Shown one piece after another: positions 1 to 64,000 of a DNA stretch of 64,000 nt; within the stretch, counting starts at the first letter, position 1; each line of letters opens with the position of its first letter. The position numbers and the translations under genes were made by a program. Source of the stretch: Gautieria morchelliformis (Eukaryota; Basidiomycota; Agaricomycetes; Gomphales; Gomphaceae); assembly GCA_015179125.1 (NCBI GenBank), contig WHVA01000236.1, forward strand, positions 101,859 through 165,858, given 5' to 3'. The notes beneath the pieces are model-generated. The model made no database searches. It was not told where the DNA came from and saw nothing but the letters and a program-made list of their open reading frames with translations.

Positions 1-1993
1 TCATATATGCTGTATCACATGACAATTTCGATTATCCTCCCTGGAGGTGAGAACATTAGGGCAACAACCAGAGGGGGAGCACCTTACAGTCAGGTCGAGG
101 AGATCGAGACCGATTGAGCCACACTGGATGTCCAGATCGAAGGAGCCGAGATCGAACCCAACCTACCTGTTCCCTCGAATACTGACAACCTCACCGATGC
201 ACCTCGCCGATCATCACGCGCCCCCAAGCCATCTGCCGCCTGTGCGGCCATGCGTAACCTCCCATACACTAGCCATACTGAGCGCACCATCACTGAGATT
301 ACCTCTGCCAGCACTGCCGCTCGCCTTGCCCGTTCTGCCAAAAGAAGCACCGACTTTGAAGCCCACTTCATCGAAGACATGGCTCTAGCAGGTATCGTTC
401 ATGAGGAGGAAGACCCCACGTCCTTTACCAAAGCCCTCAAGGGCCCAAACGGCCCAATCTGGCAACAGGGGATGGACTCTGAGCTGCAATCCATGAAAAA
501 GCACCATGTCTGGGACCTCATACCTCGCAGCTCAGTCCCTATCGGAAAATGGGTTATAAAGAGCAAAACCGTCTGCCATATCAAGCACGGCGAATCTGGC
601 AGGATGGCCAAGCTTAAAGTTCATATTGTCACAAAGGGTTTCACTCAAATCGCTGGTCAGGACTACCACAATACCTTCTCGCCCGTCGCCCGCCTTTAAT
701 CGTTCCACATCATACTTTCCCTCGCCGCCACCCTCAACTGGGAGTTGCGACAACTCAATGTCAAAACCGCATACCTCCATTCTAACCTCGACACGGAGAT
801 CTACATGGAGCTGGCCAAAGGGAGTGTCATTGAGGGAATGGAGAATCATGTCTGTCGGTTATGGAAGGGTCTCTATGGACCAAAACAGTCAGGCCATCAG
901 TGGAATAAGACGCTGGACAAGGCGATGATCTCACAGGGCTTCACTCGCAACCTGGTCGACCACTGCGTATACAGCCGCTCCACTGACCTCGGAAAATCCA
1001 TCATCGTAATACACACCAATGACATGGCCGCTGCCGCCAGTAGTAATGCCGAGCTCGACGCAATCGTACACAATCTTCGTTCCGACATAGATATCACTGA
1101 CCTAGGCGACATCCGATGGATGCTCGGCATCGAGATCTCCCACAACCAGAATGCGAGAACCATATCCCTAAGCCAATCTGCGTATATTGAGCGCATCGTG
1201 AAACACTTCAACCTCAAGACGGTTTACCCCATATGGACTCCCCTCAATACCACCACCAAAGATCTTTCCCCAGACCAGTCACCTACATCCCCCGATGAGA
1301 TCGCCGCGATGTCCAGAGTACCATACTGCACCGCCATAGGATCCATGATGTACACATCCATGTGCACCCGTCCCGACATCACGCTCTCCGTCAATTGCCT
1401 CTCGCAGTTTGCCATGAATCCTGGGGAGCCACACTGGAACGCCATGAAGCACATCCTCATGTACCTGAACGCTACCCGCACCCACCGCCTCACTCTTGGC
1501 GGTGCCTTCCCACGCATCACCCTGACTGGCTCTGCCAACTCCGATTACGCCTCTGACACCGACAGCAGGAGATCCGTGTCAGGCTACGCGTTCTTCATCA
1601 GTGTCAGTGCTATTACTTGGAGCTCCAGAAAGCAAATGTCTGTGACGACGTCAAGTTGTGAAGCCGAGTACTCATCAGCCTGTCACACATCGAAAGAGGC
1701 GGTCTGGCTTCAGAACCTACTAGAGCTCCTGGGTCACAAGCAGGACACCCTCACTTGCATCCAGAGCGATAACATGGGCACTGTATCCATCATCAAAGAT
1801 CCCTCCTGCCATGCATGGTCGAAACATTTTGACATCCAGCATCACTATGTTCGTGAATGCGTCCACGAAGGAGTCGTCGATTTCTATCATGTACCTACCT
1901 CTAACAATGATCACCGACATCCTCACGAAGGCCTTACCTAGACCCGCTCACAACAAACTCATGAGACTCCTCAGCATCCACTCGAACCCCTGA
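1..1993 (+). pseudogene. Ty1/copia pol remnant: reverse transcriptase and RNase H
   Basis: This is the 3' half of a copia polyprotein, which copies the element's RNA into DNA. Codons from 118 to 699 give the linker (RRSSRAPKPSA) and the RT start (WVIKSK...KGFTQ...PVARL). A TAA at 697-699 breaks the frame, and the same frame resumes at once through 1941 with the RT core (LNVKTAYLHS, LWKGLYGPKQSG) and RNase H (DYASDTDSRRSVSGYAFF, SSCEAEYSSA). The C-terminal ILTKALPRPAHNKL lies in the next frame, ending at 1993, so a frameshift falls near 1910. The RT active site, normally YVDD, reads HTND near 1014-1025, so the enzyme would be dead. Another stop lies at 115-117. Gag, protease and integrase lie outside the window. 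The family call is sure; the element is defunct. Confidence 0.9.
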
Positions 1994-2072
1994 CCCTCCT
2001 CTCCACTTCCCTACTCCCTTCCCATCGCTCCTATTCCTTTCCTACTGTTCCTGTCTTTACATAGAGGGGGGG

Positions 2073-2417
2073 TGTTGGAACTATGATGTCATAAGGTACA
2101 CATGGACCCACATATGTGTCGGATGTGTCGGCTTATCAGCTTCTAACCCTGCCATTCCTCCTTTCCTCAGTCGTTCATGTCCATCTGAACGCCTGAGGTA
2201 AGAACGTTCTACTCCACATACCAGTTTACCTTACTTACTCTCTACTACCTGCAGCGTAGCTAATCAGAGTACAATAAATCAGTCATTCATGTCCATCTGA
2301 ATGCCTGAGCTAATCAGAGTGCACAGAAACGACAGCGTCGTACTTACCCTTTAACAGAATTGGTCGACAAGTTCAGCAGACTACTCAATTTTGTCCGTTC
2401 CCTATATCCCTGTAACA
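2073..2417 (+). repeat. 3' LTR of the first copia element
   Basis: The repeat starts TGTTGGAAC directly after a purine-rich tract (AGAGGGGGGG, 2063-2072) and ends ...CTGTAACA, which are typical copia LTR borders. It is 345 bp long. A segment of about 30 bp (TCATGTCCATCTGAAC/TGCCTGAG) occurs twice, at about 2169-2198 and 2281-2310, each with a GCTAATCAGAGT copy nearby. The partner LTR would lie left of the window, so the length and target duplication cannot be confirmed. Confidence 0.7.
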
Positions 2418-2483
2418 ATTCATGCTGTATCTTGCACACTTCTAGGCAAAAGACCATATGGAGTGTGTCTGTTCCCCTCCCTC

Positions 2484-3234
2484 TCATTCTTCAGCATGAC
2501 TGTAGAGACAGGGGATTAGGACAGACTCACTTTTTGTTGCACCTGGCATGTGCTTGTGTTTCCGGTCAAGAATGGCATCCAGAGCCACCTGGGCCGCCCC
2601 CACCTGTGCCTCCAGGTCAGTCGGGTCCTGGCTGGCCATGAGATAATTGTCAAGTATATGTGCAATTAAGTTGAACAGCAATGCTTGGTGATTATAAGAA
2701 AGCACTGCAAGTATACATGTGGCTTACATTGAAATGCGGCATATGCATGAATGGTAGGGTCGGTTGTGGTCATTGAGAACGGGACCAGTTGTTATACCAG
2801 ATATGTTAAATTTAGGACTACATACAAAGAGTCAGGAGTGGGGGAGGCAAACTCCATGCGTAGCTAAATGTGCCGGCTAATTACGGTGGGCCCATTGGCC
2901 CTGCAGGACCGATGGACTCAGCCGTTTGCGAGAGTGGACCATATGCAGCCTCGTAGGCCACAAGGAGTTGCTCAGCCCAGCCTTTTTCAAATAATCCTTG
3001 GGTATGCTGGTGCTCAAGGTCACTCAAGGCCTCGCTGAGGTGGAGGGCTTCCTGTTGCCGGGAATTGCGGAGGGCTGTGGCTATTTTGAGGAACACATTG
3101 CCGAGATCATCGGCTCCTTCCTTATGATCATCGCATCGCTTGGGGCTGCTGTAGTGAATCAGGGGTAGGGTCGCACCGGGGTGATGAGCCCCCATGAACA
3201 GCCAGCAACCTGTTTCAGCTGCGAGACTCTCACA
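2484..3234 (-). CDS. Hypothetical spliced gene fragment (weak)
   Basis: Two minus-strand open stretches look like exons of one gene. The 2881-3234 stretch starts right after a good acceptor (CTACTTGCAG) and encodes about 117 residues rich in Ala, Glu and His, with the stop at its left end. The 2484-2660 stretch reads MASQDPTDLEAQVGAAQVALD and runs into a donor (GTGAGTCTGT). The Phe/Leu-rich residues to the right of 3234 come from an A-rich intron read backwards and should not be taken as a membrane segment. I do not recognise the family. The two parts may also be unrelated. Confidence 0.25.
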
Positions 3235-3240
3235 CTGCAA

Positions 3241-4400
3241 GTAGTGAGATGAGTGTGTTGTGATATACGCAATTATATTATTTAAGTCATCCACATATAT
3301 AGAAACTAATAAAAGAAACAAGAAGAAGAAGAAGAATCTACCAAGGAATGGGAATGACACTCACGACAGACATAAACACACGCAGATGGCACATGACACT
3401 CACGATCAAATAGCTATCTTATCTATAGATCAGATAATATACAGGAACGAAGGCATCAGCCACATGTGGCCAATCAGAGACAGCATGTCTGTTGGCAGAT
3501 GGCATTGGCCATGACGTCGACAGGCGCCAGGCCACAGGCACCAAGGAGGTGCGGGCACCAAACGCCGCAGAGGAGTATAGACTGTGCAGGAGCATCGGAC
3601 ATTGCGGAATGACGACAGAACATCATTCCAAGCACGTATGCTCAATCAGCTGCCCCATAGAAGAGGCACAGAGACAGTGGCCCCATCACCAAGAGCAGCA
3701 TTCATGCTGCACAAGAGAAACTTAATTTCCATTTTCTATTGAGCTCCATGACACAACCAGCTGATTACTATCCTAATATTATGTAGACAGGAGCTTTTTA
3801 TAGTAGGTACAAGACCCCATTCCAAAGACTAACACCCCTGCCATTATCCACATCTTTTTCATGGCTTTATGACTACAAATAGTCACCCCTTCAGTTACAC
3901 ATAGTTTTTCGACCCATTTACCCATTATCTTGAACACTGGTAGTTACCACTATTATAGTATAAATAGCTACCACAAATGTACAAACAGATCATCCAGAAT
4001 TTACTGTTTCACCCCCTGAAGTCACTGTAGTTTTGTTTGATAGCTACAGAACTTAAATCTTGATAGTTTTCTCCAATTCTTCGTTGAGAGTCTATTATCA
4101 CTGTCTACTCTACACTATCTCAAAAGCGAAGCCTTTTGAGACAGCTGTCCTCTAGATCGAGACCATTTCCTCATCGACACGGTCACGTGACCATCATCCA
4201 TCAGTGCCAGACACGCCTCGCAGAGCTTAGTCAGCACATAGTGAAAGGGCAGATATAGCGGTCCCAGCCGCTAAGCAATAGGAATCTTTTATCAAGGCAT
4301 CTTAATCTGATATTTAATCATAAAAGAGTGTGTGGAGGGGAGGGGCAGGAACAGCAATTAAGCTGCCAGACATACACGGATTGCAAGGTCAAGGACGAGG
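3241..4400. other. Gene-poor stretch
   Basis: No supported coding frame was found. The DNA is AT-rich with many short homopolymers. A small perfect stem (TCTCAAAAG...CTTTTGAGA) lies at about 4119-4141. Nothing else was recognised. Confidence 0.4.
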
Positions 4401-4656
4401 CGGCTAAAACGTGCAGCACATGTGTTCGCATCGGTCTCTTGTTGCCTGATGGGGCGGTTGCGTCGGAGGGCTGGATCGAGTGTGGTTAGCAACAGGCCCA
4501 GGCCCAGGCTCACCCCAGGGAGAGTAACCCCACATGACACCCTCAACATGGCCGTACACCGGGTTTGTCCCTGTCACACATACCCGATGCATATGGGGTG
4601 AAGAAGAAGTGGGTGGTGAACTGGGAGAGAGGCTGCCAAAGGGGGCCTGTTCTGGG

Positions 4657-4896
4657 ACTGGACTCAGGTGGCGTTCCACGGGGCGCTGAGGCATGGACAG
4701 TGTGGAGGGGGCCAGTGGCCCTTCGATGGGTGATCTGGCCTCAATGGGCGGAAGGGAAGGGTTGACTGCCAGTGGGACTGGAGTCAAGTGAGGTTGCATG
4801 GGTCTCTGAGGTGTGGATGGTCTGGAGGGGGCCAGGGGCTCTTCGGTGTGCGGTTAGGTGTCAATGGCCAGAAGGGAAGGGTTGACCACCAGGTGC
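4657..4896. repeat. 120-bp direct tandem repeat, two copies
   Basis: Copies start at about 4657 and 4777. Landmarks recur exactly 120 bp apart: GGAGGGGGCC at 4704 and 4824, and GAAGGGAAGG at 4751 and 4871. The period equals 40 codons. On the minus strand both copies read in the same frame (a Pro-rich 131-codon frame, 4404-4799), but the right copy holds a TAA. It may be the remnant of a repeat-containing gene; no family was recognised. Confidence 0.7.
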
Positions 4897-6036
4897 AGCG
4901 ATGCAACACCCTGAGAGCACTGTGGGCAGACGGCCGACGTCACGTCGTCATATCGCTTGGTCGGTGTGCATGTGAGACGCAGGTTGTATGGCCATGGACT
5001 TACAGGGGTAGCATGTTGGTCGTCTGGAGCCCAATCCGTTGTCTGTGGGGTAGCAGGTGCACCTTCACCAAGTCAGGTCGGCTCCTCGCATAGCCCAAGA
5101 CCCTGGTAGCCATCGCAGTCTCAGACATGGGAAGGTGGTGAGAGGGAGGCGAACTCACCATGAGGTAGTTGCGACCCTTCTTTGTGTGAGGGCACTGTGC
5201 ACGCATGGGCCATCCATCACAGAGGCGACAGCGGAGACCCATATGAAGAAAGTCCATGGGCCCAGTCCTTGACGGTGGGAGGATGAGTGCGTGGTGACCC
5301 ACGGGTCCCTGCTGGCATGGAACCTTAAGAAGTCTGGCAAGGGAGAAGGTAAGAGGACTCAGGATGCGCGATTGTGATGGGCGGGCAAACCAAGGACGTT
5401 CGCCGAACCTTTGCAATGATGCGGTCAGGATGACCACACCTCCTTGCGACCCTTACGGCCACTGCATGTTCTAAGTAGTGATCACCAGCCCGGCCGCCAG
5501 GCAGCACAGATAGAACTGACAGCAAACAGCTGCCGGGCTAGTCAAGTCCATTAGGGTCAATATGCCTGAAGGCGTGCGAGTCTCGGAGTTACCAGCGACC
5601 CATGCCACGCACCTCAAGGCCTCGTAAGCCCTGTGAGTGGGATTCCTGTGGTGAGATGTGCACTAACTTCATTACATAGCACGGGAAGAGACCACCCGTG
5701 TTATCAGGTGATATAGGCCAAACAACGTCTCGCCTGGATGCCTCTCACTCCAGCCGACCAGTGTGCGTAAATCGGATGCTCAACAGCTAGTTATGATGCC
5801 CCGACCATGTGAACATTGCGACATAATCTGCGGGCATTGTACAGGACCCTAAGTCATCTTGCTGATCATCATGCGTGCTCGCCTGATGATCTGCAAGATG
5901 ACTTAGGGTTTCTGAAATGTCACTCCTGACATGAAGTTCGCCTTGCTGCCCGCCTCGAAGAACGAAGAGGGTTTCAGGGCTTTGTTTCTGTTAAGGTGTG
6001 TGCTGCATTCTTACCCCGGTTTGATGATATATTGAT
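4897..6036. other. Intergenic DNA with a strong hairpin
   Basis: No convincing gene was found; the open frames here overlap on both strands and show no known motif. The one clear structure is an inverted repeat at 5847-5909, with arms of about 25 bp beginning CCCTAA and ending TTAGGG around a loop of about 12 nt. Confidence 0.4.
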
Positions 6037-6524
6037 TGTTAGCAACTAGGGGCTATGGCAGGGAAGGTTCGGTAGAGTTCTTAGAAAGCTAGAATCAAAT
6101 ATACTCTCTCAGTGAATTTATTGTCACTGATGTATTAATACAATATCTAGAATCAAATATACTACATGATTTTCAGTCAACATGCTATGTAAATATGAAA
6201 GATACTACTCGCCTCTCTCAGTGAATTTATTGTCACTGAGAGAGGAGTGTAATCCTGTCTCAGAAGGCATATACTTGCACCCGGCCCTTTAGCGCCCAAG
6301 GGCTCGCGCGTCGAAGTCATTTCAAACTCCGCTGGGTGCAGCCGCCTGTGAAAGTAGAAATAACAGAATGAAATGGAGAGATAGAGAGTGACTAGAAAAT
6401 TTCGAAAATAAGCAGAGAAATGGATGCTTGGTACAAGAACAGTATGAGAAAATATTGAAACACCACACAATAAATTGAATATATTATGCTTGATTTTGGT
6501 GCAGGAGCATAAATGCACCCAACA
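6037..6524 (-). repeat. 3' LTR of the complete copia element
   Basis: On the minus strand it begins TGTTGGGTGCATTTATG and ends CTAGTTGCTAACA. A perfect 13-bp stem (CCTCTCTCAGTGA at 6212-6224, its complement at 6233-6245) with an 8-nt loop sits inside it. The 113-codon open frame in this LTR recurs unchanged in the other LTR and reflects sequence identity, not a gene. Confidence 0.95.
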
Positions 6525-6540
6525 CGCCCCCTCAAGCTTA

Positions 6541-9016
6541 ATATATTCCGATTCTCTCGTTGAGGATTCTCACTCTAGGACTAGGAAGTCCTTTAGTGAG
6601 AAGATCGGCTAGCATGTGTTCCGTTGGTAGGTACACAAGCTTAATTTCTTCATCTTCGACTATATCTCGGATGAAATATAATCTAATGTCGAAATGCTTG
6701 GTCCTCGTGTGTTGTTGAGTGCCATAGACGATGGCAATGGTTCAGAAATAAAGTGGCGCATCCATAAGGCTTCTTTACTCGCATGAGTCAGGGCAACGAA
6801 TTCGGCTTCAGTTGATGATAGGGCTACTATGGATTGTTTTTGACAACTCCATGATACTGTCCCTCCATCAATCTGAAAAATATAAGCCGAGTATGAGTGC
6901 CTGTGCTCTTGAGAAGCCCAATCTGCATCTGAATACCCAATGAGGCCGTCTCGATTCTTCCCAAGTGTCAATTTGTAGTCCATCGTGCCTTTTAGATATT
7001 TAAAGACACGTTTGACTGCATGCCAATGTGTTGGACCTGGGTTTTCGAGGAATTGAGAAAGTAATGACACTGCGAACGCAATGTCCGGTCGAGTGGCTAC
7101 TGCTGCCCACATCAATGATCCTATCGCTTGTCTGTATGGAATTCTTGACATCTTCTGTTTGTCTTCATCTGTGGAAGGGCATTGGTCCCTGGATAATTTA
7201 ACGGCTGGGTCGAGAGGTGTAGAAAATGTTTTGGCATCATCCAGATTAAATTTCTTGATGATTTTTTGGATGTATGCGGCTTGTGATATTGCAATCGATT
7301 TGTTATTCCAATCTCTTTCGATTTTGAGGTTCAAAAGCCAATGAATCTCGCCTAGATCTTTCATACTGAAGATCTGGGCAAGATCATGCTTTACCCCATC
7401 GAGGATTGGTTGACTCTCAGCTGTGATAGTGAGGTCGTCTACCGCCGTTGCAATAATCGCATGCCCTCTCGGTCCACGTCTGCAAAATACAGCTCCATCC
7501 GAAGCTGATTTAGTGAATCCTAACTTGAGAAATTCACCACTCAGACATTTGTACCATTCCCTTCCAGACTGTTTGAGGCCGTAAAGTGCTTTCTTCAGCA
7601 GGAGGACATCATCTTTGTCTCCGGTCTCATATCCATACGGCTGTCTCATGTAAATAGGTTCTGGCAGTGTAGCATTCAAATACGCACTGTCCACATCCAT
7701 TTGGTGAATAGGCCAGTTGTTCCTGGCAGCAATGGCACATATAATCCGTAAGGAAGTCATCCGAGCAACAGGTGCATAGGTTTCATTGTAGTCGACTCCA
7801 AAACTTTGTGTAAAGCCTTGGGCGACCATCCTCGATCTAGGTGTGATGGGTTCACCTTCTGGATTGTGTTTCCAGAGGAATACCCATCTATTTCCGACAA
7901 TATTTGCCCTAGGAGGTGGTTTAACCACTTCCCATACACCTTTGTCGAGTAGCACCTTATACTCTTTATCCATCGATGCTTTCCACATAGGATCATTTAA
8001 GGCTTCATCTGCATTGCTAGGCTCGGTCTGATTCAAATCCGGCAGCACATTATCTTTGTTTTGATCGGAGGTCGAAAGTGTACTGATGGCAAGGTTATAA
8101 TCACTGATGCCGTCAGTGACAGAGGATAAATCTTGTTCAAATAATTTGTCTTGATGGTCCTCAATGTCCTCGTAAGCTAGTGTAGTGATATCTGCACCAG
8201 CATGTCTCTTAGTTTGAGATCTTGTTACGGGACCACTTGGGGCCGGCTGCGCCTGCTGCTGACGGATTCTCTCGCTTCTCCTTGTTGGAGCAGCTTCTTT
8301 AGGTCTGGCATCAACAGTCTGACTGGGTTGCAGCTCTTTCAGACGTTCCTCTGGTTCATCATCATCAATTTCCTCGATCTTTGCCTCTTCGCTGACTAAG
8401 CGGCTAGGCATAGGTGCTGGCGCCGAGATGGCCTGTACCATTTTTCTGGACGTAGGTAGCTGTGACTCTTCAATAGAAATGATTGGAGCTTTGCCCCCCT
8501 TCATCTCTGAGTCAAATATAATATTCCGCTCGACAGAAACCTTCTGAGAGTCAGGCCAGTAGATGCAGTGACCATGGCTCTGTCCAGAGATTCCTATCCA
8601 CCGAGCTCTTTTGGCACGGGCTGCTAGTTTGTTTCCCTCTTTGACTTTAACGTAGACTTCAATTCCCCACACGTGTATGTCTTTCAGGTTCGGTTTCTCG
8701 TGATGGATCATTTCAAAAGGGGTTTTCTCTGGCAAAGCTCTTGTGTGTGTCCGATTCCTAAGATAGTTGGCATGCAAATTGCATGCCCCCATAGAGTCTT
8801 AGGAAGACTTGATTCCAATAGCATGGCACGAGCTCTTTCAACTAGAGTTCGGTTTAAACGTTCAGCAACACCATTTGACTCTGGGGTGTTGTGCACGGTT
8901 AACCGATGCTTCGTGCCTTGCTTGGCCAAATGCTGTTCAAATTCTGAGCTTGTGTATTCGCCCCCTCTGTCGGAAACAAGTGCTTTGATGTGCATATTCC
9001 TCTGTCGAAGCATCAA
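6541..9016 (-). pseudogene. copia pol: integrase C-part, reverse transcriptase, RNase H (frameshifted)
   Basis: This follows the gag-protease-integrase frame after a one-base loss in an A-run near 9045. The 8708-9016 frame carries the second half of the integrase core (VSDRGGEYTS, NTPESNGVAERLNRTL, giving catalytic D and E). A second one-base loss near 8780 moves the frame to 6660-8792. There follow a linker, RT (NRWVFLWKHN, VAQGFTQ, MDVDSAYLNA, KKALYGLKQSG) with active site AVDD, and RNase H (GYSDADWAS, LSSTEAEFVAL). Near 6720-6770 a small deletion removes the SDN segment and shifts the frame. The terminal part (TKHFDIRLYF, LADLLTKGLP) lies in another frame down to about 6541. RT motifs are otherwise intact. 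Confidence 0.9.
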
Positions 9017-10734
9017 GGCCTCGTAGAGTTTGTATTTGAAAATGCTTCCGATTTGTTTGCCATCAAATAGATAACCGATTCTCTTGAGTAGTCGTCAATG
9101 AAAGACACATAATAGGATTTCTTGTCAATTGTGGAGTGTCTCGCTGGTCCCCAGACATCAGAATAAATTCTGTCACCGAATTTTGATGATCGGCTTCTGG
9201 GTTCCTGAGGAAGTGATTTGCGTGCAATCTTCGCCTGAATGCATGCATCGCAAACAACCTTGTCACCTTTTGAGCTCAATTCAATGCCTAATATCATGCC
9301 ACGGTTGAGCAAGTGCTGTAGGGACTTTTGTGAAATGTGCCCCATTTTTTGATGTATTTCCATGGCTGATGCGCATACATGCGCTTCGGCACTTGTGTGT
9401 TGTAAATCAAATCGATATAAGCCATTCAGCTTCGGTGCTTGCATCAATATCCTGCCTTTACGATTGGATATTGTGCATTTCTGATCAGCTATTTGTGTGT
9501 TATAGCCTGCATCATCGCACCGGCCGATCGAGATGAGGGTAACAGCCATTTTTGGCGCGTAGAACGTATCCTTCAATGTAATGTTCACAGTCTTATCTCC
9601 AACCTTGTTAGATAGCACGAGTGAGCCTGAACCGAAGGCATCAAAAGTGCCTTTGTTGGCTGCACGAATTGTGCGCGGCTGTGAGAATGGACTGTAATCC
9701 CTCAATAAATTCTTGTGAGGGGTCATATGTGCGGTCGTTCCAGTGTCGAGAATAACAACAGTGTCCAGAGATAAACTACTCAAATTAGAGCAGTCGAAGT
9801 TGGCGAAAGCGGCTGGACTGCCACTCTCATCCTCCTCAGAGGACACTTCTTCGGCAACATTCGCCTTGGCTTTGCCCTTCTTCTTTTTGGCTTTCGCTTT
9901 CTTCTTCTGACGTGGCCCCTGGCCTTCTTTACCACCTCCTTTAGCCCAGCAACTCTCTATAGCATGTCCAGGCTTGTGGCAATTAGTGCATGTAGACACC
10001 TTCGGGTCTTTCCGGCCCTTCTGCCCTTTCGTAGATGAACCAATAAATGCCTGCTCTTCTTGTGAAATATTGAGAGTCTTTCTCCTGTCGTATTGAGCCT
10101 TTAGTACTCTGATAATATCATCAGGCACTAAGGGCATTCCACATTCTTCGAGCGACGTGGTAAGGGCATTCATAACTGCCTCATAGGAAGGTGGAAGTGA
10201 TGCAAGGATAATGTCGGTGAACTCTCCTTCAGAAATTCTGGCTCCCATCTCATTGAGACGATCATAGAGGTCTTGGGCCTTGTCCAAGTGATCTCTCAAG
10301 TCTCCATCCTCAGGACACCTCATACTGCGAAGCTGTCTCTGTAGGTTGGTGAGGACCATCTTGGGCTTTTTGGTCATCTCATTGACCAATGCATCCCAGA
10401 CTTCTTTTGCTGTATGTCTCTTCTGTAGCATCAGAGCTAGTGACTCTGACACTGAGACGATTATTTGGGTTTTGGCCTGTCCTTCTCTGGCAAGATATTT
10501 CTCCAGCTTCTCCTCAGCCTTCTCTATCTGAGTTTCCTCAGCTTCTGTGAGAATATGGCCTGGGGGCATGACTGGAGGATCAGGAGGTCGAATGGCTCTC
10601 CCTTCTATATGCCTGAGTAGATTTTTGGACTCAAAATAACTTGTGAGAGTAGCTCGCCACAGAGGCCAATTACTTCCATCTGTTGCAAGCTTCTCCACAC
10701 CCAAAAGCTTCTGCGAAGTGTCTGCGGGGCCCAT
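9013..10734 (-). CDS. copia gag, protease and integrase N-part
   Basis: Gag packages the element RNA, the protease cuts the polyprotein and integrase inserts the DNA. I chose the ATG at 10734 (MGPADTSQKLLG), seven bases inside the 5' LTR border; the frame continues into the LTR without an ATG. The order is: gag of the UBN2 type (about residues 1-230); zinc knuckle CTNCHKPGHAIESC (CX2CX4HX4C); basic KKKAKAKKKKGKAK linker; aspartic protease DTGTTAHM; integrase zinc site (H..H, CDACIQAK); and the first catalytic Asp in YSDVWGP. It ends prematurely at 9013 through the frameshift near 9045. The CCCC knuckle spacing is normal. Confidence 0.9.
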   Translation of the reverse strand: MGPADTSQKLLGVEKLATDGSNWPLWRATLTSYFESKNLLRHIEGRAIRPPDPPVMPPGHILTEAEETQIEKAEEKLEKYLAREGQAKTQIIVSVSESLALMLQKRHTAKEVWDALVNEMTKKPKMVLTNLQRQLRSMRCPEDGDLRDHLDKAQDLYDRLNEMGARISEGEFTDIILASLPPSYEAVMNALTTSLEECGMPLVPDDIIRVLKAQYDRRKTLNISQEEQAFIGSSTKGQKGRKDPKVSTCTNCHKPGHAIESCWAKGGGKEGQGPRQKKKAKAKKKKGKAKANVAEEVSSEEDESGSPAAFANFDCSNLSSLSLDTVVILDTGTTAHMTPHKNLLRDYSPFSQPRTIRAANKGTFDAFGSGSLVLSNKVGDKTVNITLKDTFYAPKMAVTLISIGRCDDAGYNTQIADQKCTISNRKGRILMQAPKLNGLYRFDLQHTSAEAHVCASAMEIHQKMGHISQKSLQHLLNRGMILGIELSSKGDKVVCDACIQAKIARKSLPQEPRSRSSKFGDRIYSDVWGPARHSTIDKKSYYVSFIDDYSRESVIYLMANKSEAFSNTNSTRP

Positions 10735-10740
10735 AACCCT

Positions 10741-11228
10741 TGTTAGCAACTAGGGGCTATGGCAGGGAAGGTTCGGTAGAGTTCTTAGAAAGCTAGAATC
10801 AAATATACTCTCTCAGTGAATTTATTGTCACTGATGTATTAATACAATACCTAGAATCAAATATACTACATGATTTTCAGTCAACATGCTATGTAAATAT
10901 GAAAGATACTACTCGCCTCTCTCAGTGAATTTATTGTCACTGAGAGAGGAGTGTAATCCTGTCTCAGAAGGCATATACTTGCACCCGGCCCTTTAGCGCC
11001 CAAGGGCTCGCGCGTCGAAGTCATTTCAAACTCCGCTGGGTGCAGCCGCCTGTGAAAGTAGAAATAACAGAATGAAATGGAGAGATAGAGAGTGACTAGA
11101 AAATTTCGAAAATAAGCAGAGAAATGGATGCTTGGTACAAGAACAGTATGAGAAAATATTGAAACACCACACAATAAATTGAATATATTATGCTTGATTT
11201 TGGTGCAGGAGCATAAATGCACCCAACA
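10741..11228 (-). repeat. 5' LTR of the complete copia element
   Basis: Offset exactly 4,704 bp from the 3' LTR with one difference noted (10850). The conserved hairpin lies at 10916-10949. The primer-binding site must lie in the few bases between this LTR and the gag ATG (GGGTTATGGGCCCC on the minus strand), so the start codon overlaps it. Confidence 0.95.
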
Positions 11229-11247
11229 TTGATAATTACTGTATGCG

Positions 11248-12010
11248 ATGGGCAGCGATGTGGGATCCAGGATGCCTCAGGATGCCCGACCTGGAAATCA
11301 CGTGCTTTCCATGTCCATGAAGGATTTTGACCCGAACCCCTACAGTGCAGGTGTACCATACAGAGGGCTGCGGATGCCACAGCTGCACCATACGCAGAGC
11401 CGGCCAACGGTCGACCTGCATCGTACGGAGGGGCACCCTATGGTGGACCTGCACTGTATGGAGGGATGGCTGATGGTGCAGGTGTACCACCTGGTGGCAT
11501 ACAGTGCAGGCATACCATACGGAGGGACCGCGGATGGTACAGCTGGACCGTACGCAGCGGCAGCTTATGGTGGACCTGCACCGTACGGAGGGGTGGCTGA
11601 TGGTGCAGGTGCACCATACCACCTGGCAGGGTATGGTGCAGGCGTACCATATGGAGGGACCGCGGATGGTACAGCTGCACCGTACGCAGCGGCGGCCTAC
11701 GGTGCAGGTCCACCGTACGGAGGGGCGGTGTACAGTTCAGGTCCACTGTACCACCTGGCTGCCTACGCTGCAGGCGTACCATATGGAGGGGCCGCAGATG
11801 GTACAGCTGGACTGTATGCAGCAGCGGCCTACGGTGCAGGTTGACCATAGTGAGGGCTGCGGATGGTGCAGCTGCACCGTACGCGGGTGTGGCGAACAGT
11901 GCACATCCACCTACCGAGGGGTACCCTATGGGGCATGTGCACTGCACCCATGGGTGCCGACGGTGCAGGTGGACGTACTGACAGGCCGGGTATGGTGCAG
12001 GTGCACCGCA
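11248..12010 (+). repeat. 132-bp tandem repeat with a Gly/Ala/Pro/Tyr-rich frame
   Basis: The core GGAGGGRCCGCRGATGGTAC recurs at 11521, 11653 and 11785, exactly 132 bp (44 codons) apart, with decayed units on each side. The plus frame 11248-11844 stays open for 198 codons and encodes units such as AGVPYGGTADGTA and PYAAAAYGAG. Frames on both strands also stay open, because the repeat has few stops and a period divisible by three. It could be the end of a repeat-rich secreted or wall protein, or a minisatellite with accidental frames. No start or splice evidence decides this. Confidence 0.6.
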
Positions 12011-12324
12011 GGGAGAGGGCGGCGGCAGCAGGCTACAGTGCATGGGCACCGTACTGAGGCCGCAAGGTGGAGGCGTAGGAATGGGCGTCTGACTTGAACA
12101 CCCATGTAATTTACAACAGGTAATTGTATATGCTAGCAGGTTGTACATGTAATCTACAACTGGCGGTACATGATTCCAACAGCTGGCGTCTGCTGCCTGC
12201 CCCGTAACTGGCATGCATATTATTTCTAGTCATGCCGATCCAGAAACATGTAAGTACAGAGTAAAGTCATATTGGGATAGCTACAAGATACACTGGGTAG
12301 CTACAAACAATACAGTATGGCATT

Positions 12325-14784
12325 TCAAGCACTGGGTCCTGGTGGGAAAGCAGCTGCAGATCCAGATGCCATACCTGAGCCAGAGGCAGAGGCAGAGGCA
12401 GTAGCAGCTCCAGACACAGAGAGTACCTGCTTATGTCCACAGCAATTCTCCTGAGCTAACCCCAAGAATTGCACCTCACTAGCAATGGCAGGGTTGTCCT
12501 CAAGGAATTTCTTGATGCGTGTGAAGAGCTCCACAACTGTCCCCTCTTCAGCTATCTTGAGGGCAGCTGTGATGTCTCTCAAGTCATCCTTCAGTTTGTA
12601 GGAAGCCAGAGGTGTGCAAAGACTTTGTCACATACATTCTCCATGCGCTGCAACCCATGGGCTTGGGCAGTCTCAGTTTTCTCAGCCTTTTCCCACTCCT
12701 CCCGATCACGGGCTTGGACTGCTTTCTTGTTCTGCTTCTGCCATTCGCTTTCAGCTTCGGGGGCAGTCAGAAGGTGGGCACTCGTGTTGAGGTGCCTGTG
12801 TTTCTTCTTTTCACTCTGGCCATATAGCTGGGTCAGGAGCTGTTGGTTCTCCAGGGCTCTTATGGTGACACACTGCAGGCATATGAAAGTTTTCTCATCT
12901 GAAAAACTGTTGAAAAAACTGTAAAGATTTTCCAAATATTTTTAGTGTTTTTATATAAAAAAAACTATAATAAAATTTTGTGTTTTTATTAGAATTTGTT
13001 GAGCAAGAAAATTGTAAAAAAATTCAAAGTTTTTTTCAGGGTTTTTTATGGGTTTCTTTGTGTTTTCACAAAGAAACTTATAAAAAGACATAAAAAACCC
13101 TGCAAAAAACTTTAACCTTTTTTACAATTTTCTTGCTCAACAAATTCTAACAAAAACACAAAATTTTGTTAAAGTTTTTTTACATTAAAAACACTAAAAA
13201 AATTTGGAATATCTTTACAGTTTTTTGAACAGTTTTTCAGACCAGAAAATTTTTATATGCCTCCAGTGACATGGGCTTCAGCAGCACTCTTCTGGGCCTC
13301 AGCCAACTGAATGTGAAGGTGTGCCTGTTCTAGTTTGTACTTGAGGGATTGGTTATCCCCGCGCAAGTTTTCGATTTCAGCATGGTGCTCGAGAGCCAAT
13401 GTGCTGCCTTGGGAGGGTGATGAGACTTTACAAGAGCCTCATGGCCTGGAGGCACCATGGGGGCGAAGCATCTGGCTGATGTGGCTGCATGTGCCATAGG
13501 AACAGCCCAAATGGGGCATGCCTTCCTCACTGGGGTCTATCTCAGTGGATGATGGTGGAAGACAAGGGGCTGGAGAGGAAGGAATGAAGCTAGTGGGGCT
13601 TGAGGGAGGGAGGGGGCAGTGGTGGTGGTGTGGGCATTGCTCAGAGGATGCAGCTCATGAAAAATAGGCAGAGGGGGGTCCACCTGCATGGGGACTTCGT
13701 CTATGATTGCTTTCTGGGCCCTATCTTCATCTTCAAGTTCAGAATCATCAGAGAAGTTGGATCTGGAGGAGCCATCCCAAAGGTTTTCCTGGGATGACTC
13801 ACCCTCAGTGATGAGTGAGTCTGAGGAGGGGTCAGAGTCCATCAACTGGGCACTTTTGGGAGAAGAAGTTGGCAGTGGATGAGAATCAGGCTCAGATGTG
13901 TAAATGGATATGGCAAGTGCGGGGGCAATATCTGCCCCCATGAAGACCAAAGGGTCCATCGGCCACATGCCACTTTTCCTGAACACTGACTTGACAAGTC
14001 TAGGGGTCATCATCTGATTCCATACCTTGAGGTACTCCTCAACCACATTATTGTGCCCTATTGGAGACCCTTGGGCAGCAGTGATCTGACATGCCGTGGA
14101 CCACACACTCTGAACTGGGCCAAAGACCCCCACATCAAGGGGCTGGAGCTTATGCATAGTGTGGGGAGGGATACAGAATAAAAGGATTCCATTATAGAAT
14201 GCCAGCTTACAAATGTCTGCGGTTTCATAAGATTGGTGGCCATCCATAACCAAGAGAATCCTTCCTCGCACCATGTTATGCTTGAGCACATATGGCAAAA
14301 ATACCCGTTCGAACCATACCTTGTAAAGCTCATTGTCCATCCACCCATTGTCTGAGGTAGTCACACTACCATCACCATGAGTGCAGTGTCCACTACTGGC
14401 CTTTTTCCGCATTATTCATCAGGATCAACACAGGTGGCACGAAAGTCCCATCCGCGCAGATGGCGTCTATGGCTGTAATGAGGGTGAGATTGTCCGGCCG
14501 CATCGCATACCTTTGTTTCATCCCCTTTGCAAAAATGAACTGTTTCTGCAACCCTTTCCTCCCACCCCCCAATTTTAGACCCTTATCATTGGCATTGTAG
14601 ATGTTTTCTGGTACTATCTCATATTTTTTGATGATATTGGCCAGCTGCTTGAAATATCCATTGATGTTCGCATGATTGAAGGCCTTCACATGCTTGGGAT
14701 CCAGACCCTGTGCCTTCTTCACCTCCAGCTCATCTGCATGCTTGACAAGGAACCGCTTCACCCATTTGGCACGAAGAAACCATC
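12325..14784 (-). pseudogene. pogo/Tigger-like DDE transposase, interrupted
   Basis: The transposase cuts and pastes its own element. Reading leftwards, 14393-14784 gives the end of the DNA-binding region (KRFLVKHADEL, LDPKHVKAFN) and the first catalytic Asp region (IYNANDKGLKLGGGRKG; family members have DEKG, here NDKG). An extra A in an A-run near 14402 shifts the frame into 13537-14412, which holds LLVMDGHQS and PLDVGVFGP, the second and third Asp regions. The Ser-rich tail, a coiled-coil stretch (13270-13390), and a C-terminal domain at 12325-12870 (HLNTSAHLLTAPE, ITAALKIAEEGTVVEL) follow. A palindromic MITE (12871-13268) interrupts the coiled coil, and a gypsy LTR stub at 14785 removes the N-terminus. 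The family is confident; the gene is dead. Confidence 0.8.
12871..13268. mobile_element. Palindromic CACTG foldback MITE
   Basis: The 398 bp fold almost end to end on a centre near 13066. The ends are CACTGCAGGCATAT and ATATGCCTCCAGTG. The trinucleotide ACA flanks both sides (12868-12870, 13269-13271). CACTG ends with a 3-bp duplication suit the CACTA superfamily. It interrupts the transposase frame. A second copy's right arm survives at 25572-25650. Confidence 0.75.
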
Positions 14785-14809
14785 TGTCAAGATTGGTTTT
14801 TAGGCGTTA
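14785..14809 (-). repeat. Stub of a gypsy LTR
   Basis: The sequence TGTCAAGATTGGTTTTTAGG and the next five bases match the end of the solo LTR at 24225. It enters the pogo transposase and stops at a TA where the next element (CACCCG...) begins. Confidence 0.65.
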
Positions 14810-15593
14810 CACCCGTTTGCAGTACCTAAGGCGCGCGTCGGATTTGCTTCCGTTTTAGCGCGCAAACTTTGAACAACGATAGCTTGCTTGATATCGCTCC
14901 AATTCGCTTGAAATTTCATATCTGAAGCTATGTGGACCATAGCTAGGGCATAGAACTAAAAAATCCGAATAAAACAAGCATTTTTTATTTTGCATTTTGG
15001 GTGCTGAGGGGGGAACAATGTCAAGCTTAGCTTACTGTATGTAGTTCAATGCAGGTTTTAATTTTGTTTGCTACTTTGTACTAATGGTGAGAACCCACTA
15101 CAGGAGAATCTCCAGCAGAGGGTGTCGTAGGATTGGAGAGGAAGGGCTTAGCTTCTTCTGACGTTGGATCAGTGAGATCTGACGGTAGGCGTTCATTCTC
15201 GATGTCGGATTTCCTCCTATGTAGCATAAGCCCCAAAAATCTGAGGGATCATATAACGTGGAACATACGCATCATCAAAGTTCATAATAGCATCTTTGAT
15301 CCCTTCCGCACGAGTGCCAATGCACCATAAGGCAACTTCGCCGATCCTGACACGTTCTTGAGCTCGGAAACCGTGGGGGCACATACGTATGCGGTGGGGT
15401 GAGGGGTGCAGAGGTGCTGGGGTGGGCGAGCTGGTGTAGGAGGACGGGGTGGTGGGGGAGCGGGCGGCGGTGGGTGTGGGTGCGGGTGCTGGTGCTGGTG
15501 CAGGTGCTGGTGCAGGTACGGGTGCAGGTACGGGTGCAGGTACGGGTGCAGGTGCAGGTGCAGGTGCGATTGCAGCACGGATGACACGGAGCT
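14810..15593 (-). mobile_element. TA-flanked element, copy A (inverted to copy B)
   Basis: It begins CACCCGTTTGCAGTACC after a TA and matches, as reverse complement, the end of copy B at 23745. The minus strand carries a decayed version of the protein tail seen in copy B (VSELKNVSGSAKLPYG), with a frameshift near 15310. A GC-rich repeat of GGTGCAGGTGCG/GGTACG units covers about 15470-15575. The other end of this copy was not found. Confidence 0.6.
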
Positions 15594-16191
15594 CATCGTG
15601 AGGAGACTGGGCATACGGTTAGCAGGGTGCGGGGGCGTCGACACACCTTGACACCCAGGGGACTCCACGCAGGGGACATGGGGGATACCGGCCCAAACAG
15701 CAGCCAGTAGAGGGACGGGAGCGCGGACATGACACAACTGGGCTGGCGGCCCTCGAGGCGTGCGAGGGCATCGCCGCGGTTGGTGTTGCGGTAGCGCGTG
15801 GAGGCGCGGGACGTGGCGGTGGTCATCGCGAGGGTGTTGACGGTAGGAGTGATGGAGCCGCGGTCAGTTGGGGTGCGGGTGGACAACAGGAAGGAACTGC
15901 TCGTGCTTGTACGAGTAGAAGGGGCGCTTCAAGTCACAATGGTGGACTTGTAGTTGGGACGCGTGACAGCCCTTTCAGCGAGGATGTAAAGTAAGCATAT
16001 GTAGCAAACTCACCAATAAAAATGGGATAGTGGCCATTCGACACCTGAAAATTACACTTGAGTTGGGGTTCAGCATTGGGAGTAAGGGTGCAAATGCTGT
16101 CGCACGATTCATGTCATAGAACTCTTGGTCAGGGTGTGTGTTTCGGGAACTTCCGTTCTCCTTGTATGTACTACCCACACCATCGCTCATA
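15594..16191. other. GC-rich stretch without a recognised gene
   Basis: A minus frame (15593-15886) with RYRNTNRGDALARLEGRQ is open but matches nothing I know. It may be the upstream part of copy A. The stretch from 15900 to 16191 leads into the Tc1-like gene and shows no clear terminal repeat. Confidence 0.3.
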
Positions 16192-17898
16192 TGCCTCGCC
16201 CTGGCAACCCTAAACCTGTTCGTCACATGTACAGCAAGGATCTGCGGGTCGCGTTATACACCAAAAATTCAAGCTCAACAAGAAATCAACCGATATTGCA
16301 ATTGACCTCGATATGTCACTACGTGTAGTTCAACGCACAATCAAACTCTGGCGGGATGTTGGAGACGTCGTGGCAGAGCCAAAGCGGCTATCTCATGGGT
16401 CAAAAATGACCTCAGCTCAGAGTGAAGTAAGTAATTCATGTCTGTGTTTAGCTGTAGCTTATTTTATTTTATAACAGTTTCTTCTTGCGCTTCTTGAACG
16501 CTCGCCCGATCTTTACCTCAATGAGCTTGTCGAAGAGCTAGAGGTGCAGCATGGTATTTTAGTAAGTATATCAACTGTCTGGAGGACGCTTCGACATCTT
16601 GGCTTGCAAAGAAAGAAAGTGAGTCATTAAATCCTCGAAGAATGACAACCTTTATATTTGTCTCCAATCCAGCTTTCACGGGCAGCCACAGAGCCCTGTG
16701 AAGCCTCGCGGACTGCTTTCCAGTTTCGTATTGGTAGTGAACCACCGGACCGTTTGGTTTTCACAGATGAAAGCGCAATTGACCTTCGCACAACGTATAG
16801 ACTAATGGGATGGGCTTACAAGGGATGTAGGCCTCGAGTGTGAGCACGTTTCCAAAGGGGCGAAAGGTAACGATTTGTGCACGGGCCTCCATTATTGTAT
16901 CGCTAATATCCACTCAGATTTTCAATCCTTCCAGCGCTCTCACAAGATGGAATCATCTATAGCCATATCAAATTAGGGGCATACTGTTGGGTGCATTTAT
17001 GCTCCTGCACCAAAATCAAGCATAATATATCCAATTTGTTGTGTGGCCTTCCAATTTCTTCTCACATTGTTCTTGTATTATGCATCCATTTCTCTGGTTA
17101 TTTTCGAAATTTTCCACTCATTTCTTATCTCTCTATTTCATCTTGTTATTCCTGCTTTCACAAGCGGCTGCACCCAGCGGAGTCTGAAATGACTTCGACG
17201 CGCGAGCTCTTGGGCGCTAAAGGGCCGGGTAGTAGTACATGCGCAGTGGAACACATTTCCCCCTCTCTCAGTGACCACTAAATTCACTGAGAGAGGCAAG
17301 TAAATTAGTCTAGTAGTCTTTGCATTTATTGACCTAGAAATCCTCTATAGTGAATTGATTTCTAGGTAGTGTATAATATATTTATAGTGACCACTAAATT
17401 CACTGAGAGAGTGAATTGATTTCTAGTCTATTCTTTTGAATAACAAGTCCATACCTACTGCCTATAATTCCTGTCCTCTACACATACGACGGTCCAGAGT
17501 TCCTTGGGTTTCTGAAGGGCCTTTTAGAGGTAATGAACCCTTACCTGGCACCACAGAGCGTTCTTGTTATGGATAACTGCGCCATTCACCACATACCTGA
17601 GGTCTCACTCTTATGTGCCCAAAGGTTTTTACCATTATACACTGTTTTCACTAGTGTCTAATCTTGCATTTGCAGAGGAATCAAACTGATGTATCTTCCG
17701 CCGTACTCGCCCGATCTCAACCCGATCGAAGAATCATTCTCCTTCATCAAAGCTCACCTCAGACGTCATGGTGCCGAGTTCCGTGCATGTGTTGCAAGTA
17801 AGGAGAGGGCTGAGCTATTCATGTTTCTCTATGAGGCACTGGATCGGATTACACGCAGACATGCGCGAGGGTGGATGAAGGACTGTGGCTATCTGTAG
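16192..17898 (+). pseudogene. Tc1/mariner-like (DDE_3) transposase, spliced and interrupted
   Basis: The gene starts at ATG 16192 (MPRPGNPKP) with helix-turn-helix regions in exons 1-2. Introns lie at 16427-16477 and 16619-16672, a third starts near 16866, and another ends with TTGCAG near 17674. The catalytic triad is visible: VFTDES (first Asp), SVLVMDNCAIHH (second Asp) and YSPDLNPIEESFSFIKAHL (Glu). Breaks are a frameshift near 16275, a TGA at 16841-16843 where an Arg codon is expected, and a copia solo LTR at 16985-17482 between the codons for GAY and DGPEF. Removing the LTR and one duplication restores the frame at that joint. No terminal repeats were found. Confidence 0.8.
16985..17482 (+). 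repeat. copia solo LTR with target duplication CATAC
   Basis: The 498-bp repeat starts TGTTGGGTGCATTTATG and ends CCTCTACA. It is a diverged relative of the LTRs at 6037 and 10741, in the opposite orientation. CATAC flanks both sides (16980-16984, 17483-17487). The family hairpin is kept at 17262-17296. Recombination between two LTRs usually leaves such a solo copy. Confidence 0.9.
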
Positions 17899-18109
17899 TG
17901 CAGTTGTACTACTGTAATGTAATTTTTTTGTTGTCAGAATGTTGAAAATTATCTGCAATGTGATGGATGATATTGGTAAACAACACTTAGTAGTGCAAAA
18001 AGTACTCATTGTAAGTGCCCGCTCTTCCTACAGTGGCTACAGGATCTCATAATATTATATGTCATGCGTTACATGCGGTCTTTCCCAGCTCATCTTCTCT
18101 CTTCACCTG

Positions 18110-20261
18110 TCATTTCCCCCTCATTAACATAATCCCAACTCTCTGGCAGGTCTGAAAGAGATTCGTTACATACTGCCTGTATGGCTCAGTGGCCTGTAAA
18201 GTGTACCCATCGGCGTCCAAAAATACAACCTTAACGAAGTCTGGTTTCAGCCATTCCAGAGCAGTCTCCTGAGAAAGCGTTAACCATTGAATCAAGAGTT
18301 TGGAGAATGGCTTCAAGCCCGTGGAGAAGTTTTTCGCGGCATCCTGTTGCTTTAACCTATCAAGGAAACTTCCCCTAGCTTGTAACACAGGTAACTCGTC
18401 GGAGAGCATCGTTTGACGGTAATTCTGTTCTAGTAGCGCAAGTGCCCCCTTGGTCTCCAGAATCTCCAGAATCAACCAAAATAAAACCCATATAAACGAC
18501 TCCAGGTCGTCAATTACTTGGTGCACAACTTGCGTTCCAGAGTCCCAAGCAACAATAAGCGCCTGAGACATGAAAGGCAGCATACCCTAGAACCATGTAA
18601 ATCACAAGCCGCACACAACAACTAAAGACCCACCAAGCGATGCTTTGCTAATTCCCGCTTCTGATCCATCCAACGAATCGCCTGGTCCCCATCGCATATG
18701 AATCCCACACATCTAGTAACTTCTCGAGTCATGGCAAAACTGAAGCAAACATAAAAAAAACGAAAGGACTGATGTGAAAGACGGTACGTACTCGGCCACA
18801 GGCGGCCCTCAGCTTCATCCATCAGCATGACGTTCCTGACGCTTACGTCGCGGTGCAACCAGCTGTTCTTAAACAGCCCAAAATTCCCTGTCAATCACCA
18901 TTATAGGTAAATCATGTCCGATGCCCTCTTCGTTCACATACCCAACATGGCGTGCACTATGCAACGCACGAGCAATTGAGGACTTTGTGCAGCTCGCAGT
19001 GACGTCCCTCGGGTCTCAAAAACAGATCGCATATGTATTCGTTCGTCAGGCCTAACCCCGGCGTATGGCTCTGGCGCACACACGGGCCAATACGTTGCGT
19101 CATCAGGTATGAGCTTATCCATTCCGTCCTCGACAGGGTATGAGACAAGGATGTCTGGCAGTCCAAATCCACCCGATAATGCTCCAAACATTGTGCCTTC
19201 TTCGTTATGGGTTTTCAATGGCCATGAATCTTTCAGAATGACAGTGTCCGGCAAGAGAAATGATATTCCTCCCTTCAACCTCAAGGGTTCTCGACTGTCA
19301 GTCTCTTTTCCAGGCTGAGAACGCGGGGGTTGGTGACTTCGTAAGTTATACCGGTGAGTGGACGAAGGTTGAGCGGGAGAACCATCGGTGGCGGTTGCAC
19401 CTTCAAACCCAATTGTTAACTACTGGCCCAGATCTCTAAACGTCAAAACGCACCCTTCTTGACCAAAAGATACACACGTGTTGCTCGTCCGCGAACGCAA
19501 CGTCGGTCACAAAGTGTTTTCGAAATCTTGAATATACCCCTCTCAGGAATCGCAATGTCTGTGATGGTACGAGTAGTATCAATTCCAGCGTGGTTTGTGT
19601 CGGTCCAAGAATTAATCCCAACCACTCCGCGGACAAATCCTTTAAAGCCTCCCTCCTTCGAGAGGTCAAGTTCCGGCATAACAACCAGACCCATGCGAGA
19701 ATAAAATCCGAAGCGCACCCCCATCCTTGCGTTGTTGAAATGGATAACAGTGACGAAGAGTCTATCCAATTGGTGTGTGAACATACAGCGCACGTACGTG
19801 CTTGACTGCAGGATCAAACCAGGCCAGTTATTCTTCACCTCTACGCAAATTTCAGCCTCGTTCCATGAGAGCTTCGGACTTCGAGCCTCAGCTCTTACCA
19901 ACAGACTGACAACCAACAAGGTCTGGTTTTAGGGGGGAGTCTGTGTCAAGTCCTTCAGCCATTTCCCGACCGTACACGTAAAACTGAAGACCTCGGTGGA
20001 TATTGCCATTCGGCAGCTTTTGGGAGGAGATGGACAGAATCTTGTTGAGTAACCACTCCACGGCGCATAATGAGCGCTTTCTGGACCAGTGCGGCTGGGC
20101 CATTCCTTGAAAGTGTCGGTTGGGCTGTCCCAGAACACGCCAGGTTTCAGTTTGGATAGGACAGTGTCGACAATTTTTTGATCCGCCCGACAGCGCTCTT
20201 CAAGCAGAGAATTACTCTCGAATATCGCAGCGGAGAACTCGCCCTTCATCAGCTTTTTCAA
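18110..20261 (-). pseudogene. FunK1-type fungal protein kinase, frameshifted
   Basis: FunK1 kinases are fungal eukaryotic-like Ser/Thr kinases of unknown substrate. From right to left: N-terminal region 19929-20261 (PTDTFKEWP); segment 19930-20065 in another frame (LPNGNIHRGLQFYVYGREMA, KPDLVG); 19443-19919 (LSWNEAEICVEVKNNWPG, GVRFGFYSRMGLVVMPELDL); 18934-19260 with the ATP-binding Lys in VILKDSWPL; 18622-18894 with the catalytic loop LHRDVSVRNVMLM and a DFG-like CDGDQA; and 18110-18583 with LPFMSQALI and DDLESFIWVLFW. Introns separate the last exons. The frame changes near 20065 and again near 19915 do not fit splicing and look like indels. The active-site residues are kept. It lies inside the transposon stack. 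Confidence 0.75.
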
Positions 20262-20869
20262 TCATCCTGGGTCCGAATGTGTGATTCATGAGATTTACTG
20301 GAACTGACGCTATATGGTGTGCTCGTCAACAGAAGCTTGAGAGATTGGGGCGGTGTTGATGGCATCTGGAATAACAAATATCGAGAATTAGAGGCAGACA
20401 ACAAGTAAAGAACTATGTTGTGCGAGTCTGAGAGGCAGAGCTGTTGTCAACATGTGGACAAGTCACGTGACAAGTGAACCATCTACATTCTTGCGGTGTG
20501 TTGGTGGTAGCGGCCTCAAGGTTAAATACCAATAATGTGCCGTGCGCTGCCTCAGACGGTACTAAGGCCGCCGATCTCAATATCCATAATTCTCTAAATT
20601 GTTCTTTTTGATGTATATAGTAAATCTAATTATTGTGTCCTACTGGCATAATTCTGCTTGCCTCCCTCCCTCTCACACCTTCTTAGCAAGCTTCCTTATA
20701 GCCTTTCTAGCCGCTCCTTTGATGAAATTCGCGTCACCCCATGACATCCCGATGTTGGCCATGAGACATCAGCCGTCACCTCCTTCAGTTCATTTAGGAA
20801 GTAAACGTTGTTTGCTTCAAATTTACCTTTGAATTCGTCAATGTTCCGCCCCTAGCCTCAGGCCAATTA

Positions 20870-22296
20870 GGACATCGTCAAGAAACTCTTCGATGCTTGG
20901 GTAACGATGTCACCGGGAGTCGCAGGGGTCAACTGTTCCGGTCTCTTGTCAGGATTGACTGGAGTAACAGGGTGGTTCAGGACCATGTTCTGAGCAAACA
21001 TTGATAGTCAATTGGTGGGAACATCATCATAGGAAATGATCCTTGAAGACCCAATGCAGCCCGGCAGGTTCGCCGTTGACCCTTCATCGGTCTTCTCTTT
21101 TTGAATGGAGTCTTTGCGATAATGGAAATCTTCGAAGTGAGCGTTGTTTGAGGAACTTTCAGAGTGACCCCGTGAATGTTAGAAACCTAAATTCGCATTA
21201 TTAGCAGCGAGTAATACATATAAATGCAAAGGTTGTACTCACCAAGGCTGTTACCCAGGACTGGAGTTGGCACCATGATAAATGCTGTGCTCTCCGTTCT
21301 TATTCAGTTTGCAGACTTTTGAAGCACATGCCGGTTTGCCACAGTTTGAATACTCTGCCTTCAACGCCTCCATGAAATCCCTTTCCCGTTTTGTCGGTAG
21401 GCCATGCTCTTCGATCTCAGATCCTTCAGTGTCAGAATCGGCGTTCAAGTCCTGAATACGAGCTTTCTTCTTTTTGCCCCTGCCAGCTGCATTTGTCACA
21501 GTTTTGTCCCTTTTCCTGGAAAGTGTATGGCGAAGCGATGCGATGTACTATAATTCTTATAATATCAGATGCGGCTGCCATGCGAAGTCACACGCACACG
21601 TACACTTTCATCCAGAACGATGTCTACTTCCACGCCACTGGCATCGCCCTTTTCTTCCTTGCCTGAGCGCCCTTCACATCATCCTTGAGGTTTTCCCAGT
21701 CCTCTTCTTTTGCCAGTTTCGAAAGGTGTTTATCTCGCACACCTTTGAGCCGGTAAGCTAGGTGCGGCATCTTTTTCACTGTTTGATAGCACCCTATCGC
21801 TTTGAAGATACATCCTCGACCTTCTTGTAACTGACATTGGCAGGAAGCTTCACACGCTCAACAAACCCTTGGCTTCAGTGCCGTCGGAACACCAAGATAA
21901 TTACTAGGCCGTGAAATGAGCATCAAATTATAAATGAAAATATGATGGCATACCAGGTTCATCAATATCCTTTACCTGTTTGGGAACTGCCACCTCTACT
22001 AACTCTTCAGACTCTGAGTCTCGATTAGGGTCGTTGGGCTCGGCTTCGGACTCGGATGCACTTTGAGCCGGCTGGGTCTCTTCCTCATATGAAGACCCTG
22101 ACTCAGATTCTAAGTCTTCAAAAGTTACTTTTTTTGCCGCCTGACGTTGCGGTCGAAAAGTGCTAGTAGTTTGAACAGATTCTAAATAACTGGTGAGCTT
22201 GAAATAGCATCATTATATATAAATCAACCTTTGCCCTGAATTCCCGCTATGTCAGGTGACAGTTCCTCTGGAGGTTCTTTGACCTTTTTCATTGCT
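20870..22296 (-). CDS. Hypothetical acidic multi-exon gene
   Basis: Several minus-strand pieces look like exons of one gene. They are a start MKKVKEPPEELSPDIAG near 22296; a long acidic Ser/Glu stretch at 21960-22190 (FEDLESESGSSYEEETQ) with a basic patch RPQRQAAKKV; a piece at 21251-21499 with GRGKKKKARIQDLN, RERDFMEALKAEY and a Cys cluster (C..C..C, then HSIYHG); and an end near 20880 (HPVTPVNPDKRPEQL). Similar Cys/His ends occur in unnamed basidiomycete proteins, but I cannot name a family. Exon borders are not fixed. It may be intact or decayed. Confidence 0.35.
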
Positions 22297-22605
22297 CGTG
22301 TTGACTTGGTGGGCTGTCTTGTATTTTTGTTATTTCCCATTGTTGGTAAGGCAAGTCGAACTTGGTCGGGTTATGCTGATTCATAATAGGCGGCTTGCCG
22401 CACTGCACCATCGACAACACCATGCACCACAGACACTTCAGCCTCTCTTGGTTCGGCACTCGTCTTCCATATGAACTTGCCCCGGGCTTCGAAGCATCTG
22501 CTGACCCTGTTCTTCAATCGCGCCTTTGCGCTTAGCTCCACAGGCTCGCCGTCAAGTACCAGCAGCTCCCTGTCAACTCCCCCATAACCCCAGTGGCCAA
22601 CTTCT

Positions 22606-23370
22606 GTGAGTATCCCTGCCCGTATTCCTCATACCAGGGTGTCTGACCACTTGACTCCCGCAGAGTGCCACGGCCCAGGCACATTCATGTCCCAGGGCAC
22701 GTGTACCTGCACCCGCACCCGCCGCCGCCCGTTCCCCCACCACCCCGTCCCGTCCTCCTGCACCAGCTCGCCCACCCCAGCACCTCCGCGCCCCTCACCC
22801 CGCTGCGTACGCGTGCACCCCCGCATCCTTCGCGTCGTCGCCCAACCCGTCCCCGCACCTGCGCCCATACCTGCACCCGCACCTGCACCTGCACCCGCCG
22901 CCGCCCGCTTCCCCACCACCCTGTCCTCCTACACCAGCTCGCCCACCTCTGCCCCGCGTCCTTCGCGTCGCCGCCCAACCCGTGCCTGCACCCGCACCCG
23001 CACCTGCACCTGCATCTGCACCCGTACCTGCACCCGCACCCGTACCTGCACCCACACCCGCACCTGCACCCGCACCTGCACCTGCACCCGCACCCGCCGC
23101 TGCCTGCTTCCCCACCACCCCATCCTCCTACACCAGCTCGCCCACCCCAGCACCTCCGCGCCCTTCACCGCATACGCGTGCGCCCCCACGGTTTCCGAGC
23201 TCAAGAACATGTCAGGATCGGTGAAGTTGCCTTATGGTGGATTGGCACTCGGTGCGGAAGGGATCAAAGATGCTATTACGAACTTTGATGATGCGTATGT
23301 TCCACATTATATGATCCCTCAGATTTTTGGGGCTGATGCTACACAGGAGGAAATCCGACATCGAGAATGA
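22606..23370 (+). CDS. Pro/Thr-rich frame ending in a conserved tail (copy B)
   Basis: The 254-codon frame is mostly low-complexity translation of the C-rich repeat at 22690-23110 and should not be trusted there. The last part, from about 23185, is more protein-like: VSELKNMSGSVKLPYGGLAL, then EGIKDAITNFDDAYVPHYMI and ADATQEEIRHRE. The same tail is found, inverted and frameshifted, in copy A. After the stop a second frame (DLTDPMSEEAKPFLSNP) continues, as in copy A, so the true end may lie further on. I do not recognise the family. Confidence 0.35.
   Translation: MSIPARIPHTRVSDHLTPAECHGPGTFMSQGTCTCTRTRRRPFPHHPVPSSCTSSPTPAPPRPSPRCVRVHPRILRVVAQPVPAPAPIPAPAPAPAPAAARFPTTLSSYTSSPTSAPRPSRRRPTRACTRTRTCTCICTRTCTRTRTCTHTRTCTRTCTCTRTRRCLLPHHPILLHQLAHPSTSAPFTAYACAPTVSELKNMSGSVKLPYGGLALGAEGIKDAITNFDDAYVPHYMIPQIFGADATQEEIRHRE
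22690..23110. repeat. GCACCTGCACCC minisatellite
   Basis: It is built of 6- and 12-bp units of GCACCTGCACCC/GCACCCGTACCT, with a longer block (CACCAGCTCGCCCACC) recurring at about 22757, 22932 and 23136. Copy A has a shorter version. Long frames in every phase here are by-products. Confidence 0.85.
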
Positions 23371-23745
23371 ACGCCTACTGTCAGATCTCACTGATCCAAT
23401 GTCAGAAGAAGCTAAGCCCTTCCTCTCCAATCCTACGACACCACCCTCTTCTGGAGATTCTCCTGTAGTGGGTTCTCACCATTAGTACAAAGTAGCAAAC
23501 AAAATTAAAACCTGGATTGAACTACATACAGTAAGCTAAGCTTGCCCTCAGCACCCAAAATGCAAAATAAAAAATGCTTGTTTTATTTGGATTTTTTAGT
23601 TCTATGCCCTAGCTATGGTCCACATAGCATCAGATATGAAATTTCAAGCGAATCAGAGCGATATCAAGCAAGATATCGTTGTTCGAAGTTCACGCGCTAA
23701 AACAGAAGCAAATCCAACGCGCGCCTTAGGTACTGCAAACGGGTG
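22970..23745 (+). mobile_element. TA-flanked element, copy B (inverted to copy A)
   Basis: The last bases are GGTACTGCAAACGGGTG followed by TA at 23746-23747. The segment matches copy A as an inverted repeat of nearly 800 bp. The flank beyond the TA (CCGTCTTTTTACAG) looks like the centre of the CACTG MITE, so copy B probably entered that MITE. Its left border was not found. Confidence 0.6.
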
Positions 23746-24005
23746 TACCGTCTTTTTACAGTACAGCGTTTTCAAAAAACCTTGACGTGGCGCACTTTTT
23801 TTTTTTCTCAGAGGCACTCATGCCCATTAGGCACTGGAGCAGCAGCAGCACAAACCCCCTACACGATGTCTAGCGGTAACCTGGAGCCCTTGGGGCCACC
23901 GCCGCCGTATTCAGATCAAATAGTACGATCATCCTTGCTTGATTCATCCGTCCATACAAACTGACTGGCCACAAAATGAGTTTGCACCTCTCCCATCCAT
24001 TGTGC

Positions 24006-25500
24006 TCATCCAATCTCATCTCGTTCCGTGGCCTGTCGTCTCAGTAACTTGTAGGAGAGGCCGGCATTCTGGATTGCATAGTGAAGCATTGTTATAGCCA
24101 TGAGGATGTTGTGCTCTAGCGCAAGCCAGTCCTGCAGTTCATCCAGAAACATTTCTGGGGCATTCTGAACTAGATTGATTAGGGAATGCATCTGTGCGGT
24201 ATTCAAAGCACGAGGTTGACCTTGTGTCAAGATTGGTTTTCAGGCGTTAATATCGTGTATTAGTGAACACAGCGAATTCCCGAATAACTTGTGCGAATCA
24301 GTATGCCGTTCGGCGAATAGGTGAACCAATGAATGTTCACAAGGTAAGAGGGTTTGCCTACACGGGGCTCACCCTATCTACAGTCGTAGCGAAATAGCCC
24401 ATGGTTCTTGACGATGTAACGTGCAAGATCTCACAGAAGGGCTGTCTAAGTCTCGACAATCCCTTTGCCGGCGAAGGTGCTCCTTTGGAGCCCTTCACCA
24501 ACAGCACAGAAGATGGTTCGAAGGCTAAGGTAATGAAGATGAAGTATGAGAACTCACCAGTGATGCCTAAGTCCTCTGCTGGTCGAAGATAGAAATCTCC
24601 AAGAGAAGGCTTAAGATGACAATCACAGCGAGGTCAAGTTTGCACAAGATGGACGACATATGATAATTGAACTGGGGAATATACATGCGAATGTAAACTA
24701 CTTATATCGAATGCTCGTAAGGTGTCAGCGAATAGGAAAGAGGCCGTCATGAGTCAGGGTTGGATAGGGGTATGCAGTCATGATACAACATAGATGAAAT
24801 AAACATACAATAGAATGAGAGAAGAGGGAGAACATGAAACGATGGAGGGTGAAGGTGGCGAAGACACTTGCGTACGAAACCATGTCTTGGGGCCCGCATA
24901 TACACTGCCCTGCACGGGTTCTTCATCTACTGGGTTGATCCCACACAACCTACGGGTAAGACGTCCCACGAACGCACCCTGCTCATATGAACACCAAAAG
25001 GGGGTTGGATTGAAAAGCAGGGATGTCGATCGTGATTTGATGGTGTGCCTGTTGGTGAATGATGCGAGCAGCGAATGATCGTTCGGCGAAATGCGAGGAA
25101 GGGCGAGCAGAGGTGACATAGAGGAGGACAGGTTGAGGTGGAGGGTGAAGCCGGGTGAACACTGGGGAGGAGTAGCGAAAGGGGAAATGGGGAGAACAGC
25201 GGGTAGAGTGAATGTAGAGGAGGAGTAGTCGGTGGGTGCGGAGAACTCTGGCGAAGATGCTAGGGAGTGACGAGGGGGAACATAGAGGTAGCGCGGTAGG
25301 GGAAATAAACCGGTCATGACACCTTGGAGAGGATTGCGTGGTGGAACGACGTTGCCGTAAACTTCGGGGTTTTGTGCCACCGAGTCATGCTGCTCTTTGA
25401 GACATTGAGGATAATACCCACCTCTTCCATATAACCATTATGAAGCAGCCATAGTGCTCGCTGCTTGACGTCAGGGCTGATACATCGATACCCCATTGCC
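24006..25500 (-). pseudogene. Tc1-like transposase N-terminal half, split by a solo LTR
   Basis: The frame 25326-25500 starts MGYRCISPDVKQRALWLL, a helix-turn-helix with SKSSMTRW, and shifts near 25380 into PEVYGNVVPPRNPLQG. The solo LTR (24225-25321) follows. The second DNA-binding half resumes at 24224 with QPRALNTAQMHSLINL, DELQDWLALEHNI and GLSYKLLRR. Codons join cleanly across the LTR when one CCTTG is removed. Nothing of the catalytic domain remains. Confidence 0.8.
24225..25321 (-). repeat. Ty3/gypsy solo LTR with target duplication CCTTG
   Basis: The 1,097-bp repeat starts TGTCAAGATTGG and ends AACCGGTCATGACA on the plus strand. CCTTG flanks both sides (24220-24224, 25322-25326). Its right end (GAAATAAACCGGTCATGACA) matches the border of the gypsy LTR at 53982, so both belong to one lineage. 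The 200-codon minus frame inside it is chance. Confidence 0.9.
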
Positions 25501-25571
25501 AGTCGTAGCAGCATGGGCGCCTCTGAGAAAAAAAAAAGTGTGCCGCATCAAGGTTTTTTGAAAACGCTGTA

Positions 25572-25650
25572 AAAACACTAAAAAAATTGGAATATCTTAC
25601 AGTTTTTTGAACAGTTTTTCAGACCAGAAAATTTTTATATGCCTCCAGTG
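25572..25650. mobile_element. Right arm of a second CACTG MITE
   Basis: Nearly identical to 13186-13268, ending ATATGCCTCCAGTG. The Tc1-like element sits in its centre at a TA. Confidence 0.75.
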
Positions 25651-27546
25651 GCTAGCGAGCTCTAATTGGCTCAGAATTACTTACTCAGCCTCTGAGTGCC
25701 AATCTAGAACTAAAAGTACAGCTCCCATGATTCAACCAAGCTGTGCCAAGTCACATGACTCTGATCAGTGAGTCCTGACAAACCAAGCTCTGATTTGTGG
25801 GAAACCTAGTGCAGTCGAATGAGTCACTGAGAAAAATCACCTGGAATCAGTCATCAGTCAGAACCTTCCAATGCTTTCTTCCAGCTTCCATAAGCTTCTT
25901 CCCCCATTCCATTAATAGATAGAAGGTTCTACCTGCTTACTAAGCTCATGTACATTCCTCTATATGAAGAGAGCTCTGTGGGTTGTTGTGTTGGAACCGT
26001 TGCTAATGAAAAGCCTCATGAAAAAAGGATTAAAATCGCTTTAAAACCCTGTTTTCCCAGCTGATAGTAGCTAATACATGTGGCTATTGTTTGGAGAACT
26101 CTATTCAAATATTCCTTGAATTTCCTCTTATTTCTTTGCCATTTAACTTGGCTTCCCTGGCTCAAAAACTCCTTATTCTGTCAGGCAGAGTTATGAACCC
26201 ACACACGTCCACAACTCTGCCACAGCCGCTCAGTTTTAAACTCCGACAGGAGCTTCCCACGAACCGTAAACTCGGAGTTGCAGGCACTCAAGCACCTACA
26301 ACTCCGGTACCTTGGCTCACACAAACTCAGCCACTGAGACTGAATGTGTCCTCTACCGCTTACACAAGCCTGTGCAATTCAAACCCAGCTGGCACATGAC
26401 TTGCATCATAGCAACCATGGCTGTGCAAGGCTGCGTACAAACTCACACAAAGATGTACAAAGCCAAAACTACGGTGCAGGTTTGATAAAGCCTATTGGAT
26501 GAATGGATCCTCCAAACGCAACACTATGACACCAAATAGGCCCCTTGATGTCATAGCGGCTGTGAAAGGCTGTGTAAGGCTGTGCAAACCAGGGAAGGTG
26601 ATTGGCTATCTATTTCCAATTTCTTTGCACAAACACGCCACAATAGTTACGAGGGTGTGTTTCAGCAGTGCAAATATTTACTTATGACATCACTCACCTA
26701 ATAGATAGAAGAACCCCATTTTACGTAATCCTGTGTATTTTACAATGTAAAAGGAGGCCATTCTGACCTCCTTGAATCATCATTCTAGCAATCTAACATC
26801 TTCTATCCACGTGACCTCATGTGACTTGCATCTTACTAAGCTGCTAATCCCAGCTAGGGTTATTCACTTACTTTAGTGTCTAATTCCTTGTTAAGTAGAT
26901 ACTTTTCTGCTTAGCCACCTAGACTAATCCTCCGGGTGTAATTCTACAGAGTGAGTCTGTCAATTGATAGTCTTGCCATTCACACTCCCATACCCGAGAC
27001 GATCTGATCAGTCAATTTTCTTGATTAGAGACTTTCACAAGTCACTTCTAAAACTCGTTCATCCCTCGTTTTTATTGCTGTGCGCTGGTAGATTATCATG
27101 GCAGTCCATTTATAAACTCGCCTGCTAAGTACATTCCTTTATATTTTGGAATACGCTTGGACCCCGATAGTGTCCTTGAACCTACATTCTTTTAGTTTAT
27201 TGTTCAGTGCTGCTAAGAAACGTATTGCCTTCCATCTGTATTAACTTGGACTAGTTTTTACGTGGATTGCAACCAAGGTACAAATATTAAATTATTTCCG
27301 GAGTTGTGCTGCAGCATTGTTTAATATTCTTTGACTCTCGTAAACGACACGTTCTGATAGATTGAAGTGTTGGCAATAACACCAAAGTCTTGAAGGGTTC
27401 CAAAACAGCCGCTCGGGGAGGGACAAAAGTAAATTTATTTATATCCCAACAATAAGATTGCCATGTATTTTCACCCTCTTATTTTCTATAATCTGAGGAT
27501 AAAATGGGTGAATCTACATATAGTAAAAAGTTGCGAGCACCCGCCT
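25651..27546. other. Long stretch without a gene
   Basis: No coding frame longer than about 100 codons and no protein motif was found. Short frames at 26091 and 26499 have no recognisable feature. The borders TGTTGG (25989) and CCAACA (27451) could mark an old LTR of about 1.46 kb, but the flanking five bases (TGTTG, ATAAG) do not match. Confidence 0.4.
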
Positions 27547-27586
27547 AAAGCAGTGTGTGATGGGGTTCCCCTGACATCACCCCCCT

Positions 27587-28103
27587 CTAGAATGTGGCGA
27601 CCCGACGCATGAAGTCCCACTGGTGGAACAGAGATGCAATTCTGAAAGGTGACAGCCTCCAAGGAGCGAATGTGATGAGGGGCACCTGGATGCGAATGGT
27701 AGAAGTCGGCAATGAGGTCAGGAGCTTGGACGTCATGCTCATTCTCCCATGAATTCTCTTCATAGCCATACCCCCTCCACTTGATGAGGAACTGCAGGCG
27801 ATTTTCTCACATGCGACTGTCTAACACCTGTTCGACTTTGAAGTGCTCATTGCCCTCTCTAAGGATGGGTGGAGGTGGTGGGGATGGTTGCCAACCTGGG
27901 ATTGGATCAGATGGAGCAGGCGTCAGCTTAATGACAGGGAAAATGGGGGGGAGGCCACTCAGAGACCTCAGGAGGCAGAGATGGTAGGCTTGTAACCCAA
28001 CTTGGTGTTCGATATCCTCCAGGACCCATCTCCAAATGCCTTCTTCACGTCGTGAATAATCCCACGTTCTTCCCCCACCAGGGTGAACCCCTCCAGGGTG
28101 CAA
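27587..28103 (-). pseudogene. gypsy pol C-terminus with chromodomain remnant
   Basis: HPVFHVVKLTPAP-type sequence is seen as FPVIKLTPAPSDPIPG, followed by EHFKVEQVLDSRM, the start of a chromodomain that tethers integrase to chromatin. The rest lies in other frames down to about 27590. At least two frameshifts occur. Confidence 0.7.
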
Positions 28104-28200
28104 ACAATGAACAGCTCTGGGTGTAGGAGTGTCAAATCGCTGTTGTCACCCTATCCTGACCCATGGTCTGAGTGCTGCAACAGTACATCCGACTTGCCCA

Positions 28201-30210
28201 TCATGACACCAGGCTGGTGGTGAAGCTCGAAATCAAACAGGACAAGTAGAGGGACCATCTAGCCTGCCTGCAATTAAGCTTCTTCGCAGTGTGAAAATAC
28301 TCCAGGTTCTTGTGGTCTGTCCAGATCTCAATGCGATGCTTAGTGCCTTCAAGGAAATGTTGCCATTCCTCTAGGGCAGGAATAATCACCAGCACCTCCT
28401 TATCATGAATCTCAAAATTTCACTCCACAGGAATGAGACTCTTGGAGTAAAATGCTATTGGATGCCACTTGTCATCATCTGGAGATTGCTGTGACAGGAC
28501 TGCACCAGTGGTGACATCTGAACTGTCAGCCTCTTCCCAGTATGGTTGATTATCATCTGCAAAGTGCAGGATTGGCATTGATGTGAATAGCAGCTTTAGC
28601 CCATCAAAAGCCTGCTGGTCGCGATCACCCCAGGACCATTGCACATCCTTCTTTGTGAGCTTGAACAGGGGTCGTGCATGATGTGAGAAGCTCTCAATGA
28701 ACCGGCGATAAAACTGGCAAACCCCAGGAAGGCCTGCACCTCCTTGCGATTTGCTGGGGTTGGCCAGTCCATGACACCTGCGACCTTGATGGGGTCAATC
28801 TCCACCTTGCCATGTGACGCAATGAGCCCAAGATACTCAATCTTAATTAGCTCGAACTCGCATTTCTCAGGATGAAGGTAGAGTTTGTGCTGACGTAGGC
28901 ACTCAAGGACTATTCACAGAAGTCAGTGATGCTCCTTGAGGGTATTGGTGAAGATCAGGATGTCATCTAGGTACACACACACATGCCCTTCCATGATGAG
29001 GTCTTAGAAGATATCGTCCATCATGGTTTGGAATGTCACAGGACTGTTTGTGAGTCCAAAGAACATGACAAGGGGTTCGAAGAGGCCGCGATTAGTACAG
29101 AATACAGCCTTCCACTCATCGCCATCCTTTATCCGCACATTATTAAAACCCCATTGCACGTCTAGCTTGGTGAAGTATTTCGCTCCACAAAGCTGCATGA
29201 TGCAGAAATGATGGGAAGGGGGTAATGGTTCTTCACTGTCATGGCATTGAGCATGTGATAATCCTGGACCAGTCGCAGTGACCCATCCTTCTCGAAGAGC
29301 ACTGGGCTGGCCATGGCGATTTCCAGGGGCAAATGCGACAAGTGCGCAGGTTCTCCTGCAGGAATTCATCCAGCTGCAACTGTTCGCTGGGGGCAAGTGG
29401 GTAAACCTTGCATGCAGATGGCTTGGCTCCTGGCTCAAGCTCAATTGCATGGTCCCATGTCCTGCATTCGGGAAGTGAATCAAAGGACTCCTTCGTGAAG
29501 ACATCCTTGAAGTCACAGAGGTATGGAGGGATGAGTTCCTTTTCCTCTGGGGGTACACTGCAAAGGGCCTTCTCAGCTAGCTGCGAAATGGTTGTGGTGG
29601 CTGCGGTAATGGGTACAGGCACATTGGGCATGTACACAGTAGCAAACAGGCAGTTGCCTGGCTGCAGAATGGGCTCAACATCACCTGGCTCATCTTCTTC
29701 TGTGTCACTCTCTTCCTCTTCCACCATCTGAGGCAGAAGGCCCATGTGGCATGCAAGTATCCTCACCTCCTCCTTCTGCTCTTCCCACAGTGTTGCTCTG
29801 CAGGTGTGACACTGCGCAGGGCATCGACTTAGTGTCACCTCCTGCATTCGCCAGTTAACCTCTGGGTTGTGCTCCCGGAGCCATGGATAGCTGAGGATCA
29901 TCTTGTGCTTCCCAAGGTTCGTAACGGCAAGGACAGCACATTCAGAGTGGTCACCGAATCGCAGGATGACATCAATAACATTGCGAATTGCTCCACCCTC
30001 ATTGGGGGTGCCATCAACATTGTACACAGGGGCAGGGCATGTGAGCGACCGCATGGTTAACTTCTCAGTGGCGACAAATTTGCTGTCGATGAACAACCCA
30101 GTTGCACCACTGTGAAGGAGCACAGTCACCCCTTTGACCTCAGCGGTTTCTGTCATCTGGATTTCTACCTTGAGGTTCTGCGAATTTGGAGAGGGAACGG
30201 ATATGACCAC
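28201..30210 (-). pseudogene. gypsy protease, reverse transcriptase and RNase H, heavily broken
   Basis: Frame 29239-30210 starts with an aspartic protease whose site reads LLHSGATGLFID, so the catalytic Asp of DSG is His. It continues through EVNWRMQEV and an acidic linker to the RT start ([15 protein letters not shown]). RT continues in another frame at 29004-29558 ([42 protein letters not shown]). The YLDD site (VYLDDILIF) is at about 28955-28985. RNase H pieces follow at 28420-28644 (ADSSDVTTGAVLSQ) and 28201-28395 ([10 protein letters not shown]). Integrase is almost wholly absent. Multiple frameshifts and stops make it non-functional. Confidence 0.85.
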
Positions 30211-30463
30211 AAAGTGCTTGGGAAGGGCTCACTCCCAATGCTTCAATTGTGGGGAAGGACTTTTCAGAATGTCGTTGGTTGATGTGTCTGTATCACTTGC
30301 TGTGTGCGACCCAGTTCTGACACATGAATTGCATCTTCAGTATCTGGGGCTATTGACAGGGCAGCAAAGCGATTGGACAGGGGCAGCAAGGGAACATCTC
30401 TCACTCGCTGCGTGACACAAAATCCTCCACATCTTTCTTCTCAGCCTCTTCCTCAGCGACATC

Positions 30464-31509
30464 TCACACATCTGCAGTGACCATCCAGTGCTCCAGCAGC
30501 TCCTCACGCTCATCAGCTGTCATGTAGCAGAGATTGTAGGCCTGCAGGCATACTCGCATGAAGCGTCCGACATTCCCGCAGTGCCAACATGTGAGTGGCT
30601 GTGGGAATCGCTTTTTCGCAGCGTCCATGTACATCAGAGTGGGTACAGAGGCAGTTGGGAGGGGTGTGGGCACTGGCATTATCGCCAGCCTCGAAGAGAG
30701 TTGACTGGTGAGCCTTGTGTGTGACTCACCTGCCTTGCGAAAAACTGGGAGTGGGGGACGGCCACTGTTTGTCACCCTAGGTCCCTGGAACACTTCGTTG
30801 GCTGCACATGTGAGCGCAACTGTTCTCGCTGCTCCATACCACGCAGAAGGATCATTGTCTTTTGGCCTGCCATCTATCATCAATTCAATGTGACTCTGGA
30901 TAACAGAGTTGAGACCTTGATGGAACTTCATAACAATTGATTTCCCATCTGTGTATTCAGCCTTCTCAACTGCTCTTCAAACCCATCGATGTATTCGTCG
31001 ACTGAACGCTTGCCCTGATGGTACTGACGTGATTCCAGTTTATTCATCGCATCAGTGGCCTCATGTAGAGGGTAGAACTGCTGGAGAAACGCCTCGACGA
31101 AATCCTTCCAGGTCATGTAGAGTGGTGTGCCATGCTTTGCTTCATGGATGAATGCACGAGTGGCGAAAGTTGCAGCCCTCCCTGTTTTCATGAAGGACAT
31201 CGCCTAAAGGATCTGCAACTGCTCAGGAAGTCGCTCGCACACACCCCCAGGTAGAGGCTGCATGACTGGATGAAGTTGTGACCATTCACATGATCCCCAT
31301 CGTATTTGGAGGGCTATGCTTGCTCAGCTGTTCACTTTGAGGAGCCGCAAACATGACTAGGGAGTCCAGCCATCAATCAGCCCAGTGGGCCTAGGCTGTA
31401 GGGTGTTCAACCTCATCTCCAGATCTTGTTTTTCCTGCCTCTCTCTCATCAACTCTTGCTCTATCGCCGCCAAGCGGTCCAAAACTTCAGCAGCAGATGG
31501 AAAGTCCAT
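30464..31509 (-). pseudogene. gypsy gag remnant
   Basis: It starts at ATG 31509 (MDFPSAAEVLDRLAAIEQEL) just inside the 5' LTR. The capsid part at 30928-31200 reads TWKDFVEAFLQQFYPLHEA and RSVDEYIDGFEEQLRRL. The next frame, 30464-30931, holds KFHQGLNSVIQSHIEL and a zinc knuckle CWHCGNVGRFMRVC in which the usual His is Arg. The frame is broken near 31200 and 30930. Confidence 0.8.
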
Positions 31510-31525
31510 GGTAAGTGGTAGAGGG

Positions 31526-32141
31526 TGTCAGGGTATGAGAAAGGATTGCTCAAATTGCTGCTTTCGAAGGGTGTTCGATTCGAAGTCAGGCAATTTCACA
31601 ACCGGTGCTCTAGAGAGTGTTTTCTACTATAAGTGAAACCTAGGCAAATGCTCTACACTCAAGTGGCGAACTGGCGAAGGGGGATCCAAAGTAAGATAGA
31701 GAACTATATACACAACACAGACATACCTGGTGAAGGGGGATCCAAAGACAAAACTCTAAGGAACCCTTTCGCCACCTAACTACGACTAAAAGTAAGCTCG
31801 GGCATGCTAGCCTGATCACTGAATGCCTGAGTTACATAAGCAATCATGCCAGCAATAACAGGGCTGAACAGATAAGGAAGGAATGATATCGGAAGGGGCT
31901 GGAACAGGAAAGGAAATAAATGGAACACAAGACAGAAGGATGCTGAAAGCTAGAAGAAGCTCAGGGGCCACCAATAAGATGCTGCGATAAGTTGCACGCC
32001 ATGGTAATGTGCAAGCGGTGATAATGCACATGCCGATAACGCACCTGCGATAATGCATGTGCGATAATGAACCTTGCGATAATGCACCTTGCGATAATGC
32101 ATATTGCGATAAAGCAGTGTGTGATTGGGGTTCCCCTGACA
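31526..32141 (-). repeat. 5' LTR of the decayed gypsy element
   Basis: On the minus strand it starts TGTCAGGGGAACCCC and ends CATACCCTGACA (616 bp). A run of units resembling TTGCGATAATGCACC covers about 32010-32112. The right flank (TCGTCCC...) is Helitron coding sequence. Confidence 0.75.
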
Positions 32142-34137
32142 TCGTCCCACTTTGGATTGGCAGTCATAGTAACAAACAAATCAGGGGGACCCTTCTCCCT
32201 TCTTTGTTGTAATGGCTAAGGAGTTCTGGCAGTTTTGATTCGTGTCCTGTGTACTTCCTTGAAATGTCGCAGGCAGAATGAATTTTGTGCCCAAGCTGTT
32301 TGCATCTCCAATGTCATTGTTCAAGCCTCCAAATGAATCCACCATATGGTTATACTACTCAGCACGCAGAGTGTATTGATTGGCCCTGATCCACCTCAGT
32401 CTGCTTTGCTCTGTGGCAGCCAAGGAGTCTACAATGTACTGCTGGAACAATTTGCCACCATGCAGGAGTGTTGTGGGTTCTCTCTCTTTCTGGAATAGAC
32501 GATATGCATGGTACTGTATTTGGGTGACCTGCCCCCATCTGTTTGGGTTGGCCTCCTCAGCACCCTCTGGATCATGATAAGGAATACCTGGTTGCCATCC
32601 CAACTCTACCCTGGGAAAGAGCAAGACATAATGCAGAGTGGCATAGTTTGGATTGGTATCCAATACCCTTCTGAAAGGTCCACCTTTGAGCTGGACAATA
32701 ATATGCCTAGGTTCAGGGTTGATGCCATCTCCAGGAAGAACCACCACAATCTCATCTGGGTTTTGGGACATTATATCTCCTAGGATCCCTGTGTGCCCTG
32801 TATGTGAGCCTTGCCTGGATGTTACCATGCTGTTCTTGAGCGCTGAGCCTCTCAGCTGTTTGTTTATATGTGGCGACATGAGGATTTCACAGCAGGAGCA
32901 TTTCCTGCAAGTCTCCTAAGATAGTTGGAGACAGACCCCTATTACAATTTGTCCTCTGTGCCAAAGCCAGTGCAGGATCATATATGTAAAGCTGGGCATA
33001 CTTTGTATTGCCTTCATTGTCAGGGAAGAGAGAGCCATGGATATGATCCAATTCACCCTGTAGCTTGAGCACATATGCACCATGACCCTCCTGAAGCAAA
33101 TCTTGGTCAAAGTCGGCCCCCACAGAAGTGAATGCAAATGCTGCATTATACTGCCTGATATTCTGGCGAAATTCTTTTCCCTCAGAGTCCTGGCCTTCTA
33201 AGAGCTGTGTCAATGGCTGAGGGACCTCTGGCAGCCCTTCCAGCTGCACCTTTCCTTCCATACAACAATCACCAAACCTGGGCCGCACATTTGAGGATTT
33301 CTGCAGGTGTTCTGCCCTCCAGTGGAATTCTCTACAGTCAGGGCAGGGGACATCCATCCAACCCAGATCATCAGGCTGCACATCAGCCTCAATTATTCTA
33401 GCACGACCGAGTGGCATAGGAGGAGGTTGCTGAGGACACCATCAAGGTGCAGGGAGCAGCTGAGGAGGTGCAGGGAGTGGCTGAGGAGGTGCAGGGAGTG
33501 GTTGCGGATTGGGAGCTGGTCGTAGATTAGGTGCAGCCTGAGCCCACAAAGCTGCCACTGCTGCAGAACCTACTACAGGAGGTGGCGCTGGTTGTACAGA
33601 TGCAGGCCTGTGCCTTCCCAAAGGCCGCAATGCAGCTGCCTGAGCACACAAGTCTGCAATGGCTGCTGAACCTACTACAGGAGCTGGCTGTGCAGGGTCT
33701 GGCCTATTTCTTCTCAGGGGCTGTAATGGTGGGATAACTGCTAACTGAGCACAAAGGGCTGCCACCTGCTCTCCAGGACTGAGATTAGGAGGATGGGATG
33801 GTCCCGCAAGCATAGGAGGATGAGATGATAGTGCCAGCATAGACAGACGTGAAGAAGGTGCAAGCATAGGAGGATGTGATGGCCCGGCCACAGGTTGTTG
33901 AAAAGGATCAGTGACATTGCTTCTAGGAGGAGGGTTAGGGATGGCAAAAGGCTGTGGTGGAGGGGATGGCTGGTCCTGAGCTCTGACAGCAGTAGCAGCA
34001 AGTGCACGTCCTCTGCAATCAGTGGGCAATGTCATATGACCGTGCTCCTCCTCCCTTGCACTTTCACCCTCCTGCTGATGATTTGTCTCTGGAGTAGATG
34101 GATCCCTGAGAAATGCAGGTATAAGGAGGATGTTCAC
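32142..34137 (-). pseudogene. Helitron Rep/helicase N-terminal half
   Basis: This is a second copy of the Helitron protein seen at 59576-64000. It reads, right to left: Pro-rich N-terminal repeats 33442-34137 (PFQQPVAGPSHPP, SPGEQVAALCAQLA), after an acceptor (ATTTCTCAG) identical to that of the other copy; a Cys/His segment VPCPDCREFHW; 32887-33417 (SSNVRPRFGDCC, RQYNAAFAFTSVGADFD, LQGELDHIHGSLFP); 32355-32879 (IVVVLPGDG, PNYATLHYVLLFP); then DLFVTMTANPKWDD, where the gypsy LTR cuts it. The Rep catalytic motifs and the helicase are missing. Frames change between blocks. No Helitron 5' terminus was found to the right. Confidence 0.8.
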
Positions 34138-34415
34138 ATTGACAACAATGTATATTCTTCTAGGATATATTAGATATCTTTTAAAATATCAACCCTAACC
34201 AAATTCATAATCCATCATTTTGAGCAACTTGTATATTGTGGACATCCTAAATTTTGTTGAATGTTCTGATATTTTAAAAATATGGTTGTATGTGCTAAAG
34301 CATGGTGTGTATTGATATAACAGAGCAATTTCAGAGAGGATGTGGATCACTATATATTAAAAGTATACATGAAACATGTTAGATGTACAATCACAGAATA
34401 TAGAAGCAAGTATGG
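34126..34415 (+). repeat. Dispersed repeat of about 300 bp, copy 1
   Basis: It begins GATGTTCACATTGACAACAA and ends near GTACAATCACAGAATATAGAA. Two further direct copies lie at 35118 and 45166. It is AT-rich, with no open frame and no terminal inverted repeat seen. Confidence 0.75.
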
Positions 34416-34420
34416 ACAAT

Positions 34421-35774
34421 ACCTGTACTATATTATTATATATGGTTGAGAGATCTGATTAGAAGGTATGTTTAAAATAACATGCATGTATAGTACAAAG
34501 ATATGTAACTATTGATGTTTAGACAATGGGGTATACACCCTTTCCTGGGGGAGCAGCAGAATGTGAGAAAGAACTTTGGGGCTAGGATTAAGCATGCCTT
34601 ACAGGTGCTGGCAACTGCCTCAATTTTGATATATTTTATGAAATATAGATGAGCTAAGCTATATATACATATATATGACATTTATAAACATCCTCCTAAG
34701 CTTAGAGAAACAATGAAGCTACCACAATTCAACTTACATTTGCAAGCAGATGCTGTTGTTGTTAATTTTTCTTGGGCAAAGTCAGGGGAATTTATTAATT
34801 TATAAATAAATAAACGTCAGATGGTTCACACCAGACCACAGAGAAATACATACATACCAAGGAAGGGACAGGTAATTGTTTGCTAGGCAAAGTCAAGGGA
34901 ATGTATTGATTTCTATTTAAAATAAAATAAATACATATCAGATGGCTCACATCAGACGACAGAGAAATATATAGGTACCAAGGAAGGGATGGGGAAATTG
35001 TTTGATGAAAACATATCCAAGTCTTCTTCGGCTATCCAACTGGAATAATTCCAGTAAAAGGTCCTGGTCCTGGGGAGATGTCTTCTTCAGCCACCAGTAG
35101 TGCAGGTCAACACGAAGGATGTTCACATTGAGAACAATGTACATTCTGCTAGGTTATATTAGATATCTTTTAAAATATCAACCCTAACCAAATTCATAGT
35201 CCATCATTTTGAGCAACTTGTATATTGTGGACCTCCTAAAATTTTTTGATGTTCTGATATTTTAAAAATATGGTTGTATGTGCTAAAGCATGGTGTGTAT
35301 TGAGATAGCAGAGAAATTTCAGAGAGGATGTGGATGACTATATATTAAAAGTATAGATGAAGCTTGTTACATGTATGATGATAGAATATTCAAGGCATAA
35401 TAATGTCTTGTGGGAATGCAATTCTGTCTCCGCCGAACAGCCCCCTGTCCTCGAATATAACTAAGCCATCTCAACATTAAGCTGCTACTCCCCAACACCA
35501 CCAAAAAACATCAACTGGGTCTCAATCGAAAGCTCTCCATTAGCACATTCCGACAAAATTATCCTTGTCATAATATCTTTAAAGTTCATTCAGTTATAAG
35601 TAGATCTTTGTGTCTGTACAGTCTTAATACCACTGTATGTTCTGCTTCTTGCAGCCTTGAACGGAATCCATCCCCGAGCGTTATTAGGGTAGATCTAGTG
35701 CACATTAATGAGAGCCACTGTGCCCAGGACAGTCTGCATATTTCTAATAATTTTACATTGATTTACTTGATGAA
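34421..35774. other. Repeat-rich stretch without a clear gene
   Basis: It holds a direct repeat of about 111 bp period (GGCAAAGTCAGGGGAAT at 34775, GGCAAAGTCAAGGGAAT at 34886) and copy 2 of the dispersed repeat. A minus frame at 34947-35144 (LHYWWLKKTSPQDQDLLLEL) is open but unrecognised. Confidence 0.4.
35118..35390 (+). repeat. Dispersed repeat of about 300 bp, copy 2
   Basis: It starts GATGTTCACATTGAGAACAA and is the most diverged of the three copies near its right end. Confidence 0.7.
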
Positions 35775-38700
35775 CTATTTTTGGGGCCGCAGACGCCACC
35801 CTACATCTGCCAGTGCCAGGACTCCTTCAGGGCTTCGCTTTCGCTTAGGGTTGGAGGTCTTCTGAGTGCCCATGTGATTTCTTGCCAAGCCGTCACCAGA
35901 GGTATCATGTGCTTGCAGTTTACCATGTGGAAGAGCACCGGCAGATGCTTTCCATCCCTCGGCGGTCTTCACAAGTCGAATCAAGGGTAGTTGATCTGTA
36001 GCTAGAGCAGACCCAACCTCCGGAGCTGCATCTATAGCTATAGATAACCTAGTCTCTCATGTTTTGTTGGTCGCTGCATGTTCCACTTGAACCCTTTCTA
36101 CACTTTTGGATTCTTGGGCATTGGAAACGTCTGCAGAATCGAGGGCTATGTACACCCTAGGGGACGATTGTTGCACCACAGACAGCGACATGGCATCCGA
36201 AGAAGGATGAGCCTGGGATCCAGCGGAATATGGCAATGGCACGAACGGCTGTTGATCACCACGTGGAAGGTGGAATTGCGGTTGGGGGAGTGAGTGCTGC
36301 ACCTTGATTTCACTCGCCATAGCTTCGCCTTCGTGGCCTTGTAGTACATCAGGACTTTCCAGTTGACTGGCTTTGGGAATTACGGTTACAGCTTCTTGTG
36401 GGACAAGCTCTTTAGAGTGGCCAGCGTCCACATCACGTTTATCCACATTGTGTGAAGGGGTTTCTTCAATATGAGCCTGCTCTTATGTGATAAGTGTCAA
36501 ATAAAGCAGAAAATAAAGTGATGACCTTAGGATCAGAAGCAAAGGACACCTCAACACCTGGTAGCTTGATCGTCGTGTCCATAATCCTGTGCGTCTGTTC
36601 AAAATCATCGTGTCCTTTGACACTCAGCGAAATGCGCCCTCGCATAGCTTCCCATACCAATTCATGATCCGAGGAGGGTCGATACAGGTGGCCCTGGTCT
36701 TCCAGCACATACGTTTCTTCAGCTCCGAGCCCCATTTGATTACCTAGCAGATGGTAAGCCAGAATTGTGCAACCAGGGCCGAACACCAGGTTTGTCTGTT
36801 CCAGGTGGCCCTGAATGCCATGTGTTTCTCGTAACACACATGCGAGTCTGCTAGCACAAGAGGATCCAATGATGTATGCATCCACATTGTCTAGGTATTG
36901 GGAATGTTCTCTAAAAAAGTCAAAAGTCAGGCCAGCATCAAGTGTGGATCGTGTGCACTTGGCTAGACATTCATTCCATTGGTCGACTAGTCTGTTGAAC
37001 GATGTTCTTGATGGTTGCACGAGAATCTCTGCAACAGTATCAATGACTGTGCACAGATAGTCACGTGCAGCTGCCTTTGCCGGTGAGAGAATGTCTCTGA
37101 TTTGGTCATCTGCTAGACCTTGGGCTTCAGCAGCCTCTAGGTCACACATGTCCAAGTCGGCGGGCCATCGTAATTTGGGGATCTATGAAAAATATATTAG
37201 GGACAGTCCAGTTCCGTAGAACATGATCCAGCACGTACCTGATAGGTTTGGAGCTCAGGCACAGAATCATCAGGGGCACCCATGAGATCATAACACTCGG
37301 TGAACGTGCGAGTGAATTCATAGGTGTTTGGGAGAGGCAAAATGTCATAGAAGACTCGGAAGGTTGCGACCTGAGATGAAATATCGCATGCTGTGATCCG
37401 TTCTGGGAAATGTAGGTCTCCTGGAGCAAGGGGCCACAATGCCCAGGCATCCATGCGAGGCACATATGTCTCTCTCACCTGGGCAGACAGAATGACATTG
37501 GTGGATGCAGCGTTAAGGGTATTGGGCACCCTCAATGTCATTTTAAACGGTTCCACCCACTCAGATAGTGGGAAGGGTGCAGGGTTATATTTGCAATGGG
37601 AGGATGACGCACGGGGCACTGCCTGTTGATCTTGCCATTCACAAGCCAAGTGTTGTCCTATTTGGGTATGCAGACCTTCAATGCCACCCAGCACTCAGCG
37701 AGTATGTAGGTGCTTCTGGATCACCACCTCTCACTAACTCCTGTGTAAACGCCACCAGGTATACCCCACAGTCAGTGATGTTTGACTGCTGGGGTACGTG
37801 AGAAGGTAGCTTATAACCAGATGAATATGGAGCCAACATGCAATTATAAGTAAGTCTTACCTCTGATCGCATATGCTCATCTGAATTCTGACACCAAATG
37901 CCAGACATTTCACCTCGATCTGAGCAACGTGACTCCCATGCGAGAAAGCATAATATGCGCTGGAATGTCATACAGTGAGACAAAAAAATAATATCGAGAG
38001 GGTTAGTGACACGAACCTCATAGATGTGCTTGTGAGTGAGCACGTGTCGGCTCAAGCTATCATATATACGAATCGTTGAGGTTTGTGTGTTAATTGCTAC
38101 CAGTATCCAATGCCTTTTTTTAGTGATGAACCATGGAAGGAGAAGTCTTCTGTAATTAAATACATCACACTGAAACATATTTTCAAGTCAGCTGATTTAC
38201 TGATAAAGGTGATAAGAGATACCTACCTCAGGTATCCAAGAAGTCAGCTTGCTTCCCTTTTTTCTTCGTCCTCTCCCCTGTCCTGGAGGTCCAAATGTAG
38301 CGGTCAGAGGGGCATCACGAATGCGATCAGCAAGTATAGTGTCAAAGATATCAAAACTAGGCAGATTGGTGGTACTGGCGTGGATATCCAATGTGTAGAG
38401 GTGAACGTAGCTGTTGATCACTGTTTCAGAAAGTTCACCCTGTGAGCGCAAAGTTTGCAGCTTGGCAGCATTGAGGGGGTAGATGCCATTCACTGTAAAC
38501 TCCAACTGTTTGTAGTTGCACAGGGTCAGGAACAAGAGCTCAGTCTCATCAGAGGAGCTTCTGGTCATGTCCTGAGGGATGCATAAGAATGTAGATGAGA
38601 TTTGATGATCTAAAACAATAATCTCACCACCGGTGGAATTATGCCTGAAATTTTGAAGGGCTCATGAGAGGGTCCCTACAGGCAGTGCCTTGTGTGAGTG

Positions 38701-40041
38701 GTTAGCTTGAGAGCGAAAAGCGAAACATTACATTACTGTCCATATGACAAAGAGCCATTGAGCTGAGCTTGTGTCGGCCTAATACCTTAGCAACTTCCTC
38801 TATATCCAGTTCTCCATTGCCGCACACATATGATGTGTAAAGTGTAGCAAGCATATGCTTGATATCTGCTGGCCGGAGCGCATATATGTCTCTAGTGTCC
38901 AAACCAAGCAAAAGTGTGAGAGCAATGACCACTACCCAGAAGCCACAATTGCTTGAATTGTCCTGGAGGTGTGTAGGGATTGAGACATAAGGAGTCTCAA
39001 GTGGAATCTACAATATCTCAACACCAAGATTGTTCTCGACATTATTAATGGCAGGGGCTTACGGGTGGTATGCCAGCAGGATGCAGGTAGTTGTGGATGA
39101 TCTACAATAGTGGAGCAGCATGCATACCTGCTGTTGAGTTGTAACATGTACATGCCTTGTGTGGGTTGCTGCCGAGTGAATGGTGGAATAATGTCCAGTG
39201 GTTTTGATCAAGATCCATAAACATGATGTGCGTAAAGGGTTTGTGGTCATGCTGTTCAATTAGGGAGTGACAAAATGGAGGTTTCTGAAGTATGTGAGTC
39301 AAACATAACACATGAAGCTGGTGGATGTGGTGAGAAACATACTGTGCCGCCGCTCAATGCTTGCGCAAAGCTAGTAGACATGCCTGGGGAAATGCAGAAC
39401 CACGTGCAGAGCCCACATGCAGTGCTGAGTGAATTCAGCATGTCGACAAACACCATCATCTCCTCAATCATGAGCCAGTATTCCGGGTTGTCCCATCGCG
39501 AACAGTCACCAGACCAAATGGCTTGGTCTTCAAGTGTAAGGTCATCAAGCACACCTGTGGGTTCAACATTAGGACTGGATGGGACAAGTTGACTCGAAAG
39601 TGGCTTAGTGGATGTGTCTGTGAGAGACTCAACAGGTGTCCCATGGAGAGGACCAGCCACCCCCAATGTGAACTGTCCAGGCCTCACACATGGCGCCTGG
39701 CTAGATGTTTGCGCAAGGCTGGTGTTTCTATCATGACACTGTTCATCAAGTGTTTGGATTGCTTTCTGCCAGGTTTTCGGCTGAACTGCGGGACTGGGCA
39801 CCGTTTGGTTGGAGATTGCCATGGCTGCATGGCGACCATCAGGGTTGGCTGTCCACGTGCAGGGATGGATGTAGAAATAACTGCATGGGTTATGAACGGT
39901 ATCAATCCCAGTTGAAGTGACACTCACATTGATTTCCTGAAGGTGGTGAGCCCCCACAAAGGTCACCCGACACATCAGGTGCAATCGAACTTGATGAGTC
40001 TTGGTCTTCACCAACAACGGCATACACACCCTGGTGTGCAT
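35775..40041 (-). CDS. Ulp1-type (C48) cysteine protease gene, multi-exon
   Basis: Ulp1 proteases cleave SUMO-like tags. Reading leftwards: an N-terminal block at 39256-40041 (RWDNPEYWLMIEEMMVFVDM); 38702-38932 (VAKVLGRHKLSSMALCHMDS); 38197-38568 (GELSETVINSYVHLYTL); then the catalytic domain at 37678-38178 with HWILVAINTQ (His), IRIYDSLSR (Asp) and VPQQSNITDCGVYLV (Gln and Cys). C-terminal blocks follow at 37197-37694 and 36466-37155, then a Ser/Gln-rich block that meets TGA at 36057-36059. The same frame stays open beyond it to 35775, with a basic NPKRKRSPEG. Intron borders are not fixed. The gene lies downstream of the MULE-like gene on the same strand. It could be host or transposon-borne; the triad looks intact. 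Confidence 0.7.
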
Positions 40042-40241
40042 ACACCTTGTTCAAGATTTGATTGAGCTGGGCATCCCAGGATTTATCGGATTGCTGATGT
40101 CTCTCAGGATGTTTCCGTTTGGACTTTCTGAGTGGTAGGGATTTTTGATTGCTAGTTTCGAGCTCTGCATCTATTTAGATGTGTAACTGAGTGCCGTTGT
40201 GAACAGTGTACTGTACCTTTCCATTCAGAGGCCGGTCCATT

Positions 40242-43200
40242 TGACAGTTGCAATTTAGCAGCTAGAAGGTGAGCGCAATATTCCCTGTTTGCACCCACAC
40301 CTCACATGTACAGCTTGGTGCATGAATATTGACATTAAAAACCCCTGGCATTTTTGAATCCCTGGGAAGACAACTCATTCAGGACCAGAGGATGCAGAGC
40401 GCTAGCATTACCACTCATGGTAATGCCAAAACTTGAAAACCATGCTGTGATCCTAGCTGATACATGAGACCAATATCCCACAGTTGATGGGCTTCGTAGT
40501 TTAATTCCACAATGTGGAAAGGCTCATGTCGAGGCGTTGAGGCCCAGAACTTGTAGTATGGAAAGAATTTGTTCAGAATTATCCCTGCTAGACGATCGAT
40601 GCTTCCAGAAAACATGTCAAGGATATGAGACATCATATTCACTCAATCTCACTGTTTAGTTGGGTGAACTGGGATACTCCCTTGAAAGGAGTATTTGCTG
40701 TCATGGGCATGTTGATTCATGGAATATAGCCATGGTTCAGCTTGAAGGGTGCGAACCCTGTGGTAGCACTGACATTGCTGTCGATGGCCACCTCGACCAT
40801 TGGGTGTTTGTGTGCTCAGTCCTCTTGGTCGTCTCTGATGACCGTCCATAGGATCTGTTTGCACCAGAAGATTGACGTGAACTTTGAGTCTCAATCAGAG
40901 TCTTGCAGTTGTCCAGAAATACCGAGTCGAACACACGAAAACCCCGTTCGATCCAGTTATTGACATTCCATGTACCGTCACGAGTCTGTCCAACGGGGAG
41001 CCCAATGTCTGTGAAGTGTTCTGAGTTATCATACACAGTGAGCTCTTTACCATGTCACATATCTTCGTTTGAAATCTCACCTATCCACTCCTCCGTGAAC
41101 CAGTTACGATTGAAGTAGTCACAAACCCATGCCGATTGCTGCGTTCAGACTTGTACAGTTGACCTGGACTTACCACTTTTGCGCATGGTTGGCTCCTGAG
41201 GGCCTTCTGACAGTGAGCTCTTGGCGTCTGTGTTTGAATCAGAACTAGAAACATGCACGGGTACTTCATCATCTTGTGTCATGATCAACTTATCAACCTG
41301 TTCCAGGAATGTGTCCCTTGCAACTGGCCAAGATTCCCAAGTTCAACGGCGCTGGAGAGCACGAAAAAATATCAGTATTTCGTACTTGATCTCCTGTGAA
41401 ATCCTGGGACATGTGCTCTTAGGCTTGTCATCGCCGTCCCAACGTAAGATCGCCTGTATGACATGAAACTGGCACAGTCGGATATATGCATCTGGAAATG
41501 CTACATTTGTTATGTTTTCAGGGGCTAGTCATACATCACACGCAGTTAGTCAACTTACCTTATTTGATGGCCTTGAGCTCAGATCTACACTTGTCAATCA
41601 TGAATTTTGGGACATGCCAGCCTTCCTTGATGATGCCCTTGCAGAGCTGCGCAATTTCCGCCCTGTCGGCTTCTCCAGGGTGCTCAATGCAGTTAGGATC
41701 TTCCAATGTATGAGATTAAGACGATATGACTTTCAGGAATATACGTACCTGTGTTAATCTCTTTTGCTCATTGTCCTACTTTGACCTTGGTAGCTTCCAG
41801 GTACGTGGCTAAGGTCTGTGTGCGTACATTTGCAGACAGCAATACCGATCCTACATACATCACAGTAGACGAACGGCTCCCAGTAGATACAATACACCAC
41901 AGCAACTCACAATGACTGACTTGGCACAAAGTGTTGATGCTGATTGACCGCAATCAGGAACATAACGGCAGCACGGTTCTCATTTTTATTGCGCCAGCTG
42001 GTATCTGCGGCCAACCCATCACGTGTGCCATGGAGAATTAAATTCTCCAGAGTGAAACCATCTGCCATAGCGCATGTGAATCGGGACTGACTATCAGGTT
42101 TTCTTGAATTATGAGGGATAAAGCTACAAATTTGGTAAAATATGTCAGGAATAACGGTTTGCGATTGATATATGCGTAGGGACGCACTTGTAGATCTTGT
42201 GTGGATTGCGATTCTTCAGGATTGTGACAGCAGTGAACGGATCCTGGTCGAGACGTGCTCGGCAAACGACAGCAGGTAACAACTGCCTGATCTGTTTGGC
42301 AGTTGGCCTGCGGAATGTTGGGAAGTTGTCACTTATGTCAGTCGCGGCATTCGTTGGTCTGGGAGTGAGCAACGGGGTCCGATACTGGTTAACTAGCTCT
42401 GTAACGCAATTTTATGTGGGTTTCTCCTGAAGGTATTTGCAGTAGGTAAGGTGCATACCACGCATAACTGTTGTAGCCTTGACACCTACCAGCCTCAGCT
42501 GCTCAGATACCAGGTTACGCAAACGCCGAGACCAAAGTAACTCTGTTGGATTTGCATCTTCGTGAGTACCTGATTGCCAGACAGTGACACGAGTCAAGTC
42601 ATCAGCATAAGCCTCAAGCTGTATGACCAGATCATTAGCGCTACAATAGTTAAATAAAACCAAGACAGTACCACAAGTGTAACTTGACCTGCGCATTGTT
42701 TCCAACACATTTTACGTTGCGTGAGATGGTTAGAACCTTTATCTTCTTGGTCGGACTCGGTCGCAGAGTCAGACGTGTCTGATGCCAAGGCACAGGCCCG
42801 TCGGCACTTGTATTCAAACCGCGCAACTACTCTCCTTTGTAATATTGCTGCCTCACATCCCTGGAGTGAAAGTCCTGATGTTTCATTCCAGAACAGGATG
42901 AAGGGCCGTGCCCTGACATCAACGGGCGTGTGGTTGGGATGTCCAAACCACGACTGATCAACAGACGCAGAAGTGATTGTCCTGTAGGGATTATAGTTAT
43001 TGAACTATGATCACAACATCATTTCATTAGTGTGCACATGTATAAACTGTCAGGAAGATGACTTACCTGAGCGTCAAACCAATCCGGCAGCTTTGTGGTA
43101 AGTACTGTTGGGTGCATTTATGCTCATGCACCAAAATCAAGCATAATATATTCGATTTATTGTATGGTGTTTCAGTCTCTTCTTACATTGTTCTTGTACC

Positions 43201-44448
43201 ATGCATCCATTTCTCTGATTATTTTCGAAATTTTCCACTCACTCCCTACCTCTCCATTTCATTTTGTTATTTCTATTTTCACAAGCGGCTGCACCCAGCG
43301 GAGTTTGAAATGACTTCGACGCGCGAACTCTTGGGCGCTAAAGAGCCGGGTAGTGGTACATGCAGTGAGACAGATTTCCCCCTCTCTCAGTGACAACTAA
43401 ATTCACTGAGAGAGGCAAGTAAATTAGTCTAGTGTTCTTTCGATTTATTGACCTAGAAATCCTCTGTAGTGAATTAATTTCTAGGTAGTGTATAATATAT
43501 TTATAGTGACAACTAAATTCACTGAGAGAATGAATTAATTTCTAGTCTATTCTTTTGAGCAACAAGTCCATACCTACTGCCTATAATTCCTGTCTACTAC
43601 AGACCGAGGGTGCTTGCCAACTCGACGGTGTGCATTCGATTAGCAACTATCCCCAATTGGCTACGGGATGGTATTGCAAACTTCATAACTACAAAAAAAA
43701 TTGAGTCAGTAAGCATGAAATAAGAAAAGATAAAAAGAAAAAAAAGAAAAAAAAAGGAAGAAACACACTCACTATCAGGCAAAGGACCCTTTGCTGTTGC
43801 TTTTCCTTTGCTTACTGCCTTACCCTTCATCTTAGGAAACTGAGGTGGAGATGATGAGGGTTCTATGTCATTGCGATTGTTGTCGCTGCTAGACGATTCA
43901 TCATCCTCGTTGTCCTCATCAACATATTCGACGTCTTCGTCGTAGATCAGTCTGGCATCAATGGGTCCTGGACCATTGTCATTGCTGGGGACGTTGGTCT
44001 CATCCTTGCCATCCTCAGGGACCACGCTGAGGTGCTTGTCTGCGACGTCATCAGCCAGGTGCGTTTTCGTGGATGGGGGAACTTTGGCTATGAGGAGGGT
44101 TTTGGACGTTGTGGATGTGGTGGAGAGGGTAGTAGAAAGGATATTGGTAGTGGATCCATCCTTGGCAGAGGCACTGGAATTGATGGATGGCAGTTTGGAT
44201 TTGGCAATGGATGGCGGTTTGGATGCGGCGTGATCTTTGTTGGTGGACGCGTCCTTCCTCTTCGATGTGGGAGGGATCCTGATGGGCAGATGCTGCCCTC
44301 GCGCATTCGAGAGGAGGGGGTATGGCTGTGCCTCCCTTCGACAATGAGGGCGGGGTCAAGCATGTCATGCTGACGAGACCTGGGCTTGTTTGCTGCGGGT
44401 GGCTCCACAGGAACTATAGCTTTAGCAGTTTTTTTGTTTTTACCAGCC
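40242..44448 (-). pseudogene. Mutator-like (MULE) transposase gene with SWIM zinc finger
   Basis: It starts MAGKNKKTAKAIVP at 44448. The first exon is Ser/Lys-rich and acidic (YDEDVEYVDEDNEDDESSSS), with a frame change near 44290. An intron at about 43695-43770 precedes KFAIPSRSQLGIVANRMHTV, and a copia solo LTR (43106-43601) then splits the exon before LTTKLPDWFDAQ. Further exons carry LEAYADDLTRVTVWQSGTHE and TELLWSRRLRNLVSEQLRL (42412-42708), then FRRPTAKQIRQLLPAVV, a core ADTSWRNKNENRAAVMFLIA (about 41950-42020), NWIERGFRVFDSVFLDN (about 40900-40960), and near 40245-40330 a CxC...CxH cluster (SCTCEVW, EYCAHLLAAK) typical of the SWIM fingers of MULE transposases. One base is off within that finger. 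I infer MULE from the finger and layout, not from a search. Confidence 0.55.
43106..43601 (+). repeat. copia solo LTR without a clear duplication
   Basis: 496 bp, TGTTGGGTGCATTTATG to CTACTACA, same family and orientation as the solo LTR at 16985. The flanks AGTAC and GACCG do not match, so it may derive from recombination between two elements, or the duplication has decayed. It interrupts an exon of the MULE-like gene. Confidence 0.85.
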
Positions 44449-44639
44449 ATAAGGAAGAGATTGGAACGAAGCTCAGCAGATATAATCGTAAACGCAGCGA
44501 TGGAAGTCAAGTCCGCGCGGCGCATAACAGTCACGTGACGAGCCGTGCAACATGATGTCACAACATCATGCCGGCAAGACTTGCAAATGAAGAAAAATAA
44601 TGTCACATCATTGTAATTGGAGTATGTGTTGACTTTATA

Positions 44640-45162
44640 TTATATTTGAATCCTTAAAGCTGAGGTTTTGGCCATGTAGAAGGCTAAAAAGGCTGGGAGA
44701 AGGCAAAGAGACATGCACCTCCTCCCCTTCCATAGCCAGCAGATTACAGGCTTGTTTTATGTTTCAAACATTTATACATATACATTCCTATAATCTGACC
44801 AAATTATAGCCCTCATTGAAATAATTTGAGGGCATAATGATGCGTATAAGCACAATTATTTGAATATTAAATATGTCAGAATAAGCCACCTTTTCTATAC
44901 CAAATGGTAGCTACTACATATAAAAGTACATATACAAGGTATAAACCCTTAATCGTCAATGGTAGGGGAGATACAGGTCAACCTTTGCAGGCGGCATGTA
45001 TTTCGGACTCCACCTTGTGTACCCGAAATAGCTGTAATAGAACCAAAGAATTATTTGGTGAAATGAAACTACATACATTAAATACAAATGGAAATACATA
45101 TTTAATCAGGCCTCAGCAACACTTCTTTGTATACAATATTAGAAGTTTTGTTCCCCTCCCCT
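44640..45162. other. No gene seen
   Basis: AT-rich sequence upstream of the MULE-like gene. A plus frame at 44904-45164 shows no motif. Confidence 0.4.
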
Positions 45163-45450
45163 AGGAGGATGCTCACATTGACAACAATGTATATTCTTCT
45201 GGGATATATTAGATATCTTTTAAAATATCAACCCTAACCAAATTCATAATCCATCATTTTGAGCAACTTGTATATTGTGGACATCCTACATTTTTTTGAA
45301 TGTTCTGATATTTTATAAATATGGTTGTGTGTGCTAAAGCATGGTGTGTATTGATATAACAGAGCAATTTCAGAGAGGATGTGGATGACTATATATTAAA
45401 AGTATATATGAAACATGTTAGATGTACAATCACAGAATATAGAATCAAGT
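45163..45450 (+). repeat. Dispersed repeat of about 300 bp, copy 3
   Basis: It is close to copy 1 over its whole length, starting GATGCTCACATTGACAACAA and ending GTACAATCACAGAATATAGAA. Confidence 0.75.
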
Positions 45451-45995
45451 TCTCCAAACCTTCCAAAAAGGTCCTTGAGGTGTGTTTGCCCATGTTCACT
45501 TGAGCCTGAGTCTCTATCAAGCATTGATCTTGCTCCTTATTATCGCACACATCAGATGAACGATGCACCCTCTGGCTCCAAATCCAAGAAGAAATGACCG
45601 CTATTTATCTCTGGCCATGGCCCTCCGACCTTTCCCCGCATTCGTTCGCCCCGCTCCTGCATCCGCAATAAATTTATCTAGGTACCAACTCGCATGCTGG
45701 CTTTTGGCTCTCACAATTATGCTCTCGACTCGCATCTGCAGTCATTCTCACGCAATCTCGGCGATATAGGTGCCACCAAGACGACCTGACCGGTCACACT
45801 CGATCCCATGTATTATAACTATTTGCATCTGCTCTCGTCAACTCACTCTTTCTTGCACTCTCTCAGCTCTCTTCCACTCGCACTGGATTTCACATCACAC
45901 GCTTGTTCTTGCACACTCTCGGCTCTCCGCGCGGCCTCGACTCACACGTCTCGTCGACTAGACTTGCACCCGCATGCATCGGTGTTGGGTGTGTA
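45451..45995. other. No gene seen
   Basis: Short overlapping frames only (for example 45563-45769 and 45770-45961). It is rich in CACTCT and CTCGCACTC motifs near 45840-45930. Confidence 0.3.
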
Positions 45996-46941
45996 GTGAT
46001 GGGCGCGGCTCGGCCCAGGCCGTCTGCCGAGCCAGGCCAAGCCGCCGATAGGCCGAGCCAAACCAGGCCCAAGCCGTTGGCACATCCAGCTCCAGGGCCT
46101 GGCTCAGGTTTTGACAGGCCAGAGCCAAGCCAGGAAGCCAGGGCCTGCGGGCGCTTAAATCCAGGATCTTCGGTTGCCAAAAAGGACATCTGTGCTCTGG
46201 TACTGGCACACATGAACAGTTTTTCATGATATGTAGTGTAGTTACAGTGGTCTTAAACCTTACTCTCTACCCACTTGGCCATCTGTTGGAGTTGCAAACC
46301 GCAGCGCCCGAAGCCCCTGATTAGTCAGCAGGTCAGTATTGACCGTTTTAGGTCTTGCGCAGTCGCAAGACATTCTTTTATTCCCCTTTATTGCGAATCT
46401 TATTGTTCTCATGAAATTATAAGAGCTCCTGTCATGTAAAGTCTCCCTCAGTGGTTTGACACTGTGCAAACACTGAGGTAAGACATCATTCGATCCCTCG
46501 TATTGTATTTCGCTCACCTGTAGGCTACAGTTGATTTGTCGTCGTATAGGTAACTATAACAGTGGTTTGACACTGTGCAAACACTGAGTTGATTTGTCGT
46601 TGTATAGTCTTGTTATTATTATACCATCCACTTGCCATGCGTCGTCATCGTATCGATGATTCCGACGATTCCGGGGAAGGTAGTGATTGCGATGACATCA
46701 TCGACAATGAGGAAGAATTTTAAGGAAAAATTTTAATCTCTTTTGCGCTACATACAAAAAAAAAAAAAAATCTGTGTCTACAATCCATTCCCCCACCAAC
46801 AGGCCATGGCCCAAGCCAAGGCCAAGCTGGAGCCGAGCCAGGCCAAGCGCCAACGGCCTGGCTCAGGATTTTGCAAGCCAAAGCCAGCGCTAACCAGGCC
46901 AAAGCCACGGCTTTCAGGCCAAGCCAGGCCGTGCCCATCAC
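45996..46941. mobile_element. TIR element with GCCAAGCCAGGCC-rich ends
   Basis: The ends are GTGATGGGCGCGGC and GCCGTGCCCATCAC, flanked by TA (45994-45995, 46942-46943). Inside each end lies about 150 bp of GGCCAAGCC/AGGCC-type repeats. The middle has a duplicated stretch (GGTTTGACACTGTGCAAACA at about 46452 and 46563) and a 28-codon acidic frame at 46638. No transposase was seen, so it is non-autonomous. TA duplications point to a Tc1/mariner-like mobiliser. Confidence 0.65.
46638..46724 (+). CDS. Small acidic open frame
   Basis: 28 codons, starting MRRHRIDDSDDSGEGSDCDD and ending NEEEF. Strongly acidic after a basic start. It could be the first exon of a lost gene. Evidence is weak. Confidence 0.15.
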
Positions 46942-46943
46942 TA

Positions 46944-47705
46944 TGGGTGTGTATGGCACTTGAAGGACTTTGATTATGATGATATCCGGCTTTCTATCCA
47001 GTTGCTACTGAATTATAGAAATAAAATGCGCTTTTTTCCAGTTCTAAAATACCTAAATTACAGTGCCGAGTCCAGAACTGAACTTAAGTGCGAAAAAGCG
47101 CGTGAAGTGACATCGGCGCTCTGTAAATTCAGTACAGGTCAAACGAGCCGTCCATATCTCTGCGTACTGAAGTTCAGCTCTGCGGAACTGAACTTCAGTG
47201 CGTCCAGAACTGATATTTCAGTTCGCCAGGTACTGAAGTTCAGGTCCCGCGTTTCCTGCAGTGTATTGGCGATGTAACTCGCTGATATACACCGGGTGGG
47301 AAAATGTTACTAATGCATCACCAGTGCAGTTTCCTGCTGCTGTTCTCTCTGATGCGCTGTACACATATGATCAAGTTCTCATATTCTTGATATTATGTCC
47401 TCGACTTCTCCCGCTGGTCGGATCTGAGATCCCTTCAATGAGCAACCTCATGCAACGCGCACCGGTCACACTCTACTGCACTTCCCAAGACCACGTCATA
47501 TGTTTTAGGGCACAGTACTACATCACATCCTTAATGGCCCGTTGCCTTGTTGAAAGTATTACGTGTTCTCGCCGCTCGGATCCAATAGCTGTCTTGAATG
47601 TGGCACTGGAACAGTCGCATAGGCTCAGTTGAGAAAGCTTATGATTCCTACCAAAATCTTTTGCACCATCAGGGGCTTGATGTACTGGCTGTTCCGTATG
47701 CATTA
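46944..47705. other. Region with inverted motifs and a possible exon
   Basis: The block 47040-47245 is rich in ACTGAA/TTCAGT motifs in both directions, including an imperfect stem (47166-47180 with 47185-47199). The plus frame 47261-47632 includes YTGWENVTNASPVQFPAAVL, which could be an upstream exon of the membrane-protein gene at 49465, now separated by a transposon. That is a guess. Confidence 0.3.
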
Positions 47706-49264
47706 GGGCCTATCACAGTAGCGGTTTTGATGGGGATTTGGAGCGGATTTGGATGAGGATTTGAAACATTTATAAAGCTCCGACAAAGCCCCGAAAACCG
47801 GTTTTAACTGTGATAAGCTAGTTTTGAACAGACGATTTGACATGATTTGGACGGGGTTTTGTAGCTCCTGCCGTCACCGGCCGGAGTGGAGACTCGAACT
47901 TCTTGTTCTCTGCCGCCAACGGCATGACAAAGGCCGATAACATGGAGTCCTTCGATTCTTTTATATACTGTACAGGTTGGTGTATACAACTGCTATGAAG
48001 GTAGTAAAGGCACACCGGCGCATAGCGAGGTCGCCGCAGCAAAAAAAAACTATTGAAGGCCGTGGCCTAGTAAAAATACACGTACATAGAGCAGAGCAGA
48101 AAGCTACTACGGCAGAAGGCATTAAAAAAGCCCCGGAGGGAAAAAAGCATTTGAGCGGTGCAGGGCATGATGTGAACAGAGAGAGTATGGGGGGGAAGGG
48201 GGTGGGGGGAGGACAAAAAAGGCTAAAAACAAGGCACGAAGTCAGAACGCGTGGGGCAAGCGAGCCCGACTGCTCAATACCTATGCGAACGTGGGAGTGC
48301 GACGCAAGACAATCTGTGATTCAAATTCTGACGTATCGAAGTGAGGCTCAGGCCTACAAGCAGATACGTTCAGCGGAACGAATATTAGCAGTGGCGAAGG
48401 GTAAGCACACCCTGACGAGAAAAGACAAAAAGGAAAGAAAAAGGAGCAAAGCCAAGGAAGAGATGCGGGTGACCCAACAGCGTGTACGGGATCACATGCG
48501 GCCTGCAGGGGCAAGGAAGTCGGTGCAGCGACTAAGTACGGTGGTGTGGGGCTGCGTCGCATCTGCTGAGGTCGTGCCTCTGCCACCTTGCCTCGCCATT
48601 CGTGTGTGCCGTGGTGCAGCGCTGTGCGGTATTCTCATTGATCTGCATGGCCGTCTTGCAGGTTCTCGTTAGGGTGACGTTCGTCTGTGTCACGTTCTCG
48701 CGAGTCGCCGCCTTGGGGAGCTGGGTCGTGGCATTGACCCTTAGTACATGTGCCCGAGCTGCTGCTGCTGTTCCTTAGCCCAACTGGTGGCGTCATTAGT
48801 AACAGTCTTTCCAGTACAGAAGATAATACTCACAGCGATCGAGGCTTCATCCTCAAAGCAGCAGCCTTCCCACTGGCTTTCCAAGGCCTTTTGTTTGGGC
48901 GGGAGTCAGCATTTTTTGCCTTACCCGCATGGAGCAAAGCTTTCAGCTGTGGAACAGAAAATGGGCCTGCGGTAGTTGTTGTGACAGGATCAGCACGTTG
49001 CACTTCTTTGGACTCATACTACAGTCTCAGAAGGCAATGTCGCAGCTCAGAAGACGATGTAGTAGCCTTTAGAGCTCCGCTAGGTGTGCCGGCCGAAATC
49101 CAAATCCAAAACGACGCGACTTTTCCAAATCGCCTCCAGAGGCGCTTTGGGAATTCGGGTCGGTTTCAGGCACGAAACGCCCTCTCAAATCCCCATCAAA
49201 ACCACTCCAAATCCCCATCAAAACCACTCCAAATCCCCATCAAAACCTCTACTGTGATAAGCCC
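47706..49264. mobile_element. 1,559-bp TIR element with TA duplication
   Basis: Ends of about 40 bp, GGGCCTATCACAGTAGCGGT at the left and its near complement ending CTACTGTGATAAGCCC at the right, are flanked by TA (47704-47705, 49265-49266). A 22-bp unit (AAATCCCCATCAAAACCACTCC) is repeated three times inside the right end. One long frame (47977-48672) lies inside. No known transposase motif was found. Confidence 0.75.
47977..48672 (+). CDS. Hypothetical Lys/Arg-rich protein in the TIR element
   Basis: 231 codons. It may start at a non-ATG triplet; the first ATG (MKVVKAHRRIARSP) is near 47992. The protein is strongly basic, with runs such as RKDKKERKRSKAKEEM and GRGLVKIHVHRAEQKA, and has no Cys/His cluster, DDE motif or membrane span. 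The tail from about 48560 is hydrophobic and Cys-containing. It may be a nucleic-acid-binding factor of the element, or chance in a GA-rich stretch. Confidence 0.3.
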   Translation: MVYTTAMKVVKAHRRIARSPQQKKTIEGRGLVKIHVHRAEQKATTAEGIKKAPEGKKHLSGAGHDVNRESMGGKGVGGGQKRLKTRHEVRTRGASEPDCSIPMRTWECDARQSVIQILTYRSEAQAYKQIRSAERILAVAKGKHTLTRKDKKERKRSKAKEEMRVTQQRVRDHMRPAGARKSVQRLSTVVWGCVASAEVVPLPPCLAIRVCRGAALCGILIDLHGRLAGSR

Positions 49265-49464
49265 TATTGTTACAGTAGTTCTGATGTCATTCGACGACTA
49301 GTCCCTTTGCTATTCTTCTTCATGCCTCTATATGTGTTATCCGTGATCGCCACAGCCTATTTATTATTGACACAACACACGGATCCCATGCTGAAGCGTT
49401 CATTCAATCATCTGGGTAAATATCCCCAGGCTATCCCTACTTTCCCCGTCACACACGCAGCGCG

Positions 49465-51725
49465 ATGACACCAGTGCCTACACATGGGGGATCAACGACC
49501 ACTACGTCTGCGGTAGGTCAGTCTACAGGAGTGGTTAAAGATATACGTGAGTGAATATAGATCATTTGGCTCCCTTGGTGTTGGTCGGTGGTCCAGGATC
49601 TTGAGTCGCTGCCGTACCCCGATGAGACACGAATATACTTATCATTCAGTCACAGACCCTGCACCTATGGCATCTCCTGGTAGTACTGGTTTGACGCAAG
49701 CACGCTCTTGTGGGTTTCTGCCACCATCTTCGAATCCGGGATCAAACTCGAAGGCTTTCGTGTCTGCAAGGAATGCAATCTCACCGGCTGTGCCGTCTGT
49801 ACAGCAGAGTGCTGGAGTTTCGCAATTCCATTTCACACAATCGTTCCAGTCACCGTCTTCTCAAGGGTCCGTGACTCGATTTTCCCCTCCTTTGCCGTCA
49901 GGAAATGGCGCGACCAATGGTGGTAGTGAAGGGATCATTGTGATCAGACGTGGTTTTGGATTTGACGTCGCTCCTCCGAGTTTGTCGTCGGGCATTATTG
50001 ACGACACTGGCAAGGAAAACAACGGCAGAGGAGGTCTCCCACGCATTGTTAAGAATGTGGGGCTTGAGGTAACTGGAGGGACCGCAGTCGGAGCAGGAGT
50101 CACCAGCGCTAGGACTTCCGCCTCAGTGCAGGTGGCACCCACCCAGGCTTCATATATCGAGTCGGGAATCCATGGAAGGGATAGTGGCTTGAATAAGGGT
50201 GGTAATGGCGTCAGTTCCAAAGATCGCAATGGTATGACGGAGAGTTCGTAAGTCTCCTAGATAGCATTGTGGGCATCTTGACGGATGTCCCCACAAGTCC
50301 TCTCCTTTACACTCCCAAAGTAACAACACCCGCAGGTGCGAAGAGTAATCCGTGAGTGTATTTTCTCTGTATAGAATATACAGTCTCCGTGTTCATCGTG
50401 TATGTACAGTATCACTCAGAATTCTCCACATCCGCCTGCAGGCCTCACCAGTACCCCGCCATACACACCGAAAGCACACCCATCTTCAAAGACACCTTTA
50501 TCGTCGCCGGTAAAACCAAGCGGGACTACAGTACTTTCGGCTTCGTCATCCCCGGTGTTCACAACACCAGCAGGGATGACAGCACTTGCATCCCAGTCGG
50601 CTGCAGCTTCCCACTCATCTCACGCTTCATCTATTTTGACCCTGTAAGGATGTTCCATGCCTTTCGCGGTTGTGTTTCTTTAACGCCACAAACTGCAGCC
50701 TCACGGATAACAATACTTGTGCCGCAGCCCCAACAGCTCTGGGGGACAACGCTGGCAGCACCATTGCCACTGCGCCAGTTGTAGTTCCGGGCTCAAAAAT
50801 CGTTACAACTGATGCACAGGGCTATGCGTTTATTTCACTATCTTGTGTTCGCTTTCTGTTGTATTGGGAGATGAAAAACGATGGGCATATTGGTTGTTTT
50901 TGTGTCTGTCCCCGGTCGCGATCCTGAAACTCGTCTGACACGTCCTTCCAGACACCAAACAACGGAAACCAAGGGTCCACCTGTGTCAATCACGGCCACC
51001 TTTTTGACTGCAGCTGACATGGGGGCAGTTCCCACCGAGGTGCTCACTACCGCCGTCGTGCCAAACCCCTCTGCACGTGGCTCTTCGTTCGTTTCTTTTC
51101 ATATGACATATTTGGCAATTTCCTCATATCCTACTTCAGAACTGGTGGCTCCAACCAAAGCGTCAAGATCGGTGCCGCCGTAGGCTCAACCCTGTTCGTT
51201 ATGATATTACTTACAGTGTGCATCGTTTTGCGCCGAAAGAAGCAGCGGCGTATGCGTGCAACTGACCTCAGTACCCACACGGCGCGGTCCCTTCCTCCCT
51301 CTCGCGATCGCTTCTTGCCGTTTGTAATAGAGCCCTATGCGGCGCATCGTGATGACCCCGAGAACCATCCCAATCGCGCGAAAATGGCGGCGATCGACCT
51401 CTCTCCAGTTACCAACGTCACTTCTGATTCCACTGCTCATACTAAACACGAGGTCGTGCCTGATGTCCTGCGCGACCCTTTCGGAGATGACGCACGCGTT
51501 GTTTCCGAGCAATCAGACCCATTCGCAGACCCCGGACTTGCGACGCAAGGTACTCCTCGACGGCTTGAAACGCAAACCGTAGCGCCAAGCCGACTTAGCA
51601 TCACCTCCAAATCAAGGTCTAGCAGTAACCTGGGGTCCTCGGTTCCGCCACCACCATACTCAGAGCCTAGGCACAGTGAGGCTGAGCAATCCTCCCCCAC
51701 TGAAGACAGAGAGGGCACTAGATGA
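49465..51725 (+). CDS. Ser/Thr-rich single-pass membrane protein, spliced
   Basis: This is the best host-gene candidate. Frames join well as: 49465 (MTPVPTHGGSTTTTSAV) to a donor near 49545; 49652-50248 (after ATTCAG; PAPMASPGSTGLTQA); a short exon from about 50299 (PLLYTPKVTTPAGAKSNP); about 50411-50643 (Ser/Pro-rich); 50699-50827 (LTDNNTCAAAPTALGDN, VTTDAQGYA); 50952-51086; 51140-51725. The last exon gives a membrane span (IGAAVGSTLFVMILLTVCIV), a basic stop (RRKKQRR) and a cytosolic tail with SVPPPPYSEPR. The layout recalls fungal Mid2-like wall sensors, but I see no signal peptide, so upstream exons may be missing. The TIR element ends 200 bp upstream. Confidence 0.6.
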
Positions 51726-52791
51726 AATATTTGGTCGGTCTTTCCCAGGCAGTTCTGACTCTCATGGCACGATTACACCTCTTCTGTGATCTGTAAGTAG
51801 AATTCTCCTCGTCGTACTCTGAATAATCTTGTCTTTATGCTGGATGCACAGAGTGATAAGTGCAATGCGAGATGCTTAGCGGCTATACAACCTTGACAAT
51901 CCCCACCTGGTTAGAATACAAATAATATTGGACATGGCTGGTTATAGAACGGTGGATTCTTATGGCAGGCAAGAGCACATTAACAGTAGCAGTTGTATAC
52001 CATACTGCAGTCATGTCCTTAAGGGATCAGTGTGATCAGATGGAGTTGGATAGACATTGTGGGAAAAATCCCCAGCAGAATTACCAGGGGAGTCCATGAT
52101 ATAATCCATATAAGTGTAATTCCCATCATATTCTGGTCCACGTATTTTTCCACGTATTTTTTTCATGGTTCAAGGGGTCGCCTCAGCCACAAACTAGCCT
52201 TAGATTATCCAGTCAGTTTTGTTGTGCAAACACCAGTTAATCAAAGTGTGGAACCTCCGGAGAGTTCAGGGTAGCATCCCATGTATATACTATGTGGACA
52301 GCCCACCAGAATATAAGTTGGAATACCCGAGCATTGTTGGGGCAGCATCCAGCAAAATATTGAACCCACCACTCGCAAGTTGCTCATATCAAATGGTTAG
52401 GGCTTCACTTGTACAAACACTGTCCATTATCAATATATACTCTACATGTCCATTATGGCGACTGTCTCAGGGTTGTCTATAAATGCAGGGTGTACCAAGC
52501 CCTTATTCCTGTCGATTATTCCCTATTGTTTACATTCACACGACTGACCATACAGCTAATAGCCGTGAGGTCTATGACTTCCATTTGCGGTCGCATGCTC
52601 ATGTAGGTAACATATTCAAGCATCACATTGTCTCCACCAGTCACACCTCTGCACAGCTGCAAGGAGGCATGTGGTGGGCAGTGGCTCGAAGAGGGGTTCA
52701 GCAGGTAGATTCACCACGAATATATGGTGCAGCTGTCCATAGAAACATCAGGTTTTGAATAGCAAAGGTCACTTTGGTTTGTTGGAATGAA
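51726..52791. other. No gene seen
   Basis: Downstream of the membrane-protein gene. Short frames only. It ends at the proposed LTR border. Confidence 0.4.
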
Positions 52792-53982
52792 TGTTGACAA
52801 GTAGATCAACTAATTCGTATAAACATCAATTAGACAACAATAAAAAAGGTGATACGAGAGATACTTACTCGAATGAAAGACTGGTCTCAGCCTGTGATCA
52901 TCATTCTGGCAGTACTCATTTGGATGCAATTTGTCAGAACCGTCCACACCAGGCGTAAGATCCCAATGTTGAAGACCCTGCACTAAAAAGGGGTGCCTGT
53001 TCTGGTTGGTCGAAAGAGATAAGAAGAAGGACAAGTCTGAAGTAGACAAGCCTCGAAGTAAGATATTGAGAGAAGAGAGACGATAGAGTGAGCAAGGTAT
53101 CCTCAAGTGCTTAAGGGCACAGGAGACGGTGTAACGTATATGATAACCAAACTAGCGAAATACATGGAGCAAGCTCTGGTATTTATCTACCCTGGAAAAG
53201 GGGGATGAGTCAGAAGAGAATAGGAGGGATGAGTCACCGTGAGTCAGAATGAGTCAGAACGAGTCAGAGTGAGTCAGGTGAGTCATGAAGAGGAGTCAGG
53301 ACAATAAAGCTGATATGGTACACAATAGGGGAACCGAGTCATGATGAGTCAATGAAAACAAGAAGAGTGAGTCATGAGGGATACTGGTAAATCAAGAGTG
53401 ACTCATGGAGACAATAATGAGTCGTCCTAACCCCTGAGCCAACCAACAATCCGGAACCACACATCTCTGCTCCAGACACACAGCCTCTGAGGCAATGCTT
53501 GAATTTCCAAGTCAATCGAAGGGGGTGGTGTAGGGTTAGGTGGTTGAGAGGGTTGGAAATGATTGAAACAATATGGGTCATAGCTGGTGCTAACCCCGCT
53601 TTCCAATATCTGAATCTCTACACTTCTCTTGCCCTCATGCACAAAGGGAATATAGTGCATAGGCATGTCAACTCGTCCTGAGGAAGGGTCGAAGAAGAGT
53701 TCATGGGGATCAAGGCTTCCCCAATCCATGCTGTCGGCACTCATCCTGCCAGATCGTCGCCTGGTGTGGACCGGTGATGGTGCCCGAATGCTTGGCGACA
53801 TCTGCATAGGGAATGATGGCGTAGGCGCACGTGTGGGAGTGGCAGTGAAGCACATGGCACTGGAGGTGATGGCTCAACTTGGGGTATGAAGATGTGATGG
53901 CAGTGGTCTGATGAGACGATTGGGGGAAAAGATTCCGTGTAAGCGCTCAGTGCAGTAGGTGAAATAAACCGGTTCATGACAG
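52792..53982 (-). repeat. 3' LTR of the younger gypsy element
   Basis: The right end (AATAAACCGGTTCATGACA) abuts a purine tract (GAGGAGGGGGTAC on the minus strand), which fixes it as the start of the 3' LTR. The left border at TGTTGACAAG (52792) is inferred; the partner LTR lies beyond the window. Length would be about 1.19 kb, near the 1,097 bp of the related solo LTR. Nine TGA(G/C)TCA sites lie at 53206-53405. The 142-codon minus frame (53427-53855) lies in U3 and is probably not a gene. Confidence 0.7.
53206..53405. promoter_or_regulatory. Cluster of nine TGA(G/C)TCA bZIP-type sites
   Basis: Perfect sites start at 53206, 53230, 53240, 53250, 53270, 53279, 53345, 53368 and 53399 (the last TGACTCA). 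Several near-matches lie between (CGAGTCA, GGAGTCA). This is the binding site of Gcn4/AP-1-type bZIP factors. It lies about 0.6-0.8 kb from the LTR start, within probable U3. Confidence 0.6.
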
Positions 53983-54028
53983 TACCCCCTCCTCAAGCTC
54001 CGAGACCCATCGAGGAAGGTAATGGTGT

Positions 54029-56579
54029 TCAAGCTTGTGAAGAGTTGGCAAGCAGTTTGGCAAGGGGACCAGGTTTGTTGGGATAACGCAGATGGAATTC
54101 TTGTAACGCTTCTGGGGAGTGTTCTACATCTTCAGCAGACTGCCATGTAGGGTCATCATATCCTGTCCACTTAACACGGTAGCGGAGGCCATGAGGATGG
54201 TATCGTTTATCAATCTTGCTATCCACAATACTTTCCACTTCATATTCTTCTTCACCATGGATTTCGACTGGAGGAGGTAGGTCATGATGGCGAGAAGGAA
54301 ATGGGTTGTCTGTCACAGGTTCAAGGAGTGAGACATGGAAGACATTGTGAATGGCATGAAGATCAAAAGGGAGCCCAAGTCGATAGGCATGTGAAGAAAT
54401 CTTCTCAATAACAGGGTAGGGCCCAATTCGCTTGTGGTCAAGCTTCTTTGATGGTCGTTTGGTCTTGATATTTTCTGTAGAGAGCCAAACATGTTGACCA
54501 ACAGCTATATTTGGGACAGGAAGTCGTCGAGAGAAGGTGGCCTCTGAATATTGGTCGAGAGTTATGCGGAGTTGTTGACGCAAGTATTTGTGTAACTCAG
54601 CAAGATCAGTGGCCATCTGTTGGGCAATCGATGATGGGACAGAGTCCAAGGAGACATCAAGGCGAGGATGATACCCCTTATTGGCAAAGAAGGGAGTAAC
54701 ACCGGTGGCAGAGTGTGCAGTGCTGTTGTAAGCAAATTCTGCCAGAGGGAGTAAGGAGATCCAATCATCCTGCTGATAGTTGATATAAATGCGCAAGTAT
54801 TGCTCCAAGATTTGATTAATGCGCTCCGTCTGTCCATCAGTTTGAGGGTGATAGGCAGTGGATAAGTTGACCTTGATATTCAGCATGTGACAGAGAGATT
54901 TCCAGATATTAGAAGTAAAGTGCTTTCCCCGATCCGAAACCATGTTGGAAGGTAGTCCATGCTTGGAAAAGACATGCTGAATGAACAGGGAGGCAACTGT
55001 CTTGGTGTCAATGTTTGTCATAGTGGGAATGAAGATTGCTGCTTTGGTGAGCCGGTCAACAATGACAAGTATTGAGTTGTGACCATCCGATTCAGGGAGA
55101 CCATCAATAAAATCCATGCTGATCGAACTCCAAGGAAGCTCTGGGATAGGCAGAAACTGGATGGGGCCATAAGGCTTGTGCCGAGTGGTTTTGGCTCGCT
55201 GACAGGGTGCACATGAAGACACATATTGAGTGACAGTGTCACGTAGGCGAGGCCAGTAGTATTGGGTTTGAATGTTCTGGACAGTTTTGCGAATTCCAGG
55301 GTGTCCAGAAAGTATGTGATCATGGTGGGCACGTAGTATATCAAGACGTATTTCTTCCACATCTGGGACATAGGTGTGTGATTTGTGAAGAAGGAAACCA
55401 TCAGGGGATAGAGACCAAGGATTAGGAGTGGTTGAAGTGGGAGGGTTTGTGGGTGGAGACTTGAGGCGATGGATGTGTTCTTGTGCATCTATGTCCTTTC
55501 GAAGAGCATTCTTGATTGCAGTGTGAACTGAAGCAGGATCAAAGATAACAGTGGCAAGGAGTTGGGCTTGAGATAAGACTTGACCAGCCTTGAGAATTGA
55601 TTGGAAGTTGTGGGGGTTAGCTGATGCATAAGTGCCTTCCCCCCCTCTAGGATACACGTCGCCTCGACATGTCAGTGCGTCTGGTTTAGTACCAAGGCGA
55701 CCAGGTCGATAGCGAATTGTGAAATGGAATCCAGAGAGGTATTCAGCCCAACGAGCTTGACGGCGAGTGAGTTGCTTTGAGGTCATGAAATACTCAAGGT
55801 TCTTGTGGTCAGAAAGAACCAAAACAATATGTGAGGAACCTTCCAGGTAAGCACGCCATGTTTTGAATGCTTGAAAGATGGCAAGAAGTTCCTTGTCATA
55901 GATTTCATAATTGAGTTCAGCAGCGACCATACTGCGAGAATGGAAAGCAACTGGGTGGATATCACCATCAAGAGGCAATATTTGGGACAGGATCATAGCA
56001 ATGGCATAGTCCGAAGCATCAATTTTGAGGACAATGGGGTTGTTGGGGTCGAAGTGGATGAGAATGGGAGCAGTGGTGAAACTGTGTTTGAGGGAATCAA
56101 ATGCTGCTTGACATTCTGTCGTCCAAATGTAGGGTGTGTCCTTCCAAGTCAACTTGTTGAGAGGAACAGTGATCTCAGAATACTTGTCAATGAAGCGTCG
56201 ATAGAAGTTGCAGAAACCTAAGAAGGATTGGAGGTCTCGAACTCCTTGAGGGATGGCCCAGTTACGAATTACTGTGGTTTTGGCAGAGTCCATTGAAACA
56301 CCATCATGTGAGATGATAAAGCCCAAAAACTCTACAATGTTGGTGTGAAACAGACATTTTTCTGGTTTGGCATGAAGGTTGTGATCCCTGAGACGTTGTA
56401 AGACCATACGGACATGTTCCTGATGCTTGGTGGCATCCTCCGAGTAGATGAGGATGTCATCAATATAAATGACAACAAAGATGTCGGCCATGTCACGGAA
56501 AATATCATTCATGAAGTGTTGGAATGTGGCTGGTGCATTGGTGAGCCCAAACGGCATGACCAAGTATTCGAAGGAGCCA
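54029..56579 (-). CDS. Ty3/gypsy pol: reverse transcriptase to chromodomain, cut by a Helitron
   Basis: The 844-codon frame is intact from the RT middle to the stop. In order: GSFEYLVMPFGLTNAPATF (RT), VVIYIDDILIYS (active site), FLGFCNFYRRFI, RNase H ([25 protein letters not shown]), and the integrase zinc region (HHDHILSGHPGI, CAPCQRAK). The integrase catalytic residues follow: SMDFIDGLPES (Asp), VSDRGKHFTS (Asp) and HPQTDGQTERINQ (Glu). It ends with a chromodomain (EYEVESIVDSKID, YRVKWTGYDDPTW). It lacks its own start: the frame enters from 56579, where a Helitron is inserted. Gag, protease and early RT must lie beyond the window. With no break inside, the element was young when cut. Confidence 0.92.
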
Positions 56580-57029
56580 TCTAAGAGTTAAACGAGCACG
56601 GTGGGTGGTTGTGGGCGCCGCTTACAAATAATGTTACGTGAAAATTAGGTCAGCGGAGCGAGCGGCGCAGCCGCGAGCCCTAGGCCCCTGGCCCAGGCCA
56701 GACCATTGACGCTGCGCAGCAGCGTCCCAGGTCACGTGACCGGTTCATGTTCGTCGTGACCATACGCGAGGGTGGTCCGTGCACGACCCTTCGCTCGGTA
56801 TAAAGAGAGCGATGCTGCAGCACCGCACTCCCCACTGGTGTCCTCCTGTGTTCTGGCTGTGGTGGGCTCACTACTGCTTTGGCTGGGGTCTTGGTGTCTT
56901 TCTGTTGGTCTCTGTGTGTCTCTGGGTGTCTTTCTGTGTGTCTCTGGGTGTCTTTCTGGGTGTCTCTGGGTGTCTCTGGGCTTCTTTGCCTGTGAATTGA
57001 CACCAGCTTCTGCTTCAATGTCGTGTATA

Positions 57030-57300
57030 TTTTTTGATATTTTTTCGCAAATTGCTATCAATACACCTAACTTGCTAACCTTAATAATAGCCAACTTAAA
57101 TATCCTGTACATTTTTTTGATATTTTTTCGCAAATAGAAATCAATAAATCTAACTTCCTAACCTTAATAACAGCCAACTTAAATATCCTGTACTTTTTTT
57201 TGATATTTTTTCGCAAATAGATATCAATAACCTATTCTGACTTTGCTAAAGTTAATAACAACTTCTGTTTTAATGTAGTGTGTTTTTTTGTATCTTTTTT
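57030..57300. repeat. 83-bp tandem repeat, three to four copies
   Basis: The core TTTTTGATATTTTTTCGCAA starts at 57031, 57114 and 57197, 83 bp apart, with a decayed fourth copy. Each unit also has CTAACCTTAATAA and a purine-poor T-run. Confidence 0.85.
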
Positions 57301-57424
57301 TCAAAAAATAAATATAGATATCAATAAATTATCCTGACTTTGCTAAAATTAATGACAACAGCTGCTTAAACGTGGTTTCTTTTCCTATTTTATATATGTC
57401 ACAAAATAGATACTGATACATGTC

Positions 57425-58065
57425 CCTGATATGTGTGAGGACATGTTACGTGTGAGGACACGCTACCTGTGGGGACACATTACGTGCGAGGACACGCTAC
57501 CTGTGAGGACACGTTATGTGTGGGGACACACTACCTGTGAGGACACGTTACATGTGGGGACACGCTACCTGTGGGGACAACCTGTGAGGACATGTTACAT
57601 GTGGGGACACACTACCTGTGAGGACACGTTGCGTGTGGGAACATGTTATGTGTGAGGACACACTACCTGCGAGGACATGTTATGTGTGAGGACATGCTAC
57701 CTGTGAGGACACGCTACCAGTGGGGACACGCTACCGGTGGCGACACGTTACGTGTGGGGACAAGCTACCTGTGAGGACACGCTACCTGTGGGGACACGCT
57801 ACCTGTGGGGACACGTTACGTGTGGGGACACGCTACCTGTGGGGACACGTTACGTGTGGGGACACGCTACCTGTGGGGACGCGCTACCTGTGGGGACACA
57901 CTACCTGTGGGGACACGCTACCTGTGGGGACATGCTACCTGTGGGGACACGTTACGTGTGGGGACACATTACGTGTTGGGACATGCTACCTGTGAGGACA
58001 TGCTACCTGTGAGGACACGTTGCAGGGCACACTACCTGTGAGGACACGTTACATGTGAGGACATG
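57425..58065. repeat. 17-bp minisatellite, about 37 units
   Basis: Units are CACGCTACCTGTGGGGA and CACGTTACGTGTGGGGA with few variants. As 17 is not divisible by three and stops are absent, all forward frames are open and give peptides such as GTRYLWGHVTCGDTL. These frames are by-products. Some units contain the palindrome TACGTG(T). Confidence 0.9.
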
Positions 58066-58201
58066 CTATCCAACTGCACTTTGGGTCTTCCCCCATTTCT
58101 GATTTTGGTATTGTTTCTGGTTCTGTGAGAGTGTCACCGGAGGATCAGCTGGCATATTGATATAACCACATTGTCAAAATTCAGGATCCCCAAGATCACT
58201 A

Positions 58202-58402
58202 TTGGATCTATCTCACAATGCACCAGCTTTGAAACCTGTTGATTATGACAATAGGCGCAATCTTATAATCTCTGATGATTCAGTCAAGACTATTACCACT
58301 TTCATGTCTAGAGTCGCTGGGAGGCCCATCCCAGAGGTCGAGAGAGAGCTCTGCATGTTCGGCTGTTCCATGGGTGCATACATGATTCATGATACTATAT
58401 GA
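58202..58402 (+). CDS. Short frame in the non-autonomous Helitron
   Basis: 66 codons with MDLSHNAPALKPVDYDNRRN, FMSRVAGRPIPEVEREL and CMFGCSMGAYMIHD. It lies just inside the 3' end. It could be a remnant of the Helitron protein C-terminus or a captured exon. I do not recognise it. Confidence 0.25.
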   Translation: MDLSHNAPALKPVDYDNRRNLIISDDSVKTITTFMSRVAGRPIPEVERELCMFGCSMGAYMIHDTI

Positions 58403-58509
58403 TCAGGGATATATTTTGCATGATCCTATTTACCCCAATGCACTTGACCTTACTGATTCACTTGACCTTACTGATGCATTTGACCTTACCAAGGCGCTGG
58501 ACCCACACC

Positions 58510-58537
58510 CCCGCGCGAAGCGCGGGTACCCACCTAG
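58510..58537 (+). terminator. Helitron 3' hairpin and CTAG end
   Basis: A 7-bp GC stem (CCCGCGC/GCGCGGG, loop GAA) is followed 11 nt later by CTAG and a T in the flank. In Helitrons this marks where rolling-circle replication stops. Confidence 0.8.
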
Positions 58538-58901
58538 TATCTAAGCGTGAAACGCGCTCAGTGGGTTGTGGGCGTCGAGGCTGACAAATAATATTACAAA
58601 TAATATTACGTAATAATTAGGTCAGCGGAGCGAGCGGCGCAGCCGCGAGCCTAGGCCCAGGCCCAGCCCAGACCAACCGGTCTCTGGGGCTTGCCGGTAC
58701 AGCGCTGGCTGACCTGGCAGACGCTGCGCAGCCGGTCCCCTCTGCCCTCCTTCTACCATCATCCCATCCCATCCCATCCCTCCCACCACCTGCATCTCTT
58801 CTATTAACATCCTATCTAGGTTCTTTCTGGTGAATTTGATGCTACTGAAACTGCCTTTTTATGTTGGTTATTTATAATTTCGCTTTTTTGGCCTTTTTTA
58901 G

Positions 58902-59575
58902 GCACTTTTCAAGTGATATTTGTCCTGTCACTGCTGCACTGAGTACCTGGGTGTTTCTGGTGAGTGTTATGCTATTGTACCTGCCTTTTCTTGATGCTTA
59001 TTATGTTGTTATTTGCTATAATTTCGCTTTTTTGGCTTTTTTTAGGCACTGTTCAAGTGACATTTGTCCTGTCACTGCTGCACCTGCTATCTGGCTGTTT
59101 CTGGTGAGTGTTATGGTATCGTACCTGCCTTTTCTTGATGCTTATTATCTTCTTATTTGCCATAATTTCGCTTTTTTGGCTTTTTTTAGACACTTTTCAA
59201 GTGACATTCATTCTGTCACTGCTGCACTTGCTACCTGGCTGTTTCTGGTGAGTGCTATGCTATTGTATCTGCCTTTTCTTGATGCTTATTATGTGGTTAT
59301 TTGCTATAACTTTGCTTTTTTGGCATTTTGTAGGCACTTTTCAAGTGCATTTGTCCTGTCACTACTGCATACCCTACCTGGGTATTATCCCTTTCTGGTA
59401 AGTTTTTGTAACTGTATCTGCTGTTTGCGATATTTATATTAGGATCAGTGGCTTTGCAATCCGTCTGAGATACCCGCACAGCCTGTTTTCCCTGAGTTTG
59501 CCTTATTCTGCTTGCGATGTAAGTCTGATATTGATATCTGTATTCTCTCTCTACTCTTATGCCTGCATTTCTCAG
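58902..59575 (+). repeat. Tandem exon-intron cassettes, 144-bp period
   Basis: Candidate exons 58902-58959, 59046-59103 and 59190-59247 (58 bp each) and 59334-59397 (64 bp) each follow a T-rich tract plus AG and precede GTGAGT or GTAAGT. The introns between are 86 bp. A further exon, 59443-59518, and an intron, 59519-59575, lead to the coding exon at 59576. Landmarks recur exactly 144 bp apart. A partial unit precedes the first. The through-reading 193-codon frame (58861-59442) looks membrane-like but crosses the introns. Confidence 0.7.
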
Positions 59576-60728
59576 GGATCCATCTACCCAGAGAGCATCC
59601 GTCGGCAGGTGCGTCAAGGTGCGAGGGAGGGGCAGGAGGTGATGACACCACCCAGTCATCGGAGAGCGCGTCGGAGAGCGCATATTGGAGCTCAGAACCA
59701 GCCACCCCTCCACCACCGCCTTTTGCCATCCCTCACCCTCCTTCTAGAAGCAGTGCAGCCGATCCTTTTCAACAACCTGTGGCAGGGCCATCACGTCCAC
59801 CAATGCCTGCGGGGCCATCACTTGCTCCTGATCCCAGTCCTACAGAGCAGGTGGCAGCCCTTCGTGCTCAGTTAGCAGTTATCACACCATGGCAGCCCCT
59901 GAGAGGACATAGGCCAGACCCTGTACAGCCAGCTCCATTGCGCCCTCCTACGCTTGCGGAGCCATCATATCCACCTGATCCCAGTCCTGGAGAGCAGGTG
60001 GCAGCCCTTCGTGCACAGTTAGCAGCTATCCCACGATTACAGCCCCTCAGAAGAAATAGGCCTGACGCTGGACAGCCAGCTCCTGTAGCAGGTTCTGCAG
60101 CAATTGCTCAGTTGCGTGCTCAGGCGGCTGGAATTGGACAACCTGTAGTAGGCTCTACAGCGGTGGCAGATTTGCGTGCTCATGCTGCTGGTTACAGCCT
60201 ATCCCAGCACAGCCCTTGGGAAGACACAGGCAGGCACCGTTACAACCAGCTCCTAGACCTCCTGTAGTAGGTTCTGCAGCAATTGCTCAGTTGCGTGCTC
60301 AGGCGGCTGGAATTGGACATTTGGCAGTAGGCTCTACAGCGGTGGCAGATTTGCATGCTCACACTGCTGGTATACAGCCTATCCCAGCACAGCCCTTGGG
60401 AAGACCCAGGCAGGCACCTTTACAACCAGCTCCTAGACCTCCTGTAGTAGGTTCTGCAGCGGTCGCAGCATTGCGGGCTCAGGCTAATGCAGTAAGACCA
60501 ATGCCTCCGCTACTCCCTGCACTTCTGCGGCCTCTTCAGCGACTGCCTGCACCTCCTCGGCCTCCTCAGCCACTCCCTGCACCTCCTCAGCGTCTTCTGC
60601 CACTCCCTGCACCTCCTCAGCCTCTTCTGCCACTCCCTGCACCTCCTCAGCCTCCTCAGCCACTCCCTGACCTCGGCAGCGTCCTCAGCAACCTCCTCCT
60701 CCTATTCCACTTGGTCGCTCTAGAATAA
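59576..60728 (+). pseudogene. Helitron protein N-terminal Pro/Ala-rich region
   Basis: The exon starts after CTCAG with frame IHLPREHPSAGASR and continues PFQQPVAGPSRPP and SPTEQVAALRAQLAVI. A unit of about 180 bp (VVGSAAIAQLRAQAAGI, PIPAQPLGRPRQ) starts at about 60091, 60270 and 60450. The first unit is one base short, so the frame shifts near 60195 (59512-60267 to 60216-60728). It ends in Leu/Pro-rich repeats. The same region is found at 33442-34137. It is likely disordered. Confidence 0.65.
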
Positions 60729-60739
60729 TCGAGGCAGAT

Positions 60740-63353
60740 GTGCAGCGTCATGATTGGGTCCCATGGTTGTTCCTGCCCTGACTGTAAGCATTGCACTGGA
60801 TGGCAGAACGCCTGCAGAAATCCTCAAATGTGCGGCCCAGGTTTGGTGATTGCTGTATACAAGGAAAGGTGCAGCTTCCAGAGCTGCCAGTGCTCCCTCA
60901 GCCATTGAGACGGCTCTTAGAGGGCCAGGACCCTGAGGCCAAACAGTTTCGCCAGAACATCAGGCAGTACAATGCTGCATTTGCATTCACTTCCTTGGGA
61001 GCCGAGTTTGATCTAGATTTGCTTCGGGAGGGTCGTGGTCCATATGTCCTCAAGCTACAGGGCGAACTGTATCATATTCATGGCTCTCTCATCCCTAACC
61101 CTGGGAGGCGGATACAGTATGCCCAACTTTATATCTATGATCCAGCATTGGCTTTGGCACAGAGGAACACCCGTAACCCAGGTCTGTCTCCAACTATCAT
61201 GGGAGACTTGCAGGAAATGCTCCTCTTATGCAATCCTCATGTTCCCATATATAGACAAGCGGCTGAGAGGCTCAGAGCTCAGGGACAGAATGGTGAGATC
61301 CGGGCTAGGCTCACGTACAGGGAACACAGGGATCCTAGGAGGTATAATATCCCTACTGCGGATGAGATTGCGGTGGTTCTTCCTGGAGATGGCATCATCC
61401 CTGAACCTAGGGATATTATTGTCCAGCTCAAAGGTGGACGTTTTAAAAGGGTATCCGATATGAATCCAAACTATGCCTCTCTTCACTATGTCTTGCTCTT
61501 TCCCAGGGGAGAGTTGGGGTGGCAACCGGGTATTCGCTATCGCCAATTACCAGACGGGCGTGAGCGAAGTGGGCATGTCACCCAAATTCAGTTCCATTCC
61601 TATCGTCTCTTCCAGAGAACAGAAGAACCTACAACACTCCTGCGTGCTGGCAAATTATTCCAGCAGTACATTGTAGACTCTTGGGCCGCTGCAGAGCAAA
61701 GCAGGCTGTGGTGGATCAGGACAAATCAACACACTCTCCGTGCTGAGATGTATAACCAGATGATGGATGCCTTTCATCGCAATGACAATGACAGAGATCC
61801 AAACAACTTGGGCATAAGATCCATTCTGCCTGCCACATTTCAGGGGGGACACGGGACATGCAGGAAAACCTGCAGAACTCTCTGGCCATTTCAAGGAAGT
61901 ATGGTGTGGCAGATCTCTTTATTACCATGACTGCCAATCCCAACTGGCAGGAGGTATTGGATGCATTGTTGCCCGGACAAACTCCTCAGGACAGACCTGA
62001 CCTGGTGTCGCGGGTGTTCCAGCTCAAAAAGAAATACCTCATTGACTTGATCGTCAAGGAAAAGATTTTGGGGAAACCGTCGCTCGCGTCCACACCATTG
62101 AATTCCAGAAAAGGGGACTCCCACACATGCATATTCTTATCTGGTTTGAACGAGATTCCAAGATCAGACATCCACATGAGGTGGATTCAATGATTTCGGC
62201 AGAGTTCCCTGATCCAGAGACTCATCCTGTCCTCTACCGGTTGGTCTGTGAGCTGATGACACATGGTCCCTGTGGACAAATGAAACCAAACGCACCCTGC
62301 ATGGAAAATGGCAAGTGCAAGAAAAACTTCCCAAAGCCATTCTGTGAGGAAACCAGTCTGAATGAGGATGGATATCCAAAATATCGTCGTCGCAATGATG
62401 GAAGGCTGCACAATGTCAGAGGTGACATGCTGGACAACAGATGGGTTGTGCCATACTCTGCCCTGCTCTTGCTCAAATTCTGGTGTCACATCAACCCTGA
62501 ACTCACCATCAATGTGAGGTGTATCAAGTATATCCACAAGTATCTCTACAAGGGCCATGATCGGACCACCATGGAGTTTGGTCGCACCCAGGATGAAATT
62601 AAGCAGTACCTGGACGCTCGCTATGTCAGTGCTCATGAGGCCTGTTGGAGGTTGCTGGAGCGGGAAATCCACACCCAGGTGCCTGCAGTCATGGCACTGC
62701 CAGTCCATGAAAAGGACCACCACACAATCATCTTTGATCCCAACCAGGATGTGGACAACATCCTGGAAAGGGCTGAGGCGAAAAAGACACCGCTCATGGC
62801 TTACTTTGAGGCCAATGATATCTACCCTGAAGCACGTGATCTGCTCTATGTGGAGTTTCCTGAGCATTTTACCTGGCACTCACAGGACAAGGTATGGACA
62901 CCACGCCAAGGAGGTTATAGCATCGGTCGCCTTCACTTTGCAAACCCTAGATCAGGAGAGAGATTTTTTGTGCGCACTCTCCTCACAGTGGTCAAGGGGG
63001 CTAGATCCTTTGAGGAGCTTAGGTCGGTGGATGGCATACAATATGCTACTTACAAGGAGGCCTGTCGTGCAAGGGGACTTCTGGATGATGATCAGGAGTT
63101 GAGGTTGTGTCTCCAGGAAGCCAGTGGCATGAAAACAGGTGCTCAGCTCAGACATCTCTTTGCCACCATCCTTGGCCATTGCAATCCATCGGGCCCCGGC
63201 AGACTATGGGATGGCTTCAGGGAGCACATATGTGATGATCTCAGACATCAGCTCCAAATCAGACATGGTATGCAGAATCCACAGGACGATCAGGTTTATG
63301 ATTTTGGCCTCTTTCTCTTGGAAAAATCCTCCAGCAGGGTGGAATGTCCTTGA
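60740..63353 (+). pseudogene. Helitron Rep (HUH nuclease) region
   Basis: Rep nicks and joins single strands to start rolling-circle transposition. A Cys cluster (CSCPDCKHC, about 60763-60790) precedes 60791-61930 (SSNVRPRFGDCC, IVQLKGGRFKRV, LHYVLLFPRGELGWQPGI). A frameshift near 61860 leads to 61858-62193 (GVADLFITMTANPNWQEV). Another near 62068, in a T/G run, leads to 62127-63353. The HUH pair (PHMHILIWFE) spans 62124-62132, and the catalytic Tyr region reads CIKYIHKYLYKGHDR near 62520-62565. The frame stops at 63353. Catalytic residues look kept while the frame is broken. Confidence 0.85.
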
Positions 63354-64000
63354 GCAGCTTTGATGATATGCCTCGGGTGGCAGGCGAGTGGGAGGCCCTC
63401 ATTGGAAACAGGTTCATAGCTGAGCAGAGGGACTATGACCTGTTGAAGAGAGGGACATAGCTGATGAGGAGGTTCCCAGGCTGAATGAGGGGCAAAGGTC
63501 TGCGCATGATCAGATATTACGGTCGGCACTGACCAGAGATGCTCATGGGAAACCTGATGGACAAATGTTTTTTGTCACTGGCTCAGGTGGTGCTGGGAAA
63601 TCATTCACATGGAACACTCTAATCCACTCCTGTAGAGTGGAGAGCCTCATTGTGATTGCAGTAGCCTCATCTGCAATGGCTGCACTTATCCTCACTAAGG
63701 GTACAACCTCTCATAGCATGCTTGGAATTCCCATTCCTGTCCATGAGCGCTCTCTCTCCTTCATCACAAGAACTCTGACAAGGCTGACATGCTGAGACAG
63801 GCCAGTCCCTCATCTGGATGAGGCTGCAATGCAGCATCGCCATGCCATAGAGGCCATTGACAGGACACTGAGGGATTTCCTTGACAGCCTGACAGACCCT
63901 TTGGTGGCATCACAGTGCCTTTGGAGGTGACTTTCAGCAGACTCTCCCAATTGTCCCTAAAGCTCCAAGGAGGATATCGTGGGAGCTACCCTTCAGAAGT
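63354..64000 (+). pseudogene. Helitron helicase (Pif1-like) start
   Basis: After the Rep frame, LNEGQRSAHDQIL and MFFVTGSGGAGKSFTWNTLI give the Walker A motif (about 63583-63606), followed by VIAVASSAMAALIL. The frame breaks near 63790. The Walker B region (LIWDEA-type) near 63815 and GGDFQQTLPI near 63930 lie in other frames. The rest is outside the window. Confidence 0.8.

Follow-up and report, generated by a model that had tools for sequence, protein, structure and literature searches.

The last 64 kb of contig C267 in the 122-Mb assembly of Gautieria morchelliformis (64,000 nucleotides, hereafter the window) contain two Helitrons, E1 and E2, which lie head to tail within a gypsy-type pol gene, 2 bp apart. 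The initial annotation offered two origins for this arrangement, a later element landing exactly beside the 3' end of a resident one, or replication past the terminator. The questions are which of these produced the pair, and whether the pair stands alone in the genome. The features concerned are as follows.

54029-56579, minus strand: gypsy-type pol, comprising part of the reverse transcriptase (RT), RNase H, integrase and chromodomain, interrupted within the RT domain by E1
56580-58537, plus strand: E1, complete non-autonomous Helitron of 1958 bp, TCTAAG...CTAG
57030-57234, plus strand: AT-rich 83-bp direct repeats in E1
57434-58068, plus strand: 17-bp minisatellite in E1, about 38 copies
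58510-58526, plus strand: 3' terminal hairpin of E1, with a 7-bp stem and a 3-nt loop, 11 nt from the end
58534-58537, plus strand: CTAG, the 3' end of E1
58538-58539, plus strand: TA spacer, read as gypsy target bases between the two insertions (empty gypsy copies have GAGCC-ATATCTTG)
58540-64000, plus strand: E2, 5' part of an autonomous-type Helitron with broken reading frames, running off the contig
60788-63353, plus strand: Rep pieces of E2 (Helitron_like_N, PF14214) in several frames
63439-63795, plus strand: PIF1 helicase piece of E2 (PF05970, 6e-23)

Direct reading of the letters bore out the head-to-tail pair and its 2-bp spacing to the base. The left boundary of E1 falls between 56579 and 56580, where ...GAAGGAGCCA meets TCTAAG; its CTAG occupies 58534-58537, the TA 58538-58539, and TCTAAGCG begins at 58540. 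The two elements share their 5' terminal sequence as claimed, each starting with TCTAAG and carrying GGTCAGCGGAGCGAGCGGCG, at 56648 in E1 and at 58620 in E2; when both strands of the 64-kb window were scanned by approximate matching, GGTCAGCGGAGCGAGCGGCG turned up nowhere else. E1 is complete, with an A before TCTAAG, a hairpin, and CTAG followed by T; the hairpin folds with z = -2.87, and 2 of 200 shuffles fold equally well. The host gene retains an 852-aa open stretch (54029-56587) with profile matches to RVT_1 (from profile position 113 of 205), RT_RNaseH, rve and Chromo, and the RT match is interrupted by E1, which places both elements inside gypsy pol.

The view that an autonomous-type and a dependent form stand side by side also held. 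Readable in the Rep piece of E2 are HMH and KYIHKYLYKGHD, which we take to be the HUH and tyrosine motifs. Since the Rep and PIF1 pieces are spread over several frames, E2 is a decayed element, and its right end and the remaining gypsy RT lie outside view because the contig stops at window base 64000. A 7,114-bp relative on contig C182, with 94% identity to E2 over 4.3 kb, has the same kind of ends and terminates in TACCCACCTAG. E1, on the other hand, contains no Rep or helicase piece and resembles this coding relative at the tips only (79% over the first 125 bp, 89% over the last 64 bp, and a 42-bp piece just before), so that, judged from its sequence, E1 would be a dependent form filled with the 83-bp and 17-bp repeat arrays. 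The expectation that its ends would recur was confirmed by full-length relatives of E1 with the same ends at other loci. Another Helitron, likewise decayed and about 80% similar to E2, is present at window positions 32139-34188 on the minus strand, with a Helitron_like_N piece at 32355-32915 and RVT_1 and RVP_2 retroelement pieces nearby (29004-30228).

The family has the hallmarks of canonical Helitrons, in which the hairpin lies 10-12 nt before a 3' CTRR. E1 and E2 start with TC (TCTAAG), and other family tips start with TT; E1 ends in CTAG, preceded at 11 nt by its 7-bp stem. Insertion took place between A and T without target duplication, as the empty gypsy copies show for the left end of each element and as two arrays described below also show, with one exception after G (L013). 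A RepHel protein, in which an HUH Rep with two tyrosines is joined by a PIF1 helicase, is represented in E2 by the PF14214 and PF05970 pieces in broken frames. These TC and CTAG ends and the AT target set the family apart from Helitron2/Helentron elements, for which the available text of PMC5148889 and PMC4067079 gives non-canonical ends and a T-rich or T/A target. At least 150 Helitron Rep matches stand above the cut-off in the genome (150 of 865 candidates scored; three with an internal stop), which makes a supply of transposase plausible; matches were found in none of 14 control genomes. On contigs C101 and C122 (G000) the Helitron matches have matching layouts and equal scores, offset by 823 bases, reflecting either duplicate contigs or a segmental copy.

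The origin of the TA can be read from gypsy copies that lack the insertions. A search with a 280-bp gypsy query yielded a list of 40 matches; loci were given for 12, one of which is the window. The insertion point reads CCATATC in ten of the other eleven loci, and one C is missing in L071; TCTAAG stands at this point in none of the eleven, although the initial annotation had named an intact gypsy copy already containing it as evidence against insertion. The empty copies read GAGCCATATCTTG, and three of four close copies have GAGCC-ATATCTTG where the window has GAGCCA, E1, TA and E2 in succession. By this comparison the TA is gypsy's own sequence and both elements entered AT dinucleotides between A and T, which indicates two separate insertions and no replication past a terminator. 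The proposal of a separate later landing, using two AT sites, thus gained support; its counterpart, replication past the terminator, found none, given that the TA is gypsy's own and that E1 and E2 differ.

We then asked how common such stacking is. The Helitron ends are not chance matches, as the 3'-end pattern occurs 1,112 times in the genome (565 + 547) against 1 + 2 for the reversed control, and TCTAAGAGTKAAACG occurs 214 + 203 times against 0. Forty 3' ends were sampled as a consecutive run of listed exact matches (places 41-77 and 81-83; places 78-80 lay in loci already fetched). A recognised 5' tip follows flush after 26 of the 40 (nine TCTAAG, eight TTACACTATATG, five TTCCTATAG and four others), one is followed by TA and a tip, two by a probable further tip (TTACAATATAAAAGG) and 11 by something else; all 40 are followed by T. 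Among the skipped places, two are flush and one has a host flank. Read from the other side, 13 of 20 consecutive TCTAAG 5' ends stand flush behind CTAG, one behind CTAG plus TCTAAGA, and six behind other sequence. All six are preceded by A, and one of the flanks, that of L088, is itself a Helitron 3' end in truncated form rather than ordinary host sequence.

Exact genome matches point the same way: TATCCACCTAG joined directly to TCTAAG occurs 257 times and CCACCTAG joined to TTACACTATATGAAA 167 times, each with a control of 0, and ACCCACCTAG followed by TCTAAG within 30 bp occurs 119 times (control 0). Among the 100 of the latter that were listed, 89 are flush, six are spaced and five have a spacer starting with ATGC. 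The ATGC case examined (C36, L111) lacks a hairpin and is no Helitron end, so that all five were left out and 95 family junctions were kept. Each of the six family spacers (TA three times, TCTA, TTACACTA and TCCTCTCCTCTA) has T as its first base and A as its last. For the C78 element, whose spacer is TTACACTA, no right end was detected in C78:6700-8200. The genome therefore holds at least 513 flush junctions (257 + 167 + 89), and contig C204 has five between 318711 and 338683. The TA spacing, which the initial annotation had thought worth comparing in other arrays, is not the usual form, as 89 of the 95 listed family junctions are flush and three have TA. The window pair is one case of a genome-wide stacking habit, and a near miss of its usual flush form.

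Head-to-tail arrays would also be expected if rolling-circle replication ran past the terminator and produced concatemers. In favour of such an origin, Helraiser makes circles with exactly joined ends (available text of PMC4778049) and tandem arrays have been cited in support of rolling-circle transposition (available text of PMC5876387). A concatemer should consist of near-identical adjacent units, and we compared 29 complete units excised from the fetched loci for their best relatives. The best relative lies on another contig for 28 of them and, for L018_4473, two units away on the same contig (L019_3282); it is the neighbour for none of the 29. Over the first 400 bp, TCTAAG elements of the same locus rank 4th to 24th of 25, except in L021, whose two TCTAAG elements are 97% alike (ranks 1 and 3) and are not adjacent. 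Neighbours differ in 5' tips and bodies and, compared end to end with gaps counted as differences, are 77% identical in L027 and 67% in L024. Near-identical adjacent units were thus absent among the units and junctions examined. For the window pair a read-through concatemer is ruled out by the gypsy TA between the elements, and as a general explanation concatemers are very improbable.

A subtler possibility is that a leaky terminator carries a neighbour along, so that composite units multiply and many junctions stem from few events. The next tips are indeed uneven: TCTAAG follows 37 and TTACAC 12 of the 100 TATCC-type ends listed, and 22 and 15, respectively, of the 100 TACCC-type ends listed. 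Fossil internal 3' ends followed by AGGTAAGG also show that terminators have at times been bypassed. However, when the left 500 bp were compared with the right 500 bp at 38 junctions (37 flush and that of the window), relatedness on the two sides was uncorrelated (Mantel r = 0.045, P = 0.18; within junction types P = 0.43), and pairs above 0.9 on both sides numbered 10 against 7.5 expected (P = 0.14). L010 and L018 have left units that are mutual best relatives, whereas the elements to the right of them are not. Composite mobility was rejected on the Mantel test as the main source of the junctions, and we regard it as rather unlikely; a few of the junctions alike on both sides may be copies of one event, with some shared ancestry. 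An E1-like element followed by an E2-like one occurs in L017 as well (97.4% identity to E1 over aligned positions, 96.9% to E2 over 400 bp). Because the same two subfamilies are flush there and TA-spaced in the window, they have met twice.

Empty sites were also found for whole arrays. Second copies of host flanks were sought with 14 of 17 flanks, after one repeat flank had swamped the results. For a two-unit array at C2:65300-68864, whose unit-unit junction was read and is flush, the flanks are joined as GCATACTAATA in the four repeat copies read, of eight listed. For an 8.4-kb array at C162:151883-160308, with three units implied by its ends, both listed copies show the flanks joined, apart from a single-base substitution adjacent to the site. 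No host bases were lost or gained at either site, and each array thus occupies a single AT. The right flank of L028 (C143:237066-237175) is a 110-bp host sequence that is identical at no fewer than 28 places, itself included, with seven pairs of copies 4,267-4,271 bp apart; it is probably an LTR.

These data bear on a technical concern. The family is highly repetitive and the window contig ends within E2, and repeats could have been wrongly joined during assembly. Yet the empty gypsy site predicts the TA, T follows every sampled 3' end, and two arrays have matching empty sites; we therefore rejected an assembly artefact as extremely improbable.

The ends, the AT targets, the occupancy of one AT by each of two arrays, and the unlikeness and independence of neighbours are direct observations, and they suggest how the stacks may form. 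A newcomer would enter at the boundary of host and resident, with the host A on one side and the T that opens the resident's 5' end on the other. Host A and resident T would together serve as the AT target, and each insertion would rebuild it on the left. Since the boundary would be renewed every time, flush arrays of unlike members, with CTAG followed directly by TC, could accumulate, and would presumably grow at the 5' side. Such landings would account for the flush junctions, the T behind the sampled 3' ends and the A that precedes almost every outer 5' end; a landing that misses the resident 5' end by a few bases would leave a spacer of the T...A form. In the window, GAGCCA, E1, TA and E2 stand in order, and TCTTG is expected after the CTAG of E2. 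If the tips had no advantage over other AT sites as targets, the flush share should be about 1e-4, estimated with no more than some 3,000 tips, about 8.7 million AT and two orientations, against about 0.65 seen (26 of 40), so that active targeting would be needed. The cause may lie in the transposase, as the RepHel HUH nuclease must nick between A and TC at the 5' end to start transposition; it might favour the 5' ends of residents as the places to nick a target, and there attach an incoming element that is probably circular.

Insertion at the 3' side would yield an identical flush junction. In that case the second element would enter between the resident CTAG and the host T, and arrays would grow rightward. 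In maize, Du et al. 2008 (PMC2267711, available text) found lines in which the left Helitron of one flush pair is present and its right-hand partner absent; such lines fit this order unless the partner was excised later, and the TCTAAG 5' end of L013 follows G inside another tip. On the other hand, a target between G and T would be required at every flush junction, breaking the AT rule each time, although A precedes all six sampled 5' ends without CTAG and six of the seven 5' ends in the long fetched loci that have no CTAG directly before them, L013 with its G being the seventh. For this reason we prefer landing at the 5' side and consider the 3' side unlikely. The idea of a landing beside a resident 3' end thus stands as regards a separate landing, but the 3' side is less likely than the 5' side, which alone keeps the AT rule at flush junctions; the order itself we infer, as an allele pair showing it was found at no locus. 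Taken together, it is probable that E1 and E2 are members of one large canonical Helitron family that entered a gypsy RT gene in two events at AT sites 2 bp apart, and that this family stacks by newcomers joining at resident 5' ends.

Several loci depart from the common pattern. In L013, on the minus strand of C555, a TCTAAG element starts at 56161, 23 bp into a TTACAC-type tip (...AACAGCTCG followed by TCTAAG). Its 5' end, which stands after ...CTCG, shows that the AT rule is not absolute; the element either landed outside the rule or had this end rebuilt. The L024 junction has TCCTATAGG in place of TTCCTATAGG after CTAG, and in L080 (C142:197249-197383) CTAG is followed by TCTAAGA and then TCTAAGAG, that is, by a 7-base tip copy ahead of the tip. 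At least seven 5' tips occur (TCTAAG, TTACACTATATG, TTCCTATAG, TTACTAGG, TTACTCTATTAG, TCTATAG and TCAATAG), all seven with a similar GTTGTGGG-type stretch behind them and nearly identical 3' ends. The five loci L112-L116, with CCACCTAG joined to TATGAAAG, initially resembled insertions into a resident tip, 8 bp from its start, but the three followed upstream showed no TTACACTA remnant. Their tip is 8 bases shorter than TTACACTATATGAAAG, and TATGAAAG may be another 5' tip variant. A fossil internal 3' end (CACCTAG, then AGGTAAGGG) was noted in eight rows from seven loci (L010, L011, L015, L018, L020, L021 and L023), 0.7-1.5 kb before the working end, which is TATCC-type in seven of the eight; judged from its sequence, it records a terminator bypassed in the past, by which the element acquired its new 3' end.

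Adjacent Helitrons as such have been described before. In the parts of the literature at hand, the closest parallel is the maize pair No.1/No.2 (AF466202), for which the authors inferred consecutive insertion and named both orders, including host A plus resident T (Du et al. 2008, PMC2267711). It shares the flush CTAG-TC junction between two unlike Helitrons; the maize case is a single pair whose order was left open, whereas hundreds of junctions, together with spacers and empty sites, inform the rule here. Tandem and adjacent Helitrons with perfect head-to-tail junctions are known from Myotis bats and silkworm, as cited in the available text of PMC2267711 and PMC4067079; the tandem arrays were put down to a bypassed termination signal, whereas no neighbour pair examined here looks like a concatemer; the accessible part of PMC4067079 also places distantly related Helitrons directly adjacent in bat and maize. 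According to the portions of PMC5148889 available, one FoHeli4 copy of Fusarium is inserted in front of another, 2 bp short of the latter's 5' end, like the window pair, but that case is single and of the Helitron2/Helentron type, with other ends and target. HELPO of Pleurotus ostreatus has TC/CTRR ends, insertion between A and T and RepHel in common with the present family; the available text of PMC4289320 reports 37 validated copies in strain PC15, and the paper nowhere uses the word 'tandem'. Mothra of rice is, like E1, a non-autonomous Helitron of about 2 kb with an AT-rich block and a second repeat block, but it is a plant element, and stacking is not mentioned in the available text of PMC4683698. 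In the accessible literature on adjacent or tandem Helitrons (maize, bats, silkworm, Fusarium) we found no description of a family whose sampled 3' ends mostly abut a further Helitron. Within that literature, the window pair alone resembles adjacent Helitrons already known, and what is new is stacking as a family habit.

Head-to-tail Helitron arrays have been taken as a sign of rolling-circle transposition or of a bypassed terminator (available text of PMC5876387 and PMC4067079). The arrays examined here consist of unlike elements, and two of them each share a single AT, so that a perfect junction alone is no proof of read-through. We see about even chances that the transposase lands preferentially where it also initiates, at the 5' end of any resident family member, and would thereby build ordered, 5'-growing stacks of several subfamilies, much like site-specific integration at an origin of transfer. 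With hundreds of junctions in one genome, the insertion order that was left open for the maize pair in 2008 becomes testable.
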